Of a stretch of 64,000 bases of DNA, positions 1 to 64,000 are shown piece after piece. Position 1 is the first letter of the stretch. Each line of letters opens with the position of its first letter. The notes beneath the pieces are model-generated. The model did not search any database. It was not told where the DNA came from and saw nothing but the letters and a program-made list of their open reading frames with translations. The stretch is from Jiangella alba (GTDB taxonomy: Bacteria; Actinomycetota; Actinomycetes; Jiangellales; Jiangellaceae), in contig NZ_FNUC01000003.1 in NCBI RefSeq assembly GCF_900106035.1, positions 1,240,001 to 1,304,000 on the forward strand, given 5' to 3'. The position numbers and the translations under genes are program-made.

Positions 1-1260
1 CGAGCGGCCGCCGTCGTAGTCACGGCACCACGAGATCGGGTGGAACGCGCCGTTCGCGCCCTCGCCCGGCTCATAGGTGTTCTCCTGGACCTGCGCGACG
101 GTGTGCACCGTGCCGACCGGGTTGGGCGCCCAGTTGGTCCAGCGGTCCGTGAGCGTCAGCTCCAGCGGCAGCCCGTCGTTGGCCGGGTGCTGCCGGTCGA
201 CGATGCTGACGGTGGCCTCCAGCGCCGGCACCGGCGGCGGCTCGACGATATCGCCGGCGAAGAACTGCAGCTCGGCCAGCTGCGTGATGGAGTCGCCGGA
301 GTTGCGGGTGATGTCCAGCCGGAGGTACTCGTAGGCCGTCGTGTTCGCGATCGTGTAGGCCTTGGTCTGGAACCGCTCCGGGAAGTCCTCGTTGGTCCGC
401 CGGTCGATGTCGGTCCAGGTCGTCCCGTCGTTCGAGCCCTGCAGGGTCCAGTCCTGCGGGTCGCGGCCGGCGGAGTCGTTGGCCGACGACAGCGCGTACT
501 GGTTCACCGCGGCCGCCTCGGTCAGCCGGACGGTGATCTGCGCCGTCCGCACGAAGCCCAGCCACTTGGTGTTGACGTTGCCGTCGACCAGCTTGGGCGC
601 GTCCTCGTTCGGCGGGTTGTTGGCGGTGGCGCTGACGGAGGCGACGTCGAGCGAGTCGGGCAGCGCGCCGACCGGCCGGGAGCCGATCAGCCCGGTGAAC
701 CACTCCGACCGCTCCTGCGCGCGCGAGGCGTCGCCGATGCCGAGGAAGCCGCCGCCGTCCTCGACGAAGGCCTCGAGCGCGTCCTCCTGGGACGGCGTCA
801 GCTCGGTGCCGATGGCGGACAGGAACACGACACCGCGGTAGCCGGCCAGCGTGCTCGCCGAGAAGCTGGCGGGGTCCGACGACACGTCGACGCCGATGCC
901 GCTGGCCGCGCCCAGCTCCTGCACCGCCGCGACTGCGGCCGCGACGGGGTCGACCTGCTCGGCGGCGGCGCCGTGGAAGACCAGCACCTTGGCGCCGTCG
1001 GCGGCGTTCGCCTTGGCGGCGGCCAGCGCCTGGCGTGCGGCGGGGCTGGCGTCGTCAGCGGCGTTGGAGGCCTTGTCGGCCGGTGCGCTGGAGGCGCTCG
1101 GCGAGGGTTCGGCCGGTTCCGGCTCCGGCTGCCCCTGCGCGGGCAGCGCGGTCACGCTCAGCGCCAGGACGGCCGTGCTCGCCAGGACGATCGTGCGGCG
1201 CCACCGTGCGGATCTCGCCGGTGGCCCTCCTCCCGGACGGACGAGGCTGGTGCGTCTCAT
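1..1260 (-). CDS. Secreted ThuA-like protein with inserted F5/8 type C (discoidin) domain, 3' end cut off
   Basis: 420 codons are visible; the gene runs off the left edge, so its C terminus is missing. The start is an ATG preceded by AAGGAG at good spacing. An N-terminal signal segment (about residues 20-45, ending near ALPAQG) is followed by an Ala/Pro/Ser-rich linker. Residues about 88-180 read as the first half of a ThuA (class-I glutamine-amidotransferase-like) fold, with KVLVFHGAA and VEDGGGFLGIGDA. About 200-335 read as a discoidin-type carbohydrate-binding domain (DGNVNTKWLGF, WTLQGSNDGTTWT). From about 355 the ThuA fold resumes with HPANDGLPL and the typical HPISWCRDYDGGRS. The discoidin domain therefore seems inserted inside ThuA. 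The role is probably extracellular sugar binding or processing; no reaction is established. It lies 82 bp downstream of the laccase gene on the same strand. Confidence 0.8.
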   Translation of the reverse strand, partial: MRRTSLVRPGGGPPARSARWRRTIVLASTAVLALSVTALPAQGQPEPEPAEPSPSASSAPADKASNAADDASPAARQALAAAKANAADGAKVLVFHGAAAEQVDPVAAAVAAVQELGAASGIGVDVSSDPASFSASTLAGYRGVVFLSAIGTELTPSQEDALEAFVEDGGGFLGIGDASRAQERSEWFTGLIGSRPVGALPDSLDVASVSATANNPPNEDAPKLVDGNVNTKWLGFVRTAQITVRLTEAAAVNQYALSSANDSAGRDPQDWTLQGSNDGTTWTDIDRRTNEDFPERFQTKAYTIANTTAYEYLRLDITRNSGDSITQLAELQFFAGDIVEPPPVPALEATVSIVDRQHPANDGLPLELTLTDRWTNWAPNPVGTVHTVAQVQENTYEPGEGANGAFHPISWCRDYDGGRS

Positions 1261-1342
1261 CGTTGCTCCTTCGATCGAGGTGCGCTCGTGCCTGTGCGTT
1301 CTCGGCCCTGATGGATGTCAGCGGTGGTGCGGGCGGTCCTGC

Positions 1343-2368
1343 CTAGCCGGCGTGGCCCCCGTGTCCTCCTCCGTGTCCTGCGTGGTAGCGGTCGATCGCC
1401 TCCTGTGCGTGGTCGGGGATGCTGCCGTCCTCGTTGCGGACCAGGAAGACGCCGGACATGCCGCCGTCGGAGTGGAACTGCACGTGGCAGTGGTACATCC
1501 ACGCGCCGGGGCCGACGCCTTCGCCGGCGATCACCTGGAACCCGAACGAGCTGCCGGGGTTGAGGTCCTTGTTGTCGACCGCCGGGGTGGGGTCGTTGGG
1601 GCCGTCGAGGTAGCCGGTCCGGTTGTCGGCCCACCGGTGGGCGTGCACGTGGAAGGTGTGCTCCATGCTTCCGTGGCCGATCGCCAGCCACTCCACGCGC
1701 TCGCCCAGCACGGCGTCGAACATCGGCGTCTCGGGCGCCATCTTGTTGTTGATCGTCATGTCGTTGAACACGACGACGAACGTCTTGTCCGGCAGCAGGT
1801 CGCCCTTGCGGCGCACGATCAGGCCGCCGTAGAGGCCCTTCTGCAGGCCCTGGGTGCCGTGGTCGCCGTACGCGTGGTCGTGGTAGTGCCAGTAGCCCGC
1901 GCTGCCCGGCAGCCAGGCCCGTCCGCCCGCCGTCGTGCGCTCCCTGGTGCGCCACACGTAGGTGCGGGTCTCGCCCGGCAGGTTGTAGGACGCGTTGAAC
2001 GCGGAGCCGTCGGAGAAGACGTCGTAGTCGACGCCGTGCGGGTGGATGGACAGCCGCTGGTCGGTCGTGTTGACCAGCGTGATCTCCAGGGTGTCGCCCT
2101 CGACGATGTCCAGCAGCGGGCCGGGGATGGTCGCCTCGCCGGGCGCCAGGCCGTAGCCGATCAGTCCGCCGGGCATCGCCTCGGCGTACATCGTCACGCG
2201 GTGGGTCGTGCCGCTCGCCCGGGCCGTGTTCTGCCCGGGCGCTGGGCTCGCCGCCACCGCGCTCGTGGCCGCGGCGGCGGGGAAGGCCGCGGTCGCGACC
2301 GCGCCGGCCAGCACCGACCGGCGGGTCAGGTGCCCTAACCAGCCACGTCGGACGGGGTTGTCAGCCAT
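1343..2368 (-). CDS. TAT-exported two-domain (small) laccase, multicopper oxidase
   Basis: 341 aa, the usual length of Streptomyces small laccases (SLAC type). These are trimeric extracellular oxidases of phenols that reduce O2 to water. All copper motifs are present: HPHG (about 109-112), HYHDH (161-165), HTFHVHAH (237-244) and HCHVQFHSDGGM (293-304), which contains the type-1 Cys/His/Met set. A twin-arginine signal (TRRSVLAG, RR at 16-17) followed by an Ala-rich stretch implies folded export with copper already loaded. The C terminus is rich in His and Gly. The start chosen is the ATG at 2368, with GGAG 7 nt upstream. A start 12 codons further upstream lacks a ribosome site and would push the TAT motif inward. 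It probably acts in lignin/phenol oxidation or copper detoxification. Confidence 0.93.
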   Translation of the reverse strand: MADNPVRRGWLGHLTRRSVLAGAVATAAFPAAAATSAVAASPAPGQNTARASGTTHRVTMYAEAMPGGLIGYGLAPGEATIPGPLLDIVEGDTLEITLVNTTDQRLSIHPHGVDYDVFSDGSAFNASYNLPGETRTYVWRTRERTTAGGRAWLPGSAGYWHYHDHAYGDHGTQGLQKGLYGGLIVRRKGDLLPDKTFVVVFNDMTINNKMAPETPMFDAVLGERVEWLAIGHGSMEHTFHVHAHRWADNRTGYLDGPNDPTPAVDNKDLNPGSSFGFQVIAGEGVGPGAWMYHCHVQFHSDGGMSGVFLVRNEDGSIPDHAQEAIDRYHAGHGGGHGGHAG

Positions 2369-2718
2369 GGGGTCTCCATTCCGTGAGTCCCGGGGCGCGA
2401 GCACCGGAGACCGGGGGTGGGGCCGGCATCACCACCGCAGGGCATGGACGACCCCCGACGGTCGCTGATCCACTCCGACCCGTACATGGCTCCGCACAGT
2501 AAAGGGGCTTTTGCATGCACGTCAACGGAAAGTTTCACGTTCGTCGACAAATGATCCGGCGGGTAACGCTTCGCGCCGTCTGCGTTCCAGATCCGATTCG
2601 ACCGAAAAGGCGCAGGTGTCGCCTGTGTTGGGGTTCGGTACGGGCGGCTTTCCGCCTGCACCGTGGCGGGCGGCCGTCCGGTCGACGACTTAGGACGAGC
2701 GACGAAGGACTTTTGCAA
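2369..2718. other. Intergenic region upstream of the laccase, no gene supported
   Basis: Short overlapping reading frames on both strands give arginine/proline-rich translations without recognisable motifs or ribosome sites. The laccase promoter must lie here, but no convincing -35/-10 pair was assigned. Confidence 0.4.
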
Positions 2719-2734
2719 GTTACCGTGAGGTAAC
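2719..2734. promoter_or_regulatory. Palindrome GTTACC-GTGA-GGTAAC, possible TetR-type operator
   Basis: A perfect 6-bp inverted repeat with a 4-nt centre. The symmetry resembles TetR-family operators. No gene start lies close on either strand (the laccase starts 350 bp away), so its target is unclear. Confidence 0.3.
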
Positions 2735-3269
2735 GGTTGTGTCAGCAGGCGCCCGCTCGGTACGGTCCCAGTCGTCAGTGGTGTGGGTCACCGCAGGGCA
2801 GGGCCGGAGCCTGTGGCACGCCACCACGGACGAGCGCAACCGGCGGTCCGCATGGCCGCCGGACGATGACGCCCGTCCGAGGTGAGGTGGTCACATGCGC
2901 CGCGAGGGACACCGGTTCACGTCCACCGGTCCTGCTCCGGTCACCCGCGCGCCGCCGGCTTCCCGTCCGTTGCCGGTGTCCCGTCCGCCGCCGGTTCGGC
3001 GCCTGCCGCCCGCTCGGCGCCTGGTGCCGGCTCGGCGTCTGCCGCCGGAGCTCGCGTCCCGGGCCGGTCCGGGATGGGCGGGGTGCGCCGGGTGCTCGTC
3101 AGGCTGGTACTCCGGAGGCTGATGTTCCGGTGGCCGGCGGTCCGGCGCCGCGCTGGTGTGACGGCGGCATCGTCGCCGGTAGGCGCCCTGATCCGTCCCC
3201 GCGGATCGCGTCGCCGGCCGTACCGCAGTCGGCCGGCGCAGCGGCGCCGGCTCCGGCGCCGTCGACGTC
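2735..3269. other. Gene-poor low-complexity GC-rich DNA
   Basis: Degenerate repeats of a CTCGGCGCCTG-like unit occur around 2990-3060. Open frames on both strands translate only to Arg/Pro/Ala-rich low-complexity sequence. No coding gene is supported. Confidence 0.4.
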
Positions 3270-3345
3270 GTTCCGCGAGTCTGTCGGTGCCCGCCCGTAG
3301 GGTGGGCCCCCTCCCTAGAGGGGCGGGTCATACCTACCTCAGCGA
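3270..3345. repeat. Hairpin repeat element, copy 1
   Basis: A 76-bp element repeated almost exactly at 3427-3503. Inside it CCCGCCC (3290-3296) pairs with GGGCGGG (3321-3327), with a shorter inner GGG/CCC stem, so the RNA of either strand could fold into a strong hairpin. The flanking GAGGTAGGT (minus strand) and CTGTCGGTG parts are also conserved between copies. No T-run follows, so it is not a classical terminator. Confidence 0.7.
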
Positions 3346-3358
3346 CGCCGATCGCTCC

Positions 3359-3403
3359 GTCCGGCGGGGCCACCTGCTTCGTCCGGCGGGGGCCACCTGC
3401 TTC
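3359..3403. repeat. Short tandem repeat, two units of 22-23 bp
   Basis: The unit GTCCGGCGGG-G-CCACCTGCTTC occurs twice head to tail between the two hairpin elements; the second unit has one extra G. Confidence 0.6.
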
Positions 3404-3426
3404 GTCCCGCGCGCGTGGGCAACGTG

Positions 3427-3503
3427 GTTCGGCGAGTCTGTCGGTGCCCGCCCGTAGGGTGGGCTCCCTCCCTAGAAGGGGCGGGTCATACCTACCTCAG
3501 CGA
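3427..3503. repeat. Hairpin repeat element, copy 2
   Basis: Second copy of the element at 3270-3345, differing at a few positions and by one inserted base in the loop, with the outer CCCGCCC/GGGCGGG stem intact. Its right edge covers the stop codon of the small membrane-protein gene that reads leftward into it, so it lies at the start of that gene's 3' untranslated region. Confidence 0.7.
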
Positions 3504-3640
3504 ACGTTGGCCATCACGAGCAGCGCCAGCACCGCCACCACGCCGACGGACAACCGCAGGCTCAGGTTCGGCTGCTCCGGTCCGAGCAGCCAGCGGCGCA
3601 GTCGCGCGAGCGAACGCAGTCCGGTGAACGTGGGAGTCAC
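3497..3640 (-). CDS. Small single-pass membrane protein, 47 aa, unknown function
   Basis: Starts at a GTG preceded by GGAGGGG at proper spacing, the main reason to call it. The N-terminal half is basic (RSLARLRRWLLG). The C-terminal end is one hydrophobic helix of about 18 residues (SVGVVAVLALLVMANVR), so it should sit in the membrane with its N terminus inside. No family was recognised. A longer in-frame extension to 3814 has no ribosome site and low-complexity sequence. The stop lies within hairpin repeat copy 2, and copy 1 follows 80 bp further along the same transcript, which could affect message stability. A chance open frame remains possible. Confidence 0.45.
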   Translation of the reverse strand: MTPTFTGLRSLARLRRWLLGPEQPNLSLRLSVGVVAVLALLVMANVR

Positions 3641-4170
3641 GGCACCCCTCCAGTCCGCGACCGGCCACTGCGCCGCCAATGACGCGGCGTCGATGCCGGG
3701 CGCACCTCGACCCAGACCGGGATTTCCTATCCGGCGCCGACGCGAATTGCCGGACACCCAGCGGCCGGCGGTTCTGGCGGCGAGAAAGCGCCGCGCGGAT
3801 CGGGGGCCGTTCACACGAATTGGGGCTGACGACCCCAGGATGACTCACCGCGAAACGGTCGTCAATACCCGCTGTCGCGCCGATGACCAGGCCGGTCACC
3901 AGCGCCGCCCGACCGGGTGGCACGGCTGGGCGGCCGGGCCGGGGACGCCGCCGGCTGGGCTGGCCCGCGCGGCGCCCCGGCCTCCCTGTCGTCGACCGCC
4001 CTCGAACCCGGCCGCCCGGACCCGGCCACCTCGACCCGGCCACCTCGAACCCCGCCGTCCCCGAACCCGGCCGCCGGGAACGAGCCGCCGCGAGGGCCGT
4101 TCGCACGTCCGCCTCGACCGCGCTGATCTCCGCCAGTCCCTCCTCGTGGGTGCCGTCCGGACGCTGCGAT
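3641..4170. other. Intergenic region without a supported gene
   Basis: About 530 bp. The right part (3990-4080) contains a degenerate CCCGGCCACCTCGAA repeat. Open frames translate to Pro/Arg-rich sequence on all strands. No promoter or RNA gene was recognised. Confidence 0.4.
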
Positions 4171-4650
4171 TTACCGGCCGGTCCGGCCGTCGATCAGCTC
4201 GCGCAGGATGTCGAGGTGCCCCGCGTGCCGCCCGGTCTCCTCGATCAGGTGCGTCAGCGCCCATCGCATCGATGGCGGACGGCGGCCGGAGTGCGCGGGG
4301 TGCTCGAGGCCGGCGCAAGCGGCGATGGCGCGGTCGGCGGCGGCGATGGCGTCGCGGTAGTCCTGGACGACGCTCGCCGCGGTCTCGTCCGGGCCGGCGT
4401 GGAAGGTGGCCGGCCAGCTGCGCACGTGCTCGCCGAGGAAGACGGCGCGCTCGACGTGGGCGAGGTGCTTCACCAGCCCGAGCAGGTTCGTGCCGGACGG
4501 GACGCCCGGAGTGCGGACCGCCGGTTCCGGGACGCCGGCCACCTTGGCCAGGACGCTCTCGCGCAGGTACGTCAGGAAGCCGGTGAGGACGTCCTTCTCG
4601 CCGGAGCCGGTCCGAGGCGGGGGCTGGTCGCGGCGTCGTCGGGGTGCCAT
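4171..4650 (-). CDS. DinB/DUF664 family protein
   Basis: 159 aa, full length for the DUF664 branch of the DinB four-helix metal-binding fold. Actinobacterial members are linked to mycothiol-dependent chemistry, but no reaction is known for this one. Family signatures are SGTNLLGLVKHLAHVE (first metal His) and HLIEETGRHAGHLDILRE (second and third His) near the C terminus. It resembles the protein at 8060-8638, which shares the LLGLVKH and RELIDGR parts, so the two are probably paralogues. GACACT lies 6 nt before the ATG and there is no ribosome site, consistent with a leaderless message. Confidence 0.85.
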   Translation of the reverse strand: MAPRRRRDQPPPRTGSGEKDVLTGFLTYLRESVLAKVAGVPEPAVRTPGVPSGTNLLGLVKHLAHVERAVFLGEHVRSWPATFHAGPDETAASVVQDYRDAIAAADRAIAACAGLEHPAHSGRRPPSMRWALTHLIEETGRHAGHLDILRELIDGRTGR

Positions 4651-4693
4651 GACGCCAGTGTCCGTGGCACGCGGGCCCGGGCGCCCGCCGTCG

Positions 4694-4705
4694 TGCAGAT
4701 CTGCA
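4694..4705. promoter_or_regulatory. 12-bp perfect palindrome TGCAGATCTGCA
   Basis: Lies between the XRE-cupin gene (ends 4712) and the DUF664 gene (starts 4650), 44 bp upstream of the latter. It could be an operator for the DUF664 gene; the regulator is unknown. Confidence 0.3.
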
Positions 4706-4711
4706 ACGGCG

Positions 4712-5287
4712 TCAGGTGCCGTGCAGGTGCATGCGCTCGCCCTGGGTGCCGAAGATCGCGATGATCTCCGCCGGCCCGTCGTCGGCCGGGTTGCCGATCC
4801 AGTGCGGCGTCCGGGTGTCGAACTCGGCCGCCTCGCCGGCCCGCAGCAGGTGCTCGTCGCCGCCGAGGACGAGGCGGACGGCGCCCGAGAGCACGTAGAA
4901 CCACTCGTGACCGTCGTGCGTGCGCAGCTCCGGCGGCGGCAGCGTCGCCGCCGGCGGGTACAGCACCTTGTACGCCTGCACTCCGCCCGCCTGCCTCGTG
5001 AGCGGCACGAACGTCAGGCCGAACCGCCGCACGGGCCGCAGGTGCACGCGCGGATCGCCGACCCTGGGCGCGTCGACCAGTTCGCCGATCGGCACCCCGT
5101 ACGCCCGCGACAGCGGCAGCAGCTGGCCCAGCGTCGGCTGCACGCGGCCGGTCTCGAGCCGCGACAGCGTGCTCGGCGTGATGCCGGTGCGCCCGGACAG
5201 CTCGGCCAGCGTCAGCCCGGACCGGTGCCGCAGCCCGCGCAGCCGCGCGCCCACGGCCCGCACGACCGCGTCGTCCTCGTCACCCAT
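4712..5287 (-). CDS. XRE-family transcriptional regulator with C-terminal cupin domain
   Basis: 191 aa. Residues about 12-66 form an XRE helix-turn-helix (LRGLRHRSGLTLAELSGRTG, then PSTLSRLETGRVQPTLGQLL). The C-terminal half is a cupin beta-barrel ending in metal/ligand motifs (THDGHEWFYVLSGAVRLVLG, FDTRTPHWIGNP). This is the common one-component sensor layout for small-molecule or amine control. TACCTT lies exactly 6 nt before the ATG without a ribosome site, so the message is probably leaderless. The promoter overlaps an inverted repeat, suggesting autoregulation. It sits between the DUF664 and AhpD-like genes, all on the minus strand. Confidence 0.9.
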   Translation of the reverse strand: MGDEDDAVVRAVGARLRGLRHRSGLTLAELSGRTGITPSTLSRLETGRVQPTLGQLLPLSRAYGVPIGELVDAPRVGDPRVHLRPVRRFGLTFVPLTRQAGGVQAYKVLYPPAATLPPPELRTHDGHEWFYVLSGAVRLVLGGDEHLLRAGEAAEFDTRTPHWIGNPADDGPAEIIAIFGTQGERMHLHGT

Positions 5288-5299
5288 ACCTGCAAGGTA
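5287..5299 (-). promoter_or_regulatory. Leaderless promoter and overlapping inverted repeat of the XRE-cupin gene
   Basis: On the minus strand TACCTT (5294-5299) is followed by six bases and the ATG. The same bases form the near-palindrome TACCT-GCA-AGGTA, a possible autoregulatory site. Confidence 0.45.
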
Positions 5300-5300
5300 C

Positions 5301-5750
5301 TCAGGCGAACGACTCCGGGGTCATGCGGACGGCGACGCTGACCCGGTTCCAGGCGTTGATCGTCGTGATGATCATGACCAGCTGGGCCAGCTGCGCGTCG
5401 TCGTAGTGGGCGCGGGCCCGCTCCCAGACGTCGTCCGGCACGCGCGGCGCGCCCTCGCTGAGCCGCGTCATCGACTCCGCCAGCGCGAGCGCCGCCCGCT
5501 CGCCCTCGGTGAACGCGGGGCCCTCGTCCCAGGCGGCGACGGCGTAGACGCGGGCCGGCGACTCGCCGCCCTTGACGGCGTCGTGGCTGTGCGAGTCGAC
5601 GCAGTAGGCGCAGCCGTTGATCTGGCTGACCCGCAGCTTCACGAGGTCGAGCAGACCGGCCGGGAGGTCACCCTGGAGGGAGCGGCTGTCGAGGGCGATC
5701 AGTGCCTTGTACGCCGCAGGGGCGAGCGCGGCGATGTCCATGCGTGTCAT
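5301..5750 (-). CDS. AhpD-like / carboxymuconolactone decarboxylase family protein
   Basis: 149 aa, an all-helical CMD-family protein. The redox pair sits in GCAYCVDSHSHDA (about residues 46-58), the CxxC-x3-H pattern of alkylhydroperoxidase AhpD-type proteins, so a thiol-dependent peroxidase-like role is likely. The start taken is the ATG at 5750, because TACGGT lies exactly 6 bases upstream (leaderless promoter); a second in-frame ATG at 5741 is possible. It is divergent from the MocR-type regulator at 5817, and the 66-bp gap holds that regulator's probable operators, so it may be the regulated target. Confidence 0.88.
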   Translation of the reverse strand: MTRMDIAALAPAAYKALIALDSRSLQGDLPAGLLDLVKLRVSQINGCAYCVDSHSHDAVKGGESPARVYAVAAWDEGPAFTEGERAALALAESMTRLSEGAPRVPDDVWERARAHYDDAQLAQLVMIITTINAWNRVSVAVRMTPESFA

Positions 5751-5756
5751 GTCGTC

Positions 5757-5762
5757 ACCGTA
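5757..5762 (-). promoter_or_regulatory. Leaderless -10 box of the AhpD-like gene
   Basis: TACGGT (TANNNT type) on the minus strand, six bases before the ATG at 5750, with no ribosome site between. Confidence 0.45.
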
Positions 5763-5771
5763 CGGCGCTAC

Positions 5772-5818
5772 ATTGGTCTCGCCACAGTGACAATTCACGC
5801 CCAGCTGATTGGTCCAAT
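5772..5818. promoter_or_regulatory. Probable MocR-type operator: two direct ATTGGTC repeats and a palindrome
   Basis: ATTGGTC occurs at 5772-5778 and 5808-5814, 36 bp apart. The second copy is the left arm of ATTGG-T-CCAAT (5808-5818), which overlaps the regulator's own ATG. MocR/GabR-type regulators typically bind direct repeats in the divergent gap beside their own gene. Confidence 0.55.
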
Positions 5819-7277
5819 GGAGTTCCACGTCAGTCTCGACGGCCCCGGCGACCTCGTCGCCCGGATCTACCGGTCCCTGCGCGACGGCGTGCGCGACGGG
5901 CGGCTGCGTCCCGGCGACCGGCTCCCGCCGTCGCGCGAGCTGGCCCGCACACTGGACGTGTCGCGCGGCACTGTGGCGACGGCGTACGAGCGGCTGACGG
6001 CGGAGGGCTTCCTCGAGGGCCGGGTCGGTGCCGGGACGTTCGTCGCGGCGGGCGCGGGCACGGGCGCGGCGGGGCCGGCGGGGCCGGCGGGCACGGCCGC
6101 GCCGCCGGCCTCGCCGGACGGGGGACTGCGGCCGCGGACGGACTGGGTGGCGGCGCGATGGTCGCCCGGGCCGCGGACGGCCGCGCGGTACGACTTCACC
6201 GTCGGGGTGCCGGACACCCGGCTGTTCCCGTACGACACCTGGCGGCGGCTGATCGCGGCCGAGTGGCGGCACGGACGCGAGCCCGCCGGCTACGCCGACC
6301 CGGCCGGCCATCCCGGTCTGCGCGACGCCATCGCCCGGTACGTCGGCTACGCGCGGTCGGTGCGGGCCGGCGCCGACGACGTCGTCGTGACCGGCGGCGC
6401 CCAGCAGGCCCTCGACCTCGTCGCGCGGGTGCTGCTCGCGCCGGGCGACGTCGTCGCCGTCGAGGAGCCGGGGTATCCGCCGGCGCGTGCGGCGTTCGCG
6501 GCGTACGGCGCGCGGGTCGTCGGCGTGCCCGTCGACGGCGACGGGCTGGTGGTGTCGCGGCTGCCGGCCGACGCGCGCCTGGTGTACGTGACGCCGTCGC
6601 ACCAGTTCCCGCTCGGCGTCGCGATGTCGCTGCCGCGCCGGCTCGAGCTGCTGGCCTGGGCCGGCGCGCACGACGCGGGCATCGTCGAGGACGACTACGA
6701 CAGCGAGTACCGCTTCGCCGACCGGCCGCTCGAGCCGCTGCACGGCCTCGACACCGGCGGGCGCGTCGTCTATGTCGGGACGTTCTCGAAGACCCTGCTC
6801 CCCGGGCTGCGGCTCGGCTTCGTCGTCGTGCCCCCGGGGCTGCGCCGGGCCGTGCGCACGGCCCGCAGCCTGGCCGACGGTCACGGCCCGGTCGCGACGG
6901 AGGCCGCGCTGGCGCGGTTCATGGACGAGGGACTGCTGGCGCGGCACATCCGGCGGACGGGGAAGGCGTACGGCGAGCGGCGGTCGGCCCTGCTGGCCGG
7001 GCTCGACGGTGCGCTGGCGCCGTACCTCGAGCCGGTGCCGTCGGCGGCCGGGCTGCACGTGTGCGCGCTGCTGCGTTCCGGTGACGGCGCGACGGCGGAG
7101 GCGGTGGCCGGACGGGCGCGGGCCGGCGGGGTGCTCGTCGAGCCGCTCGGCCGGTATCGGGCGGAGGCGGGCGGGCGCGGCGGGCTGGTGCTCGGGTACG
7201 GGGCGGTCGACGTGGCGGACGTGCCGGCCGGACTCGACCGGATCGCGGCGGCGTTCCGGGAGGTCACGCCGGGCTGA
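5817..7277 (+). CDS. MocR/PdxR-type regulator: GntR DNA-binding domain fused to PLP aminotransferase fold
   Basis: 486 aa. The N-terminal winged helix (about residues 10-75) has RPGDRLPPSRELARTLDVS and GTVATAYERLTAEGFLEGR, typical of GntR. A Gly/Ala/Pro-rich linker (about 80-105) leads to a fold-type I aminotransferase domain. The PLP lysine is in YVGTFSKTLLPGLRLGF and the PLP-phosphate Asp region in EDDYDSEYRF. Such proteins sense PLP or amino compounds and activate or repress neighbouring genes. The ATG chosen gives a complete winged helix; there is no ribosome site before it. The 3' end overlaps the 3' end of the convergent ComB-like gene by 14 bp. Confidence 0.9.
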   Translation: MEFHVSLDGPGDLVARIYRSLRDGVRDGRLRPGDRLPPSRELARTLDVSRGTVATAYERLTAEGFLEGRVGAGTFVAAGAGTGAAGPAGPAGTAAPPASPDGGLRPRTDWVAARWSPGPRTAARYDFTVGVPDTRLFPYDTWRRLIAAEWRHGREPAGYADPAGHPGLRDAIARYVGYARSVRAGADDVVVTGGAQQALDLVARVLLAPGDVVAVEEPGYPPARAAFAAYGARVVGVPVDGDGLVVSRLPADARLVYVTPSHQFPLGVAMSLPRRLELLAWAGAHDAGIVEDDYDSEYRFADRPLEPLHGLDTGGRVVYVGTFSKTLLPGLRLGFVVVPPGLRRAVRTARSLADGHGPVATEAALARFMDEGLLARHIRRTGKAYGERRSALLAGLDGALAPYLEPVPSAAGLHVCALLRSGDGATAEAVAGRARAGGVLVEPLGRYRAEAGGRGGLVLGYGAVDVADVPAGLDRIAAAFREVTPG

Positions 7278-8010
7278 ATCCGCCGTCCGTCAGCACCGGC
7301 ACCATCTCGCTGGTGTCGCGCTCGGCCGCGATGGCGACGTCGGCGGGGAAGCCGTACGCGACCAGTTCGCGGCCGGACGCGCAGTCGGCCAGCGTCGCGG
7401 CCAGCTCGTCGACGGCGTCGATGGCCGCGCGGGCGGCGGCCGCCTCGGGGGAGAGGTGCGCGCCGCCGATGCCGCCGACGATGGCGCCGGCGCCGAGCAG
7501 GTCCTCCAGCGCCGGGCGCAGGCTGCCGTCCGGCCAGCGCTCGCCCGCCGGGACGACGGCGACCGGCCGGTCCGCGGCACCGTAGCCCGACGCCGTCAGC
7601 CACCGTCCGATCGCGGCCGCGTTGCGCAGGCAGCCCGCCACCACGACGGCGCCGTCGTCCCTCGCCGCCGCTGCGATGGCCGACCCGTTCGGCGACGGCA
7701 GCACCAGCCGCGGCGGGGCCGGAGCCGCCCGCAGCGCCGCCGGCGACAGCGACCACGGGTGCTCGGCGCTGGTCGCCCGCCGGCCCACCGCCAGCCGGGC
7801 GCCGACGGTCTGCGCGTAGCCCGCCGCCGACTCGTCGCGCCAGGCGTACGGATACACCGTCGTGCCCGCGTCGGCCGCCACCGACACCGCCGTCGTGAAC
7901 GACAGCACGTCGACGACGACCAGGCAGGCGACGTGCGGAGCGAGCCGCCGCGCGCCGGCCAGGCCCCAGTCGACGCGGACACCGAAGCCGTCCTGGTCCC
8001 AGGCGTTCAC
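7264..8010 (-). CDS. 2-phosphosulfolactate phosphatase family protein (ComB-like)
   Basis: 248 aa, usual length for the ComB family. ComB hydrolyses 2-phosphosulfolactate in methanogen coenzyme M synthesis; bacterial homologues have mostly unknown substrates. Family signatures: CLVVVDVLSFTTAVSVAAD near the N terminus, LPSPNGSAIAAAA in the middle (phosphate-binding PSPNGS), and AVVPAGERWPDG followed by EDLLGAGAIV. The start is the GTG at 8010, with a weak GGACGG upstream. No other sulfolactate gene is nearby, so no pathway can be assigned. Confidence 0.8.
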   Translation of the reverse strand: MNAWDQDGFGVRVDWGLAGARRLAPHVACLVVVDVLSFTTAVSVAADAGTTVYPYAWRDESAAGYAQTVGARLAVGRRATSAEHPWSLSPAALRAAPAPPRLVLPSPNGSAIAAAARDDGAVVVAGCLRNAAAIGRWLTASGYGAADRPVAVVPAGERWPDGSLRPALEDLLGAGAIVGGIGGAHLSPEAAAARAAIDAVDELAATLADCASGRELVAYGFPADVAIAAERDTSEMVPVLTDGGFSPA

Positions 8011-8059
8011 CCGTCCGATTCTCGCCGACCTTGTCGGTGCCGGGTGGTTGGGTGGGTGC

Positions 8060-8638
8060 ATGGCGGATCTCAAGTCGGAGCTGCACCACAAACTGCGGCA
8101 AGCGCGCGCCGGGCTGTTGTCGCGGCTCGACGGGCTGAGCGAGTACGACCTGCGCCGGCCGCTGACGCCCAGTGGCACCAACCTGCTCGGACTGGTCAAG
8201 CACGTCGCCGGCGGCGAGTACGTCTACCTCGGCACGTCCTTCGGACGGCCGCCGCCCGAGACGCTGGCGTGGGAGGAAGACGGCTCGATCTGGGACGGCG
8301 CCGACATGTGGGTCACGCCCGATCAGTCCAGCGAGTACATCCTCGGGCTGTACGGCCGAGCCTGCGCCCACGGCGACGCCACGCTGGCCGAGCTCGACCT
8401 CGACGCGCCCGGGCGGGTGCCGCACTGGCCGGCCGAGCGGGCCGACACCACACTCGGCGTGCTCCTCATCCGCATGCTGTCCGAGACCGCCCAGCACGCC
8501 GGCCACGCCGACATCGTCCGCGAGCTCATCGACGGCCGCGGCGGTTCCGACCACGACGACTTCGGCGACGCGGAGTCCTGGCGCGAGTACCTCGCCCGCA
8601 TCCAGGCGGCCGCCGACACCTTCGCGGCGCCGCCCTGA
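8060..8638 (+). CDS. DinB/DUF664 family protein
   Basis: 192 aa. SGTNLLGLVKHVAGGE and LSETAQHAGHADIVREL carry the three metal-ligand histidines of the DUF664/DinB fold. Similar to the protein at 4171-4650 but with an extra central segment (WEEDGSIWDGADMWVTPD). These are helical bundle proteins of mostly unknown, probably thiol-transfer, chemistry. The ATG is preceded by GGTGGGTG, a weak ribosome site; the divergent ComB-like gene starts 49 bp upstream. Confidence 0.86.
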   Translation: MADLKSELHHKLRQARAGLLSRLDGLSEYDLRRPLTPSGTNLLGLVKHVAGGEYVYLGTSFGRPPPETLAWEEDGSIWDGADMWVTPDQSSEYILGLYGRACAHGDATLAELDLDAPGRVPHWPAERADTTLGVLLIRMLSETAQHAGHADIVRELIDGRGGSDHDDFGDAESWREYLARIQAAADTFAAPP

Positions 8639-8646
8639 CCCCGCCC

Positions 8647-8890
8647 GCCCTGATCGGCGCGCGGCTGCCTGGCTGGCTGCGCGCCGTGTTGGTCGGGGAC
8701 GGCCGGCCGCGCATGGCGCTGGCCTGCACCGCCGCGGCTCCGCCTGCCCTGATCGGCGCGTGGTCGCCTGGCTGGCTGCGCGCCGTGTGGGTCGGGGCCG
8801 GCTGGCCGTTCATTGCGCTGGCCTGCCCCGGCCGCGGCTCTGCCTGCCCTGATCGGCGCGCGGTCGCCCGGCTGGCTGCGCGCCGCTGGC
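8647..8890. repeat. Long tandem repeat, period 99-100 bp, about 2.5 copies
   Basis: Units begin with CCTGATCGGCGCG at about 8647, 8746 and 8846. The following GGCTGGCTGCGCGCCG, GGTCGGGG and GCGCTGGCCTGC parts recur in register. The array starts directly behind the stop of the DUF664 gene. Confidence 0.7.
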
Positions 8891-9363
8891 TCACCCTGCC
8901 GCGATTCGGGCCGCCCGGGCGCCGGGTGCGCGCCACGCTGGTGTCGGTCGGCATGGCGCGCCCTACGTCGGCCTGTCCCACGTCGGCCGGGCACGCGCCG
9001 CTGATCGGCGTCGGCCGGGCGGTTGCGTGCCGTGGCTGGGGACGGACGGCTGCGCATTTGCGCTGGTCGCCCGTCCCGGCTTGGCCTGCGACCGTGCCGG
9101 GTGCGGCCGTGGTGGTGCCGGTCGGCGTGGCGTTCTGGCCCGCGCCGCGTTGGCCACACGTGCGCCGGTCCCACGTCGGCCTGCGACGCGTCGGCTGGGC
9201 GTACGCGGGGGTGGTCGGCGTCGGCCGGCCGGCCGGGTACGGCCTTGGCCCGCCCGGCGTTGGCTGCCGCGCGTCGTGCTGGTCTGGGTCGGCCTGCCTG
9301 CGGGCGTTCGCCGACCTGTCCGCTCGACACCGGGCTCAGCGCGGTGCGCTCAGTGGAGCGGGT
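8891..9363. other. Degenerate continuation of the repeat tract, no gene supported
   Basis: Contains decayed copies of the same words (GATCGGCG at 9002, CGTGGCTGGGGACGG, GTCGGCCTG). Open frames on both strands are long only because stops are rare at this GC content; no ribosome sites or domains were seen. Confidence 0.45.
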
Positions 9364-9984
9364 TCAGTGCAGTACGCGATAGGTCAGGTGTGTCACGCCG
9401 GCCGCCGCACGCGACCCCACCTGCTCGAGCCGCAGTGACGGCACGCCGTCGAACAGGCGGGTGCCGGCGCCGAGCGTCAGCGGCACGACGTGCAGGCGCA
9501 GCTCGTCGATCAGCCCGGCGGTGAGGTACTGGTTGATCGTGGCCGCGCCGCCGATGATCGACACGTCGCCGTCGCCGGCCGCGTCGCGGGCCTGTTCGAG
9601 CGCGCGGTCGATGCCGTCGGTGGCGAAGTGGTACGTCGTGCCGCCGTCCATCGGCTGCGGGTCGCGCGGATGGTGGGTGAGCACGAAGACCGGGGCGTGG
9701 AACGGCGGGTTGTCGCCCCACCAGCCGTTCCACTCGCGGTCCCACTCGCCGCGCACGGGACCGAACATGTTGCGGCCCATGATGAACGCCTGGGCGGCAT
9801 TGATCTGGTCGATCTCGGCCCGGCTCTCCTCGGGGTCGTCGAACATCCAGGCGTGCAGCCGGCTGCCCCAGCCGTCGCCGCCGTCGGCGCCGAACGGGCG
9901 CTCCTCGGTCTGGCCCGGCCCGGCCGAGTAGCCGTCGGCGGTGATCGAGGCGTCGCAGGTCACCCTGCCGCTGCCGGTCGTCAT
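9364..9984 (-). CDS. RibD C-terminal / dihydrofolate-reductase-like protein
   Basis: 206 aa. Fold signatures of the RibD-C/DHFR superfamily: CDASITADGYSAG at the N terminus, FIMGRNMFGP (nucleotide-binding loop), HAPVFVLTHHPR, and SIIGGAATINQYLTAGLIDE followed by HVVPLTLGAGTRLFDG. Members are NADPH-dependent reductases or have unknown substrates; no riboflavin gene is nearby, so this is not RibD itself. A GGAGGAG site lies upstream of the ATG. A second member lies at 12407-12994. A set of inverted repeats about 60-80 bp upstream may regulate it. Confidence 0.9.
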   Translation of the reverse strand: MTTGSGRVTCDASITADGYSAGPGQTEERPFGADGGDGWGSRLHAWMFDDPEESRAEIDQINAAQAFIMGRNMFGPVRGEWDREWNGWWGDNPPFHAPVFVLTHHPRDPQPMDGGTTYHFATDGIDRALEQARDAAGDGDVSIIGGAATINQYLTAGLIDELRLHVVPLTLGAGTRLFDGVPSLRLEQVGSRAAAGVTHLTYRVLH

Positions 9985-10042
9985 GGGCGTCTCCTCCTCG
10001 CGCCGGCGTCACTGTGTCCGCCGGTCAACTATTTCAGTGGGA

Positions 10043-10066
10043 GGACAATAGTGTCCTATGGATACT
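10043..10066. promoter_or_regulatory. Two overlapping inverted repeats, probable operator
   Basis: GGACA-ATAG-TGTCC (10043-10056) overlaps AGTGTCC-TAT-GGATACT (10050-10066), so one arm is shared. It lies upstream of the RibD-like gene (starts 9984) in an AT-richer spot; the cognate regulator is not in the neighbourhood. Confidence 0.4.
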
Positions 10067-10084
10067 GTTTCCGCAAGACTCAGT

Positions 10085-10480
10085 TCAGAGCAACGACTCG
10101 AAGGGGGCCACGGTGACGACGTCGCGCACCGCCTCGGCCAGGGCGGCGTCGAGGGTGACGAAGGCGTCGGCCTGCAGGCGGGTCAGCGCGACGTACTCGG
10201 CGGCGTAGGTGTCGGGCCAGCCGAGGTCGGCCGCGATCGTCCACGCGACGGCCTGCAGCACGCGGTCGCCGAGGAGGCGGATGCGCAGCCCGCGCACGTA
10301 GTCGAGGCGGGCGTCGGCCTCCTTGCGGGACAGCTCGCCCCGCCGCACCGCCTGGTACAGGTCGGCCAGCAGCTGCGACCGCAGCAGCGTCGGCGCGACG
10401 AGCTGGTGCTCGGCCGCGACGGCGATCCGCTCGGCGGACAGCCGGAAGGCGACATCGGCGCCGATCACATACCTGGTCAC
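10085..10480 (-). CDS. PIN-domain protein (VapC-like ribonuclease fold)
   Basis: 131 aa, normal for a PIN domain. Acidic residues at the expected places: Asp9 in YVIGADVAF, Asp in LGWPDTYAAEYVAL, Asp in DAFVTLDAALAEAV. It matches an actinobacterial PIN family with LVAPTLLRSQLLADLY and RLLGDRVLQAVAW. PIN proteins cleave RNA as toxins or processing enzymes. No antitoxin gene lies next to it, unlike a usual VapBC pair. Start: GTG at 10480, with TACGCT exactly six bases upstream and no ribosome site, so probably leaderless. Longer in-frame extensions run into the divergent esterase gene. Confidence 0.8.
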   Translation of the reverse strand: MTRYVIGADVAFRLSAERIAVAAEHQLVAPTLLRSQLLADLYQAVRRGELSRKEADARLDYVRGLRIRLLGDRVLQAVAWTIAADLGWPDTYAAEYVALTRLQADAFVTLDAALAEAVRDVVTVAPFESLL

Positions 10481-10486
10481 GGCGTC

Positions 10487-10492
10487 AGCGTA
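10487..10492 (-). promoter_or_regulatory. Leaderless -10 box of the PIN gene
   Basis: TACGCT followed by six bases and the GTG start on the minus strand. Confidence 0.4.
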
Positions 10493-10586
10493 CGCGGATC
10501 GCCGTACGGGGTACGCGGCTCGACGTACTGGCGATCGGTCCACTGGACGGACGCGCCGCCGGCTCCGGCCACGAAGACTGACCGCC

Positions 10587-12356
10587 ATGTCGATGCGTGC
10601 GCTCGTCCGATCCCTGTCCGCCGTCGCCGTCAGCACCGCCGTCCTCGCCACCGTCGCCGCGGCCCTCCCGGCCGCGGCCGTCACCGCCCTCCCGGCCGCG
10701 GCCGTCACCGCCGCCCCGGCTACGGCCGCCGCCCCGGCCGCGACCGCAGCCCCGGCCGTCAGCGCCGCCCCGGCTACGGCCGCGGGGGTCGGGCAGCCGG
10801 ATCCGGGCGTCGTCCGGATCGACGCCGGCCGGCTGCGCGGCACCGTCGCCGACGACCACGTCCGCTACTCCGCCATCCCGTACGCGGCCCCGCCCGTGGG
10901 GGAGCGGCGCTGGCGCCCACCCGCCGGGGTGCGGCCGTGGCGCGGGGTCAGGGACGCGATGACGCCGAGCCCGTACTGTCCGCAGGGCGGCATGCAGGGC
11001 GTCGTCGGGCAGGAGGACTGCCTGTACCTCGACGTCACCGTGCCGGCGCGCGCCGGGCGCGGCGACCGGCTGCCGGTGCTCGTCTGGCTGCACGGCGGCG
11101 GCTTCACCAGCGGCGGCGCCCGCGAGTACGACGCGGCCCGGCTGGCGACCGCCGGCGACGTCATCGTCGTGAGCGTGAACTACCGGCTCGGCGCGCTCGG
11201 CTTCCTGTCCGCGCCGGCACTGGACACGGCGGGTGGCAACTACGGGCTGATGGACCAGGCGGCGGCGCTGCGCTGGGTGCGTCGCAACGCGTCCCGGTTC
11301 GGCGGCGACCCGGGCAACGTCACGCTGGCCGGGCAGTCGGCGGGGGCCCGCTCGGTGTGCGCCCAGCTCGCCTCGCCGGACGCGCGCGGCATGTTCGACC
11401 GGGCGATCGTGCAGAGCGGCGCCTGCGACAACCCTGTGCCCGACCTCGCCGCGGCACAGGCGTTCGGCGAGCGGGCGACGGCCGACCTCGGCTGTGCCGA
11501 CGCCGACGCCACCGGAACCGCCGCCGCGGACGCCTCCGGAACCGCCGCGGACGCCGCCGGAACCGCCGGAACCGCCGCCTTCGCTGCTGGCACCGCCGAC
11601 GTGGCGGGCTGCCTGCGCGACGTCGCGCCGGAGCAGCTGGTCCGCGTCCTTGCCCGGGCCGGTACCGATTTGACGTCGCGCGTGGCGGACGGCCCGTGGA
11701 ACCCGGTCGCCGGGACGCCGTCGCTGCCGGTTCAGCCGGGCGACGCCCTGCGGGACGGGTCGGCGGCGCGGGTGCCGCTGCTGACCGGCGCCGCGCGCGA
11801 CGAGATGCGCGCGTTCGTCGTCGGCGAGACGGTGACGGCGGACGACCACCGGGCCGCGGTGACCGGCCTGTTCGGCGCCGACGCGGAGACGGTGCTGGCC
11901 GAGTACCCGCCGGGCGACGACCCCGCGGTCGCGCTGGCGACCGTGCTCACCGACTGGGGCGGCCGCATCGGCGCCTGCCCGGCGCTTCGCACGGCCGATG
12001 CCGCCGCCGTCCACCAGCCGGTCTACGCCTACGAGTTCGCCGAGGACAGCCGCGAGGTCGTGGACGGGTTCCCGATGGGCGCGTTCCACGGGCTGGAGCT
12101 GTCGTACCTGTGGGACCTGGACATGGCGTGGGACCCGTACCCGCCGCTCGACGCGGATCAGCAGCGACTGTCGGCGACGATGATCGACTACTGGACGGCG
12201 TTCGCGCGCACCGGCGACCCGAACGGCCCCGGCCGGCCGGTCTGGCCCGAGTTCGGTGCGACCGGCGCGGTGCTCGGCCTGTCGTCGGCCGCCGTCGCGC
12301 CGACGCCGTTCGCGGCCGATCACCGCTGCGACCTGTGGGCGGCGCTGCCGCGATGA
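10587..12356 (+). CDS. Secreted type-B carboxylesterase
   Basis: 589 aa alpha/beta hydrolase of the carboxylesterase type-B family, which cleaves carboxylic ester bonds. A signal peptide (about 1-30) is followed by a low-complexity linker repeating LPAAAVTA/AAPATA (about 28-66). Catalytic signs: oxyanion loop HGGGF (169-173), nucleophile Ser251 in GQSAGA, and His in GAFHGLELSYLW near the C terminus. Residues 304-340 are an Ala/Gly/Thr/Asp repeat inserted between Cys303 and Cys342, where the family normally has a short disulphide loop; the DNA there is a tandem GCCGGAACC-like repeat. The start is the ATG just before the signal peptide. It is followed closely by a RibD-like gene. Confidence 0.92.
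   Translation: MSMRALVRSLSAVAVSTAVLATVAAALPAAAVTALPAAAVTAAPATAAAPAATAAPAVSAAPATAAGVGQPDPGVVRIDAGRLRGTVADDHVRYSAIPYAAPPVGERRWRPPAGVRPWRGVRDAMTPSPYCPQGGMQGVVGQEDCLYLDVTVPARAGRGDRLPVLVWLHGGGFTSGGAREYDAARLATAGDVIVVSVNYRLGALGFLSAPALDTAGGNYGLMDQAAALRWVRRNASRFGGDPGNVTLAGQSAGARSVCAQLASPDARGMFDRAIVQSGACDNPVPDLAAAQAFGERATADLGCADADATGTAAADASGTAADAAGTAGTAAFAAGTADVAGCLRDVAPEQLVRVLARAGTDLTSRVADGPWNPVAGTPSLPVQPGDALRDGSAARVPLLTGAARDEMRAFVVGETVTADDHRAAVTGLFGADAETVLAEYPPGDDPAVALATVLTDWGGRIGACPALRTADAAAVHQPVYAYEFAEDSREVVDGFPMGAFHGLELSYLWDLDMAWDPYPPLDADQQRLSATMIDYWTAFARTGDPNGPGRPVWPEFGATGAVLGLSSAAVAPTPFAADHRCDLWAALPR
11508..11579 (+). repeat. In-frame GCCGGAACC/GCGGACGCC microsatellite inside the esterase gene
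   Basis: Degenerate 9- to 18-bp units encode the Ala-Gly-Thr-rich insert of the esterase. The length stays in frame. Confidence 0.65.
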
Positions 12357-12406
12357 GTTCTCCGGCCGGACACGGTCGGTACAGACTGGAACCAAGGAGG
12401 TCCACG

Positions 12407-12994
12407 ATGGGCAAGGTCCTGAGCCACATGACGATGTCCCTCGACGGCTTCATCGCCCAGCCCGACGACAGCATCGGCGAGCTGTTCGAGTGGTACGAAG
12501 CCGGCGACGTCGCCGTCGACAACCCCAACGAGACCGTCCGCTTCGCCGTGGACGACGCGAGCGCGACGGTGCTGCGCGACCTGACCGAGAACGTCGGCGC
12601 GCTGATCGCCGGGCGCCGGCTGTTCGACATCGCCGACGGCTGGGGCGACAAGCACCCGGCCGGCTCACCCGTCGTGGTGGTGACGCACCAGCCGCCGGCC
12701 GACGCCGCCGAACGCTGGCCCACCACCACTTTCGTCGACGGTGTCGCGGCGGCGGTCGAGCGGGCCAAGGCGATCGCCGGAGACAAGGACGTCACGATCG
12801 CCAGCGCGAACGTCACGCAGCAGGCGCTGGCCCTCGGCCTGCTCGACGAGGTGTGCGTGAGCCTGGTGCCGGTGCTGTTCGGGGAGGGCATCCCGTACTT
12901 CTCGGTCCTCGGTGGCGGCCATCAGCTGCTCGAGGACCCGGCGGTCGTGCAGGGCCGGCGAGCCTTGCACCTGCGCTACCCGGTGCGACGCTAG
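12407..12994 (+). CDS. RibD C-terminal / dihydrofolate-reductase-like protein
   Basis: 195 aa with MTMSLDGFIAQPDDSIGELFEWY, a typical start of the actinobacterial DHFR-like family, then GALIAGRRLFDIADGW, PVVVVTHQPP, and SANVTQQALALGLLDEVCVS leading to LVPVLFGEGIPYF. A NADPH-dependent reductase activity is likely but the substrate is unknown. An ideal AAGGAGG ribosome site lies 6 bp before the ATG. It starts 50 bp after the esterase gene and may be read from its own promoter. Second paralogue of the 9364-9984 protein. Confidence 0.92.
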   Translation: MGKVLSHMTMSLDGFIAQPDDSIGELFEWYEAGDVAVDNPNETVRFAVDDASATVLRDLTENVGALIAGRRLFDIADGWGDKHPAGSPVVVVTHQPPADAAERWPTTTFVDGVAAAVERAKAIAGDKDVTIASANVTQQALALGLLDEVCVSLVPVLFGEGIPYFSVLGGGHQLLEDPAVVQGRRALHLRYPVRR

Positions 12995-13056
12995 CGAGTT
13001 TCAGCAGTCGGAACGCCTGGTTTCGGCAGGTGCCGAGGTCTGCCAGACTGCGCGGC

Positions 13057-15078
13057 ATGATGAGACGATTCGCCGTAAGAACGGGGATCATCGCGGTTTC
13101 GGCCGCGCTCGCGGCAGCCCTGGTGCAGCCCGCGGCCGGGACCGACGCCGGGACCGACGCCGGCGCCGGCACCGGTGCCGCGGCTGCGCCGGCCGGCGAG
13201 GCTGCGCCCGCCGGCGAGGCACCGGTCGCAGCGATCGACGCCGGCATCGACAACCCCGGCTTCGAGGACGTCGCCGCGGACGGCACCATCGCCGGGTGGT
13301 TCCCGTTGACGTCACCGGCCTGCGGCACCACCGTGGAGCCGACCACCGAGGACGCGTATGCGGGCGAGCGCAGCGCGAAGCTCACCGACCCGACCGCCGG
13401 GGGCATCGTCTGCCTGCAGAGCTCGTTCGTCGACGTTCTCGGCGGGCAGGACGTGCGCGCCTCGGCCTGGATGCGGACGCTGTCGGGCACGACGGCCTGG
13501 CTGACGATCCGTTTCCACGACGACGCCGGGGCGCTCGTCGGTACCGCCGACACCCGGCCCGGGACGCTCACGGAGTGGACCGAGCAGGTCGTGACGGCGA
13601 AGGCGCCGACGGGCGCCACCCGCATGCGTCTGATGCTCTACGGCGGCTCCACGACGGCCGGTGTGAGCCTGATCGACGACGCCACCCTCACCGGTCCTCG
13701 TGACGACTACGACCCGACCCTCCCGGGAACCCGTGAACTCTTCGTCGACGACTACCGGATCGCCACGACGTCGCCCGACGTGGAGCGCATCGTCCATCCG
13801 CCGCGCCGCAGCGCGCCCACGCTGATCGCGGACAAGCCGTGGGAGGCGAACAACTACGTCTACAGCAACACCGTCCTCTACAACCCCGACCTGCGGAAGT
13901 TCCAGGCCTGGTACGGCACCTTCAGCCTGGTCGACTTCCACAACTACGGGCTGTACGCCGAGAGCACCGACGGGGTCCGCTGGACCAAGCCCGAACTGGG
14001 CCTGCACGAGTACCAGGGCTCGACGGCGAACAACATCTACTCCACGGACGCTCCGGGCACCGTGCTCTACGATCCCGCCGACCCGGATCCCGCCCGCCGC
14101 TACAAGATGCTGGCGTTCAAGCCGAACCCCCGTGGCTACCACGCCTACACCTCGCCCGACGGCATCCACTGGACGCCGAACGCCGCCAACCCGGTGATCC
14201 CGAACGGCGACGTGCAGAACCTGGGCTACGACCCGTACGAGCAGCGTTACTACGCCATCACCAAGCAGCCGATGCCGCCCAACCAGCAGGGCGCCGAGAA
14301 CCGGGTGCAGTTCATCTCGTTCTCCGACGACTTCGTGACGTTCACCGCGCCGGTGGTCTCGCTCGAGGCCGACGTCCGTGACAAGGCTCAGGCCACGGCG
14401 AACGGCGCCTCGGACATGCAGGTGTACGGCCTGCCGTCGTTCGCCTACGAGGGGATCTTCATCGGTCTTCCGGCCATGTACGAGGTCACCGGCACCGGCG
14501 TCCCGGGCAGCGGCGGCGACGGCACGATCGAGGTGCAGGTGGCCGCGAGCCGTGACCTCGACTCCGGCTGGAACCGTCCCTCGCGCGACCCGCTCATCCC
14601 GCTGACGTCCGCGGGCGATCGGGACGACGGCATGGTCATGGCCTCGTCGCAGGCGGTCGTCGACGACTCCACGGTCCGGGTCTTCTACACCGGCTGGGAC
14701 GGTACGCACGGCACCTTCGACCGTCGCACCACCACGTCGATCGCCACCTGGCGCCGCGACGGGTTCGTCTCCATGAGCAACGCCGGCGACCGGCCCGGCC
14801 TTCTGACGACCATGCCGGTGACCGTCGACGGTTCGTCGCTGCACGTGAACGTGGCGCCGTCGGCCCGAAAGGGCGGCGTGCGAGCCGAACTGCTGGACGA
14901 GACCGGCGCGGTCATCCCGGGCTACTCGCTGGCCGATTCGGTGCGCGTGCGCAAGGACACCCTGGACGGCGTCCTGGCGTGGTCGGGCAAGCGCGACCTG
15001 TCCGCCCTGCAAGGTCAGGAGGTGCGGATCCGGTTCGAGATCACCGGCGCCGACCTCTACTCGTTCTGGCTTCGATGA
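13057..15078 (+). CDS. Secreted beta-propeller glycoside hydrolase-like protein with N-terminal carbohydrate-binding-type domain
   Basis: 673 aa. A signal peptide (about 1-29) is followed by an Ala/Gly/Asp linker. A jelly-roll carbohydrate-binding-like domain spans about 65-210 (NPGFEDVAADGTIAGWFPL, RSAKLTDPTAGG). Then comes a five-bladed propeller resembling GH32/GH43/GH68 proteins: LFVDDYRIATT, NTVLYNPDLRKFQAWYGTF, YAESTDGVRWTKPELGL, YTSPDGIHWTPN and ASSQAVVDDSTVRVFYTGWD, each a blade-type repeat. The catalytic acidic triad could not be assigned by eye, so substrate and even activity are open. There is no ribosome site before ATGATG. A strong hairpin directly after the stop probably ends the transcript. 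Confidence 0.82.
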   Translation: MMRRFAVRTGIIAVSAALAAALVQPAAGTDAGTDAGAGTGAAAAPAGEAAPAGEAPVAAIDAGIDNPGFEDVAADGTIAGWFPLTSPACGTTVEPTTEDAYAGERSAKLTDPTAGGIVCLQSSFVDVLGGQDVRASAWMRTLSGTTAWLTIRFHDDAGALVGTADTRPGTLTEWTEQVVTAKAPTGATRMRLMLYGGSTTAGVSLIDDATLTGPRDDYDPTLPGTRELFVDDYRIATTSPDVERIVHPPRRSAPTLIADKPWEANNYVYSNTVLYNPDLRKFQAWYGTFSLVDFHNYGLYAESTDGVRWTKPELGLHEYQGSTANNIYSTDAPGTVLYDPADPDPARRYKMLAFKPNPRGYHAYTSPDGIHWTPNAANPVIPNGDVQNLGYDPYEQRYYAITKQPMPPNQQGAENRVQFISFSDDFVTFTAPVVSLEADVRDKAQATANGASDMQVYGLPSFAYEGIFIGLPAMYEVTGTGVPGSGGDGTIEVQVAASRDLDSGWNRPSRDPLIPLTSAGDRDDGMVMASSQAVVDDSTVRVFYTGWDGTHGTFDRRTTTSIATWRRDGFVSMSNAGDRPGLLTTMPVTVDGSSLHVNVAPSARKGGVRAELLDETGAVIPGYSLADSVRVRKDTLDGVLAWSGKRDLSALQGQEVRIRFEITGADLYSFWLR

Positions 15079-15083
15079 CCTCG

Positions 15084-15121
15084 GATCACGGGGTGGCGGC
15101 GCTGCCCGTCACCCCGTGATC
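15084..15121 (+). terminator. Hairpin terminator behind the propeller protein gene
   Basis: GATCACGGGGTG (15084-15095) pairs perfectly with CACCCCGTGATC (15110-15121) across a 14-nt loop, six bases after the stop codon. No T-run follows, as usual for GC-rich actinobacterial terminators. Confidence 0.7.
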
Positions 15122-15141
15122 GGCGCAGTACCGGGAGATCG

Positions 15142-15185
15142 AGAAAGCCCCTGCCACGCATCTGTTCCGATGCTGGTCAGGGGCT
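15142..15185 (-). terminator. Intrinsic terminator of the tRNA-Asn gene
   Basis: On the minus strand AGCCCCTG and CAGGGGCT form an 8-bp stem followed by TTTCTC, directly downstream of the tRNA. Confidence 0.7.
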
Positions 15186-15191
15186 CTTCTG

Positions 15192-15264
15192 CTCCCGCAC
15201 CTGGACTCGAACCAGGAACCCTCTGATTAACAGTCAGATGCTCTGCCAATTGAGCTATGCGGGA
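15192..15264 (-). tRNA. tRNA-Asn (anticodon GTT)
   Basis: A complete cloverleaf can be drawn on the minus strand. The acceptor stem is TCCCGCA/TGCGGGA with discriminator G. The D-arm is AGCTCAATTGGCAGAGC. The anticodon arm is TCTGA-CTGTTAA-TCAGA with GTT at the anticodon. The T-arm is CCTGG-TTCGAGT-CCAGG. The 3' CCA is not encoded. Confidence 0.97.
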
Positions 15265-15336
15265 TCGGTGAACCGAACGTTCCGGCCGACGCTGAACTTT
15301 AGCAGGCGAGGGGGTCCGGTTCCCAATCGGTTCGGG

Positions 15337-16155
15337 TCAGCCGAGGACGTGTTCCTCGTAGCGCTTGCGCATGAGGGCGACCACCTCGTCGGGGTCGGCG
15401 GCCCAGAGGTCGGCGTTGAAGATCTCGACCTCGATGGGGCCGTCGTAGCCGGCCGCTTCGACCAGCCGGCGGAAGTACCGGAAGTCGATGTGGCCGTCGC
15501 CCATCATGCCGCGCGACAGCAGGGCGTCGGCGGGGAAGGGGGTGATCCAGTCGCAGACCTGGAAGCTCGAGATGCGCCCCGCCGAGCGGGCGATGGCGGC
15601 CTCGACGACCGGGTCCCACCAGACGTGGAAGGTGTCGACGACGACGCCGACGGACGACGGGGCGAAGGGGGCCGCGAGGTCCAGGGCCTGGTCGAGCGTC
15701 GACAGCACGCCGCGGTCGGCGCAGTAGAGCGGGTGCATGGGCTCCAGCGCCAGCTGGACGCCCGCGGCCTCGGCGTCGGGGACCAGCGCGCCGATGCCGT
15801 CGGCGACCCGGGCCCGCGCCCCGGCGAGGTCGCGCGACCCGGGCGGCAGCCCGCCGACCACCATGACGAGGCAGTCCGCGCCCAGGAGGGCGGCCTCCTC
15901 GATGGCCCGCCGGTTGTCGTCCAGGGCGGCGTCGCGCTCGGGGCCGGGAAACGCGGTGATGAACCCGCCCCGGCACAGCGACGACACCCGCAGCCCGGCG
16001 TCGGCGACCATCCGGGCCGCCGCAGCGACGCCGCACGACTGCACCGGTTCGCGCCACAGCCCGATCGACCCGATGCCGGCCCGGACGCACCCGTCGACGG
16101 CCTCGGCGACCGACCACCGCTCGGTGGTCCGCTGGTTCAACGACAACCGGTCCAT
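15337..16155 (-). CDS. Sugar phosphate isomerase/epimerase (xylose-isomerase-like TIM barrel)
   Basis: 272 aa AP_endonuc_2/xylose-isomerase-like TIM barrel. Expected metal ligands: Glu in LALEPMHPLY, Asp and His in VVVDTFHVWWDP, His-Asp in GDGHIDFRYF, and Glu in PIEVEIFNADLW. Such enzymes isomerise, epimerise or dehydrate sugars or keto sugars. It is the last gene of a three-gene operon: its ATG overlaps the TGA of the DUF993 gene by one base, so translation is coupled. The context (a Gfo/Idh dehydrogenase and an aldolase-like protein) suggests a step acting on an oxidised sugar; the substrate is unknown. Confidence 0.9.
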   Translation of the reverse strand: MDRLSLNQRTTERWSVAEAVDGCVRAGIGSIGLWREPVQSCGVAAAARMVADAGLRVSSLCRGGFITAFPGPERDAALDDNRRAIEEAALLGADCLVMVVGGLPPGSRDLAGARARVADGIGALVPDAEAAGVQLALEPMHPLYCADRGVLSTLDQALDLAAPFAPSSVGVVVDTFHVWWDPVVEAAIARSAGRISSFQVCDWITPFPADALLSRGMMGDGHIDFRYFRRLVEAAGYDGPIEVEIFNADLWAADPDEVVALMRKRYEEHVLG

Positions 16156-17303
16156 CACACCACCCCGTAGGCCGACAGCAGCGACGTGAACCGGGCGGCC
16201 GCCAGCGCCGGGTCCGGGAACAGCCCGGCCGCGTCGGCCAGTTCGAACGTGCGCACCAGGTGGGGGAGCGACCGCGCGCTCTGCAGCCCGCCGACCATGA
16301 CGAACCCCGGCTGCAGGCCGGACAGCCAGGCGAGGAACGCGATGCCGGCCTTGTAGTAATAGGTCGGCTCGCCGAACACCTGACGGGCCAGCGGGACGGT
16401 CGGTGCGAAGGCGGCCTCGTAGGCGGCGACGTCGCCGCGGTCCAGCGCCTGCAGCGCCGCCGACGCCGCGGGGGCGATGGCGGCGAAGATCCCGAGCAGC
16501 GCGTCGGACGAGCCGCGGATCAGCGCCGGGTAGTTGAAGTCGTCGCCGGTGTAGAGCCGGACTCCGGACGGCAGCCGCGGCCGCAGCGCCTCCTCGAACG
16601 CGGCATCCAGCAGCGACACCTTGATGCCGTCGACCTTCGCCGCGTGGTCCTCGATCAGCGCCACCACGTGGTCGGCCGCGACGCCGACGTCGTCGGCGCC
16701 CCAGTAGCCGGCCAGCGCGGGGTCGAACATCGGTCCCAGCCAGTGCAGGATCACCGGCGCCGACGCCTGCGCGAGCAACCGGTCGTAGACCTTGCGGTAG
16801 TCGTCCGGGCCGGTCGCGACGGCGGCCAGCTGGCGGCTGGCCATGAGGATGACCTGGGCGCCGGCATCCTCGACGACGCCGAGCTGCTCTTCGTAGGCGG
16901 CCGCGACGGTGTCGAGGGACGCGGGACCGGTGAGGTGGTCGGTGCCGGCGCCGGCCGCGATGCGCCCGCCCGCGGCGCGTGCCTCGGCCGCGCTGCGCCG
17001 GATCAGCTCCTGCGTGGCCGCCCAGTCCAGGCCCATGCCGCGCTGCGCGGTGTCCATCGCCTCGGCGACGCCCAGGCCGTACGACCACAGGTGCCGCCGG
17101 AACGCCAGCGTGTGCTCCCAGTCGACGACGGCGGGAGCGCCGGGCCGGTTCTCGCCCAGCGGGTCGGCGACGACGTGCGCGGCGGCGAACGCGACCCGCG
17201 ACGTGAACGGCGCCGTGGGCCGCTCCCACGAGCCCGGAGGACTCATCGTGTACGTGCGCAGCCCGCCGTCCGCGCCCGGCAGCCGCAGGTCGAGGCCGGT
17301 CAC
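16155..17303 (-). CDS. DUF993 family protein, dihydrodipicolinate-synthase-like
   Basis: 382 aa, normal length for DUF993 (a TIM-barrel family usually annotated as dihydrodipicolinate-synthase-like). Conserved features: VVDWEHTLAFRRHLWSYGLG, MDTAQRGMGLDWAATQELIR, GAGTDHL, VILHWLGPMFDPALAGYWG, VDGIKVSLLD (candidate Schiff-base lysine of the aldolase type) and YTGDDFNYPALI. An aldolase or lyase reaction on a keto sugar is an inference. The GTG start overlaps the TGA of the upstream Gfo/Idh gene (GTGA), and its own TGA overlaps the next ATG, so the three genes are translationally coupled. Confidence 0.87.
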   Translation of the reverse strand: MTGLDLRLPGADGGLRTYTMSPPGSWERPTAPFTSRVAFAAAHVVADPLGENRPGAPAVVDWEHTLAFRRHLWSYGLGVAEAMDTAQRGMGLDWAATQELIRRSAAEARAAGGRIAAGAGTDHLTGPASLDTVAAAYEEQLGVVEDAGAQVILMASRQLAAVATGPDDYRKVYDRLLAQASAPVILHWLGPMFDPALAGYWGADDVGVAADHVVALIEDHAAKVDGIKVSLLDAAFEEALRPRLPSGVRLYTGDDFNYPALIRGSSDALLGIFAAIAPAASAALQALDRGDVAAYEAAFAPTVPLARQVFGEPTYYYKAGIAFLAWLSGLQPGFVMVGGLQSARSLPHLVRTFELADAAGLFPDPALAAARFTSLLSAYGVV

Positions 17304-18451
17304 AGCGTCAGCTCCGGCAGCTCCACCCGGCAGCCGCCGTCGGACGACTGCAGCCCGGCCTGCGCGAGCCGCACCCCGCGGGCGCCGGCGAGGAAGTCGT
17401 ACGGGTGCGGGCCGTCCTCGGCGACGTGCCGCACGAACTGCTCCCACTGCGCCATGAAGCCGTTCTTCGGCGGCGCGTTGTCGGGGACGTCCTGCCACTG
17501 CTCGCGGTAGCGCTGCTCGTCGGCGAGGTCGGGGTTCCACGTCGGCCGCGGCGTGGCGGTGCGCGGCTGGATGACGCAGTGGTGCAGCCCGGCGACCGCG
17601 CTGCCGAGCGTGCCGTCGACCTGCAGCTCCAGCAGCTCGTCGCGGTGCACGCGCACCGCCCACGACGAGTTGAACTGGGCGACGGCGCCGCCGGCCAGCT
17701 CGAAGATCGCGTAGGCGGCGTCGTCGGCGGTGACGTCGTAGCGCCGGCCGCGCTCGTCCCACCGCTCCGGGATGTGCGTGACGGCGCGCGCGGTGACCGC
17801 CTCGACCCGGCCGAACAGGTTCGTCAGCACGTAGTCCCAGTGGCAGAACATGTCGACGACGATGCCGCCGCCGTCCTCGCTGCGGTAGTTCCAGCTGGGC
17901 CGCTGCGCCTGCTGCCAGTCGCCCTCGAACACCCAGTAGCCGAACTCGCCGCGCACCGACAGGATGCGGCCGAAGAACCCGCTGTCGATCAGCCGGCGCA
18001 GCTTCAGCAGCCCGGGCAGGAACAGCTTGTCGTGCACGACGCCGTTCTTCACGCCGGCCGTCCTGGCCCGCTTGGCCAGCGTCAGCGCGCCCTCGACGGT
18101 CTCGGACACCGGCTTCTCGGTGTAGACGTGCTTGCCGGCGTCGATCGCCTTGACGATCGCCTCCTCGCGCACGGAGGTCAGCTGGGCGTCGAAGTAGACG
18201 ACGTTGGCGGCGTCGCCGAGCGCGGTGTCGAGGTCGGTGGTCCACCGTTCCAGGCCGTGCCGCGTCGCGAGGTCGCGCAGCTTCTCCTCGCTGCGGCCCA
18301 CCAGGAGCGGGTCGAGCGTGACGCGGGAGCCGTCGGACAGCTCGACCCCGCCCTGCTCGTTGATCGCGAGGATCGACCGGACCAGATGCTGCCGGTAACC
18401 CATGCGGCCGGTGACGCCGTTCATCACGACACCGAGCGACTTGACTGCCAT
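17300..18451 (-). CDS. Gfo/Idh/MocA family NAD(P)-dependent oxidoreductase
   Basis: 383 aa. The N-terminal nucleotide-binding part is VVMNGVTGRMGYRQHL, an unusual variant of the GxGxxG loop seen in this dehydrogenase branch. HVYTEKPVSETVEGAL is the family EKP motif with the catalytic Lys. Further features are GVVHDKLFLPGL, WNYRSEDGGGIVVDMFCHWD and FGRVEAVTA. It probably oxidises or reduces a sugar at one carbon as the first gene of the operon with DUF993 and the isomerase. A strong GGAGGTGG ribosome site precedes the ATG. A LacI-type operator overlaps the region just upstream of that site, so repression by the adjacent LacI protein is likely. Confidence 0.9.
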   Translation of the reverse strand: MAVKSLGVVMNGVTGRMGYRQHLVRSILAINEQGGVELSDGSRVTLDPLLVGRSEEKLRDLATRHGLERWTTDLDTALGDAANVVYFDAQLTSVREEAIVKAIDAGKHVYTEKPVSETVEGALTLAKRARTAGVKNGVVHDKLFLPGLLKLRRLIDSGFFGRILSVRGEFGYWVFEGDWQQAQRPSWNYRSEDGGGIVVDMFCHWDYVLTNLFGRVEAVTARAVTHIPERWDERGRRYDVTADDAAYAIFELAGGAVAQFNSSWAVRVHRDELLELQVDGTLGSAVAGLHHCVIQPRTATPRPTWNPDLADEQRYREQWQDVPDNAPPKNGFMAQWEQFVRHVAEDGPHPYDFLAGARGVRLAQAGLQSSDGGCRVELPELTL

Positions 18452-18463
18452 GCCACCTCCTGT

Positions 18464-18477
18464 GGAAAGCGCTTGCC
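18464..18477. promoter_or_regulatory. LacI-type operator GGAAAGCGCTTGCC
   Basis: Matches the LacI/CcpA-like pattern with an AAGCGCTT centre. It lies 13-26 bp upstream of the Gfo/Idh start codon, next to its ribosome site. The LacI gene at 18690-19739 is the obvious candidate binder. Confidence 0.7.
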
Positions 18478-18585
18478 CACACACCGTACGGCGTGGCGGC
18501 GCGGGCGCGCAACCTCTGGTGCGACGGGGATGTCGCCAGGTGGCGGGCGGTTCGGGCCGAATTAGTCGTGCCACCTGGCCAAATA

Positions 18586-18601
18586 GGGAAGGCGCTTACC
18601 C
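18586..18601. promoter_or_regulatory. Second LacI-like site GGGAAGGCGCTTACCC
   Basis: Imperfect palindrome (GGGAAG/CTTACCC) with the same GCGCTT half-site as 18464-18477, in the 238-bp gap between the LacI gene and the operon it probably controls. Confidence 0.5.
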
Positions 18602-18689
18602 GGCGGCGGACGGAAAGCCGGGGCCAGGCTGGTGAGGCCAGGCCGCGGTGGGCCGGGCGGGGTCAGGCCGCGGCGGTGGGTCGGCGGGA

Positions 18690-19739
18690 TCAGGCCGGCG
18701 AGGCCGCGACGGTGCGGGTGCTCTGGCGGAGGACGACCTCGCCCTTGATGCGCCGGGTGCGCGGCTTGGTGCGGTCGGCGGCGCTCAGCACCAGCTCGAA
18801 CGCCGACGCGCCGACCTTCTCCAGCGGCAGCCGGACCGTCGTCAGGGCCGGGTTGACGTCGCGCAGGGTGCTGATGTCGTCGAAGCCGGCGAGGCCGATG
18901 TCGCGGGGGACCTCCAGGCCCTGCTCGCGCCCGGCCACCATGGCGCCGACGGCCATGACGTCGTTGACGGCGAAGACGCAGTCGAGCTCGCCGATGCGGC
19001 CGAGCAGCGTGCTCATGGCCTGGTAGCCGCCGTCGCGGGTGAACGCGCCGTGGACGACGAACGCGGGGTCGAGGTCGATGCCGGAGCGGCCGAGCCCTTC
19101 GCGGAACCCGTGGACGCGGTCGCGCGCCGTCAGCATGGCGTCGGGACCGGCCAGCACGCCGAAGCGGCGGTAGCCGAGGTCGACCAGCGACGTGGCGAGT
19201 TCACGGGCGCCGAGGCGGTTCTCGATGACGACGGTGTCGACGGGGAGCTGCTTCTGCGAGATCGCGACGACGTTGCCGCCGTCGTTCTCGAAGATGTCGA
19301 TCTCGCGGCGCAGCGCCTCGGCGACCGGGCTGTCGTCCATGCGGCTGCCGGCGAGGATGACGGCGCGGCTGCGCTGCCCGCGCAGCGCGACGAGGTAGTC
19401 GACCTCGCGCTCGGGCCGGCGCAGCGTGCTGCCGAGCGTGACGAGGACGTGGTGTCCCTCGGCGGCCTCCATGACGCCGGCGGCGATGGAGGAGAAGTAG
19501 GGGTCGGCGATGTCGTGCACCACCAGGCCGACGACGTTGGTGCGGCCCCGCGCCATGGCCTGGGCCTGCGCGTTCGCGGCATAGTTGAGGCTGCGGGCGG
19601 CGGCGAGGACGCGCTCACGCAGGTCGTCGCCGACCTTGCGGGTGCTGCCGTTCAACGCGCGCGACGCCGTGGCCAGCGAGACGCCGGCGCGGGCTGCGAC
19701 GTCCATCAGCGTGACCGAACCGCGCGGTTGCTCGGCCAT
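18690..19739 (-). CDS. LacI-family transcriptional regulator
   Basis: 349 aa. The N-terminal helix-turn-helix is VTLMDVAARAGVSLATASRALNG (residues about 9-31), followed by the hinge region and a periplasmic-binding-like sugar domain (NVVGLVVHDIADPYFSSIA, GLAGFDDISTLRDVNPALTTV). It is encoded upstream of and in the same direction as the Gfo/Idh-DUF993-isomerase operon. LacI-type sites lie before that operon and before its own start (19759-19771), so local control plus autoregulation is likely. The next operon on the other strand is the inositol operon, which carries a different operator type. Confidence 0.93.
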   Translation of the reverse strand: MAEQPRGSVTLMDVAARAGVSLATASRALNGSTRKVGDDLRERVLAAARSLNYAANAQAQAMARGRTNVVGLVVHDIADPYFSSIAAGVMEAAEGHHVLVTLGSTLRRPEREVDYLVALRGQRSRAVILAGSRMDDSPVAEALRREIDIFENDGGNVVAISQKQLPVDTVVIENRLGARELATSLVDLGYRRFGVLAGPDAMLTARDRVHGFREGLGRSGIDLDPAFVVHGAFTRDGGYQAMSTLLGRIGELDCVFAVNDVMAVGAMVAGREQGLEVPRDIGLAGFDDISTLRDVNPALTTVRLPLEKVGASAFELVLSAADRTKPRTRRIKGEVVLRQSTRTVAASPA

Positions 19740-19758
19740 GACTCTCCCGTCGTCCGAA

Positions 19759-19771
19759 GGAATGCGCTTCC
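19759..19771. promoter_or_regulatory. LacI-type operator upstream of the lacI-family gene
   Basis: GGAATGCGCTTCC is a palindrome with a single off-centre mismatch. It shares the GCGCTT core with 18464-18477 and lies 20 bp upstream of the LacI start, suggesting autoregulation. Confidence 0.6.
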
Positions 19772-19836
19772 ACGATAGACCTCGCGGCCCGGTGTGGTTC
19801 GCAGGACGGCACGAGGAGAGTTCGTCAGTATGTTAG

Positions 19837-19853
19837 TTTGTCTAGACAAAGTC
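19837..19853 (+). promoter_or_regulatory. Inositol operon operator, perfect palindrome TTTGTCTAGACAAA
   Basis: A 14-bp perfect palindrome followed by GTC, 15 bp before the first iol start codon. GTCTAGAC fits the half-site pattern of HutC-subfamily GntR regulators. A near-copy (TTGTCAGGACAAAGTC) lies at 50535-50550 before the iolE-like gene. Confidence 0.65.
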
Positions 19854-19867
19854 TGGAGGGAGCGCGC

Positions 19868-20866
19868 ATGCGTGTGGGGTTCGTCGGGGTCGGCCGCATC
19901 GGGGCGGCGCACGCGCAGGTGGTGCGCGACCATCCGGCGGTGACGGCGGTGCGGGTGGCCGACGCCGACCCGGTCCGGGCCGGCAAGGTCGCCGCCGAGC
20001 TGGGCGTCGAGGCCGTCGCCACGCCGGCCGAGGCGTTCACGGACGTCGACGCGGTCGTCATCGCGGCCGCGACGTCGGCGCACGCCGAGCTGATGATCGC
20101 CGCCGCCGAAGCCGGGCTGCCGGTGTTCTGCGAGAAGCCGGTCGCCCCCGACGTCGCCGGGACGCGCGCCGTCCTGGCCGCGGTCGAGGCCGCGGGCGTC
20201 GCGACGCAGATCGGGTTCCAGCGCCGGTTCGACGCCGGCTACACCGCCGCCCGCGAGGCGGTGCGGACGGGCGCGCTCGGCGAGGTCCGCCGGCTGCACC
20301 TCATCACCGCCGACGCCGAGCCGCCGCACCCGTCGTACGTCCCGACCTCCGGCGGCATCTACCGCGACTGCCACATCCACGACTTCGACATCCTGCGCTG
20401 GGTCACCGGCCGCGAGGTCACCACGGTGTACGCGACCGGCGCCAACCGCGGCGCCGAGGTCTTCGCCGCCAGCGGCGACGTCGACGAGTCGGCGGCCGTG
20501 CTGACGCTCGACGACGGCACGCTGGCGACGCTGCAGGGCTCGCGCTACAACGGCGCCGGCTACGACGTGCGCATGGAGGTCGCCGGCACCGCCGGCACCC
20601 ATGTCGTCGGGCTGGACGAGCACGCCGCGCTGACCTCCGCCGAGCCCGGCGTCACGTTCCCCGGCGGCACGCCGTTCCGCGAGTTCTGGTCCCGGTTCCG
20701 GCCCGCCTACGAGGCCGAGATCGCCGCGTTCGTCGACGTCGCCCGCGGCGAGCGGGAGAGCCCGTGCACCGTCGCCGACGCGCTGGAGAGCTTCTACGTC
20801 GCCGAGGCGGCGACGCTCTCGCGCACCGAAGGCCGCGTCGTCAGGATTGCTGAGGTGAAGGTGTGA
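19868..20866 (+). CDS. iolG: Inositol 2-dehydrogenase (Gfo/Idh/MocA family)
   Basis: 332 aa, usual for IolG, which oxidises myo-inositol to scyllo-inosose with NAD+. Features: FVGVGRIGAAHAQVV (Rossmann loop), VFCEKPVAPDVAGTR (EKP with catalytic Lys), IGFQRRFDAGYTAA, and DCHIHDFDILRWVTGRE carrying the His-Asp-His set used in catalysis. An iol assignment rather than another dehydrogenase rests on being first in an operon with iolC, iolB, iolD and iolA. GGAGGG precedes the ATG. The last codon overlaps the next start (GTGA). Confidence 0.9.
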   Translation: MRVGFVGVGRIGAAHAQVVRDHPAVTAVRVADADPVRAGKVAAELGVEAVATPAEAFTDVDAVVIAAATSAHAELMIAAAEAGLPVFCEKPVAPDVAGTRAVLAAVEAAGVATQIGFQRRFDAGYTAAREAVRTGALGEVRRLHLITADAEPPHPSYVPTSGGIYRDCHIHDFDILRWVTGREVTTVYATGANRGAEVFAASGDVDESAAVLTLDDGTLATLQGSRYNGAGYDVRMEVAGTAGTHVVGLDEHAALTSAEPGVTFPGGTPFREFWSRFRPAYEAEIAAFVDVARGERESPCTVADALESFYVAEAATLSRTEGRVVRIAEVKV

Positions 20867-21828
20867 ACTTCGAAGTGCTGACCATCGGCCGCGTCGGCGT
20901 CGACATCTATCCTGAGATACCCCCGGGCCAGGCAGGCGTCGGCCTCGACGACGCCACCACGTTCACAAAATACCTCGGCGGCTCCGCCACCAACGTCGCC
21001 GTCGCCGCCGCGCGGCACGGCCGCCGTTCCGCCGTCATCACCCGCACCGGCGCCGACCCGCTCGGCCGCTTCGTGCACAAGGCGCTGACGGGGTACGGCG
21101 TCGACGACCGCTTCGTGACGGCCGTCGACGACCTCGCGACGCCGGTGACGCTGTGCGAGATCTTCCCGCCGGACGACTTCCCGATCTACTTCTACGGCCG
21201 CACGCCGACGGCGCCGGACCTGCAGGTCCACGCCGACGAGCTGGACCTCGACGCCGTCCGCGAGGCCGGCATCTTCTGGGCGACGGTCACCGGGCTGTGC
21301 CAGGAGCCGAGCCGGTCGGCCACGCTGGCCGCGCTGGAGGCGCGCGGGCGGCGCGGCATCACCGTCCTCGACCTCGACTGGCGGCCGATGTTCTGGGAGT
21401 CGCGCGAGGCCGCCCGGCCGGTCGTCCAGGAGGCGCTGCGGCACGTCACGCACGCCGTCGGCAACGTCGACGAGGCCGAGACGGCGGTCGGCACCCGCGA
21501 TCCGCACGCCGCGGCGAAGGCGCTGCGCGAGGAGCACGGCGTCGCCGCCGCCGTCGTCAAGCAGGGCCCGAAGGGCGTCCTCGCGGTCGACGACACCGGC
21601 GAGCACGAGGTCGCGCCGATCCTCGTCGACGTGCTCAACGGTCTCGGCGCCGGCGACGCGTTCGGCGGTGCGCTGTGCCATCAGCTGCTCGACGGGCGCA
21701 GCCTCGGCGAGGCCGTGCGGTTCGCCAACGCGGCCGGCGCGATCGTCGCGACCCGCCTGGCCTGCTCCGACGCCATGCCGACGACGGCCGAGGTGGCCGC
21801 GTTCCTGGAGGCCGCAGATGTCCGCTGA
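20863..21828 (+). CDS. iolC: 5-dehydro-2-deoxygluconokinase
   Basis: 321 aa PfkB-type kinase. It phosphorylates 5-dehydro-2-deoxygluconate in inositol catabolism. Motifs: LGGSATNVAVAAARHG (PfkB signature 1), VLDLDWRPMFW as typical for IolC, and the C-terminal signature DVLNGLGAGDAFGGAL with the catalytic Asp. The GTG start overlaps the iolG stop. No C-terminal DUF2090 domain is present; instead the next gene encodes a separate aldolase-like protein. Confidence 0.93.
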   Translation: MNFEVLTIGRVGVDIYPEIPPGQAGVGLDDATTFTKYLGGSATNVAVAAARHGRRSAVITRTGADPLGRFVHKALTGYGVDDRFVTAVDDLATPVTLCEIFPPDDFPIYFYGRTPTAPDLQVHADELDLDAVREAGIFWATVTGLCQEPSRSATLAALEARGRRGITVLDLDWRPMFWESREAARPVVQEALRHVTHAVGNVDEAETAVGTRDPHAAAKALREEHGVAAAVVKQGPKGVLAVDDTGEHEVAPILVDVLNGLGAGDAFGGALCHQLLDGRSLGEAVRFANAAGAIVATRLACSDAMPTTAEVAAFLEAADVR

Positions 21829-22708
21829 CCAGCTGCGCGCGATCGTCGAGACGCGCATCCACCGGCCGGAGGCGATCGCCGCGGCGGCCGCCGCCCGCAA
21901 GCGACCGGCGTCGCTGCTCGGCCCGACCGGCAAGCTCATGGTCATCGCGGCCGACCACCCGGCCCGCGGCGCCCTGCGGGCCGGACGCGACGCGCTGGCG
22001 ATGGCCGACCGTGGCGAGCTGCTGGACCGCCTGGTCGTCGCGCTGAGCCGGCCCGGCGTCAACGGCGTGCTCGCGACCGCCGACGTGCTCGAGGACCTGC
22101 TGCTGCTCGGCGCCCTGGACGACAAGGTCGTGGTCGGCTCGATGAACCGCGGCGGCCTGGCCGGCACGGTCTTCGAGATCGACGACCGCTTCACCGGCTA
22201 CGACGCCGGTGGCCTCGACGCCATGGGCTTCGAGATGGGCAAGATGCTGCTGCGCATCGACCCCGGCGATCCGGCGACGGCGCCGACGCTGCAGGCCTGC
22301 GGGCACGCCATCGACGACCTCGCCGAGCGCCGGAAGATCGCGCTGGTCGAGCCGTTCATCTCCTACCGCGACGACGACGGCCGGCTGCGCAACGACCTCT
22401 CCACCGAGGCGGTCGTCCGGTCGGTGGCGGTCGCGGCCGGGCTCGGCAACACGTCGGCCTACACCTGGCTGAAGCTGCCCGTCGTCGACGACGACCCGGC
22501 CGGCATGGAGCGGGTGCTGGCGGCGTCGACGCTGCCGGCGGTGCTGCTCGGCGGCGAGGTCCCGGACGACCCGGACGCCGCGTTCCGGCAGTGGGAGAAG
22601 GTGCTGCGGCTGCCGACGGCGCTCGGCCTGGTGGTCGGGCGGTCGCTGCTGTACCCGCCGGACGGCGACGTGGAGGCGGCGGTCGACACGGCGGTGAGCC
22701 TGCTATGA
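21818..22708 (+). CDS. Cgl0158-type class I aldolase of the inositol operon
   Basis: 296 aa. Resembles the actinobacterial Cgl0158/DeoC-LacD-like aldolase family found inside iol operons, which probably splits 2-deoxy-5-keto-gluconate-6-phosphate to dihydroxyacetone phosphate and malonate semialdehyde, the IolJ step. Seen: KLMVIAADHPARGALRAG, VLATADVLEDLLLLGALDD, GSMNRGGLAG, ALVEPFISYRDDDG and YTWLKLPVVDD (lysine candidate). The ATG at 21818 overlaps the iolC end by 11 bp, with GGAGG upstream inside iolC. Its TGA overlaps the iolB ATG. The role as IolJ replacement is an inference from context. Confidence 0.85.
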   Translation: MSADQLRAIVETRIHRPEAIAAAAAARKRPASLLGPTGKLMVIAADHPARGALRAGRDALAMADRGELLDRLVVALSRPGVNGVLATADVLEDLLLLGALDDKVVVGSMNRGGLAGTVFEIDDRFTGYDAGGLDAMGFEMGKMLLRIDPGDPATAPTLQACGHAIDDLAERRKIALVEPFISYRDDDGRLRNDLSTEAVVRSVAVAAGLGNTSAYTWLKLPVVDDDPAGMERVLAASTLPAVLLGGEVPDDPDAAFRQWEKVLRLPTALGLVVGRSLLYPPDGDVEAAVDTAVSLL

Positions 22709-23568
22709 GCTGGTACCACCCGGCCGGGACCGCCGCGCGCGGCCCCTACGCCGTCGAGCTGAGCCCGTCGACCGTCGAGGGCTGGCGGTGGACGTCGCTG
22801 CGGGTGCTCGAGCTGGGCCCGGGGGAGTCGCACACGTTCGAGACCGGCGCCGAGGAGCTGTTCGTGCTGCCGCTCAGCGGCGGCGGCACCGTCGACGCCG
22901 ACGGGCAGCGGTTCGAGCTGACCGGCCGTCCCGACGTGTTCAGCGGCCCGTCCGACACCGTCTACGTGCCGCGGGACGCGACGGTGACCGTCACCGCCGC
23001 CGCCCGGGCCCGGTTCGCGCTGCCGGCCGCGCCCTGCACGAACCGGCTGGCCGCCCGCTACCTGCCCGCGAGCGACGTCGCCGTCGAGATCCGCGGCGCC
23101 GGCAGCTCCACCCGTCAGGTGCACAACTTCGGCTCGGCCGGCACGTTCGACGCGGACCGGCTGATCGCCGTCGAGGTCGTGACGCCGGCCGGCAACTGGT
23201 CGTCGTACCCGCCGCACAAGCACGACGAGGACCTCCCCGGCGTCGAGTCGGAGCTGGAGGAGATCTACTACTTCGAGGTCAGTGACCCGGCCGGGTTCGG
23301 CTACCACCGCGTCTACGGCACCGACGACCGGCCGATCGACGTGCTGGCCGAGGTGCGCTCCGGCGATGTCGTGCTGGTGCCGCACGGCTGGCACGGCCCG
23401 TCCGTCGCCGCGCCCGGGTACCACCTGTACTACCTGAACGTCATGGCCGGTCCGGGCGCCACCCGCGAGTGGCTGATCAGCGACGACCCGGCGCACGCCT
23501 GGGTCCGCGACGAGTGGGCGGCGCAGGCGCCCGACCCGCGTCTGCCCATGGGGAGGGAGCAGCGATGA
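22705..23568 (+). CDS. iolB: 5-deoxy-glucuronate isomerase
   Basis: 287 aa double-cupin protein, usual IolB length. It converts 5-deoxy-D-glucuronate to 5-dehydro-2-deoxy-D-gluconate. Typical IolB words: [37 protein letters not shown], and [21 protein letters not shown] carrying the metal-binding His, His and Glu, followed by [31 protein letters not shown] overlap with the upstream aldolase gene and with iolD downstream. Confidence 0.96.
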
Positions 23569-25469
23569 GGCTGACGGTCGCGCAGGCCACGGTCCGGTTC
23601 CTGGCCGCGCAGTTCACCGAGCGCGACGGCGCCGAGCACCGGCTGATCGAGGGCTGCTTCGGCATCTTCGGGCACGGCAACGTGGCCGGCCTCGGCCAGG
23701 CGCTGCTGGAGGCCGAGCTGGCCGACCCCGGCGCGCTGCCGTACCACCAGGCCCGCAACGAGCAGGGCATGGTGCACGCGGCGGTCGGCTACGCCCGCAT
23801 GCGCAACCGGCTGTCGACGCTGGCCTGCACGTCGTCGATCGGCCCGGGTGCGACGAACATGGTCACCGGCGCCGCGCTGGCGACGATCAACCGGCTGCCG
23901 GTGCTGCTGCTGCCCGGCGACGTGTTCGCCACGCGGGTCGCCGACCCCGTCCTGCAGCAGCTGGAGCAGCCGCACGCGCCGGACGTCACCGTCAACGACA
24001 CGTTCCGGCCGGTGTCGCGCTACTTCGACCGCGTCTGGCGGCCCGAGCAGCTGCCGTCGGCGCTCCTCGGCGCCATGCGGGTGCTCACCGACCCGGCCGA
24101 GACCGGCGCCGTCACGGTGGCGATGCCGCAGGACGTGCAGGCCGAGGCGTTCGACTGGCCGGCCGAGCTGTTCGCGAAGCGGGTCTGGCACGTGCCGCGG
24201 GCCGTCCCGGAGCCGGCCGCGCTGGCCCGCGCCGCCGCGCTGGTGCGCGGGGCGAAGCGGCCGCTGATCGTCGCCGGCGGCGGCGTCATCTACAGCGAGG
24301 CGACCGACGCGCTGCGGGCGTTCGCCGAGGCCACCGGCATCCCCGTGGCCGAGACGCAGGCCGGCAAGGGCAGCCTGCCGTACGACCACCCGCTCGCGCT
24401 CGGCGCCGTCGGCGCCACCGGCACGCCCGGCGCCAACCGGTTCGCCCGCGAGGCCGACGTCGTCATCGGCATCGGCACCCGCTACAGCGACTTCACGACC
24501 GCGTCGCGGACGGCGTTCCAGGACCCCGGCGTGCGGTTCGTCAACGTCAACGTCACCGGGTTCGACGGCGCCAAGCACGCCGGACTGCCGCTGGTGGCCG
24601 ACGCCCGGGCCGCGCTCGAGGCGTTGACGTCCGAGCTGGCCGGCTGGTCGGTCGCGGCCGCCCACCGCGAGGCCGCGGCCGCCGCGAACCGCGAGTGGGA
24701 CGCCGTCGTCACCGCCGCCTACGGCGCCGGCCACCGGCCGCTGCCCGCGCAGACCGAGGTCGTCGGCGCCGTCAACGAGGTCAGCGGGCCGCGCGACGTC
24801 GTCGTCAACGCGGCCGGCTCGATGCCCGGCGAGCTGCACAAGCTGTGGCGCACCCGCGACCCGAAGGGCTACCACGTCGAGTACGGCTTCTCGACCATGG
24901 GCTACGAGATCGCCGCGGGCGTCGGCGTGCGCATGGCGGCGCCGGACCGCGACGTGTTCGTCATGGTCGGCGACGGCTCCTACCTGATGATGGCGCAGGA
25001 GCTGGTGACCGCCGTCCAGGAGCGCATCAAGGTCGTCGTCGTGCTGGTGCAGAACCACGGGTTCGCGTCCATCGGCTCGCTGTCCGAGTCGCTCGGGTCG
25101 CAGCGGTTCGGCACCGCCTACCGGTACCGGTCCGGCGAGAGCGGCCGGCTCGACGGCGGCGTGCTGCCGGTCGACCTCGCCGCCAACGCGGCCAGCCTGG
25201 GTGTCACCGTCGTCCGGGTCGCGACGGTGGACGAGCTGCGCGCGGCGCTGCGCGACGCGAAGGCCGCACCGGCCGACGGCGGCCCGATCCTGATCCACGT
25301 CGAGACCGACCCGCTGGCTGGCGCGCCGGACAGCGACTCCTGGTGGGACGTCCCCGTCAGCGAGACGGCGGCCCTGGACACCACCCGCGCGGCGCGCGCG
25401 GCGTACGAGCGGCAGAAGAAGGCGCAACGCCCCCTGGTGGGACGGCAGACGGAGGAGAACGACGCATGA
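23565..25469 (+). CDS. iolD: 3D-(3,5/4)-trihydroxycyclohexane-1,2-dione hydrolase (ThDP-dependent)
   Basis: 634 aa ThDP enzyme of the acetolactate-synthase fold. It hydrolyses the cyclic dione, opening the inositol ring. Seen: [15 protein letters not shown] (cofactor-activating Glu), [17 protein letters not shown], central FAD-like domain region [14 protein letters not shown], and the ThDP-Mg motif beginning [15 protein letters not shown] and ending in [30 protein letters not shown] is the IolD-type substrate loop. GGGAGGGAG precedes the start. It overlaps iolB and iolA by ATGA. Confidence 0.96.
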
Positions 25470-26962
25470 GGACCATCGAGCACTGGATCGACGGAGCCAC
25501 GACGCGGGCCGGGTCGACCCGCACCGCGCCGGTGTGGAACCCGGCCACCGGGCAGCAGCAGGCCGAGGTGCTGCTCGCCGAGCCGTCCGACGTCGATCTG
25601 GCGGTCGCCGCCGCGGCGAAGGCGTTCGAGAGCTGGTCGCAGACGTCGCTCACCAGGCGCACCAAGGTGCTGTTCGCGTTCCGCGAGCTGGTGACCCGGC
25701 ACGCGCGGGAGTTGGCCGAGATCATCGCCGACGAGCACGGCAAGGTCGTTTCCGACGCGCTCGGCGAGGTGCAGCGCGGCATCGAGGTCATCGAGTTCGC
25801 CTGCGGCATCCCGCACCTGCTCAAGGGCGAGTACTCCGACCAGGTCTCCACCGGCGTCGACGTGTACGGCTTCCGCGAGCCGCTCGGCGTGGTCGCCGGC
25901 ATCACCCCGTTCAACTTCCCGGTCATGGTGCCGATGTGGATGCACCCGGTCGCCATCGCCTGCGGCAACGCGTTCGTGCTCAAGCCGAGCGAGCGGGACC
26001 CGTCGGCGTCGCAGCTGGTGGCCCGGCTGTGGGCCGAGGCGGGGCTGCCGGACGGCGTCTTCAGCGTCGTCAACGGCGACAAGTCCGCCGTCGACGCGCT
26101 GCTGGACCACCCCGACGTCGCCGCCGTCTCGTTCGTCGGCTCGACCCCGATCGCCAAGTACATCCATCAGCGGGCCAGCGCCAACGGCAAGCGCGTGCAG
26201 GCCCTCGGCGGCGCCAAGAACCACGCCGTCGTGCTGCCCGACGCCGACCTCGACTTCGCCTCGGACCACCTGATCGCGGCGGCGATGGGCTCGGCGGGGG
26301 AGCGGTGCATGGCCATCTCGGCGGCGGTCGCGGTGGGCGCCGGCGCGGACCGGCTGGTCGAGGCGGTGGCGGCCAAGGCGGCCGCCGTCCGCGTCGGGCC
26401 CGGCCGCGACGAGGCCAGCGAGATGGGCCCGGTCGTCACGGCCGCCGCGCGCGACCGGATCACCGGCTACATCGACGGCGGCGAGCGGCAGGGCGCCGAG
26501 GTCACCGTCGACGGGCGCGGGCTGGTCGTGCCCGGCCACGAGGACGGCTTCTTCGTCGGCCCCACCGTCCTCGACCACGTCACCCCGTCGATGGACGTCT
26601 ACCGCGACGAGATCTTCGGCCCGGTGCTGTCCGTCGTCCGGGCCGACGACGTCGACGCGGCGATCGCGCTGATCAACGCGAACCCGTACGGCAACGGCAC
26701 CGCCATCTTCACCGGCTCCGGCGAGGCGGCGCGGCGGTTCCAGCGGGGCGTCAAGGTCGGCATGATCGGCATCAACGTGCCGATCCCGGTCCCGATGGCC
26801 TACTACTCCTTCGGCGGCTGGAAGGACTCGCTGTTCGGCCAGTCGCACGTCCACGGCCCGGAGGGGATCGCCTTCTACACCCGCGCCAAGGTCGTGACGT
26901 CGCGCTGGCCGCGGGTCGACCACGCCGTCGCCGCCAGCTACTCCTTCCCGACGACGACCTGA
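25466..26962 (+). CDS. iolA: (Methyl)malonate-semialdehyde dehydrogenase, CoA-acylating
   Basis: 498 aa aldehyde dehydrogenase of the MmsA/IolA type. It turns malonate semialdehyde into acetyl-CoA and CO2 with NAD+ and CoA. Seen: [19 protein letters not shown] (NAD-binding region typical of MMSDH), [13 protein letters not shown], and [13 protein letters not shown] with the catalytic Cys. [11 protein letters not shown] replaces the ELGGK of hydrolytic dehydrogenases, as normal for this CoA-acylating class. GGAGGAG lies before the ATG. It is the last gene of the operon and a strong hairpin follows 98 bp downstream. The same gene could serve valine breakdown (mmsA). Confidence 0.95.
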
Positions 26963-27060
26963 CGGAGCCCAGCAGTCGGCAGCGACGTGGAAGCATGCTG
27001 TCGCCACCGCGACGACGTGGAAGCTCGTTGCGCCGGGCTGGGACCACCTGACGGCGGCGG

Positions 27061-27094
27061 CCCGGCACGCCGGCCCGGGGGCGGGCGTGCCGGG
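27061..27094. terminator. Bidirectional hairpin between iolA and the pectate lyase gene
   Basis: CCCGGCACGCC (27061-27071) pairs perfectly with GGCGTGCCGGG (27084-27094). It sits between two convergent genes and lies 9 bp from the pectate lyase stop codon. Confidence 0.7.
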
Positions 27095-27102
27095 GTCGTG
27101 CC

Positions 27103-29379
27103 TCAGCTCAGGGTGACCGCCCCGAACGTGGCCGTCGTGTAGCGGGCGTTGGCGGTGTTCTCCTGGTGGCCGTCGACGGCGAGGCCGAGGAAGGCGGACG
27201 GCGGCAGCGCGACGTCCGCGGCGCCGACCTCGTGCCACGTCACGCCATCGGGGGAGACGGCGCCGGTGACGGTGCCGCCGCGGCGGGTGAGGCGGACCCA
27301 GTACGGGGTGTCGATCGGCACCTCCTCGGGGACGGCCGGGTACTGGGTGACGACGGCCTCGGCGCCGCGCGCGGACCGGACCGAGAACCGCGACACCTTG
27401 CCGCTGCCCAGGTAGGTCAGCTCCATCATTGCGAACGGGGCCGACGGCGCGAGGTCGGCGCGGACCATCACCGCGGCGGCCACCTCCGGGTACACCTTGC
27501 TGATCGCGTCGATCCTGGCGACGATCTCGCAGTCGCCGTCACGGCGCTGGAACGCGAACCGGAAGCTGTCCGCCGTCGCGCCGATGGCGCCCGACCCCTT
27601 CACCGTCACCGCGTCGCCGGACACCGACGTGGCGCCGCGCACCGGCACCGAGCCGACGTCGGCGCCGACCCAGGGCGCGGTGCGGGTGATCCGGTTGACG
27701 TGCACCGGGGTGGACGTGGTCGAGGTGGCGTTGCCGTCGGTGTCGACGGCGCGGGCGGTGACGAAGTAGCTGCCGTCGGCGACACCGGCCCACTCGACGC
27801 GGTACGGGGCGTGCGTGGCGGTGCCGATCAGCTCGTCGCCGGCGTAGAACTCGACGCGGTCGATGGCGGCGCCGTGGCCGGTCGCGGACGCGTTCAGCAC
27901 CACCCGGCCGGTCGCGCGCGCGGCCGCCACCAGCGCGTTCGTTCCCGGCTGCAGCAGCGTGACGGACGGGTTCGCCGACGCCGGGCCGCCGATGGAGTTC
28001 AGGTAGCGCTCCAGGTTCGTGTAGCCGTCGGCGCCGACGGTGTTGCGGTCGGCCGGGTCGTTCGGGTTCAGCCCGTTGGCCACCTCCCACGCGTCCGGGA
28101 TGCCGTCGTGGTCGCTGTCGGCCGGCGCCGGGACGGACGCCAGCGACGGCCAGCCGCCCACCTCGGTCTGCGAGTTGATCAGCCGCCCGGTCCGCCGCCG
28201 CACGTCCTCGACCAGCCGGGCGTCGACGGAGTCGCGGCGCGGCAGGATCGCGCCGGCCTCGTTCAGCACCCGATCGAACGCGACGGTCGCCGCCTCGGCC
28301 GGCAGCGGCTGCGGGAACGGCACCGGCGAGGTGCGCAGCGTGATCGGCACGTCGCCGTCGATGCCGAGCGTGTTGTCGGCGGTCACCTCGGGCGAGCCGT
28401 CCATGTGGTTGTCCGCCACGTACCAGGTGCCCGGCCCGCCGAGCGTGCTCACCGTCGGCTCGACGATGCGGTCGCGCACCTCGGCCAGCGTGTCCGGCCC
28501 GGGCCGGTAGTAGTTGCCGATCATGTTGATGCCGGCGGAGTCCTCGCCGCCGTACGCGGAGTTGAAGCCCCAGTTGTAGATGACGTTGTTCTGGTGGTCG
28601 ACGGTCAGCGCGTAGTCCGGCCCGGTGGCGTTGACCGGCGCGAACCGCGGGTTGCGGCTGGAGTTGTGGATGATCAGGTTGTGGTGGAACGACACGTTCT
28701 CGCCGCCCCAGATGCCGCCGTAGCCGTGCCGCCCCTCGGGGTTCACCGACATCGTCAGGCTCTCGCCGACGATGCACCACTGCACCGACACCCGGGTGTT
28801 CTCGTACGGCGACAGCGCCTCGTCCGTGCTCCACGTCAGCGAGCAGTGGTCCAGCACGACGTCGGCGGTGCGGCGGAACCACATCGCGTCCTCGGTGATC
28901 CCGGCGATGTCGCCCATGCGGCAGCGCAGGTACCGGACGACGACGTTCTGCCCGGCGATGCGGGTGGGGTAGCCGGCGATGCAGATGCCGTCGCCGGGCG
29001 CGGTCTGGCCGGCGACGGTGAGGTTCGAGCCGGTCATGTCCAGGCGCGAGTTGAGGTAGATGGTGCCGGAGACGCGGAAGACGACGGTGCGGTTGCTGCC
29101 CCGCACGCCCTCGCGCAGCGATCCCGGCCCGGAGTCGTTGAGATTGGTCACCTCGTAGACGTCGCCGCCGCGCCCGCCGGTCGTGTACATGCCGCAGCCC
29201 AGCGCGCCGGGGAACGCGGGGACCAGGGCGTCGGCGGTGCCGCGGCGGACGGCGGCGAACGCGGGTGAGCCGGCGACGAAAGCGCCGACGCCGGCGAGCG
29301 CGCCGGCCGCGGTGAAGGCGCGGCGGGTGAGGGTGTGGTTCTCCGTGCGGTCGGGGCGGGCATCCGGAAGGGAGCTCAT
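27103..29379 (-). CDS. TAT-secreted pectate lyase (PL1-like) with Ca-binding, Ig-like and C-terminal lectin-like domains
   Basis: 758 aa. Twin-arginine signal (LTRRAFTAAG, RR at 19-20; cleavage near SPAFA-AV). A parallel beta-helix polysaccharide lyase domain spans about 55-400 with AFPGALGCGMYTTGGRGGDV, EVTNLNDSGPGSLREGV, VVLDHCSLTWSTDEAL and VDHQNNVIYNWGFNSAYGG, the layout of secreted PL1 pectate lyases, which cleave polygalacturonate by beta-elimination. DSDHDGIPDAWEVANGLNPN (about 455-475) is a thrombospondin-3/EF-hand-like calcium loop. About 500-590 is an Ig-like repeat (VEFYAGDELIGTATHAPYRV). The rest is a DUF1349/concanavalin-like domain. GGAGG lies 4 bp before the ATG. Divergent from the nagB operon with shared operator sites. 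Confidence 0.9.
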   Translation of the reverse strand: MSSLPDARPDRTENHTLTRRAFTAAGALAGVGAFVAGSPAFAAVRRGTADALVPAFPGALGCGMYTTGGRGGDVYEVTNLNDSGPGSLREGVRGSNRTVVFRVSGTIYLNSRLDMTGSNLTVAGQTAPGDGICIAGYPTRIAGQNVVVRYLRCRMGDIAGITEDAMWFRRTADVVLDHCSLTWSTDEALSPYENTRVSVQWCIVGESLTMSVNPEGRHGYGGIWGGENVSFHHNLIIHNSSRNPRFAPVNATGPDYALTVDHQNNVIYNWGFNSAYGGEDSAGINMIGNYYRPGPDTLAEVRDRIVEPTVSTLGGPGTWYVADNHMDGSPEVTADNTLGIDGDVPITLRTSPVPFPQPLPAEAATVAFDRVLNEAGAILPRRDSVDARLVEDVRRRTGRLINSQTEVGGWPSLASVPAPADSDHDGIPDAWEVANGLNPNDPADRNTVGADGYTNLERYLNSIGGPASANPSVTLLQPGTNALVAAARATGRVVLNASATGHGAAIDRVEFYAGDELIGTATHAPYRVEWAGVADGSYFVTARAVDTDGNATSTTSTPVHVNRITRTAPWVGADVGSVPVRGATSVSGDAVTVKGSGAIGATADSFRFAFQRRDGDCEIVARIDAISKVYPEVAAAVMVRADLAPSAPFAMMELTYLGSGKVSRFSVRSARGAEAVVTQYPAVPEEVPIDTPYWVRLTRRGGTVTGAVSPDGVTWHEVGAADVALPPSAFLGLAVDGHQENTANARYTTATFGAVTLS

Positions 29380-29417
29380 CGATCCTCCAAGACCTGGGAG
29401 CGAGGTGGGTGCGGACG

Positions 29418-29467
29418 ATACTGCAAGCGGTTGTGCATTTGTGTCAATACTTGCAGTAGGGTTGCAG
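29418..29467. promoter_or_regulatory. Divergent promoter/operator region between pectate lyase and nagB
   Basis: Minus strand: TTGACA (29442-29447 in plus coordinates) and CAGTAT (29418-29423), 18 bp apart, form a good promoter for the lyase. Overlapping sites: inverted repeat TACTGCAAG (29419-29427) / CTTGCAGTA (29450-29458), and LacI-type GCAAGCGGTTGT (29423-29434). The same two motif types recur at 47674-47756. Confidence 0.65.
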
Positions 29468-29502
29468 CGACGTCGTCCAGCGATGCCCACAGGAGGGTCT
29501 CT

Positions 29503-30285
29503 GTGTCCGAACCGATCACCCAGTTCCAGGCCGGCGAGCTCGCGGTCGAGGTGCACCCCGGCACCGCCGAGATGGGCCAGGCGGCAGCGGAGCGCGCGGC
29601 CGCCGTCATCCGCGACGCCGTCGCCCGGACCGGCCGCGCCCGCGCCGTCTTCGCCACCGGCAACTCGCAGTTCGCGTTCGTCCAGGCGCTACGGTCGCAG
29701 GACGTCCCGTGGGACCGCGTGACCGCGTTCCACCTGGACGAATACGTCGGCATCGACGCCGATCACCCGGCCAGCTTCCGGCGCTGGATCCGCGAGCGCA
29801 TCGAAGAGCCGTTCCAGCCCGAGAAGGTGCACTACATCGACGGCGACGCGCCCGACGCCGAGGCCGAGTGCCGGCGCTACGAGGACCTGCTGCGGGAGGC
29901 CCCGCTGGACCTCATCTGCATGGGCATCGGCGAGAACGGCCACATCGCGTTCAACGAGCCGAACGAGGCCGACTTCGCCGACCAGCGGCTGGCCCGGGTC
30001 ATCACGCTGACGCCGGAGTCGCGCGCGCAGCAGGTCGGGGAGGGGCACTTCCCTGACGACGCCGCCGTGCCGGCCACCGCGATCTCGCTCACCGTGCCGG
30101 CGCTGCTGTCGGGCGCACAGGTGCTGGTCTGCACGCCGGACCAGCGCAAGGCGGCGGCGGTGGCGGCCGCGCTGCGCGACGAGATCAGCCCGGCCTGCCC
30201 CGCCACCATCCTGCGGACGGCCGGGCACGCGACACTGTTCCTCGACCCCGAGTCGGCCGGGCAGCTGGAGGTCCCGGTCGGCTGA
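29503..30285 (+). CDS. nagB: Glucosamine-6-phosphate deaminase
   Basis: 260 aa, usual for NagB, which converts glucosamine-6-phosphate to fructose-6-phosphate and ammonia. Motifs: FHLDEYVGIDADHPASFRRW (catalytic Asp in DEYVG), MGIGENGHIAFNEP (catalytic Asp/His region) and TVPALLSGAQVLVCTPDQRKA. The start is a GTG with AGGAGG 6 bp upstream. First gene of an operon running nagB-nagA-uxaA-uxuB. Its pairing with hexuronate genes is unusual. Some NagB-fold proteins are sugar-phosphate isomerases on other substrates, so the substrate is not proven. Confidence 0.9.
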   Translation: MSEPITQFQAGELAVEVHPGTAEMGQAAAERAAAVIRDAVARTGRARAVFATGNSQFAFVQALRSQDVPWDRVTAFHLDEYVGIDADHPASFRRWIRERIEEPFQPEKVHYIDGDAPDAEAECRRYEDLLREAPLDLICMGIGENGHIAFNEPNEADFADQRLARVITLTPESRAQQVGEGHFPDDAAVPATAISLTVPALLSGAQVLVCTPDQRKAAAVAAALRDEISPACPATILRTAGHATLFLDPESAGQLEVPVG

Positions 30286-30292
30286 GCACGAT

Positions 30293-30304
30293 CCAAACGG
30301 TTGC
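30293..30304 (+). promoter_or_regulatory. LacI-type operator CCAAACGGTTGC in the nagB-nagA gap
   Basis: Same GCAAnCGnTTGC family as the sites at 29423, 35789, 38915 and 47674 but with a weaker left arm. It is only 7 bp after nagB, so it might control internal transcription of nagA-uxaA-uxuB. Confidence 0.45.
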
Positions 30305-30319
30305 TGAAAGGTGGCAGCG

Positions 30320-31501
30320 ATGCTGGCGCTGACGCGCGCGACGGTGGTGAGCGACGGCCGGGTCGAACCGGACCGGACGGTGCTGGTCGACGGCGGCCGC
30401 ATCGGCGCCGTCGGCGCCGGCCCCGTGCCGCCGGACGCCCAGGTCGTCGACGTCGGCGGCCGGGTCGTCACGCCGGGGCTGATCGACCTGCACGTGCACG
30501 GCGCCGCCGGCCACGCCTTCGATGACGCCGACGAGGCCGGGGTGACGGCGGTGCTGCGCCACCTCGCCGCGGCCGGCGTCACCAGCGTCCAGCTGAGCCT
30601 GGTGTCGGCGCCGGTGGACGTGCTGGCGGCGCGCATCGCGGCGCTGTCCGGCCTCGTCGCCGCAACGCCCGCCGACGCTGCCCGGGTGCTCGGCGTCCAC
30701 CTGGAGGGCCCGTTCCTGGCGGCCGCCCAGTGCGGTGCGCACGATCCCGCCGTCCTGGTGCCGCCGAGCCCGCGCGACGTGGACGTGCTGCTGGAGCAGG
30801 CCGCGACGCTGCGGATGATCACGCTCGCGCCGGAGCTGCCCGGCGCCGTCGACGCCACGCGCCGGCTGGCCGCCGCGGGCGTCGTCGTCGCGGCCGGGCA
30901 CAGCGACGCGACCGCGCGCCAGCTCGCCGAGGCGGCCGGCGCCGGGCTGACGCACGTCACCCACCTGTGGAGCGGCCAGTCCACCACCCGCCGCGAGGGG
31001 CCCTGGCGGATCCCCGGCCTGCTCGAGGGCGCGCTGGCCGCGGCGGACCTCACCGCGGAGGTCATCGCCGACGGCCGGCACCTCCCGCCCGAGCTGCTGG
31101 AGATCGCCCGGCGCTGCACCGGCGACCGCCTCGTCGTGGTCTCCGACGGCACCCCGGGCACCGGCATGCCCGCCGGGCACCGCTACCGGCTGGCCACCGT
31201 CGAGTGCGTCGTCGGCGACGGCGTCGGCATGGTGGCCGGCGCCGACGCGTTCGGCGGCAGCACCAGCACGCTGCCCGGCATGCTCGCCCACCTGCACGAC
31301 GACCTCGGCTGGCCGCTCGCCGAGGTGGTCGAGCTGGCCACCGGCCGGCCCGCCGCCGTCGCCGGGCTGTCCGCGCGCCGCGGCGCCGTCGCCGCCGGCA
31401 TGGACGCGGACCTGGCGATCTTCGACCCCGGCTTCCGGCCCTGGGCCACCGTGCTGCGTGGCCGCTGGCTGCCGGCATCACCATCTGGAGGACCCCTGTG
31501 A
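30320..31501 (+). CDS. nagA: N-acetylglucosamine-6-phosphate deacetylase
   Basis: 393 aa amidohydrolase. Metal and catalytic signs of NagA: DLHVHGAAGHAF, GVHLEGPFL (metal Glu), VVAAGHSDAT (metal His), THVTHLWSGQ (second metal His; the common form here is THLFNAM) and VVSDGTPGTGMPAG with the catalytic Asp. It removes acetate from GlcNAc-6-phosphate, feeding NagB. The ATG at 30320 is chosen because AAAGGTGG lies at good spacing; an in-frame GTG at 30311 is possible. The stop overlaps the uxaA start (GTGA). The altered FNAM segment leaves some doubt about exact substrate. Confidence 0.87.
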   Translation: MLALTRATVVSDGRVEPDRTVLVDGGRIGAVGAGPVPPDAQVVDVGGRVVTPGLIDLHVHGAAGHAFDDADEAGVTAVLRHLAAAGVTSVQLSLVSAPVDVLAARIAALSGLVAATPADAARVLGVHLEGPFLAAAQCGAHDPAVLVPPSPRDVDVLLEQAATLRMITLAPELPGAVDATRRLAAAGVVVAAGHSDATARQLAEAAGAGLTHVTHLWSGQSTTRREGPWRIPGLLEGALAAADLTAEVIADGRHLPPELLEIARRCTGDRLVVVSDGTPGTGMPAGHRYRLATVECVVGDGVGMVAGADAFGGSTSTLPGMLAHLHDDLGWPLAEVVELATGRPAAVAGLSARRGAVAAGMDADLAIFDPGFRPWATVLRGRWLPASPSGGPL

Positions 31502-33006
31502 CACCCGAACCCACCCGGCTGGTGCGGCTGCGCGCCGACGACTCCGTGGCGGTGACGCTCGACCCGCTGCCCGCGGGCACGCCGGTGCCCGGCACCGGGC
31601 TGGTCAGCCGCCAGCTCGTCCCGGCCGGCCACAAGGTCGCGCTGAGCGCCGTCGGCGCCGGGGCGCCGGTGCTCAAGTATGGCCAGGTCATCGGGCACGC
31701 GACCACGTCGATCGAACCCGGCGACCACGTGCACCTGCACAACCTCGGCTACCACGACACCGTCGACCAGGACGTCACGATCGGCGGCGGCGTCGTGCCC
31801 GAGCCGGTGCCCGCCGCGACCTTCCAGGGCATCGTCCGCGCCGACGGCCGGGTCGCCACCCGCAACTACGTCGGCATCATCACGTCGGTGAACTGCTCGG
31901 CCACCGTCGCCAAGCTGATCGCCGACCAGGTGCGGATGTCCGGACGGCTCGCGGCGCACCCGAGTGTCGACGGCATCGTCGCGATCACGCACGGCAGCGG
32001 CTGCGGCCTGGCGTCCGACGGCGAGGGCCTGGACCTGCTCAAGCGGACGCTGTCCGGCTACGCCGACCACCCGAACTTCGGTGCGCTGATCGTGCTCGGG
32101 CTGGGCTGCGAGGTGAACCAGATCGCCGAGCTGGACCTGCCCGAGCACACCCCGGTCGTCGGCATGACGATCCAGGAGGCCGGCGGCACCGCGGCCGCCG
32201 TCCGGGCCGGGGTGCAGGCCGTCGCCGACGTGCTGGATCGGCTGGACGTCCAGCGGCAGCCGGTGCCGGTGTCCGAGCTGGTGCTGGGCCTGAAGTGCGG
32301 CGGCTCCGACGGCTACTCCGGCATCACCGCGAACCCGGCGCTGGGCGTCGCCGCCGACCTGCTGATCGCGCAGGGCGGCACCGCCGTGCTGTGCGAGACG
32401 CCGGAGATCTACGGCGCCGAGCACCTGCTGGCCGCCCGGGCGGAGTCGCGCGAGGTGGCCGACGCGCTGCTGGCGCGCATCGCCTGGTGGCGCGAGTACA
32501 CCGCCAAGCACGGTGGCAGCCTGGACAACAACCCGTCGCCGGGGAACAAGGAGGGCGGCATCACCACGATCCTGGAGAAGTCGCTCGGCGCGGTCGCGAA
32601 ATCCGGCTCGACGCCCCTGCGCGCGGTGCGCCGGTTCGCCGAGCGCATCGACAGCCGCGGCCTGGTGTTCATGGACACCCCCGGCTACGACCCGGTCTCC
32701 GTCACCGGCATGGTGGCCGGCGGCGCGAACGTCGTCTGCTTCACCACCGGCCGCGGCTCGGTGTACGGCTGCAAGCCGGTGCCCAGCCTCAAGCTGGCCA
32801 CCAACACCGCCGTCTACCAGCGCATGACCGAGGACATGGACCTCAACTGCGGCGTCGTCGCCGACGGTGGGATGAGCCTGGACGAGCTGGGCCGGCGCAT
32901 CTTCGACGTCGTCGTCGCCACCGCGTCCGGACAGCAGACCGCCAGCGAGGCGCTCGGCTTCGGCGACGAGGAGTTCGCCCCGTGGCAGCTCGGCGCGGTG
33001 ATGTGA
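31498..33006 (+). CDS. uxaA: Altronate dehydratase (UxaA family)
   Basis: 502 aa, full length with both parts of the family. The N-terminal SAF domain (about 1-100) ends near GDHVHLHNL. The C-terminal UxaA domain has GIVRADGRVATRNYVGIITSVNCSATV, THGSGCG, VLGLGCEVNQI and LGLKCGGSDGYSGITANPALG, with conserved Cys residues for metal binding, then SPGNKEGGITTILEKSLGA. It dehydrates altronate to 2-keto-3-deoxygluconate in galacturonate breakdown. GGAGG precedes the GTG start. The galacturonate isomerase (UxaC) and KDG kinase/aldolase are not in the window. Confidence 0.93.
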   Translation: MTPEPTRLVRLRADDSVAVTLDPLPAGTPVPGTGLVSRQLVPAGHKVALSAVGAGAPVLKYGQVIGHATTSIEPGDHVHLHNLGYHDTVDQDVTIGGGVVPEPVPAATFQGIVRADGRVATRNYVGIITSVNCSATVAKLIADQVRMSGRLAAHPSVDGIVAITHGSGCGLASDGEGLDLLKRTLSGYADHPNFGALIVLGLGCEVNQIAELDLPEHTPVVGMTIQEAGGTAAAVRAGVQAVADVLDRLDVQRQPVPVSELVLGLKCGGSDGYSGITANPALGVAADLLIAQGGTAVLCETPEIYGAEHLLAARAESREVADALLARIAWWREYTAKHGGSLDNNPSPGNKEGGITTILEKSLGAVAKSGSTPLRAVRRFAERIDSRGLVFMDTPGYDPVSVTGMVAGGANVVCFTTGRGSVYGCKPVPSLKLATNTAVYQRMTEDMDLNCGVVADGGMSLDELGRRIFDVVVATASGQQTASEALGFGDEEFAPWQLGAVM

Positions 33007-34424
33007 CGGTGCCGCAGCTGTCCCGGACGGCGCCCGCGCCTGCGCCAGGTGTCGTCCACCTCGGGGTCGGCGCGTTCCACCGCGCGCACCAGGCCGTCTA
33101 CACCGACCGCGCGATGGCCGCGACCGGCGACCCGCGGTGGGGCATCGCCGAGGTGGCGCCGCGTTCGGCGGACGTCGTGGCGGCGCTGCGCCGGCAGGAC
33201 GGGCTGTTCACGGTGCTGGAGCGGTCCGGCGACCGGGTGACGGCGGACGTCGTCGGCTCCGTGGCCGAGGCGTGGCACGCGCCGTCCGACTGGGCCGCGG
33301 TGGCCGCCCGGTTCGCCGACCCCGCGGTCACCGTCGTCACGCTGACCATCACCGAGAAGGGCTACCTGGCCGACCCCGTCACCGGCGCGCTGCTCGACGA
33401 CGACGCCGTGCGCGCCGACGTCGCGGCGGTCGCGGCGGGGGAGCGGCCGCGGACCGGGCTCGGGCTGCTGGTCGCCGGGCTGCGCGGGCGCGTGGCGGCC
33501 GGCGCGGGTCCGGTGACGGTCTTGTCCTGCGACAACCTGGTCGGCAACGGCGCGCGGCTGGCCCGGCTGGTGGGGGAGTTCGCCGACCGGCTGCCGGGTT
33601 CGTCAGGCCGCGAGCTCGCGGCGTCGGCCCGGTTCCCGTCGTCGATGGTCGACCGCATCGTCCCCGCCACCACACCCGCCGACCGTGCCGACGCGGCCCG
33701 GCTGACCGGGTTCGCCGACGACGCGGTGGTGGCGGCCGAGCCGTTCACCCAGTGGGTCATCGAGGACGACTTCGCCGGCGAGCGACCCCCGTGGGACCTG
33801 GCCGGCGCGGAGCTGGTCGCCGACGTCGGGCCGCACGAGACGGCCAAGCTGCGGGTGCTGAACGCCGCGCACTCGATGATCGCCTACCTCGGCGCGCTGG
33901 CCGGGCACGAGACCATCGCCGCCGCCGTCGCCGACCCGGCGATCCGCCCGGCGGTCGAGGCGCTGCACCGCGACGTGCTGGCCACCATCGACGCGCCGCC
34001 CGGCTGGGACCTGCCCGACTACGCGGCGTCGGTGCTGCAGCGCTTCGCCAACCCGGCGCTCGGGCACCGCTGCGACCAGGTGGCGGCCGACGGCTCGCAG
34101 AAGCTGCCGGTCCGGGTGCTGCCGACGATCCTCGCCGCCCGCGCCGCCGGTCGTCCGTCCGGCGCCGCGACGCTGGTGGTGGCGGCGTGGCTGCGCTTCA
34201 TCCTGGCCGGCCGCTCCGACGACGGCCGCCCGCTCACCGTCACCGATCCGGCCCGCGACGCCCTGCGGGCCGTCCTCCCGTCGGACGTCGCGCGGGTGCT
34301 GCGCACCGCCGCCGTCGTCCCGGACGAGCTCGCCGCCGACGACGCCTGGGTGGCCGACGTCGCCCGGTACCTGGACGAGCTGGCCCGGCACGGCGCCGCC
34401 GCGACCGCCGCCGCGCTCGCCTGA
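33003..34424 (+). CDS. Mannitol dehydrogenase family oxidoreductase (fructuronate/tagaturonate reductase type)
   Basis: 473 aa polyol-specific long-chain dehydrogenase. Seen: VVHLGVGAFHRAHQAVYTD (N-terminal NAD-binding signature), TITEKGYLADP, VLSCDNLVGNGARLARLV, and GPHETAKLRVLNAAHSMIAY with the catalytic Lys. Family members reduce fructuronate to mannonate (UxuB), tagaturonate to altronate (UxaB-like) or act on mannitol. Directly following uxaA, a tagaturonate reductase making altronate is the best guess. The GTG start overlaps the uxaA stop (GTGA); a second GTG at 33009 is possible. A long hairpin follows 16 bp after the stop. Confidence 0.88.
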   Translation: MTVPQLSRTAPAPAPGVVHLGVGAFHRAHQAVYTDRAMAATGDPRWGIAEVAPRSADVVAALRRQDGLFTVLERSGDRVTADVVGSVAEAWHAPSDWAAVAARFADPAVTVVTLTITEKGYLADPVTGALLDDDAVRADVAAVAAGERPRTGLGLLVAGLRGRVAAGAGPVTVLSCDNLVGNGARLARLVGEFADRLPGSSGRELAASARFPSSMVDRIVPATTPADRADAARLTGFADDAVVAAEPFTQWVIEDDFAGERPPWDLAGAELVADVGPHETAKLRVLNAAHSMIAYLGALAGHETIAAAVADPAIRPAVEALHRDVLATIDAPPGWDLPDYAASVLQRFANPALGHRCDQVAADGSQKLPVRVLPTILAARAAGRPSGAATLVVAAWLRFILAGRSDDGRPLTVTDPARDALRAVLPSDVARVLRTAAVVPDELAADDAWVADVARYLDELARHGAAATAAALA

Positions 34425-34439
34425 CCCGCCCGCCCCAGC

Positions 34440-34503
34440 CTGTTGGTCATGGAGAAATCGGGGTTCCACTCGCCCGGAACCCCGATTTCCCCATGATCAA
34501 CAG
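34440..34503. repeat. Long near-perfect inverted repeat (28-bp arms, 8-nt loop)
   Basis: Arm 34440-34467 pairs with 34476-34503; of 28 positions 26 are Watson-Crick, one is G-T and one mismatched. Innermost pairs are GAAATCGGGGTTCC / GGAACCCCGATTTC. It lies between the ends of the convergent uxuB-like and lacI-family genes. It may end transcription, but is far longer than usual terminators. Confidence 0.7.
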
Positions 34504-34583
34504 GGTGAGGGGCAGCGCGGGGAACTACGCCTAGCTGTGATGGTCAGGCAGGTTGTTCAGTCGGGTGACGGGTGGTGAGCCAT

Positions 34584-34644
34584 GAAGGCCTGCTCGGAGG
34601 TGAGGCGGTTCCTCGGCGGCTCCACTCCAGCCCACGAGGCCTTC
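34584..34644. repeat. Inverted repeat GAAGGCCT...AGGCCTTC
   Basis: 8-bp arms at 34584-34591 and 34637-34644, with partly pairable sequence between. It lies just beyond the end of the LacI-type gene. Apart from this and the long hairpin, the 250 bp between the two genes holds nothing recognisable. Confidence 0.4.
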
Positions 34645-34674
34645 ACCCATCTACCGCGACGGCGCGGGTGGTGG

Positions 34675-35664
34675 CTAGCGCTCGCGGACCGGGCTGGTCG
34701 AACTGCGCACGATCAGCCGGGTCTCCAGCTGGACGACGGACGGCTCGGCGTCGCCCGCGGTGTCGGCGAGGTCGAGGACGATGTCGACGGCGCGGGCGCC
34801 GGCCTCGGAGCCGGGCACGTGGATGGAGGTGAGCGTCGGGTAGGCCATGCCGGACATCGGGCTGTCGTCGATGCCGATGACGCTGATGTCCGGGCCGACC
34901 CGCACGCCGCGCTCGTTCAGCCGCGCCATCAGGCCGAGCGCGATCATGTCGTCGTAGGCGATGACGGCGGTGACGTCGGAGGCGTGCACGAGGTCGGCGG
35001 CGCGCACGCCGGCCTGGATCTGCGGCTCGAACGGGCCGAACTCGACGAGGTCGACGCCGTGCGCCGCGCACGCCTCGCGCACGGCGTTCTGCCGCTGCGT
35101 GTTCGACCACGAACGGCGCGGGCCGTTGAGGTAGCCGACCCGGCGGTGCCCGAGCGCGGTGAGGTGCTCGACCGCCTCGCGCATGCCCTCGGAGTCTTCG
35201 ATGATGACGCTCGCCGCGCCCTTGACCTCGCGGTTCACGAACACGATGGGACGCAGCTCGGCCAGCTGGTCGAGGCGGTCGTCGGGGGTGCGCGGCGACA
35301 CCACGACCAGGCCGTCGACCCGCTTGCGCATGACCCGGGCGCGCTGGATCTCGTCGGACGGGTGCTCGTCGACGTCGGCGATCAGCACCGTCTTGCCCTT
35401 GGCGCTGGCGCGCGCCTGCACCGCCTTGATGATGGGCGGGAAGAACGGGTTCGCGATGTCCGGCACGATCAGCCCGATGAGGTCGTTGCGCCCGGACGTC
35501 AGTGAGCGTGCCACCTGGTTCGGCACGTAGCCCATGTCCTGGGCGATCTTGCGCACGCGGTCGCGCGTGCGCGGGTTCACCTTGTCGGGATCGGACAGCG
35601 CGCGCGAGACCGTGGAGGCGGACAGGCCGGTGGCCCGCGCGATGTCGGCGAGCGTGACGCTCAT
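34675..35664 (-). CDS. LacI-family transcriptional regulator
   Basis: 329 aa. Helix-turn-helix VTLADIARATGLSASTVSRALSD at residues about 3-25. The sugar-binding domain has DLIGLIVPDIANPFFPPIIK, VVVSPRTPDDRLDQ and ISVIGIDDSPMSGMAYPTLTS. The start is the ATG at 35664, with AGGAGGAG upstream; an upstream in-frame ATG (35727) adds 21 residues ahead of the helix-turn-helix and lacks a ribosome site. Divergent from the Gfo/Idh operon, with a LacI-type operator (35789-35800) between them. The same operator type recurs at four more promoters in the window, so this protein is the best candidate for their common regulator. Confidence 0.93.
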   Translation of the reverse strand: MSVTLADIARATGLSASTVSRALSDPDKVNPRTRDRVRKIAQDMGYVPNQVARSLTSGRNDLIGLIVPDIANPFFPPIIKAVQARASAKGKTVLIADVDEHPSDEIQRARVMRKRVDGLVVVSPRTPDDRLDQLAELRPIVFVNREVKGAASVIIEDSEGMREAVEHLTALGHRRVGYLNGPRRSWSNTQRQNAVREACAAHGVDLVEFGPFEPQIQAGVRAADLVHASDVTAVIAYDDMIALGLMARLNERGVRVGPDISVIGIDDSPMSGMAYPTLTSIHVPGSEAGARAVDIVLDLADTAGDAEPSVVQLETRLIVRSSTSPVRER

Positions 35665-35788
35665 CGGTGTCTCCTCCTGCGTGGTCGCGGGGTGCATCGT
35701 GCTGCAAACACGCCGAGCGTAGCGCACCCGAGCGAATTTGCGACACGTTCACACTGCATGTCGCCATGATCGTCAATGGTTCCTTGCG

Positions 35789-35800
35789 GCAACCGTTTGC
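35789..35800 (+). promoter_or_regulatory. LacI-type operator GCAACCGTTTGC
   Basis: Palindromic site inside TTGCGGCAACCGTTTGCG, in the divergent gap between the LacI gene and the Gfo/Idh operon, 20 bp before the latter's start. Shares the 15-bp pattern TTGCGGCAACCGnTTGCG with 38911-38927. Confidence 0.65.
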
Positions 35801-35820
35801 GTCACGTAGCGTCCCTGGGC

Positions 35821-37041
35821 ATGGCTGCTCCGTCAACCACTCCGAACCGTCCCGCCCTCGGCCCGGACGCGCCGCTGCGGCTCGGCGTCGTCGGCAACGG
35901 CAACCGCGGGATCATCGCGAAGACCGCCGCCGACCTGGACCCGTCGGCGCAGGTCGTCGCCGCCTGCGACCCGCTGCCGCGAGCCCGTGACCGCGCCGCG
36001 GAGCGGTTCGGACCCGGCGTCGCGGCCACCGCCACCGTCGACGAGCTGATCGGCGTCGGTGTCGACGCCGCGTTCGTCACGTCGCCGGACCACCTGCACG
36101 CCGAGCACGCGTGCGCCCTGCTCGAGGCCGGGGTCGCGGTGTTCGTCGACAAGCCGCTGGCGATCACCGTCGAGCAGGCCGACCAGATCCTCGCCACGGC
36201 GCGGCGCACCGGCAGCCGCCTGTACGTCGGGCACAACATGCGGCACATGCCGGTCATCAAGCTGCTGCGCGAGCTGATCGCCGACGGCCGCATCGGTGAG
36301 GTCAAGGCGATCTGGTGCCGCTACTTCGTCGGCGACGGCGGCGACCGGTTCTTCAAGGACTGGCACGCCGAGCGGTCCAAGGTGAACTCGCTGCTGCTGC
36401 AGAAGGGCGCGCACGACATCGACGTCATCCACTGGCTGGCCGGCGGGCACGCCAGCCGCGTCAGCGCGATGGGCGGGCTGACGGTGTACGGCCAGGTCGG
36501 CGACCGGACGGACCGCACCGGGCAGGTCGTCACCGAGTGGCTGGACCGCGAGCGCAACTGGCCGCCGCTGGCGCAGACCGGGCTGAACCCGGTGATCGAC
36601 GTCGAGGACCTGTCGATGATGACGATGGCGCTGGACAACGGCGTGTACGCCACGTACTCCGAGTGCCACTACACACCGGACTACTGGCGCAACTACACGG
36701 TCATCGGCACCGAGGGCCGGCTGGAGAACTTCGGCCTCGGCCCCGGCGGCGTCGTGCGGCTGTGGAACCGGCGCACCGAGTTCGCGCCCGACGGCGACGA
36801 GACGTTCCCGATCCCTGAGGCGCCCGGCGGGCACCACGGCGCCGACCCGGCGCTGCTGCGCGAGTTCCTCCGGTTCGTCCGCGAGGGCGGGGCGACGCAG
36901 ACCTCGCCGGTGGACGCGCGGGCCGCGGTCGCCGCGGCCGCGACGGCCACGACGTCGCTGCGCGCGGGCGGCGGGGCGCTGGACGTGCCGCCGCTGGACG
37001 CCGAGGTGCGGGCCTGGTTCGACGCCGGGCAGCCGGCATGA
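35821..37041 (+). CDS. Gfo/Idh/MocA family oxidoreductase
   Basis: 406 aa. LGVVGNGNRGIIAKTA is the nucleotide-binding loop; VFVDKPLAITVEQAD is a DKP variant of the EKP motif with the catalytic Lys. GHNMRHMPVIKLLRELI and QKGAHDIDVIHWLAGG carry the catalytic His/Asp-type residues. SECHYTPDYWRNYTVIG lies in the sheet domain. It is the first gene of a coupled operon with a TIM-barrel isomerase and another Gfo/Idh protein, ahead of an Opp-type importer. It probably oxidises an imported sugar or glycoside. The ATG at 35821 follows an apparent TAGCGT box by eight bases, with no clear ribosome site. Confidence 0.9.
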   Translation: MAAPSTTPNRPALGPDAPLRLGVVGNGNRGIIAKTAADLDPSAQVVAACDPLPRARDRAAERFGPGVAATATVDELIGVGVDAAFVTSPDHLHAEHACALLEAGVAVFVDKPLAITVEQADQILATARRTGSRLYVGHNMRHMPVIKLLRELIADGRIGEVKAIWCRYFVGDGGDRFFKDWHAERSKVNSLLLQKGAHDIDVIHWLAGGHASRVSAMGGLTVYGQVGDRTDRTGQVVTEWLDRERNWPPLAQTGLNPVIDVEDLSMMTMALDNGVYATYSECHYTPDYWRNYTVIGTEGRLENFGLGPGGVVRLWNRRTEFAPDGDETFPIPEAPGGHHGADPALLREFLRFVREGGATQTSPVDARAAVAAAATATTSLRAGGGALDVPPLDAEVRAWFDAGQPA

Positions 37042-37769
37042 GCGCGCTGGTGGGCGCGCAGCTGTACTCGTTGCGCGAGTCCGGCGACCGGGCCGGCGCG
37101 TTCGCCGCGCTGGCCGCGGCCGGCATCGACGCCGTCGAGCCGTACGACCTGAGCGACGTGCCCGGCCTGCGCGCCGACGCCGAGCGGCACGGCCTCGCGA
37201 TCCCGAGCGTCCACGCCCGCGACACCGACCCCGCCACGCTGGACCGGGTGGCCGCGCTGGGCGCGCACACACTGGTGATCCCGCGCTCGGAGCCGGAGGA
37301 CTGGGCCGACGCCGACGGCATCCGCCGCGTCGGGGCCCGGCTGGCCGCGCGGCAGCAGCAGGCCGCCCGGGCCGGGCTCGCGCTGGCCTACCACAACCAC
37401 TACTGGGAGCTGGCCACGTTGCCGGACGGGCGGCACGGCCTCGACGTCCTGGCCGCGTCGACGCCGCCGGAGGTGGGCTTCCAGGTGGACCTGTACTGGG
37501 CGCACGTCGGCGGCGCGGACGTCGCGGCGCTGCTCGAGCGGCTCGGCGACCGCGTCCGCTCCGTGCACGTCAAGGACGGTCCGGGCGACGTCGCCGCCGA
37601 CCAGGTGGAGCTCGGCCACGGCACGCTGCCGGTGGCCGCCGTCCTGGCCGCGGCGCCACCCGGGGCCGCGCGGATCCTGGAGATCGACCGCTGCGCCGGG
37701 CCGGTGCTGGACCTGCTGGCCCGCAACCGGGCGGCTCTCGCCCGGCTCGACGAGGCAGTGGCGGCGTGA
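37038..37769 (+). CDS. Sugar phosphate isomerase/epimerase (xylose-isomerase-like TIM barrel)
   Basis: 243 aa. AP_endonuc_2-type barrel with metal ligands expected in LAYHNHYWELA, VGFQVDLYWAHVGG, RSVHVKDGPGD and RILEIDRCAG. N-terminal LVGAQLYSLRESGDRAGAFAAL is typical of the keto-sugar isomerase/lyase group. It lies between two Gfo/Idh dehydrogenase genes with 4-bp overlaps on both sides (ATGA and GTGA), so the three are made together. An isomerisation or elimination on a keto sugar produced by one dehydrogenase and resolved by the other is an inference. Confidence 0.9.
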   Translation: MSALVGAQLYSLRESGDRAGAFAALAAAGIDAVEPYDLSDVPGLRADAERHGLAIPSVHARDTDPATLDRVAALGAHTLVIPRSEPEDWADADGIRRVGARLAARQQQAARAGLALAYHNHYWELATLPDGRHGLDVLAASTPPEVGFQVDLYWAHVGGADVAALLERLGDRVRSVHVKDGPGDVAADQVELGHGTLPVAAVLAAAPPGAARILEIDRCAGPVLDLLARNRAALARLDEAVAA

Positions 37770-38860
37770 GCGCGCGCATCGGCATCGGCGTCGTCGGCTG
37801 CGGCACGATCAGCCGGACCTACCTGGAGAACCTGCCCCGTGTCCCCGGCTTCGACGTCGTGGCCTGCGGCGACCTGGACGTCGAGCGGGCCCGGGCGGCG
37901 GCGGACGCGGCCGGCGTGCCGCACGCGGGCGGTCCGGAGGACGTCATCGGCCGCCCGGACGTCGACATCGTCGTCAACCTCACCGTCCCCGCCGCGCACG
38001 CCGAGGTCGGCGTCGCCGCGCTCCGGGCCGGGCACCACGTCTACGGCGAGAAGCCGCTGGCGCGGTCGCGGGCCGAGGCGAACCTGCTGCTCGACGCCGC
38101 ACGGCAGGCCGGGCGGCGTGTCGGCAGCGCGCCCGACACCTTCCTCGGCGCGGGGGTGCAGACCGCGCTGCGGCTGGTGCGTTCCGGCGCGATCGGCCGG
38201 CCGGTGTCGGCCATCGCCTGCTTCCAGGACCCCGGGCCGGACCGCTGGCATCCGGCGCCGGAGTTCCTGTTCGCGGCCGGCGCCGGTGCGCTGCTGGACA
38301 TGGGCCCGTACTACCTGACGGCGCTGACGGTGCTGCTCGGGCCGGTGCGGCGGGTCGCGGCGATGGAGCGCGAGGGCCCGCCCGAACGCGTCGTCGTCAG
38401 CGGGCCGCGGGCCGGCACGCGGTTCGCCGCCGAGGTGCCGACGCACACCACGGCGGTGCTGGAGCTGGCCTCCGGCGCCGTCGCGACCACCGTCTTCAGC
38501 TTCGACTCGCCGCGCAAACGGCACGGATTCCTGGAGATCGGCGGCACCGAGGCCACGTTGCGGCTGCCAGACCCCAACCGCTTCGACGGCCCGCTGCGGC
38601 TCTGCCCGGCCGGCACCGACGACTGGCGGGACGTGCCCACCGAAGGTGCCCGCCTGGGCCGCGGGCTGGGCGTCGCGGAGCTGGCTGAGGCCATCGCGGC
38701 GGACCGCCCGCACCGGGCGAATGCCGAGGTCGCGGCGCATGTGCTGGACGTCGCGGCGGCCGTGACGGAGTCCGGGGCGCAGCGCCGCTTCGTCGACGTC
38801 AGGTCCGACTTCGCGGCGCAGGAGCCGCTCGATCCGGCCTGGGCGCCCGGGGAGGGGTGA
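37766..38860 (+). CDS. Gfo/Idh/MocA family oxidoreductase
   Basis: 364 aa. GVVGCGTISRTYLENL (nucleotide loop), VYGEKPLARSRAEANLLL (EKP with catalytic Lys), and LLDMGPYYLTALTVLLGPV with the family's DxGxY region. It differs strongly from the operon's first dehydrogenase, arguing for a different substrate or reaction direction. The GTG start overlaps the isomerase gene stop. A 210-bp gap with operator sites separates it from the transporter genes. Confidence 0.9.
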   Translation: MSARIGIGVVGCGTISRTYLENLPRVPGFDVVACGDLDVERARAAADAAGVPHAGGPEDVIGRPDVDIVVNLTVPAAHAEVGVAALRAGHHVYGEKPLARSRAEANLLLDAARQAGRRVGSAPDTFLGAGVQTALRLVRSGAIGRPVSAIACFQDPGPDRWHPAPEFLFAAGAGALLDMGPYYLTALTVLLGPVRRVAAMEREGPPERVVVSGPRAGTRFAAEVPTHTTAVLELASGAVATTVFSFDSPRKRHGFLEIGGTEATLRLPDPNRFDGPLRLCPAGTDDWRDVPTEGARLGRGLGVAELAEAIAADRPHRANAEVAAHVLDVAAAVTESGAQRRFVDVRSDFAAQEPLDPAWAPGEG

Positions 38861-38882
38861 CATGGCCCCGAACCGGCCGCTG

Positions 38883-38926
38883 TTGCAATGAAACAGCAAC
38901 CTGTTGCTATTGCGGCAACCGCTTGC
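38883..38926 (+). promoter_or_regulatory. Operator cluster upstream of the Opp-type importer operon
   Basis: GTTGC (38882-38886), AGCAACCTGTTGCT (38894-38907, near-palindrome) and GCAACCGCTTGC (38915-38926, LacI-type) follow one another. The last is identical in 11 of 12 bases to the site at 35789-35800. The remaining gap to the start at 39071 shows AGGAG as ribosome site and nothing else clear. Confidence 0.6.
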
Positions 38927-39070
38927 GGTCGGTAGGTTCTCCCCAACGCTTCCGCGACCGGCGTTCCTGATCTGGGTGAACGCCTGACTCGCCGCGGCGC
39001 CGCGTACGGCGTCAACGCCCTGGTGGGCGACGGACCTGCTGAATGAGCACCGGACAGTGAGGAGTTGCCG

Positions 39071-41038
39071 ATGTCGGCAGAACAGATCGTGGTCTCGCGC
39101 AGGATGGTGCTGAAGGCCGGTGGCGGCTTTGCGGCCGCCTTCGCGATCTTCGGCACCGCCGCGTGCTCGGGCGGTGACGAGTCGCCCGACCCGTTCGGGT
39201 CCGCCGGCGGCGACCCGGACGTGCTGGAGTCGCCGATGCTGACCCAGCGGGTCGAGGCCGGCGAGCTGCCCGCCCTGGCCGAGCGGCTGCCGTCCACCCC
39301 GATGGTGGTGGAGCCCTGGGACAGCGTCGGGCGCTTCGGCGGCAACCTGCGCCGCGCGCAGACCACGCCGACGCACGACGGCGCGCTGCAGGCGTTCTCC
39401 AGCTCCGGCCTGATCGAGTGGAACAAGGCCGCCGACGGCTCGCAGCCCAGCCTGGCGGAGAGCTTCGAGAAGTCGCCGGACAACCGCACCTACACGTTCG
39501 TGCTGCGCGAGGGCCTCAAGTGGTCCGACGGAACGCCGTTCACGTCCGCGGACCTCAAGTTCACCGTCGACCACGTCCTCAACCACGACGTGCTGTTCCC
39601 GTCGCCGGCGTTCTGGTTCTCCGACGCTGGCCAGACCCGGCCGACCATCGAGACGCCGGACGAGCTGACCGTGATCATCAACTTCACCCAGCCGTTCGCG
39701 CTGTTCGAGAAGTTCCTGTGTCACCCCGGCGTGAGCTTCCAGTTCATCAAGCCCAAGCACTACATGGAGCAGTTCCACGCCGACCTCGCCGACCCCGCCA
39801 CCGTCGCCGCCGCGGCCAGCGCGGCCGGGTTCGACACCTGGGACCAGTACTTCTTCGACCGGGACAACTGGTGGACCAACGTCGAGCGGCCCGTCATGGG
39901 CGCGTTCATGGTCACCAGCCCGGCCAACGCGCAGAGCGGCACCGCGGCGCTGGAGCGCAACCCGTACTACTACAAGACCGACCCCGACGGCCGGCAGCTG
40001 CCCTACATCGACACCATGCAGATCCAGGTGCTCGACCAGGACGCGCTGGACTTGCGCGCGGCCAACGGCGACCTCGACTTCCAGGGCTTCTACCTCGGCT
40101 ACAACTCCACCCAGGTGTACCTGCAGAACGCCGAGCAGAAGGCGTTCGAGGTGCTGCGCTGGCAGCCGTCGGCCGGCCTGATGGCGATCTGCCCGAACCT
40201 CTCGCACGCCGACCCGGTGCTGCGCGAGCTGTTCGGCGACGTCCGGTTCCGGGCCGCGCTCTCGCACGCCGTCAACCGCGAGGAGATGAACGACACCCTG
40301 CTCGGCGGGCTCGGCGTCGTCCGGCACCCGATCGCCACCGAGTCGTCGGACTACTACGTCGAGGGCAGCGGCGAGCGGTTCATCGAGTACGACGTCGAGG
40401 AGGCGAACCGGCTGCTCGACGAGATCGGGCTGACCCAGCGCAACGGCGACGGCACCCGGCTGCGCGCCGACGGCGCCCCGCTGGAGTTCGTCATCACCTA
40501 CCTCGACTTCGACGCCGGGCTGGCCCCGACCGACGTGTTCGAGATGGTGCGCAAGCACTGGGCCGAGGTCGGCATCAAGGTCGTCAGCCGGCCGGTCGAC
40601 CAGACCCTGTACACCGAGATCCGGATGGCCAACGACTTCGACTTCGACGGCGTCGCGCACCCGTCCGACGACTTCGACCTTGAGCCGGTCTGGTTCGTCC
40701 CGACCGCCGACAACAGCCACACCGCGCCGGCCTACGGCAAGTGGTACTCGACGTCGGGCGCCGAGGGCATGCAGCCGAGCCCGGACTTCCAGGAGCTGAT
40801 GGACACCTGGGACGCGATGCGCACCGCCGACTCCGACGACGCCCGGATCGAGGCGGGCCGGGCGATCATGCAGCAGCACGACGAGAACGTCTACGCGATC
40901 GGGCTGGTCGGGCTGCCGTTCCAGCCGGTGATCGCGAAGACCGCGCTGAAGAACGTCCGCGACGACGAGCCGAAGCTGTCCTTCTACTACGGCCGTGAGG
41001 GGATCTCCAAGCCGGAGCAGCTCTACTTCGCCGAGTGA
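39071..41038 (+). CDS. ABC importer substrate-binding lipoprotein, family 5 (peptide/oligosaccharide type)
   Basis: 655 aa. Twin-arginine signal (SRRMVLKAGG, RR at 10-11) followed by the lipobox GTAAC with Cys32, so a TAT-exported lipoprotein on the outer face of the membrane. Family-5 signatures: YTFVLREGLKWSDGTPFTSADLKF and FGDVRFRAALSHAVNREEMN. Family-5 proteins bind peptides, but this large form in a sugar-gene setting probably binds oligosaccharides or glycosides. The ATG at 39071 has AGGAG 7 bp upstream. First gene of the importer operon. Confidence 0.92.
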   Translation: MSAEQIVVSRRMVLKAGGGFAAAFAIFGTAACSGGDESPDPFGSAGGDPDVLESPMLTQRVEAGELPALAERLPSTPMVVEPWDSVGRFGGNLRRAQTTPTHDGALQAFSSSGLIEWNKAADGSQPSLAESFEKSPDNRTYTFVLREGLKWSDGTPFTSADLKFTVDHVLNHDVLFPSPAFWFSDAGQTRPTIETPDELTVIINFTQPFALFEKFLCHPGVSFQFIKPKHYMEQFHADLADPATVAAAASAAGFDTWDQYFFDRDNWWTNVERPVMGAFMVTSPANAQSGTAALERNPYYYKTDPDGRQLPYIDTMQIQVLDQDALDLRAANGDLDFQGFYLGYNSTQVYLQNAEQKAFEVLRWQPSAGLMAICPNLSHADPVLRELFGDVRFRAALSHAVNREEMNDTLLGGLGVVRHPIATESSDYYVEGSGERFIEYDVEEANRLLDEIGLTQRNGDGTRLRADGAPLEFVITYLDFDAGLAPTDVFEMVRKHWAEVGIKVVSRPVDQTLYTEIRMANDFDFDGVAHPSDDFDLEPVWFVPTADNSHTAPAYGKWYSTSGAEGMQPSPDFQELMDTWDAMRTADSDDARIEAGRAIMQQHDENVYAIGLVGLPFQPVIAKTALKNVRDDEPKLSFYYGREGISKPEQLYFAE

Positions 41039-41057
41039 CGAAAGGACTCTCGCCCTG

Positions 41058-42050
41058 ATGTGGCGCTTCATAGCGATGCGGGTCCTGCATGTGATCCCGA
41101 CACTGATCGCGATCTCGATGATCGCGTTCTTCATCATCCAGTTGCCGCCCGGCGACTTCCTCAGCACCCAGGTGGCCCGGCTCGAGGCCGCCGGTCAGAG
41201 CGTCGACCCGGCGCAGATGGACGCGCTGCGGGACCGCTACGGCATCGGTGACCCGTTCTGGGTGCAGTACCTCAAGTGGATCGGCAACATCGTGCTGCAC
41301 GGCGACTTCGGGTTGTCGTTCCAGTTCCAGCAGCCGGTGTCGACGCTGATCGCGGACCGGCTGCCGCTCACCCTGGCGCTGGGCATCGCCACCCTGATGT
41401 TCACCTGGGCGATCGCCCTGCCGGCCGGCATCTACTCGGCGATCAAGCAGCACACCTGGGGCGACTACACGATCTCCGGCATCGGGTTCGTGGCGCTGGC
41501 GGTGCCGCAGTTCCTGGCGGCGCTGGTGCTGGCGTACCTCGGGTTCGCGCTGTTCGACCAGAGCGTGGGCGGGATGTTCTCACCGGAGTACGTCAACGCG
41601 CCGTGGGGTGTCGGGAAGTTCGTCGACCTGCTCGGCCACCTGTGGATCCCGGTGGTGGTGATCGGCCTCGCCGGCACCGCCGGGATCATCCGGGTGACCC
41701 GGGCGAACATGCTGGACGAGCTGAACAAGCCGTACGTCATCACGGCGCGGGCGAAGGGATTGTCCGAGGGCAAGCTCGTGACGAAGTACCCGGTGCGCAT
41801 CGCGATGAACCCGTTCATCTCCACCGCCGGCTGGCACCTGCCGTCGCTGTTCGACGGCGAGATCATCGTGGCGCAGGTGCTGGCGCTGGGCACCATCGGG
41901 CCGCTGCTGCTGGAGGCGCTGAAGTCGCAGGACATGTACCTCGCCGGCGGCATCATCCTCATCATCGCGGTGTTGACGGTCATCGGCACGCTGATCTCGG
42001 ACCTGCTGCTGGCCGCCATCGACCCGCGCGTGCGATTCGGGAAGGCGTGA
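41058..42050 (+). CDS. ABC importer permease, DppB/OppB type
   Basis: 330 aa with six predicted membrane segments. N-terminal MRVLHVIPTLIAISMIAFFI and PPGDFLSTQVARLEA are typical of OppB-type permeases. The cytoplasmic coupling (EAA) loop is RANMLDELNKPYVITARAKG. It pairs with the DppC-type permease that follows after 5 bp to form the membrane channel. AAAGGA precedes the ATG. Confidence 0.93.
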   Translation: MWRFIAMRVLHVIPTLIAISMIAFFIIQLPPGDFLSTQVARLEAAGQSVDPAQMDALRDRYGIGDPFWVQYLKWIGNIVLHGDFGLSFQFQQPVSTLIADRLPLTLALGIATLMFTWAIALPAGIYSAIKQHTWGDYTISGIGFVALAVPQFLAALVLAYLGFALFDQSVGGMFSPEYVNAPWGVGKFVDLLGHLWIPVVVIGLAGTAGIIRVTRANMLDELNKPYVITARAKGLSEGKLVTKYPVRIAMNPFISTAGWHLPSLFDGEIIVAQVLALGTIGPLLLEALKSQDMYLAGGIILIIAVLTVIGTLISDLLLAAIDPRVRFGKA

Positions 42051-42055
42051 GGCCG

Positions 42056-43209
42056 ATGAGCACCGACCAACTGCCCAGCCAGGACGTCGAGACGCCCGGC
42101 GACCCGGCCACCGAGACCGGCCGCGACGCCGCCGACGTCAGCGTCGCGTCGCAGCGCCAGCTCATCTGGTGGCGGTTCCGCCGGCACAAGCTGGCCATGG
42201 CCGGCCTGTGGGTGATGATCGCGATGTACGTCGTGGCGATCTTCGCCGGGTTCTTCGCGCCGTTCTCGAAGGACACCACCAGCGCCGACCACGCCTACCA
42301 GCCGCCGCAGCTGCCGAGCTTCTCCTTCTCCGAGGGGTTCTACGTCCACCCGACCACCGGGTCGACCGACCCGGAGACGCTGGCCCGGGTGTTCGAGGAG
42401 GACACCAGCCGGGTGGTCAACCTCGGCTTCTTCGTCCGCGGCGACGAGTACTCGCTGCTCGGCGTGATCGACACGAACATCCACCTGTTCGGGCCGACCG
42501 AGCCGGGGGAGCGGTTCTACCTGCTCGGCGCCGACCGCACCGGCGGCGACCTGCTGTCGAAGATCATCTACGGCGCGCAGATCTCGCTCTCGCTCGGCCT
42601 CGCCGGGGTGGCGATCTCCCTGGTGCTGGGGTTGGTGCTGGGCGGCATCTCGGGCTACTTCGGCGGCTGGATCGACTCGGTGATCCAGCGCATCATCGAG
42701 CTGATCATGTCGATCCCGACGCTGCCGCTGTGGCTCGGTCTCGCCGCCGCCATCCCGCCGCAATGGGGACCCACCCGCACCTACTTCATGATCACCATCA
42801 TCCTGTCGCTGCTCGGCTGGACCAGCCTGGCCCGGGTCATCCGCGGCCGGCTGCTGCAGACCCGCACCGAGGACTACGTGCTGGCGGCGAAGCTGGACGG
42901 CGTGCGCACGCGGCGGATCATCTCGCGGCACATGCTGCCGTCGTTCCTCTCGCACATCATCGCGACGGTCAGCCTCGCGGTGCCGGCGATGATCCTCGCC
43001 GAGACGTCGCTGTCGTTCCTCGGCCTCGGGCTGCGGGCGCCGGCGGTCTCGTGGGGCGTGCTGCTGCAGGACGCGCAGAGCGTGCAGGTGGTGGCGACGG
43101 CGCCGTGGCTGCTGCTGCCCGGCCTGGCGGTCGTCGTGGCCGTGGTGGCGTTCAACTTCGTCGGCGACGGGTTGCGAGACTCCGCCGACCCGTACGGAAG
43201 GAGGACGAC

Positions 43210-43213
<4 letters not shown>
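42056..43213 (+). CDS. ABC importer permease, DppC/OppC type
   Basis: 385 aa. The N-terminal cytoplasmic part is followed by membrane segment 1 (MAGLWVMIAMYVVAIFAG). A long external insertion follows (about residues 70-160, ending HLFGPTEPGERFYLLGADRT), much longer than in E. coli DppC. Five further membrane helices contain the coupling loop LQTRTEDYVLAAKLDG. The extra external part matches the importer branch that works with large 600-plus-residue binding proteins. The start is ATG 5 bp after the DppB-type gene. Confidence 0.92.
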
Positions 43214-45000
<1,787 letters not shown>

Positions 45001-45016
45001 TGCCGGTCCGGTCGGC

Positions 45017-45098
45017 GGGCGGGGAACGCCGTCTCCGCCCGCCTCGCTCGTTCCTCGCTCGGACGCCCGCAGCCTACCCCTGACGGCGTTCCCCGCCC
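45017..45098. repeat. Inverted repeat with 16-bp perfect arms
   Basis: GGGCGGGGAACGCCGT (45017-45032) and ACGGCGTTCCCCGCCC (45083-45098) with a 50-nt C-rich loop between. It fills the space between the convergent importer ATPase and SGNH hydrolase genes and may stop transcription from both sides. Confidence 0.6.
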
Positions 45099-45131
45099 AC
45101 CGGCCTGGCTGGGCGGCCGGCTTGCGGCGCG

Positions 45132-45752
45132 TCAGGTCCAGGTGGGGTGGGCGTCGCCGAGCGCGGTGAGGAGGTCGCGGGCCAGCTTCTGGTGCCCCTC
45201 GGGGCCCGGGTGCAGCCCGTCGACCAGCAGCGCGAGCGCCTCGTCGCCGTCCGCCGTCCACGTCTTGTGGTGGTCGACGAGGTGGCTGCCGGTGGCGGCG
45301 GCCACCTCGCGGACGGCGTCGGCGTAGGCGTCGAGGTGCGGGGCCTGCGCCTGCGTGGGCGCCACCGTCGGCGGCGTCTGCAGCACGACGTCGGTGCCGG
45401 CCGCCTGGACGCGCCGCACGACGTCGGTGTACTCGCGGACGAAGGCCGCTCGCCCGTCCGGCCCGTCGTTGGCGTCGTTGCTGCCCAGCCCGATGATCGC
45501 CACGTGCGGCGCGTGCCGCAGCACCGACGTCTCCAGCGCGTCGCGCAGCCTCGGCACCCGCCAGCCGCTGACCGCCGTGTTCAGCACGGTGTCGTCGCGG
45601 CGGCCGAGCCAGTAGCGGACCCGCTCGGCGAACAGGTCGGCGTAGCCGCGGTGCACGCCGGTCCACTTCGCCGCGGCGACGATGCTGTCGCCGGTGAACA
45701 GCCAGTCGACCGGCGTCTGGCCGGTGAGGGCGGTGCGGGCGTCGAGCGTCAT
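45132..45752 (-). CDS. SGNH/GDSL-type hydrolase
   Basis: 206 aa. Block I FTGDSIVAA with the catalytic Ser, block III IGLGSNDAND with the oxyanion Asn, and block V DGLHPGPEGHQKL with catalytic Asp and His. Likely removes acetyl or other acyl groups from carbohydrates inside the cell, as no signal peptide is present. The ATG has AAGGAGG upstream and overlaps the stop of the acetylxylan-esterase-like gene, so both are made together. Confidence 0.92.
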   Translation of the reverse strand: MTLDARTALTGQTPVDWLFTGDSIVAAAKWTGVHRGYADLFAERVRYWLGRRDDTVLNTAVSGWRVPRLRDALETSVLRHAPHVAIIGLGSNDANDGPDGRAAFVREYTDVVRRVQAAGTDVVLQTPPTVAPTQAQAPHLDAYADAVREVAAATGSHLVDHHKTWTADGDEALALLVDGLHPGPEGHQKLARDLLTALGDAHPTWT

Positions 45753-47659
45753 GGAACCTCCTTGAGCCGGGTGCCGAGCAGGTCGTGCAGCCGCCGCCCG
45801 GGGGCATGCACGGCCAGGCCGGGCAGCACACCGTGCCACGCTCCCCGTCCGTCGTCGTGCAGTCGCGTCGTCATGATCCGGTCGAGGTCGACCACCGGGT
45901 CGGACACCGTCACGTCGACGATGCGGGGGTCGACGGCCGCGGCCAGCATCGCATGGTGCGCGCCGAGCCCGGCGGCGTGGATGTGCACCGGCCGGTCCGG
46001 GTGCCCGGCCAGCATGACGTCGATGGCCCGCGTGACGTCGAACGCGCGGGCCGCGGCCAGGCTGTCGTCCAGCCAGAGCAGGTCGGCGAGCAGCTTGTAC
46101 ATCGTGGAGTCGTGGCTCAGCGCGGACCGTCCGGACCGGTCGCGGGGCGCGAGCGCGCCCACCCCGCGGACGTCGAGGACCAGCAGCGGCCCGCCGACGC
46201 GGTCGTCGCGGGCGGCTCTGGTCAGCACCGGGTGGTCGGTGGTCGCTTCGGCGGTGCCGTGGTCCAGCAGCACCAGCCGAAGCCCGGGGCGGGCGTTGGT
46301 CTCGCCGGGGAGCAGGATGCCGGCGTTCCACAGGTCGGTCTCGGTGCGCCAGAAGCCGTGCCGGCTGCCGGCCGGGCCGGGCAGCCACCGCACGCCGGGC
46401 TCGTCCGGCACGTCGCGGCCGGCGGTGATCCGGTCGCGCAGCCAGTCGGTGGGGTCGGCCGGTTCGCGCGGTTCCCGGTAGTCGGCCGCGGTGAGATCGT
46501 GCAGGAACGCCGCATTGCCGCTGGCGCCGCAGGCCAGCGCGGACGGTGGCAGCGTGCCGGGCTCCGTCTCGTCGTCCGGCTCGGGCAGGCCGAGGGCCGC
46601 GCAGAAGAACCGGGTTGCCGCGGCGGCCAGCTCCGGCGCGTACTGGTGCGTGGTCGCGGCGGTGACCAGCGTGAGCGCGTCGGGCTCGCCGAGCAGCGCG
46701 TAGGTCCGCTGTGCCCGCCGGACGGTCTCCCTGGTGCCCTCGATCGGGAAGAAGTCGTACTCCGCCGCCAGCACCGTCACCGGCCGCGGCGCGGCGGCGG
46801 CCAGCAGGTCGGCGTGGTCGACGCCGTGCTCGGTGCCGCCGAGCAGCACCTGCTCCGCGTCCTGGTGCTGCCCGCCGTCGAGGTACTTGGCGCGGGAGGT
46901 GACGAACGTGGCGGGCGCGGCCGCCGCGATGCGCGGCTCGACGGCGGTGGCGAGGGTCGTGAGCCAGCCGCCACCGCTGTTGCCGGTCAGGCCGACCCTG
47001 GTCGCGTCGACGCCGGGGAGCGCTTCGAGCAGGTCGATCGCCCGGCGCACCTCGTGCACGAACCAGCGCGCGGGGGACTGCCCCAGCCACCACGACTGCA
47101 GGCCGGCGTATGTGTGCTCGGCGGTGCCGGCGTTGACGACGGGCCGGCCCGCCTCGTCGAGGTAGCCGAGCCGCTCGCCCTGGCCGAACGGGTCCAGCGC
47201 CAGCACGACGAGGCCGGCCCGGGCCAGCCGCGCGCACACCGCCTGGTACTGCGGATACGCCTTCGCCTCGTCGGCGTGCCCGCACACGAACACGACGGCC
47301 GGGTGGACGCCGGTGCCGTGGGGGCGGTAGAGGTTGGCGGTCGCGTGGACGCCGGGCGCGGTCTCGATGATCAGCCGCTCGATGCCGTACCCCGCGTCGT
47401 CCGGCAGGCCGGACACCGCGCCGCACCAGCGCACCGGCGGCGCCGTGCCGTCCGACGGCGGCAGTCCGCCGAGACCGCGCAGCACAGCGGCCCGGACCCG
47501 CTCGCCCTCGCGCCGCACGTCGTCCGCGGACGCGACGACCCGCTCGTCCCACTCCGCCAGCCGGCGCCGGGTATGGCCCTCGACGTGGCGCTGGAGGTCG
47601 AGGGCGGCGTCCACGTAGCCGTCCAGGTTGGGCGCGAAGCCGAGCCGCGTGGAAGTCAC
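45749..47659 (-). CDS. Alpha/beta hydrolase, acetylxylan-esterase-like, two-part
   Basis: 636 aa. The N-terminal alpha/beta hydrolase domain (about 100-370) resembles acetylxylan esterase/cephalosporin deacetylase proteins: VVFVCGHADEAKAYPQYQ, LDPFGQGERLGY, nucleophile in VGLTGNSGGGWLTTL, and acid/His region TAATTHQYAPEL. The C-terminal 230 residues look like a second, degenerate hydrolase fold (LVLLDHGTAEA, VLDVRGVGALAPRD, VHIHAAGLGAHHAMLAAAV) without the nucleophile pattern. No signal peptide, so it is cytoplasmic. The start is GTG. LacI-type operator GCAATCGGTTGT lies 15 bp upstream. It forms an operon with the SGNH hydrolase. Confidence 0.85.
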   Translation of the reverse strand: MTSTRLGFAPNLDGYVDAALDLQRHVEGHTRRRLAEWDERVVASADDVRREGERVRAAVLRGLGGLPPSDGTAPPVRWCGAVSGLPDDAGYGIERLIIETAPGVHATANLYRPHGTGVHPAVVFVCGHADEAKAYPQYQAVCARLARAGLVVLALDPFGQGERLGYLDEAGRPVVNAGTAEHTYAGLQSWWLGQSPARWFVHEVRRAIDLLEALPGVDATRVGLTGNSGGGWLTTLATAVEPRIAAAAPATFVTSRAKYLDGGQHQDAEQVLLGGTEHGVDHADLLAAAAPRPVTVLAAEYDFFPIEGTRETVRRAQRTYALLGEPDALTLVTAATTHQYAPELAAAATRFFCAALGLPEPDDETEPGTLPPSALACGASGNAAFLHDLTAADYREPREPADPTDWLRDRITAGRDVPDEPGVRWLPGPAGSRHGFWRTETDLWNAGILLPGETNARPGLRLVLLDHGTAEATTDHPVLTRAARDDRVGGPLLVLDVRGVGALAPRDRSGRSALSHDSTMYKLLADLLWLDDSLAAARAFDVTRAIDVMLAGHPDRPVHIHAAGLGAHHAMLAAAVDPRIVDVTVSDPVVDLDRIMTTRLHDDGRGAWHGVLPGLAVHAPGRRLHDLLGTRLKEVP

Positions 47660-47673
47660 CGCAGCACACTATC

Positions 47674-47756
47674 GCAATCGGTTGTCTCGCTGTGAACTGC
47701 CCGTTTGCTTCCCATACTGCAAGATTACCTTGACACTTGCAGTCGAACCTTGCAAG
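47674..47756. promoter_or_regulatory. Divergent operator region between the esterase operon and a Gfo/Idh gene
   Basis: Contains LacI-type GCAATCGGTTGT (47674-47685), TACTGCAAG (47715-47723), CTTGCAGT (47736-47743) and the 8-bp palindrome CTTGCAAG (47749-47756); TTGACA lies at 47730-47735. The TACTGCAAG/CTTGCAGT pair is the one found at 29419-29458, there 31 bp apart start to start, here 21. Confidence 0.6.
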
Positions 47757-47766
47757 GGTTCTGGCC

Positions 47767-49107
47767 ATGACCCGCTACGCCATCGCCGGACTGTCCAACC
47801 GCGGGGTCGCGAGCTTCGTGCGGCCCATCCTCGGCTCGCTGGGCGGCGCGGACACCGCGCTCGGCTACGGCGAGAACGCCGAGGACTACTCCGAGCACGC
47901 CGACGTCGTCGCGGTGGTGGACCCGGACGAGGCGCGGGTGACGGCGTTCAACGAGTCGCTGCTGCCGCCGGGGCACGCGCCGCTCGCGTGGTACGCGCCG
48001 GACGACTTCGACCGCATGGTCGACGAGGCGCGGCCGGACGTCGTCGTGGTGGCGTCGCCGGACCACACGCACGCCGCCTACGTGCTGGCCGCGCTGCGCC
48101 GCGACGTCGACGTCATCGTCGAGAAGCCGATGGTCACGACCGCCGCCGACGCCGCCGCCGTGCTGGCCGCGGAGCAGGCGTCGAAGGCGACGGTGCGGGT
48201 GACCCACAACCTGCGCTACACGCTGCGCCACCGCACCATCAAGCGGCTCATCCTCGACGGCGCCATCGGCCGGCCGACGCACGTCAGCCTCGACTACCAC
48301 GTCGACATCCGGCACGGCGCCAGCTTCTTCCTGCGCTGGAACCGGCGCCGCGAGCTGTCCGGCGGCCTGTCGGTGCACAAGAGCACGCACCACCTGGACC
48401 TCGTGTCGTGGTGGCTCGACGACGTGCCGGAGCGGGTGTTCGCGATCGGCGGCCGGCACTACTACGGACCGGACAGCCCGCACCGCCCGCGCGACGAGAA
48501 CGGCGCGCCGCTCACCGGTGCGGCGCTGCGCGACAACGACCCGTACTTCCAGGCCCAGCTGGGCAGCAACACCTTCCCCGACGGCGCCGCCGCCGACCGC
48601 GTCGGCCTGTTCGGGCTGTCCTACGGCCACCAGTACCCGGCCGGTCAGGACATGTACCTGTACGACGACGAGATCGACGTCGAGGACACCTACAGCGCGC
48701 TGGTCGCGTACCGCGGCGGCATCGCGCTGTCGTACACGATCGACTTCTCGTCGCCGTGGGAGGGCTACCGGGTCACCATCAACGGCACCCACGGCCAGAT
48801 CGAGACGCTGCACAGCCGGCTGCCCGGCGGCGGGGCGCTGCCCGGGTCGGACGACATCACCTACCGGCCGCTGTTCGGCGAGGCGCGCACCATCGAGGTC
48901 GCGACGGTCGCCGGCGGCCACGAGGGCGCCGACCCGCTGCTGCGGCACGACCTGTTCGTCGGGCCGGGCCGCGAGTCGCTGGACCTCGGCCTGCTCGCCG
49001 ACTCCGCCGACGGCGCCCGCGCGGTGGCGACCGGCGAGGCGATCTGGCGCTCCATCGCCACCCGCGAGCTCGTCGACGTCGAGGACCTGCTCACGCCGCC
49101 CGAGTGA
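47767..49107 (+). CDS. Gfo/Idh/MocA family oxidoreductase
   Basis: 446 aa, longer than usual for the family. N-terminal RYAIAGLSNRGVASFVRP replaces the standard GxGxxG loop. VIVEKPMVTTAADAAAVL is the EKP motif, and RVTHNLRYTLRHRTIKRLI, DYHVDIRHGASFFLRW and GGLSVHKSTHHLDLVSWWLD are the substrate-side motifs with His residues. It belongs to a glycan-associated branch often linked to polysaccharide loci. The ATG at 47767 is used; the longer form upstream would run through the operator sites. Divergent from the esterase operon with shared operators, so probably the same pathway. Confidence 0.88.
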   Translation: MTRYAIAGLSNRGVASFVRPILGSLGGADTALGYGENAEDYSEHADVVAVVDPDEARVTAFNESLLPPGHAPLAWYAPDDFDRMVDEARPDVVVVASPDHTHAAYVLAALRRDVDVIVEKPMVTTAADAAAVLAAEQASKATVRVTHNLRYTLRHRTIKRLILDGAIGRPTHVSLDYHVDIRHGASFFLRWNRRRELSGGLSVHKSTHHLDLVSWWLDDVPERVFAIGGRHYYGPDSPHRPRDENGAPLTGAALRDNDPYFQAQLGSNTFPDGAAADRVGLFGLSYGHQYPAGQDMYLYDDEIDVEDTYSALVAYRGGIALSYTIDFSSPWEGYRVTINGTHGQIETLHSRLPGGGALPGSDDITYRPLFGEARTIEVATVAGGHEGADPLLRHDLFVGPGRESLDLGLLADSADGARAVATGEAIWRSIATRELVDVEDLLTPPE

Positions 49108-49204
49108 CGGTGCCGCGGGGTCGGTCCTGCTCGCGTCGCCCGAGTGACGGTGCCGCGGGGTCGTCCTGCTCGCGTCGCCCGAGTGACGGCGCCGCGGGGT
49201 CGTC
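49087..49204. repeat. Three tandem 39-40 bp repeats spanning a stop codon
   Basis: Units at 49087-49126, 49127-49165 and 49166-49204, beginning CTGCTCGCGTCGCCCGAGTG. The first unit contains the last six codons and the TGA of the Gfo/Idh gene, so each later unit carries a copy of the gene's end. Confidence 0.85.
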
Positions 49205-49213
49205 CTGCTCGTC

Positions 49214-49271
49214 CGCCTTTGCAATGAGCACCGATACGCACCGGTGCGTATCGGTGCTCATTGCAAAGGCG
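49214..49271. repeat. 58-bp perfect palindrome without spacer
   Basis: The left half 49214-49242 (CGCCTTTGCAATGAGCACCG then ATACGCACC) is the exact reverse complement of the right half 49243-49271. It lies between the convergent Gfo/Idh and sigma-factor genes, 84 bp from the sigma stop codon. It can form a 29-bp hairpin or cruciform. There is no T-run. Confidence 0.9.
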
Positions 49272-49355
49272 CCCGTCGAATCCCGCACGGGGCAGGCCGC
49301 CGCTGCGGAATGACGCCGTAGACGTCGTCGAGCGTGCGGCTCGGTACGCGGCGCC

Positions 49356-50336
49356 TCAGCTGGCCCAGGCCATCAGCGACTCGTTGCGCCGCGGGTCGCG
49401 CAGCAGCATGAGCGCGTGCTTCTCGAGCTGGCGCACCCGCTCGCGGGACACGCCGACCTCGTCGGCGACGTCCTGCAGGGTGTGCTCGTGGCCGTCGACC
49501 AGGCCGTAGCGCATTCCGATGATCTTCGCCTCGCGCGTGGGCAGGGAGTCGAGGACGCTGCGCAGCTGCTCGCTCAGCGCCCGCCGCTCGACGAGGTCGG
49601 AGGCCTGGACGGCGTCGTCGTCCTCGATCAGCTCGCCGATGCTGGACTCGCCGTCGTCGCCGATGGGGGTGTCGAGGCTGAGCGGGTCGCGGGAGACGCG
49701 GCGCAACTCGACGACCTTCTCGACCGGGATGCCGGCCTCTTCGGCGACCTCGTCGACCGTGGGGTCGCGGCCGAGCAGCCGCTGGAGGTCGCGGTCGATG
49801 CGGTGCAGCTTGGCCACCGTCTCGGAGACGTGCACCGGCAGCCGCACGGTGCGGGTCTGCTCGGCCAGCCCGCGCTGGATGGCCTGGCGGATCCACCACG
49901 TGGCGTAGGTGGAGAACTTGAAGCCCTTGGCGTAGTCGAACTTCTCGACCGCGCGGATGAGGCCGAGGTTGCCCTCCTGGATGACGTCGAGGAAGGGCAG
50001 CCCGCGCCCGGACAGCTTGCGCGCCACCGACACGACGAGCCGCAGGTTGGCGCGGATCATGTGGTCGCGGGCGGCCTCGCCGTCGCGGACCAGGACGTCG
50101 AGCTGGGTCTTGTAGGACGGGGTCAGCTTGCGCTTGGAGGGCGCGGCACCGGCCAGCAACTGCTCGGCGTACACGCCGGTCTCGATGCGCTTGGCCAGGT
50201 CGACCTCTTCGGCCGCGGTGAGCAGCGGCGTCGAGCCCAGTTGGGCGAGGTAGCGGCCGACGAGGTCGGGCTCGCCCTCGGAACGCGCCTGGCGGCGCCG
50301 TGGCGTCGCGCTGGTGGCCTTCGGTGCAGCTGCCAT
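49356..50336 (-). CDS. RNA polymerase sigma-70 factor, group 2 (principal-like)
   Basis: 326 aa. Region 1.2 [22 protein letters not shown]. Region 2 has [60 protein letters not shown] and [12 protein letters not shown], all canonical for the RpoD group. Region 3 has [20 protein letters not shown]. Region 4 has [16 protein letters not shown]-type sequence (here [10 protein letters not shown]) and [20 protein letters not shown]. The long region 1.1 extension of the essential sigma is absent, so it is a SigB/HrdD-like stress or growth-phase sigma. AGGGGG precedes the ATG. An SOS-like box lies 51 bp upstream of the start. Confidence 0.95.
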
Positions 50337-50386
50337 GGATCCCCCTCGGTGTCGAGTCGGCGTCCGGACCGTACCCGCACGATCAA

Positions 50387-50400
50387 CGAACATACGTTCA
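50387..50400. promoter_or_regulatory. LexA-type SOS box CGAACATACGTTCA upstream of the sigma gene
   Basis: Matches the Gram-positive SOS pattern CGAAC-N4-GTTCG in all but the last base. It lies in the sigma gene's promoter region, suggesting LexA repression and DNA-damage induction. Confidence 0.55.
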
Positions 50401-50534
50401 CAACGCACGAGACCCCACAAAGATTCCGGGGCCCTCTGTGCAGGAGAGAAATCTCATGATAAAGACAGGCCGCGGCGCCCGCCGTGCCGGTATCGCGGAC
50501 CCCGCAGGACATGGCAGGCTGACTGTACGTACTG

Positions 50535-50550
50535 TTGTCAGGACAAAGTC
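50535..50550 (+). promoter_or_regulatory. Inositol-type operator TTGTCAGGACAAAGTC
   Basis: Identical in 14 of 16 bases to 19838-19853 before iolG. TTGTC/GACAA forms an inverted repeat. It lies 28 bp before the iolE-like start, just behind a TACTGT -10-like box (50530-50535). Confidence 0.6.
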
Positions 50551-50577
50551 AGCGCCGACGATTGGGGAATGGTGGCG

Positions 50578-51480
50578 ATGAAGGGCATTGCCGGGGCACC
50601 GGTGAGCTTCGGCGTCTTCGAGCTGACGGCGGACCAGCCGCTGCCCGATCCGGAGGAGATTCTCCGCCCGCTGCGCGACCTGGGGTACGACGGTGTCGAC
50701 CTCGGCCCGGTGGGCTGGCTCGGGCGCGGCGAGGAGCTGCGCCGCAGGCTGCGCGAGCACGACCTGGTGCTGGTGGGCGGGTGGGTCGACCTGCCGTTCA
50801 CCGACGACGACGCGTTCCGGGCGGCGCTGCCCGGCCTCGACGACGCGCTGGAGATCTTCGTGGCGGCGGCCGAGCTGGACCCGGCCCGCACGCCGCTGCC
50901 GACGCTGGCCGACATGGGCAGCGACCTGCGCCGCGCCAACCCGGGCGGCGCGGCGCCGGGACTGGCGCTCGACGACGCCGGCTGGGGGCGGCTGGCGCGC
51001 AACGTCGAGACCGCCGCCGCGCGGGTGCGCGCCGCCGGTCTGGAGCCCACGTTCCACCACCACGCCTGCACGTATGTCGAAACGCCCGCCGAGATCGACG
51101 AGTTCCTGGCCCGCACCGACGTCGGCCTGACCTTCGACAGCGGCCACCTGCTCATCGGCGGCGGCGACCCGGTCGAGGGCTGGCGGCGCTGGGGCTCGCG
51201 GATCAACCACCTGCACCTCAAGGACGCCCGCACCGCCGTGCTCGACCAGGTGCTGCGCGAGAAGGGCGGCATGCGCGACGTCTGGGAGCGGCGCGCGTTC
51301 GTCGAGCTGGGCGCCGGCGACCTCGACCTCGACGGCTTCATGGACGCGGTGTTCGAGAGCGACTTCGACGGCTGGCTGGTGGTCGAGCAGGACGTCGTGC
51401 CGTCGCCGTCCGACCCGCCGGAGCGGGTCATCGACGACCAGCGCGCCAACCGCGAGGCGCTGCGCCGGTGGCTGCCGTGA
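50578..51480 (+). CDS. iolE: IolE-like inosose dehydratase (xylose-isomerase-like TIM barrel)
   Basis: 300 aa. N-terminal IAGAPVSFGVFELTADQP is typical of actinobacterial IolE-type proteins. Metal ligands are expected in PTFHHHACTYVETPAE, VGLTFDSGHLLIGGGD, NHLHLKDARTA and GWLVVEQDVVPSP. IolE dehydrates scyllo-inosose, the step missing from the operon at 19868-26962. The operator upstream matches that of the iol operon, which supports the assignment. It is nevertheless co-transcribed with a Gfo/Idh gene and an alpha-mannosidase, so a related keto-polyol could be the true substrate. An in-frame ATG at 50569 is possible. Confidence 0.75.
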   Translation: MKGIAGAPVSFGVFELTADQPLPDPEEILRPLRDLGYDGVDLGPVGWLGRGEELRRRLREHDLVLVGGWVDLPFTDDDAFRAALPGLDDALEIFVAAAELDPARTPLPTLADMGSDLRRANPGGAAPGLALDDAGWGRLARNVETAAARVRAAGLEPTFHHHACTYVETPAEIDEFLARTDVGLTFDSGHLLIGGGDPVEGWRRWGSRINHLHLKDARTAVLDQVLREKGGMRDVWERRAFVELGAGDLDLDGFMDAVFESDFDGWLVVEQDVVPSPSDPPERVIDDQRANREALRRWLP

Positions 51481-52610
51481 GCGACCGCGTCCGGCTGGCC
51501 GTCGCCGGCCTCGGCGCCGTCGCGCAGTCCGTCCACCTGCCGCTGATCGCCCGTCGCTGGGACCTGTTCGAGCTGGTCGCGGTCTGCGACCTCGCGCCGT
51601 CGCTGCGCACCGCCGTCGGCGAGCAGTACGGCGTCCCCGAGGAGCGCCGCTACGCCGACGCCGCCACGATGATCGAGCAGAGCGGCGCCGAGGGCGTCGT
51701 CCTGCTGACCTCCGGCTCGCACGGCGACGTCGCGCTGCGGGCGCTGCGGGCCGGTGTCGCCGTCTTCTGCGAGAAGCCGCTGACGTACACCGCCGCCGAG
51801 GCCGACGCGCTGGCCGAGGCCGAGCGCGAGCTGGGCCGGCCGGCGCTGCTGCTGGCGTACATGAAGGAGCACGACGAGGCCGTCTGGCAGCTGAGCGAGC
51901 GGCTGGCCGGCATCGACGACGTGCGCGCCGTCGAGGTCGAGGTGCTGCACCCGACGGGTGAGTCGCAGCTGGCCTTCGCCAACCTGCGCCCGGCGCCCAG
52001 CGACGTCGACCCCGACGCCGTCAGCCGGCTGGCCGCGGAGTCCGGGCGGCTGCTGGACGCCGCGCTGGGCGCAGACACGTCGCCGCGGCTGCGCGAGCTG
52101 TACGCGAACGTCGTCCTGGGCAGCCTGGTGCACGACACGTCGCTGCTGCGCGCGGTGTTCGGCGGGCTGGTCACCGTCGATGGCGCCCGGACGTGGGGCG
52201 ATCGCTCCGTCGAGGTCACCGGCGAGCTGCCCGGCGCCGTGAGGGCCCGGATGAGCTGGCACTACCTGCCCGACTATCCGGCGTACACCGAGACGCTGAC
52301 GGTGCACCACGGCAGCGGCTCGCTGCGGGTGACGTTCGGGACGCCGTACGTGCTGAACAACCCGACCCGGCTCGAGGTGGTCGAGGCGGCACCGGCGGGG
52401 GCGGCGGCGGGCGGCGAGGTCCGCTCGGTGTTCACCTCCACCGGCGAGCCGTTCGAGAACGAACTGGCAGACTTCCACCGCATGGTGACGGCGGGCGAGC
52501 GGCCGCGGGCCGGGGTCGCCGAGGGCCGTGCGGACATCCTGACCAGCCAGCGGATCATCCGGTTGCTGGCCGGCGACGAGCCGGTCGGCGGGGAGGCGGC
52601 ACGCGCGTGA
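51477..52610 (+). CDS. Gfo/Idh/MocA family oxidoreductase
   Basis: 377 aa. RLAVAGLGAVAQSVHLPLIA (nucleotide loop), AVFCEKPLTYTAAEAD (EKP with catalytic Lys), and LLAYMKEHDEAVWQL and LGSLVHDTSLLRAVFGG in the substrate domain. The GTG start overlaps the iolE stop and its TGA overlaps the GH38 start (GTGA both times), so the three genes are coupled. It may oxidise the sugar or inositol released by the mannosidase. Confidence 0.9.
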   Translation: MSDRVRLAVAGLGAVAQSVHLPLIARRWDLFELVAVCDLAPSLRTAVGEQYGVPEERRYADAATMIEQSGAEGVVLLTSGSHGDVALRALRAGVAVFCEKPLTYTAAEADALAEAERELGRPALLLAYMKEHDEAVWQLSERLAGIDDVRAVEVEVLHPTGESQLAFANLRPAPSDVDPDAVSRLAAESGRLLDAALGADTSPRLRELYANVVLGSLVHDTSLLRAVFGGLVTVDGARTWGDRSVEVTGELPGAVRARMSWHYLPDYPAYTETLTVHHGSGSLRVTFGTPYVLNNPTRLEVVEAAPAGAAAGGEVRSVFTSTGEPFENELADFHRMVTAGERPRAGVAEGRADILTSQRIIRLLAGDEPVGGEAARA

Positions 52611-55318
52611 CCGAGCCCGAGATCGTCCTCGTACCGCACACCCACTGGGACCGCGAGTGGTACGAGCCGTTCCAGGTGTTCCGGCTGAAGCTGGCCGACG
52701 TCCTCGACGACGTCATCGCGCGGGCCGAGGCCGATCCGGACTTCCGCTTCACCCTCGACGGCCAGTTCGCCGCCGTGGACGACTACCTGGAACTGCGGCC
52801 GGAGAACCGGCACCGCGTCGCCGAGCTGGTCCGGCAGGGCCGGCTGTCGGTCGGGCCCTGGTACATCCTGCTGGACGAGTTCCTGTGCTCCGGCGAGACC
52901 ATCGTGCGCAACCTGGAGCTCGGCTGGCAGGGCGCCGAGGCGCTGGGCGGGGCGATGCCGGTGGGCTACCTGCCCGACATGTTCGGCCACACCGCCCAGG
53001 TGCCGCAGATCCTGGCCCGGGCCGGCATCGAGCACGCCGCCCTGTGGCGCGGCGCCCCGGGTGCCCTGACCAGCCACGGGTTCCGCTGGGAGGCTCCGGA
53101 CGGCAGCTCGGTGCGGGTGGAGTACCTGTTCGACGGCTACGGCAACGCGCTGGACCTGTTCGCGATCCCGTCCCGGCTGGGTTCGGCCGTGGACGCCTAC
53201 CGGGCGGAGACCCGCTCGTGGTTCGGCGCCGACCCGGTGCTCGGCATGCTCGGCACCGACCACTCCGCGCCGCGACCGGACCTCATGGACCTCGTCCGCG
53301 GTCCCGGCGGCGCCGGGCTGACGGTGGCCGGGCTGGCCGAGTACGTCACCCGGTTCCGGCCCGGCGACCCGAGCCTGCCGGTCGTGGTCGGCGAGCTGCG
53401 CAGCCACGCGCGCGGCAACATCCTGCCCGGCGTCATCTCGATCCGGGTCGGGCTCAAGCAGGCCATGGCCCGCGCCGAGCGCGTCGTCGGCGAGGCCGAG
53501 GCGCTGGCCGCGCAGTTCCAGCCGGCCGCCGACTACCGCGAGGCGTTCCTGCTGGCCTGGCGGAAGATCGTCGAGTCCACGGCGCACGACTCCGTCACCG
53601 GTTGCGGCGTCGACGAGACCGCCGCCCAGGTCGCGGCCCGGCTGGCCGAGGCCGAGCAGGCCGGGCGCGCCGTGCGCACCGCGGTGCTCCGGTCGGTCGC
53701 CGCGCGGGTGCCGGCCGACGCGCACGCCGTCGTCAACACCGTCCCGTGGCCGCGCACCGTGCTGGCCGAGCTGGACGTCCCGGCGCCGGAGACCGACCGG
53801 CCGGTCACCGCGTCGCTGCCCGACGGCACCGCGCTGCCGGTGCAGGAGCTGAGCCGGTCCGAGACCGTGCTGGGCGACGAGAAGCTGGCCGCCGCAGACC
53901 TCGACAAGGTGATCCGGCGCATCCACGGCCGCGAGCTGTTCGGCCAGCAGATCGAGTCGTACACCGTCGCGCCGGGCACGCTGGACTTCGCGGTCGCGCG
54001 GGTGCCGTCGACGCCGGAGTTCGACCTCGCGGCGCTGCGGGCCGAGCTGGCCGCGGCCGCCGCCGAGGCCTCGGGTGAGTGGCGGGTGCGCACGATCGCG
54101 CAGCAGCGCCGCCGGGTGCTGGCCGCGGTCCCGCTGGACGCGTCCGGGCAGGTCGCGGTGCGGACGTCGCAGGACGCCGCCGCCGTGCCGCGCGCGTCCG
54201 CCGTCGAGGTGACGGACCGGTCGCTGACCTCGGCCGCCGTCCGGGTCGACGTCGCCGACGACGGCACCCTGACGGTGCGCGGCGCCGACGGCACCGAGCT
54301 GAGCGGCGTCGGCCGGCTGGTGTCCGGCGGCGACCGCGGCGACAGCTACAACTACGGCCCGCCGGCAGGCGACGTGCTGGTCGGCACCCCGTCGTCGGTG
54401 CGCGTCTCCGTCGAGGAGGGCGGCCCGCTGCGCGGCGTGCTGCGGGTGGTGCGCCGCTACGACTGGCCGGTGTCGCTGTCCGCCGACCTCGACGTGCGCG
54501 CCGCCGAGACCGTGCCGGTCGAGGTGACGACCCTGGTCGAGCTGCGGACCGGCGAGCCGTTCGTCCGGCTCGACGTCTCGTTCGTCAACCCGGCCCGCGA
54601 CCACCGGGTGCGGCTGCACGTGCCGCTGCCGGCGCCGGTCACCGAGTCGGCGGCCGACGGGCAGTTCGCGGTGACGGCGCGCGGGCTGACGTCGGAGGGC
54701 GGCTGGGGCGAGTACCCGCTGCCGACGTTCCCGGCGTCGGCGTTCGTGTCCGCGGGCCCCGCGACCGTGCTGCTCGACCACGTCACCGAGTACGAGCTGG
54801 CCGGCGACGGCGCGGAGCTGGCGGTGACGCTGCTGCGCGCGGTCGGCTGGATGAGCGTCAACCTGCACCCGCTGCGCGACGAGCCGGCCGGGTCGGAGTT
54901 CCCGGTGCCCGGCGCGCAGTACGTCGGTGTGCCGGTGCGGGCGCGGCTGGCGGTCGTGCCGCGGGCCGGCGGCTGGGGACCGGCGTCGGCGCCCCGGCTG
55001 GCCGAGGAGTTCCGCCACGACGCGCAGGTGGTGCCGGGGCTGGCCGCCGCGGGTGGCGAGCTGCCGCCGCCGTCGTCGGGGCTGGGCGTGAGCGGGCCCG
55101 GCGTCGTCGCGTCGTCGATCCGGTCGCGCGGCGACGAGACCGAGCTGCGGCTGGTCGCCATGTCCGCCGCGCCGACGACGGCCACCGTCACCGGGGCGTT
55201 CGTCACGGCCTGGCGCACCGACCTGCTGGGCCGGGCGCTCGAGCCGCTCCCCGTGGACGGCGACCGCGTCGACGTCGAGCTCGGGCCGTGGGAGATCGCG
55301 ACGATCCGGGTCTCCTAG
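52607..55318 (+). CDS. Glycoside hydrolase family 38 alpha-mannosidase
   Basis: 903 aa, usual length for bacterial GH38. The N-terminal catalytic domain opens with VLVPHTHWDREWYEPFQ (zinc-binding His and Asp). The nucleophile Asp is in GYLPDMFGHTAQVPQIL. Further motifs are LRSHARGNILPGV and ESTAHDSVTGCGVDE (third and fourth zinc-side residues). The middle and C-terminal beta domains follow to the end. No signal peptide, so it cleaves alpha-mannosides inside the cell. It is last in an operon with the iolE-like and Gfo/Idh genes. Its stop codon shares the bases CTAG with the stop of the convergent protease gene. Confidence 0.95.
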   Translation: MTEPEIVLVPHTHWDREWYEPFQVFRLKLADVLDDVIARAEADPDFRFTLDGQFAAVDDYLELRPENRHRVAELVRQGRLSVGPWYILLDEFLCSGETIVRNLELGWQGAEALGGAMPVGYLPDMFGHTAQVPQILARAGIEHAALWRGAPGALTSHGFRWEAPDGSSVRVEYLFDGYGNALDLFAIPSRLGSAVDAYRAETRSWFGADPVLGMLGTDHSAPRPDLMDLVRGPGGAGLTVAGLAEYVTRFRPGDPSLPVVVGELRSHARGNILPGVISIRVGLKQAMARAERVVGEAEALAAQFQPAADYREAFLLAWRKIVESTAHDSVTGCGVDETAAQVAARLAEAEQAGRAVRTAVLRSVAARVPADAHAVVNTVPWPRTVLAELDVPAPETDRPVTASLPDGTALPVQELSRSETVLGDEKLAAADLDKVIRRIHGRELFGQQIESYTVAPGTLDFAVARVPSTPEFDLAALRAELAAAAAEASGEWRVRTIAQQRRRVLAAVPLDASGQVAVRTSQDAAAVPRASAVEVTDRSLTSAAVRVDVADDGTLTVRGADGTELSGVGRLVSGGDRGDSYNYGPPAGDVLVGTPSSVRVSVEEGGPLRGVLRVVRRYDWPVSLSADLDVRAAETVPVEVTTLVELRTGEPFVRLDVSFVNPARDHRVRLHVPLPAPVTESAADGQFAVTARGLTSEGGWGEYPLPTFPASAFVSAGPATVLLDHVTEYELAGDGAELAVTLLRAVGWMSVNLHPLRDEPAGSEFPVPGAQYVGVPVRARLAVVPRAGGWGPASAPRLAEEFRHDAQVVPGLAAAGGELPPPSSGLGVSGPGVVASSIRSRGDETELRLVAMSAAPTTATVTGAFVTAWRTDLLGRALEPLPVDGDRVDVELGPWEIATIRVS

Positions 55319-56565
55319 CGCGTGTGCACGATCACGCCGATGTGCTCGGTGATGTCGGGCAGCGTGCTGAACAGCGACACGTCCTCGCCGTGGCAGGTCG
55401 ACGGCTGGATCTTGCCGCCCCAGTGGATGCCGTAGGCGGTGCGGCCGGTGCTCGTGTAGCGGTACCAGGCGCCGCCGCTGTCGCCGGGGCAGGTGTCGAT
55501 GCCGTCGACGCGGGCCATGTTGCGGCCCTCGGGGTCGTTGACGTCGCCGAGCACGCCGCAGCGGATGCCCGAGACGGTCGATCGCGCCGCGATGCACACC
55601 GTCTGACCGGGCTGCATGCTGGTCTCCGACGTGATGCGCCCGGTCACGGGGAGCCGCTGGTTGGTGGCGTTCTCGTGATACAGCCAGCCCCACGTGGCGT
55701 TCTCCAGCCAGTAGGTGTTGTCGATGCGGATGGCCGCCGCGTCGACGTCGCCGCTGTTGTAGCGGGCCCGCATCGGGCCGATCGCCTGGGTGCCGTGACC
55801 CCACTGGCTGTCGAGGGCGCCGCAGTGACCGGCCGTGAGCACCCACTTGCGGCTGTTCGTGGTGGAGTCGGCGGTGAACCCGACCGAGCAGAAGTAGTTC
55901 TTGTCCGGGCCGCGCCACAGCTCGACGCCGGCGCGCAGCGGGCGGCCGCACCGGTACAGGCTGTTGCAGGCCTCGGCGCCGTTGGTGCGCGGCCGCTGCG
56001 CCGTGGCCCGCATGGTGGCCGGCAGCGTGACGTCGCCCGCGCGCACGGCGGACAGCGTGCGCAGCGGCAGCTCGACGACGACCCGGTTGCCCTTCAGGTC
56101 GACGCCGGCCGTGGCGCCCGCGGGGACGTCCGGGTGGGCGCCGTCGTTGACGCGGTCGCGCTCGGCCAGCAGCGTGGCCAGGCTGAAGTCGGCGTCATGG
56201 GTCGCGACGTCGATGCCGCGGCCGGCGGCGGCCTCGGTGAACCCGGCGGCGGCCGCCGGCGTCGTCGACAGCAGGTGCTGGGTGTCGGTGGCGCCGTCGT
56301 ACCAGGCGCCGCCGTAGGTGTCCGGCGACTGCTCGGCCAGCTGCTCGAGCAGCGCGACCCGCTCGTCCTCGGCGTCGATGCGGCGCAGCGCCTCGGTGTC
56401 GCCGACGCCCGGGAACGCCCGCTGGAAGGCGTCGACGGCGGCGGCCCGGTCCGGGTCGGCCGGGGCCGCGGCGGGGGTGTCGGTGGCGGTGGCGGGAGCC
56501 GTGCCGAGCAGCCCGGTCAGGGCCGCTGCGGCGACGGCGACGGCGAACGTGCGTCGTCGATTCAC
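55315..56565 (-). CDS. Secreted trypsin-like serine protease (S1 family)
   Basis: 416 aa. Signal peptide about 1-28, a propeptide-like region (about 30-195) and a chymotrypsin-fold domain. Catalytic His247 in LTAGHC, Asp around 273-275 in GDVDAAAIRI, Ser363 in CPGDSGGAW. Cys pairs near 200/206, 226/248 and 324/336 fit actinobacterial extracellular proteases of the alpha-lytic/streptogrisin kind, although the prosegment is not clearly recognised. The start is GTG with a weak ribosome site. It likely degrades external protein for nutrition. Confidence 0.9.
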   Translation of the reverse strand: MNRRRTFAVAVAAAALTGLLGTAPATATDTPAAAPADPDRAAAVDAFQRAFPGVGDTEALRRIDAEDERVALLEQLAEQSPDTYGGAWYDGATDTQHLLSTTPAAAAGFTEAAAGRGIDVATHDADFSLATLLAERDRVNDGAHPDVPAGATAGVDLKGNRVVVELPLRTLSAVRAGDVTLPATMRATAQRPRTNGAEACNSLYRCGRPLRAGVELWRGPDKNYFCSVGFTADSTTNSRKWVLTAGHCGALDSQWGHGTQAIGPMRARYNSGDVDAAAIRIDNTYWLENATWGWLYHENATNQRLPVTGRITSETSMQPGQTVCIAARSTVSGIRCGVLGDVNDPEGRNMARVDGIDTCPGDSGGAWYRYTSTGRTAYGIHWGGKIQPSTCHGEDVSLFSTLPDITEHIGVIVHTR

Positions 56566-56671
56566 GAAGTGCGCTCTCTACTCGAAGGCCACAAGGTATG
56601 ACAGTTGGTGAAGTTGCCGGACATGTGGTCGTTCGAGCATAGGTGGGCGCGATCTTGACCCGCGGCCGGGG

Positions 56672-58459
56672 TCAGGCGGTCGGTGTCGTGACCGCCTCCG
56701 GTTCGGGGGTGGCGATGCGCAGCGCCGCGACCAGCTCGCGGTAGAGCTCGTCGGCGCCGAGCAGCTGCTCGTGGGTGCCGACGGCGCGGACCCGGCCGGC
56801 CTCCAGCAGCACGATCTGGTCGGCGTCGATGACGGTCGACAGCCGGTGCGCGATGGTCACGACGGCGCCGGTGGCGGCCTGGCGGCGGATGCCCTCGGCG
56901 ACTGCCGCCTCGCTGAGGCCGTCCAGCTGCGCCGTCGCCTCGTCGAGCAGCAGCAGTTCGGCGTCGGTCACCAGGGCGCGGGCCAGCGCGACCCGCTGCC
57001 GCTCGCCGCCCGACATCGTCGTCGGGGACAGTACGGTGTCGAGGCCGTCGTCGAGGTCGTGGACCCGGTGGTCCAGCCGGACCGTCGCGAGCGCCGCCCA
57101 CAGCTCGTCGTCGGTGGCCTCCGGTGCGGCGTAGCTCAGGTTCTCGCGCAGCGTGCCGGGCACCAGCGGGGTGTCCTGCTCGACGTAGGCGATGCGGCTG
57201 CGCAGGTCGGACAGCCGCCATTCGGCGAACGGGCGGCCGTCGAGCACGATCTCGCCGTGCTGCGGCTGCAGGAACTTCAGCAGCAGCGAGAAGACCGTCG
57301 TCTTGCCGGCGCCGGACGGCCCGATGATCGCGGTGTGCCCGTGCCGCGGGATCGTCAGGCTGACGCCGTCGAGCGCCGGCGCGGACTCGGGGGAGTAGCG
57401 GTACTCGACGTCGCGCAGCTCCAGCGCGGCGCCGGCCGCCGTCGTCCCCGCCGCCGGGCCCGCCGCCGGCTCGTCGGACTCCGTCGCCATGGCGTCGATC
57501 TCGCCGATGCGGGCGGCCGCCGCGAGGCCGGACTGCACCGACGTCAGGCTCATCGTCAGCAGCATGACCGGCATCATCAGCTGGAACGCGTAGAGCAGGA
57601 ACGCGACCAGCGTCGTCACCGTCATGTCGCCGGCCGCGACCCGGTAGGCGCCGACGCCGAGGATCAGCATGACCGCGAGGTTGATGCCGCCGCCGGTGAT
57701 CGTCCACGCCCACGCCTCGAGCCGGACCGCGCGGATGCTCTTCTCCGCCGACCGCTCCGCGTGGTGGCCGATGCGGGCGGTCTCGCGGGCCTCGGCCCGG
57801 GCCGCCTTGACGGTGCGCAGCGCGCGCAGGACGCCCTCGAGCCGTCCGCCCAGCGCCCCCATCTCCTCCTGGGCCTCCTGCTGCGCCTTCGCCAGCCGCG
57901 GCATCAGTAGCCCGGCCAGGATCGAGACCACGACGATGACGCCCAGCGTCGTCCCCAGCAGCACGAGGTCGAGGTAGGCCATCAGCGCCAGCGCGCCGAC
58001 CAGCCCCACCAGCCCGTTGACCCCGTTCACGATGCTCGACGTCGTGGCCTCGCGGATCAGCATGGTGTCGGACGTGACGCGCGTGACCATCTCGCCCGGG
58101 CTGCGCGACCCCAGCTCCGTCACCTTCGTTCGCAGCAGGTGCCGCACCATGCCCGTCCGCGCGGCCAGGATGATGCGCTCGGCCAGCGTGCCCAGCAGGA
58201 TCGCCTGGATCAGCTCGACCGCCGCGCCGGCGACCAGCAGCACCGCCAGCAACGTCACCGGCCCGCGCAGCGACTCGTCCAGCTCCAGGCCGTCGAGGAC
58301 GCTCTTCGTCACCAGCGGGGTGACCAGCTCGGCGCCGGTCGCGACCAGCCCCAGCAGCAGGCCGATGATCAGGATGCGCTTGTGCGGGCGCGCGTACCCC
58401 CAGAGCAGGCGGACCTTGGCGCTCGTCGGAAGGTCCGGGGTCGGTCGATCGTCCGTCAT
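56672..58459 (-). CDS. ABC exporter, fused membrane and ATPase domains (multidrug type)
   Basis: 595 aa half-transporter. Six membrane helices in residues about 25-310 (RILIIGLLLGLVATGAELVT, VTLLAVLLVAGAAVELIQA), then the ATPase domain: Walker A GPSGAGKTT, signature MSGGERQRVAL, Walker B ELLLLDEATAQLDG, H-loop TIAHRLST. It acts as a dimer exporting drugs or lipids. The ATG at 58459 is taken; the upstream in-frame extension would cross the divergent TetR gene's promoter. CATTCT lies six bases before the ATG, consistent with a leaderless message, and overlaps the putative TetR site. Confidence 0.93.
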   Translation of the reverse strand: MTDDRPTPDLPTSAKVRLLWGYARPHKRILIIGLLLGLVATGAELVTPLVTKSVLDGLELDESLRGPVTLLAVLLVAGAAVELIQAILLGTLAERIILAARTGMVRHLLRTKVTELGSRSPGEMVTRVTSDTMLIREATTSSIVNGVNGLVGLVGALALMAYLDLVLLGTTLGVIVVVSILAGLLMPRLAKAQQEAQEEMGALGGRLEGVLRALRTVKAARAEARETARIGHHAERSAEKSIRAVRLEAWAWTITGGGINLAVMLILGVGAYRVAAGDMTVTTLVAFLLYAFQLMMPVMLLTMSLTSVQSGLAAAARIGEIDAMATESDEPAAGPAAGTTAAGAALELRDVEYRYSPESAPALDGVSLTIPRHGHTAIIGPSGAGKTTVFSLLLKFLQPQHGEIVLDGRPFAEWRLSDLRSRIAYVEQDTPLVPGTLRENLSYAAPEATDDELWAALATVRLDHRVHDLDDGLDTVLSPTTMSGGERQRVALARALVTDAELLLLDEATAQLDGLSEAAVAEGIRRQAATGAVVTIAHRLSTVIDADQIVLLEAGRVRAVGTHEQLLGADELYRELVAALRIATPEPEAVTTPTA

Positions 58460-58466
58460 GCCGCCA

Positions 58467-58490
58467 GAATGACACACTGATGTCTCATTC
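58467..58490. promoter_or_regulatory. Putative TetR operator GAATGA-N12-TCATTC
   Basis: Inverted repeat in the 79-bp gap between the divergent ABC exporter and TetR genes, overlapping the exporter's probable -10 box. Confidence 0.45.
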
Positions 58491-58524
58491 TCAAGGTTCG
58501 GTGTTCTATTATGGTGGGGCTGTG

Positions 58525-58530
58525 TAATAT
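58525..58530 (+). promoter_or_regulatory. -10 box TAATAT of the TetR gene
   Basis: Lies eight bases before the GTG start of the TetR gene; AAGGGAG between them is too close to the GTG to be a good ribosome site. Confidence 0.4.
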
Positions 58531-58538
58531 AAGGGAGC

Positions 58539-59105
58539 GTGACGACGACCGACACCGGCGTACGCCAGCGCACCCGGCGCGCCATCCTCGACGCCGCGGT
58601 CGCCCTCTGGGCCCGCGACTTCTCCGCGTCCCTCGGCGACATCGCCGACCGCGCCGAGGTCAGCCGCAGCACCCTGCACCGCTACTTCCCGGAGCGCCAG
58701 TCCCTCGTCGACGCCCTGCTCATCGACTCGCAGGCCCGGCTTGGCGAGGCCTGGGGCGCCGCGGTCGCTGCCTCGTCCGCCCCCATCGAGACGATCGAGA
58801 ACATCATGGGCGCCATCGTCGACCTCGCCGATCATGTCCTGTTCCTGTTCAGCGACCCGGACCGGTTCGAGGGCAACCCGCACTGGGACGACAGCGACGA
58901 CGACACCCTCCCCGACCTCATCCGCGCCGCCCAGTCCTCCGGCGACCTCGACCCGGCCATCGACCCCACCTTCGTCATCGGCGTCATGTACTCCCTCATC
59001 TACGTCACGGCCGAGTCCGTGTCCGCCGGCACCCTGCCCCGCCACAAAGCCACCGACACCCTCGTCCGCGTCTTCCGCCACGGCCTCTCGCCGCGGCCTT
59101 CCTGA
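58539..59105 (+). CDS. TetR-family transcriptional regulator
   Basis: 188 aa. Helix-turn-helix: TRRAILDAAVALWARDFSAS, then LGDIADRAEVSRSTLHRYFP (residues about 13-52). The all-helical ligand domain carries no recognisable subgroup. Divergent from the ABC exporter, so it most likely represses that exporter until its ligand is present. Start GTG at 58539. Confidence 0.92.
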   Translation: MTTTDTGVRQRTRRAILDAAVALWARDFSASLGDIADRAEVSRSTLHRYFPERQSLVDALLIDSQARLGEAWGAAVAASSAPIETIENIMGAIVDLADHVLFLFSDPDRFEGNPHWDDSDDDTLPDLIRAAQSSGDLDPAIDPTFVIGVMYSLIYVTAESVSAGTLPRHKATDTLVRVFRHGLSPRPS

Positions 59106-59153
59106 CGGCGGCGCGCTGGGGCTCGATCCGGCCCGATCGTCCGGCGGCCTCGC

Positions 59154-59159
59154 TACGGT
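59154..59159 (+). promoter_or_regulatory. Leaderless -10 box of the nuclease-like gene
   Basis: TACGGT followed by six bases (GGGGCC) and the ATG at 59166. Confidence 0.45.
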
Positions 59160-59165
59160 GGGGCC

Positions 59166-60221
59166 ATGCCCGGCATCTGGTCTCAGAGAGACGGCCGGTG
59201 GGTGGCGCTCGAGCCCACGCGGTTCGCCCTCGAGCAGGAACTGCACGATCTCATCGAGGCCGAGCCGGGCATGCTGCCGCTGGCCGGAGCCCCGCAGCTG
59301 GCCGTCCTCGGCCGCGAGGTCCGATGCGGCTCCGGTTACGCCGACCTCGTCGCGGTCGAGGCGGCGACCGGACGTCCGGTGGTCGTGGAGATCAAGCTGG
59401 CGTCGAACACCGACCGGCGGGCGGTCCTGACCCAGGTGCTCGGCTACGCCGCCCACCTGCGTCGCCTCGACACGGCGGGGTTCGAGGCGCTGCTCGCGCC
59501 ACATCTTGCCAAGCGTCGGCTCGACTCGATCGACGCCGGCGCGGCGGTCGCCACGGCGAACCCGGCGTTCGACGACGCCGCCTTCCGTGCGGCTCTCTCG
59601 GCGGCATTGGACGAGGGCCGGCTGCGCTGCGTCGTGGTCATCGACGAGGCGCCGGCCGACCTGATCGAGCTGGTCGGCTACCTGCAGGACGTCAGCAACG
59701 AGCGGCTCGACCTCGACCTCGTCACGGTGACGGCGTACGACGTCGGCGGGCGGCGGGTGCTGGTCCCGCAGCTGATCGAGCCGGAGCGGGCCATCGCCCA
59801 GCCGATGCCGGCCCGCGCCCTGGCGCCGGAGCCGGCGGTGACCGACGGGCCGGGAGTGTTCGCGACCGCCATCGACACCGTCGCGCCGGACCGCCGGCCG
59901 CTGCTCCAGCAGTTGCTGGCCTGGGCGATCGAGCTGGAGACTGGCGGGCTCGCCACCCTCCACACGGCGGCGGGCCGAGACCGTTGGACCCTCCGGGTGC
60001 ACCTGCGCGGCCAGCGACGGGGACTGGTCACGCTGTGGAACGAGAACGGCGGCTACGTCTCGCCGTTCCGCTCGGTGTTCCTCCAGGTGGCGCCGGACAC
60101 TCTGCGCCTGTTGGACGAGCGGTACCCGGGCGAGATCGGCGCCGGCAACTACGTCCGGACCGACGACGTCGCCGGGCTGCTGGAACTGCTGACCGCCGCT
60201 TACCGGGAGGCCGCCGGCTAG
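59166..60221 (+). CDS. PD-(D/E)XK nuclease-like protein, unknown function
   Basis: 351 aa. Residues about 56-95 contain GSGYADLVAVEAATGRPVVV and EIKLASNTDRRAVLTQVLGY. Asp in YADLVAVE and the EIK triad fit the PD-(D/E)XK core (D-x(n)-ExK), followed by a Q and an aromatic-rich helix as in NucS/RecB-like nucleases. A leading ALEQELHDLIEAEPGMLPL also resembles the N-terminal helix of such proteins. The second half (about 230-350) has no recognised domain. A role in DNA repair or phage defence is possible but not shown. Leaderless start. Its stop shares CTAG with the convergent gene. Confidence 0.7.
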   Translation: MPGIWSQRDGRWVALEPTRFALEQELHDLIEAEPGMLPLAGAPQLAVLGREVRCGSGYADLVAVEAATGRPVVVEIKLASNTDRRAVLTQVLGYAAHLRRLDTAGFEALLAPHLAKRRLDSIDAGAAVATANPAFDDAAFRAALSAALDEGRLRCVVVIDEAPADLIELVGYLQDVSNERLDLDLVTVTAYDVGGRRVLVPQLIEPERAIAQPMPARALAPEPAVTDGPGVFATAIDTVAPDRRPLLQQLLAWAIELETGGLATLHTAAGRDRWTLRVHLRGQRRGLVTLWNENGGYVSPFRSVFLQVAPDTLRLLDERYPGEIGAGNYVRTDDVAGLLELLTAAYREAAG

Positions 60222-61426
60222 GGGGTCACGGCGACGACGGCGGCGGAGCGGGGGGTCTCGAGGCGGTGCGGGCCCTCGGCGCCGGGGAAGCGGGCCAGCT
60301 CGCCCCGGACCACCTGCCGCCGCCCCCACACGTCCGCGAGCAACAGTCCGTCCCCACCCACCGCGACCAGTTCGCCGTCCACCCGCAGCAGGGCCGGCGC
60401 CGACACGTCCCACGAGAGCGACGTCCGCCCGGCCCGCAACGCGTCCAGCACGTCCGGAACGGAGGGCGACGCCGCGGCGACCCAGGTGACCGGGCGACCG
60501 ATCGGGCGCCCGTCGGCCGGGGAGTGGAAGTCCGACCCGCCGATCGGCACCGTCGACAGCCCCCACGCCGTCCACCACGCCAGCGGCCCGGTCCACTCGT
60601 GCGCCATCCACGTGTGGTGGAAGATCTCCGCCAGCGGCGGCCGCACGTCCAGCGGATGATGCCACGCACAGTCGCCGGACAGCGGGTGGTTGATCGACAG
60701 CAGCCCGCCGGCCTCGGCGACGGAGGAGACCCAGGTCGACGGCGGCCGGCGGAAGTCGACCCAGGGGATGGGGCCGAACGCGTTCGCGTGACCGCGGTCG
60801 GTCGTCACCTCCTGGCCGGGCAGCAGCGTCAGCCCGTACCGCGACCCCACCGACGGCAGCGCGGCGTGGTGCGCCACGGTGTTGTGGTCGGTGACGGCGA
60901 GTACGTCGAGGCCCGCCTCGACGGCCAGGGCGGCCAGGCCGGCGATCGGCAGCGAGCCGTCGGAGTGCAGCGTGTGGGCGTGGAAGTCGCAGGCCAGCCA
61001 CGTCAGCCCGGCGTCGGCCGGCAGCGCGCGCCGCGGCGGGCGGGCGGGCACCGGCGGCCCCTCGGGCTCCGGGTCCAGCGGCGACGACGGGTCGTCCAGC
61101 ACGACGGTCACCGACACCGGCACCCCCGCCTCCGGCACCCGGTACAGCCCGAGCACGACCGACCACTCGCCCGGCTCCAGCTCACCGGCCACGTACCCGG
61201 GCGTCGCGGCGGACGGCGTGACGGTGAACCGGCGCCGCGCGCCACCGGACCAGCCACGCCAGCCCGCCGCGCCGGAGCAGCCGAGGTCGACCACCGCGCC
61301 CTCGCCGGAATAGGAGAGGACGACGTGCACCGACGACGTCCCCGCCGGCACCTCGAACGGCACGGACAGGTACGGCGACGAGGCCCGGTCCGCCGGGAAC
61401 AGCCGCCGCGACAGCAGCTCCGTCAT
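60218..61426 (-). CDS. CehA/McbA-type PHP-domain metallohydrolase
   Basis: 402 aa. N-terminal jelly-roll-like part (about 1-140: LSVPFEVPAGTSSVHVVLSY), then a PHP domain: CDFHAHTLHSDGS (metal His), LAVTDHNTVAHH, LLPGQEVTTDRGHANAFG, LLSINHPLSGD, VPIGGSDFHSP. These metal-binding motifs match phosphoesterase/esterase proteins of the CehA/McbA group. Last gene of the sugar-importer operon that begins beyond the right edge; its ATG overlaps the ATPase gene stop, so it probably acts on the imported compound, for example a phosphodiester or glycerophosphodiester. Confidence 0.88.
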   Translation of the reverse strand: MTELLSRRLFPADRASSPYLSVPFEVPAGTSSVHVVLSYSGEGAVVDLGCSGAAGWRGWSGGARRRFTVTPSAATPGYVAGELEPGEWSVVLGLYRVPEAGVPVSVTVVLDDPSSPLDPEPEGPPVPARPPRRALPADAGLTWLACDFHAHTLHSDGSLPIAGLAALAVEAGLDVLAVTDHNTVAHHAALPSVGSRYGLTLLPGQEVTTDRGHANAFGPIPWVDFRRPPSTWVSSVAEAGGLLSINHPLSGDCAWHHPLDVRPPLAEIFHHTWMAHEWTGPLAWWTAWGLSTVPIGGSDFHSPADGRPIGRPVTWVAAASPSVPDVLDALRAGRTSLSWDVSAPALLRVDGELVAVGGDGLLLADVWGRRQVVRGELARFPGAEGPHRLETPRSAAVVAVTP

Positions 61427-62514
61427 GCCGCGGCCGCCACCGGCTCCAGCAGCTGCTCCGTCTCGGCGTCGAACAGCAGCGTCCGGTCCGGCCGGACGGC
61501 GACCCAGCCGGGCGTGCCGGGCGTCGGCTCCTCGTCCTCGTCGACGACGACCTGCACCGGCAGGCCGTCCCCGGCCTCGACGGTGACCAGCACCGACGCG
61601 CCGAGGTTCTCGACGACGGTGACAGTGCCGCCGATGGCGTCCGGCACGGCCGACGCCGACCAGCGCAGGTACTCAGGCCGCCCGCCCCAGATCACCTCCG
61701 CGCCGTCGGACAGGCCCGAGACCCCGGGCGGCAGCGGCAGCGCCGCACCGGCCACTCGTACGGACGACCCCGCGACGACGCCCGGGTGCAGGTTCATCGG
61801 GGTCGACCCGACGAACCCGGCGACGAACGTGTTGGCGGGCCGGCGGAACACGTCGCGCGGAGACCCGACCTGCTGGATCTTGCCCGACCGCATGATCGCG
61901 ATGCGGTCGGCCAGCGCGAGCGCCTCCGCCTGGTCGTGCGTGACGAAGACGGTGGTGACGCCGAGGTCGCCCTGCAGCCGCTTGAGGAACGTCCGCGCCT
62001 CCAGCCGCAGCCGCGCGTCGAGGTTCGACAGCGGCTCGTCGAACAGGAACACGTCGGGCTTGCTGGCGACGGCGCGCGCGAGGGCCACGCGCTGCTGCTG
62101 CCCGCCGGACAGCTGGCCGGGCCGGCGCGCCGTCAGCCCGCCCAGGGACAGCCCGGCAGCGACGTCTTCGGCGGTGGCCAGCCGCGACGACCGGTCCACC
62201 TTCTGGATCTTCAGCGGGTAGGCGATGTTGTCCGCGACGGTCATGTGCGGGAACAGCGCGTAGTCCTGGAACACCATCGCGACGCGGCGCTCGCCGGGCG
62301 GCAGCGTCGTCACGTCCCGCGACCCGATGGACAGGCCGCCGGCCGTCGCCGTCTCCAGCCCGGCGATCGTGCGCAGCAGTGTCGTCTTGCCGCAGCCGGA
62401 CGGGCCGAGCAGCGCGAAGAACTCGCCGTCCTCGATGGTGAGGTCGAGCCCGTCGACGGCGCGGACGCCGCCCGGGTACTCCTTGACCAGTTCGTGCGTG
62501 GTGATCGCCGCCAT
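61423..62514 (-). CDS. Carbohydrate ABC importer ATPase (UgpC/MsmK type)
   Basis: 363 aa. Walker A GPSGCGKTT (about 36-44), signature LSGGQQQRVALARA, Walker B PDVFLFDEPLSNLDA, H-loop VFVTHDQ. The C-terminal TOBE/OB part (about 235-363) is typical of sugar and glycerophosphate importers. The ATG overlaps the stop of the permease gene by one base (TGATG). It energises the two permeases encoded upstream. Confidence 0.95.
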   Translation of the reverse strand: MAAITTHELVKEYPGGVRAVDGLDLTIEDGEFFALLGPSGCGKTTLLRTIAGLETATAGGLSIGSRDVTTLPPGERRVAMVFQDYALFPHMTVADNIAYPLKIQKVDRSSRLATAEDVAAGLSLGGLTARRPGQLSGGQQQRVALARAVASKPDVFLFDEPLSNLDARLRLEARTFLKRLQGDLGVTTVFVTHDQAEALALADRIAIMRSGKIQQVGSPRDVFRRPANTFVAGFVGSTPMNLHPGVVAGSSVRVAGAALPLPPGVSGLSDGAEVIWGGRPEYLRWSASAVPDAIGGTVTVVENLGASVLVTVEAGDGLPVQVVVDEDEEPTPGTPGWVAVRPDRTLLFDAETEQLLEPVAAAA

Positions 62515-63335
62515 CAGCGCTTGATCCCTCCGTGGAAGCGGAAGCCGTACCGGCGGTTCACGAACAGGTACATGAGCACCACCGGTATGGAGAAGAGCAG
62601 GGAGAACGTGGAGATCAGGGCGAGGTTGGGCTGCCCGCCCTCGGTGTAGAAGGTGAACATGACGACGGCGGCCGGCTGCCGGTCGGGGGAGCGGAGCAGG
62701 ATGAACGGCACCAGGAAGTTGCCCCACACCTGCACCACGGCCCAGACGGCGATCGTGGCCAGCCCGGGCCGCGCGATCGGGACCACGACGTGCCGCAGGA
62801 TCTGCAGCGACGACGCGCCGAACACCCGCGCCGACTCCTCGTAGGAGCGCGGCGTCGAGTCCATGAAGTCCTTCAGGATGAAGATCGCCGTCGGCAGCAG
62901 CCCGCCGGTCAGCACCAGCACGACGCCGAGCTGCCGGTCGATCAGCCCCAGCTCCGTCATCAGCAGGAACGTCGGCACCATGGCCGCCGTCCCGGTGACG
63001 ATCGACGACAGCAGGAGCAGCAGGTAGAGCAGCGTGTCGCGGCCGGGGATGCGGACCCGGGACAGCGCGTACGACGCCAGCGCGGCCAGCACGAGCGTGA
63101 TCGCCATCGTCCCGGCTGCGATGATCACGGAGTTGCCGAGCGACCGCATCGCGTACGGGTTGTCCCACAGCGTGCGGAAGTTCTCCAGCGTGAAGTCCGG
63201 CAGCGACACCTGCACCGACGGCGCGGCGTCGAACGGCGCCGTCAGCAGCCACAGCAGCGGCAGCGCGAAGAACACGAACACGAAGCCGATGAACACGTAC
63301 CTGCCGACGGTTCCCAGCGCCTCACGAACCGTCAT
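62514..63335 (-). CDS. Carbohydrate ABC importer permease (MalG/UgpE type)
   Basis: 273 aa with six predicted membrane helices. The coupling loop is FMDSTPRSYEESARVFGASS, the EAA-like motif of MalG-type permeases. N-terminal YVFIGFVFVFFALPLLWLLT is the first helix. The ATG overlaps the stop of the MalF-type gene (ATGA). Confidence 0.94.
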   Translation of the reverse strand: MTVREALGTVGRYVFIGFVFVFFALPLLWLLTAPFDAAPSVQVSLPDFTLENFRTLWDNPYAMRSLGNSVIIAAGTMAITLVLAALASYALSRVRIPGRDTLLYLLLLLSSIVTGTAAMVPTFLLMTELGLIDRQLGVVLVLTGGLLPTAIFILKDFMDSTPRSYEESARVFGASSLQILRHVVVPIARPGLATIAVWAVVQVWGNFLVPFILLRSPDRQPAAVVMFTFYTEGGQPNLALISTFSLLFSIPVVLMYLFVNRRYGFRFHGGIKR

Positions 63336-64000
63336 GACCGGCGCTCCCTCAGCAGTCGCAGGTACACCGACGCCACGATCAGGTTGATGATGATCATGAT
63401 CAGCGAGAGTGCGGCGCCCTCACCGAGCGCGCCGTCGCGCAGCGCCACCCGGTAGATGTAGATGCCGAGGATCTCGGTGCGTCCCTGCGGCCCGCCCGCG
63501 GTGATCAGGTACGGCGCGAACACGTTGAACGTCCACAGCGTGATCAGCAGCGTGTTGGTGAGGATGTGGCCGCGGATGTTCGGCAGGACGACGTCGCGCA
63601 GCGTCGCGAAGGTGCCGGCGCCGGCCATCTTCGCCGTCTCGAACTGCGACGGCGGCACCGACGCCAGCGCCGAGCTGAACAGCAGCATCGAGAACGCGGT
63701 GCCGTTCCAGATGTTGAAGACGATGATCGACTGCATCGGGTACTCGAGCAGCCACGCCGTGCCGTCGGTGCCGAGCAGCGCGTTCAACGTGCCCTCGCGC
63801 CGGTCCAGCAGCGCCAGCCACAGGAACGCGACGACCGACGCCGGGATGATCCACGCCAACAGGACCACGGTCTCGAGCACCGAGCGCACGGCGGGCCGCA
63901 GGCGGCGCGCCGTCCACGCCAGCGCGAAGCCGAGGATCGACTGCCCGATGATCGCGGAGAAGAACACGAACGCCAGCGTCAGCATCAGCGAGTTGCGGAA
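63332..64000 (-). CDS. Carbohydrate ABC importer permease (MalF/UgpA type), 5' end cut off
   Basis: 222 residues visible; the N terminus lies beyond the right edge. Membrane helices LTLAFVFFSAIIGQSILGFA and VLLAWIIPASVVAFLWLALL, and the coupling loop FETAKMAGAGTFATLRDVVL are typical of MalF/UgpA-type permeases. The binding-protein gene is expected upstream, outside the window. Confidence 0.92.
   Translation of the reverse strand, partial: FRNSLMLTLAFVFFSAIIGQSILGFALAWTARRLRPAVRSVLETVVLLAWIIPASVVAFLWLALLDRREGTLNALLGTDGTAWLLEYPMQSIIVFNIWNGTAFSMLLFSSALASVPPSQFETAKMAGAGTFATLRDVVLPNIRGHILTNTLLITLWTFNVFAPYLITAGGPQGRTEILGIYIYRVALRDGALGEGAALSLIMIIINLIVASVYLRLLRERRS

Follow-up and report, generated by a model that had tools for sequence, protein, structure and literature searches.

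The question raised by this locus is what a long and perfect palindrome represents when it stands between two convergent genes of Jiangella alba. We analyzed it in a 64,000-nucleotide stretch of DNA (hereafter the window), in the whole genome of the organism (G000; 7.68 Mb, four contigs) and in related genomes. We found that the palindrome is one copy of an interspersed, Jiangella-specific family of two-armed hairpins that is biased to the 3' ends of genes.

Structure and setting of the palindrome

The two arms (49214-49242 and 49243-49271) are 29 nt each, 100% complementary and 0 nt apart, which agrees with the initial annotation of a 58-bp palindrome having neither mismatch nor loop. The annotation had also placed it between convergent genes and directly behind a tandem repeat, and both points were correct: the genes encode a GFO/IDH/MocA oxidoreductase and a sigma-70 factor on opposite strands, and the repeat ends immediately upstream of the left arm. 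The features referred to below are as follows.

47767-49107, forward strand: gene for a GFO/IDH/MocA-type oxidoreductase; its stop is 106 bp before the palindrome, and its start codon is taken from our own gene caller
49086-49211, forward strand: tandem repeat of the oxidoreductase gene end (39-bp unit, 3.2 copies); a neighbour of the palindrome, with no claim that it belongs to the element
49214-49271, no strand: 58-bp palindrome, family copy, with a 50-nt core and a 4-bp stem extension on each side
49218-49231, forward strand: outer constant block of the left arm, TTTGCAATGAGCAC; with one mismatch tolerated, 143 arms were found, and 135 of these have it exactly
49233-49236, forward strand: variable spacer NNTA of the left arm (here GATA), which varies among copies and tends to be shared by the two arms of any one of them
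49237-49242, forward strand: inner block of the left arm, CGCACC, containing the base that is switched in genome G010 (CGCATC)
49243-49248, reverse strand: inner block of the right arm
49249-49252, reverse strand: variable spacer of the right arm
49254-49267, reverse strand: outer constant block of the right arm
49356-50336, reverse strand: gene for a sigma-70 family sigma factor, convergent with the oxidoreductase gene; its stop is 84 bp past the palindrome

Within the 64-kb window, the 29-mer arm matched its own two places alone, and 100 shuffles yielded none. The predicted folds were very stable, both for RNA (49200-49290, -57.7 kcal/mol, z -10.2) and for DNA (49210-49275, -37.1 kcal/mol, z -13.6), and formation of a cruciform is possible. 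In a 464-kb sample of G000, composed of the window and 20 sampled 20-kb stretches, the palindrome had the highest score of 17 long hairpins, whereas two triplet-shuffled controls of the same scan contained 0 hairpins. The runner-up of this sample also lies in the window (34439-34504) and has 29-nt arms with mismatches and a short loop. Apart from a tRNA at 15192-15264, no Rfam match at the gathering score was observed in the window. The protein neighbouring the palindrome has relatives in J. muralis, J. endophytica and J. rhizosphaerae with 96%, 94% and 92% identity, respectively, which agrees with the placement of the window in Jiangella. As for the tandem repeat, it duplicates the last codons and the stop of the oxidoreductase gene, and at the corresponding place G010 has just one copy.

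An interspersed hairpin family

A search for further copies, which had been proposed in the initial annotation, revealed that the palindrome is no lone insertion. The exact pattern TTTGCAATGAG-N10..40-CTCATTGCAAA had 47 matches in G000 and its reversed control had 0, so that at least 47 hairpins are dispersed over this genome. The consensus arm, TTTGCAATGAGCAC-C-NNTA-CGCACC, is bipartite: the 14 outer bases are followed by a position that is mostly C, the variable NNTA and the inner block CGCACC. The outer block was exact in 135 of 143 arms when one mismatch was tolerated, which is the less biased figure because the search patterns themselves impose part of the constancy of this block. At the edges of the elements, AAA followed by a G-rich run was present on both strands.

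The two arms face inward around a centre that is usually 0 or 10-12 nt and at most 170 nt long. In 59 fetched neighbourhoods we counted 55 pairs of inward-facing arms, of which 28 were spacerless, one was shortened, 18 had a centre of 10-12 nt and eight had one of 20-170 nt. Perfect 25-nt arms were present in 19 of the 47 copies, seven of them spacerless like the window copy. Single arms and direct arrays also occurred; locus L034, for instance, contains eight arms that point the same way at intervals of about 38 bp.

The arms of a copy are paired with each other, and their covariation is incomplete. In 21 of 46 copies both arms had the same 4-nt spacer, whereas shuffling gave a mean of 7.5 such copies and at most 16, and more than half of the copies carried some arm mismatch. 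Between G000 and G010, 23 two-arm changes preserved pairing, 14 of which are the dialect switch described below, and 47 changes affected one arm (29 breaking a pair, 16 restoring one and two doing neither). Between G000 and G008, six double changes were paired and three unpaired, and 25 one-arm changes comprised 14 restoring and 11 breaking ones. We also considered selection acting specifically on RNA, which might appear as an excess of G-U pairs; on the sense strand, wobble pairs were not favored over A-C mismatches (5 versus 6), which gives no sign of selection at the RNA level. Arms can be homogenised by template switching, a known process of mutation (PMC8604942), and this could produce pairing without selection.

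Analysis of gene context, based on gene calls from our own codon-score script without annotation, revealed that the copies favor gene 3' ends. The flanking genes were convergent in 27 of the 59 neighbourhoods, co-directional in 26 and divergent in five; one neighbourhood was unclassed, and two of the 59 loci overlapped a called ORF. The expectation, drawn from 194 sampled intergenic spacers of at least 40 bp, was 10.5, 29.3 and 18.2 (convergent, co-directional and divergent, respectively) by spacer count (p 1e-8), and 18.1, 23.1 and 16.8 by spacer length (p 0.001). The copies between divergent genes (5 of 58) count against the 3'-end reading. Among the 25 families listed out of 197, no recurrent kind of neighbour accompanied the elements: none of these families had more than three members among 101 of the 117 neighbour proteins. 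Tandem arrays, such as the one beside the palindrome, were considered as a hallmark of the elements and rejected. With a period of at least 30 they occurred at 11 of 59 element loci versus 10 of 130 control spacers (p 0.04), an excess that partly consists of the arms' own arrays, and with a period of at least 20 at 17 of 59 versus 25 of 130 (p 0.19).

Distribution, shared sites and species dialects

Family palindromes were present in 0 of 28 genomes outside Jiangella, and in 0 of 395 further genomes of a phylum sample that has few genomes in common with the former set. Among the 12 Jiangella genomes, a relaxed pattern gave 46 matches in G000, 29 in G008 and 24 in G010, one each in G001, G002, G003 and G011, and 0 in the other five. 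In G003, the only intact short palindrome occupies the L026/L207 site; in G006, one arm is left at the L017 site.

The comparison of the site among relatives, also recommended initially, revealed that G010 carries a palindrome at the window site in another spelling. A flank-tag test of 22 other sites in G010 found the element at 14 and its absence at four, the remaining four giving no resolution; with the window site added, G010 shares 15 of 23 tested sites. Of 24 copies in the more distant G008, 14 matched G000 sites on both flanks and 10 did not. The sites are thus old, and the earlier suggestion of a recent insertion at the window site is contradicted both by the element of the close relative G010 at that very place and by the sites that G008 and G000 have in common. 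At L042, only the left flank aligned with the corresponding loci L197 (G010) and L198 (G009), a hint of a rearrangement breakpoint near the element.

The situation in J. muralis (G009) was quite different. Its genome contained no exact arm, and no copy was found at any of 17 resolvable sites (five others gave no resolution). In a tree of the sigma-factor gene, G009 was nested inside the copy-rich clade, (G008,(G009,(G000,G010))), with supports of 95/96, 92/90 and 92/86; the tree is built on one gene and midpoint-rooted, and bootstrap support for two of the three key forks falls under the tool's own mark of 95. The family is therefore absent from a species nested among carriers, and this is explained more simply by a loss in G009. 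Unrelated hairpins were present in G009 at the window site and at some other element sites. One such type, GATCAGGTGAC...GTCACCTGATC, occurred at two G009 sites, L064/L080 (the window-site orthologue) and L180, where G000 has the element studied here.

A second hairpin family, GATCATCAACC...GGTTGATGATC, was observed in all 12 Jiangella genomes (G000 to G011; 1 to 44 copies) and in three other genomes of the same taxonomic family (G018, G019 and G020). An example is locus L203 (G000, contig C1, 218154-218201), and the inner sequence of this family seems to depend on the species, e.g. CAACCGTTGGCGACG in G005. We considered whether absence of the studied family might be an artefact of draft assembly, which is unlikely, as the second family is represented by 5 to 44 copies in the seven many-contig genomes.

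The spelling of the arms differed between species in a coordinated way. For G010, we examined 41 arms at 19 sites, a subset of its copies, and 40 of these arms had CGCATC as the inner block. At the same position, G000 had C in 122 of 132 arms (7 T and 3 A) and G008 had C in 48 of 48. Of 17 sites shared by G000 and G010 that were compared, 16 could be measured; the switch affected both arms at 14 of them (at one of these from A) and one arm at two. Thus, the arms have undergone a genome-wide switch of dialect. Some sites switched without losing their particular spacer (TTGA in L121) or loop (L045), an observation that argues against whole-element conversion. The 4-nt spacer showed a preference of its own, being TATA in 38 of 48 arms in G008 and mixed in G000.

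Possible functions and competing explanations

We would give an even chance to the reading that these elements are a REPIN-like family without a RAYT, which would mark transcript ends in both directions and whose sequence may be held by a putative coevolving factor. Function and trans-acting factor are what we infer here from comparison of genomes: the constant blocks, the coordinated switch at unlinked sites and the wholesale absence in a nested lineage together suggest a putative reader in trans. The element, transcribed from either side, would fold into a very stable RNA hairpin, and this hairpin may set or protect the 3' ends of both convergent transcripts without a U-tract. The constant blocks would be read by a putative sequence-specific factor, either a protein or a guide RNA; a change in its specificity could have driven the genome-wide switch, and if the factor was lost in J. 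muralis, this would account for the absence of the family there.

The earlier suggestion of a bidirectional terminator may be right in part. The place and symmetry of the palindrome are compatible with it, and a stable GC-rich stem-loop follows the stop codon, as expected of a terminator. The canonical form was not observed: a scan of 48900-49500 for canonical terminator patterns gave 0 matches, and none of the 47 copies had a U-tract, the 8 nt that follow the stem containing no more than two T whichever strand is read. The element is therefore at most a non-canonical terminator. Transcript ends in Streptomyces are reported to have few U and the longest and most stable hairpins among the species compared (PMC12207403), which makes a U-poor hairpin end plausible in Jiangella. 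The likeness lies in a GC-rich relative group with long stable hairpins and few U after the stem; on the other hand, the Streptomyces ends are defined by mapped RNA ends, whereas the Jiangella family is known here from DNA sequence alone, and the part of that report available to us describes no single conserved repeated sequence (PMC12207403).

A more specific form of this reading, which we put forward tentatively as a possibility, is a two-block 3'-end hairpin code that would be read by a dedicated non-RAYT factor of Jiangella, with drift of its specificity leading to the switch and its loss to the erasure in J. muralis. The DNA uptake sequences of the Neisseriaceae serve as inverted pairs in terminators. 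Like the Jiangella arms, they are a short repeated sequence with species dialects (PMC3630211), whereas the Jiangella family has far fewer copies and its arms are nearly always paired. If the code reading is true, it would represent a factor-dependent, sequence-specific, bidirectional system for transcript ends or for marking of the chromosome. Transcript ending is an unsettled matter in U-poor, GC-rich actinobacteria. With old shared sites, a measured change of dialect and, in J. muralis, a natural case of loss, the search for a reader becomes a defined comparative question, namely what is present and co-varies in G000, G008 and G010 and is gone in G009. Among the matches listed in literature searches on actinobacteria, Jiangella and terminators, whose coverage takes in few subscription papers, the family was not described, and those listed for arm 11-mers in paper texts were all unrelated by title. 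In excerpts of the J. gansuensis genome paper, the word 'palindromic' is used for CRISPR alone (PMC5292007).

Mobility is a more doubtful explanation, in which a REPIN-like non-autonomous element was copied formerly, or is rarely copied now, by a putative hairpin-recognising transposase, perhaps of a family other than Y1, the dialects reflecting coevolution of element and transposase. By anatomy, the element is REPIN-like: it shares with REP/REPIN sequences the inverted arms, the variable centre, the hairpin, the intergenic location with a bias to 3' ends and to unidirectional and convergent spacers, and the decayed single-arm remnants (PMC8049555, PMC3733652, as far as these were available), and coevolution of TnpA-REP with its REPs has been reported (PMC8266576). 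However, by GTAG tag and Y1 transposase it is no RAYT-mobilised REP. None of the 47 copies had the tag within 10 bp of an edge, and Y1_Tnp (PF01797) was found in 0 of 12 Jiangella genomes, whereas the same search was positive in 5 of 14 control genomes; we therefore rejected a RAYT-driven REP. The arm sequence also differs from that of known REPs, and the stem is perfect in 19 of 47 copies. Direct repeats at the edges of the 47 copies were at the level of chance (mean 3.19 bp versus 3.16 +/- 0.14 for shuffled partners), although one copy reached the maximum of 9. In the clearest recent copy, L035 (contig C2) has 154 bp in common with L036 (C3) at 97% identity, which indicates that the copy moved with its flanks rather than as the element alone. 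Thus, of the initial proposal of a mobile miniature element, the repeat family stood, whereas target duplication, a Y1/RAYT enzyme and copying limited to the element did not. The Jiangella elements resemble MITEs in being small and dispersed with inverted-repeat ends, and differ in that their target duplication is at chance on average and that a genome-wide search for Y1_Tnp revealed no transposase. CGTC-tagged palindromic repeats are likewise reported as an intergenic hairpin family without a dedicated transposase (PMC3733652, in part), whereas just 11 of 47 Jiangella copies have CGTC within 10 bp of an edge on either strand. The Jiangella family is a population of REPIN-like repeats, and the genus yielded no RAYT.

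It is unlikely that the elements are plain bidirectional 3'-end hairpins, acting through RNA structure only, spread by ordinary duplication, homogenised by recombination or template switching and read by no dedicated factor. The 3'-end bias, the copying of L035/L036 together with flanks, the known homogenisation of arms by template switching (PMC8604942) and the replacement of the element by unrelated hairpins at several G009 sites would all fit. However, structure alone needs no 14 near-invariant outer bases, and conversion of whole elements leaves unexplained the G010 switch at sites that kept their own spacers or loops (L121 and L045).

A local mutation bias instead of selection, for example a modified C in CGCACC, is a very improbable cause of the switch: it is a C to T transition at most sites, but only two of 96 CGCACC in the flanks of G000/G010 alignments became CGCATC (74 were unchanged and 20 changed otherwise), and the change at L045 is from A to T. 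Finally, long palindromes are a classic assembly hazard, but the initial concern about a folded read or join can practically be set aside, because there are 47 copies in G000, the carriers G008 and G010 are assembled as single contigs with the same structures, and the orthologous site in G010 has its palindrome in a different spelling.
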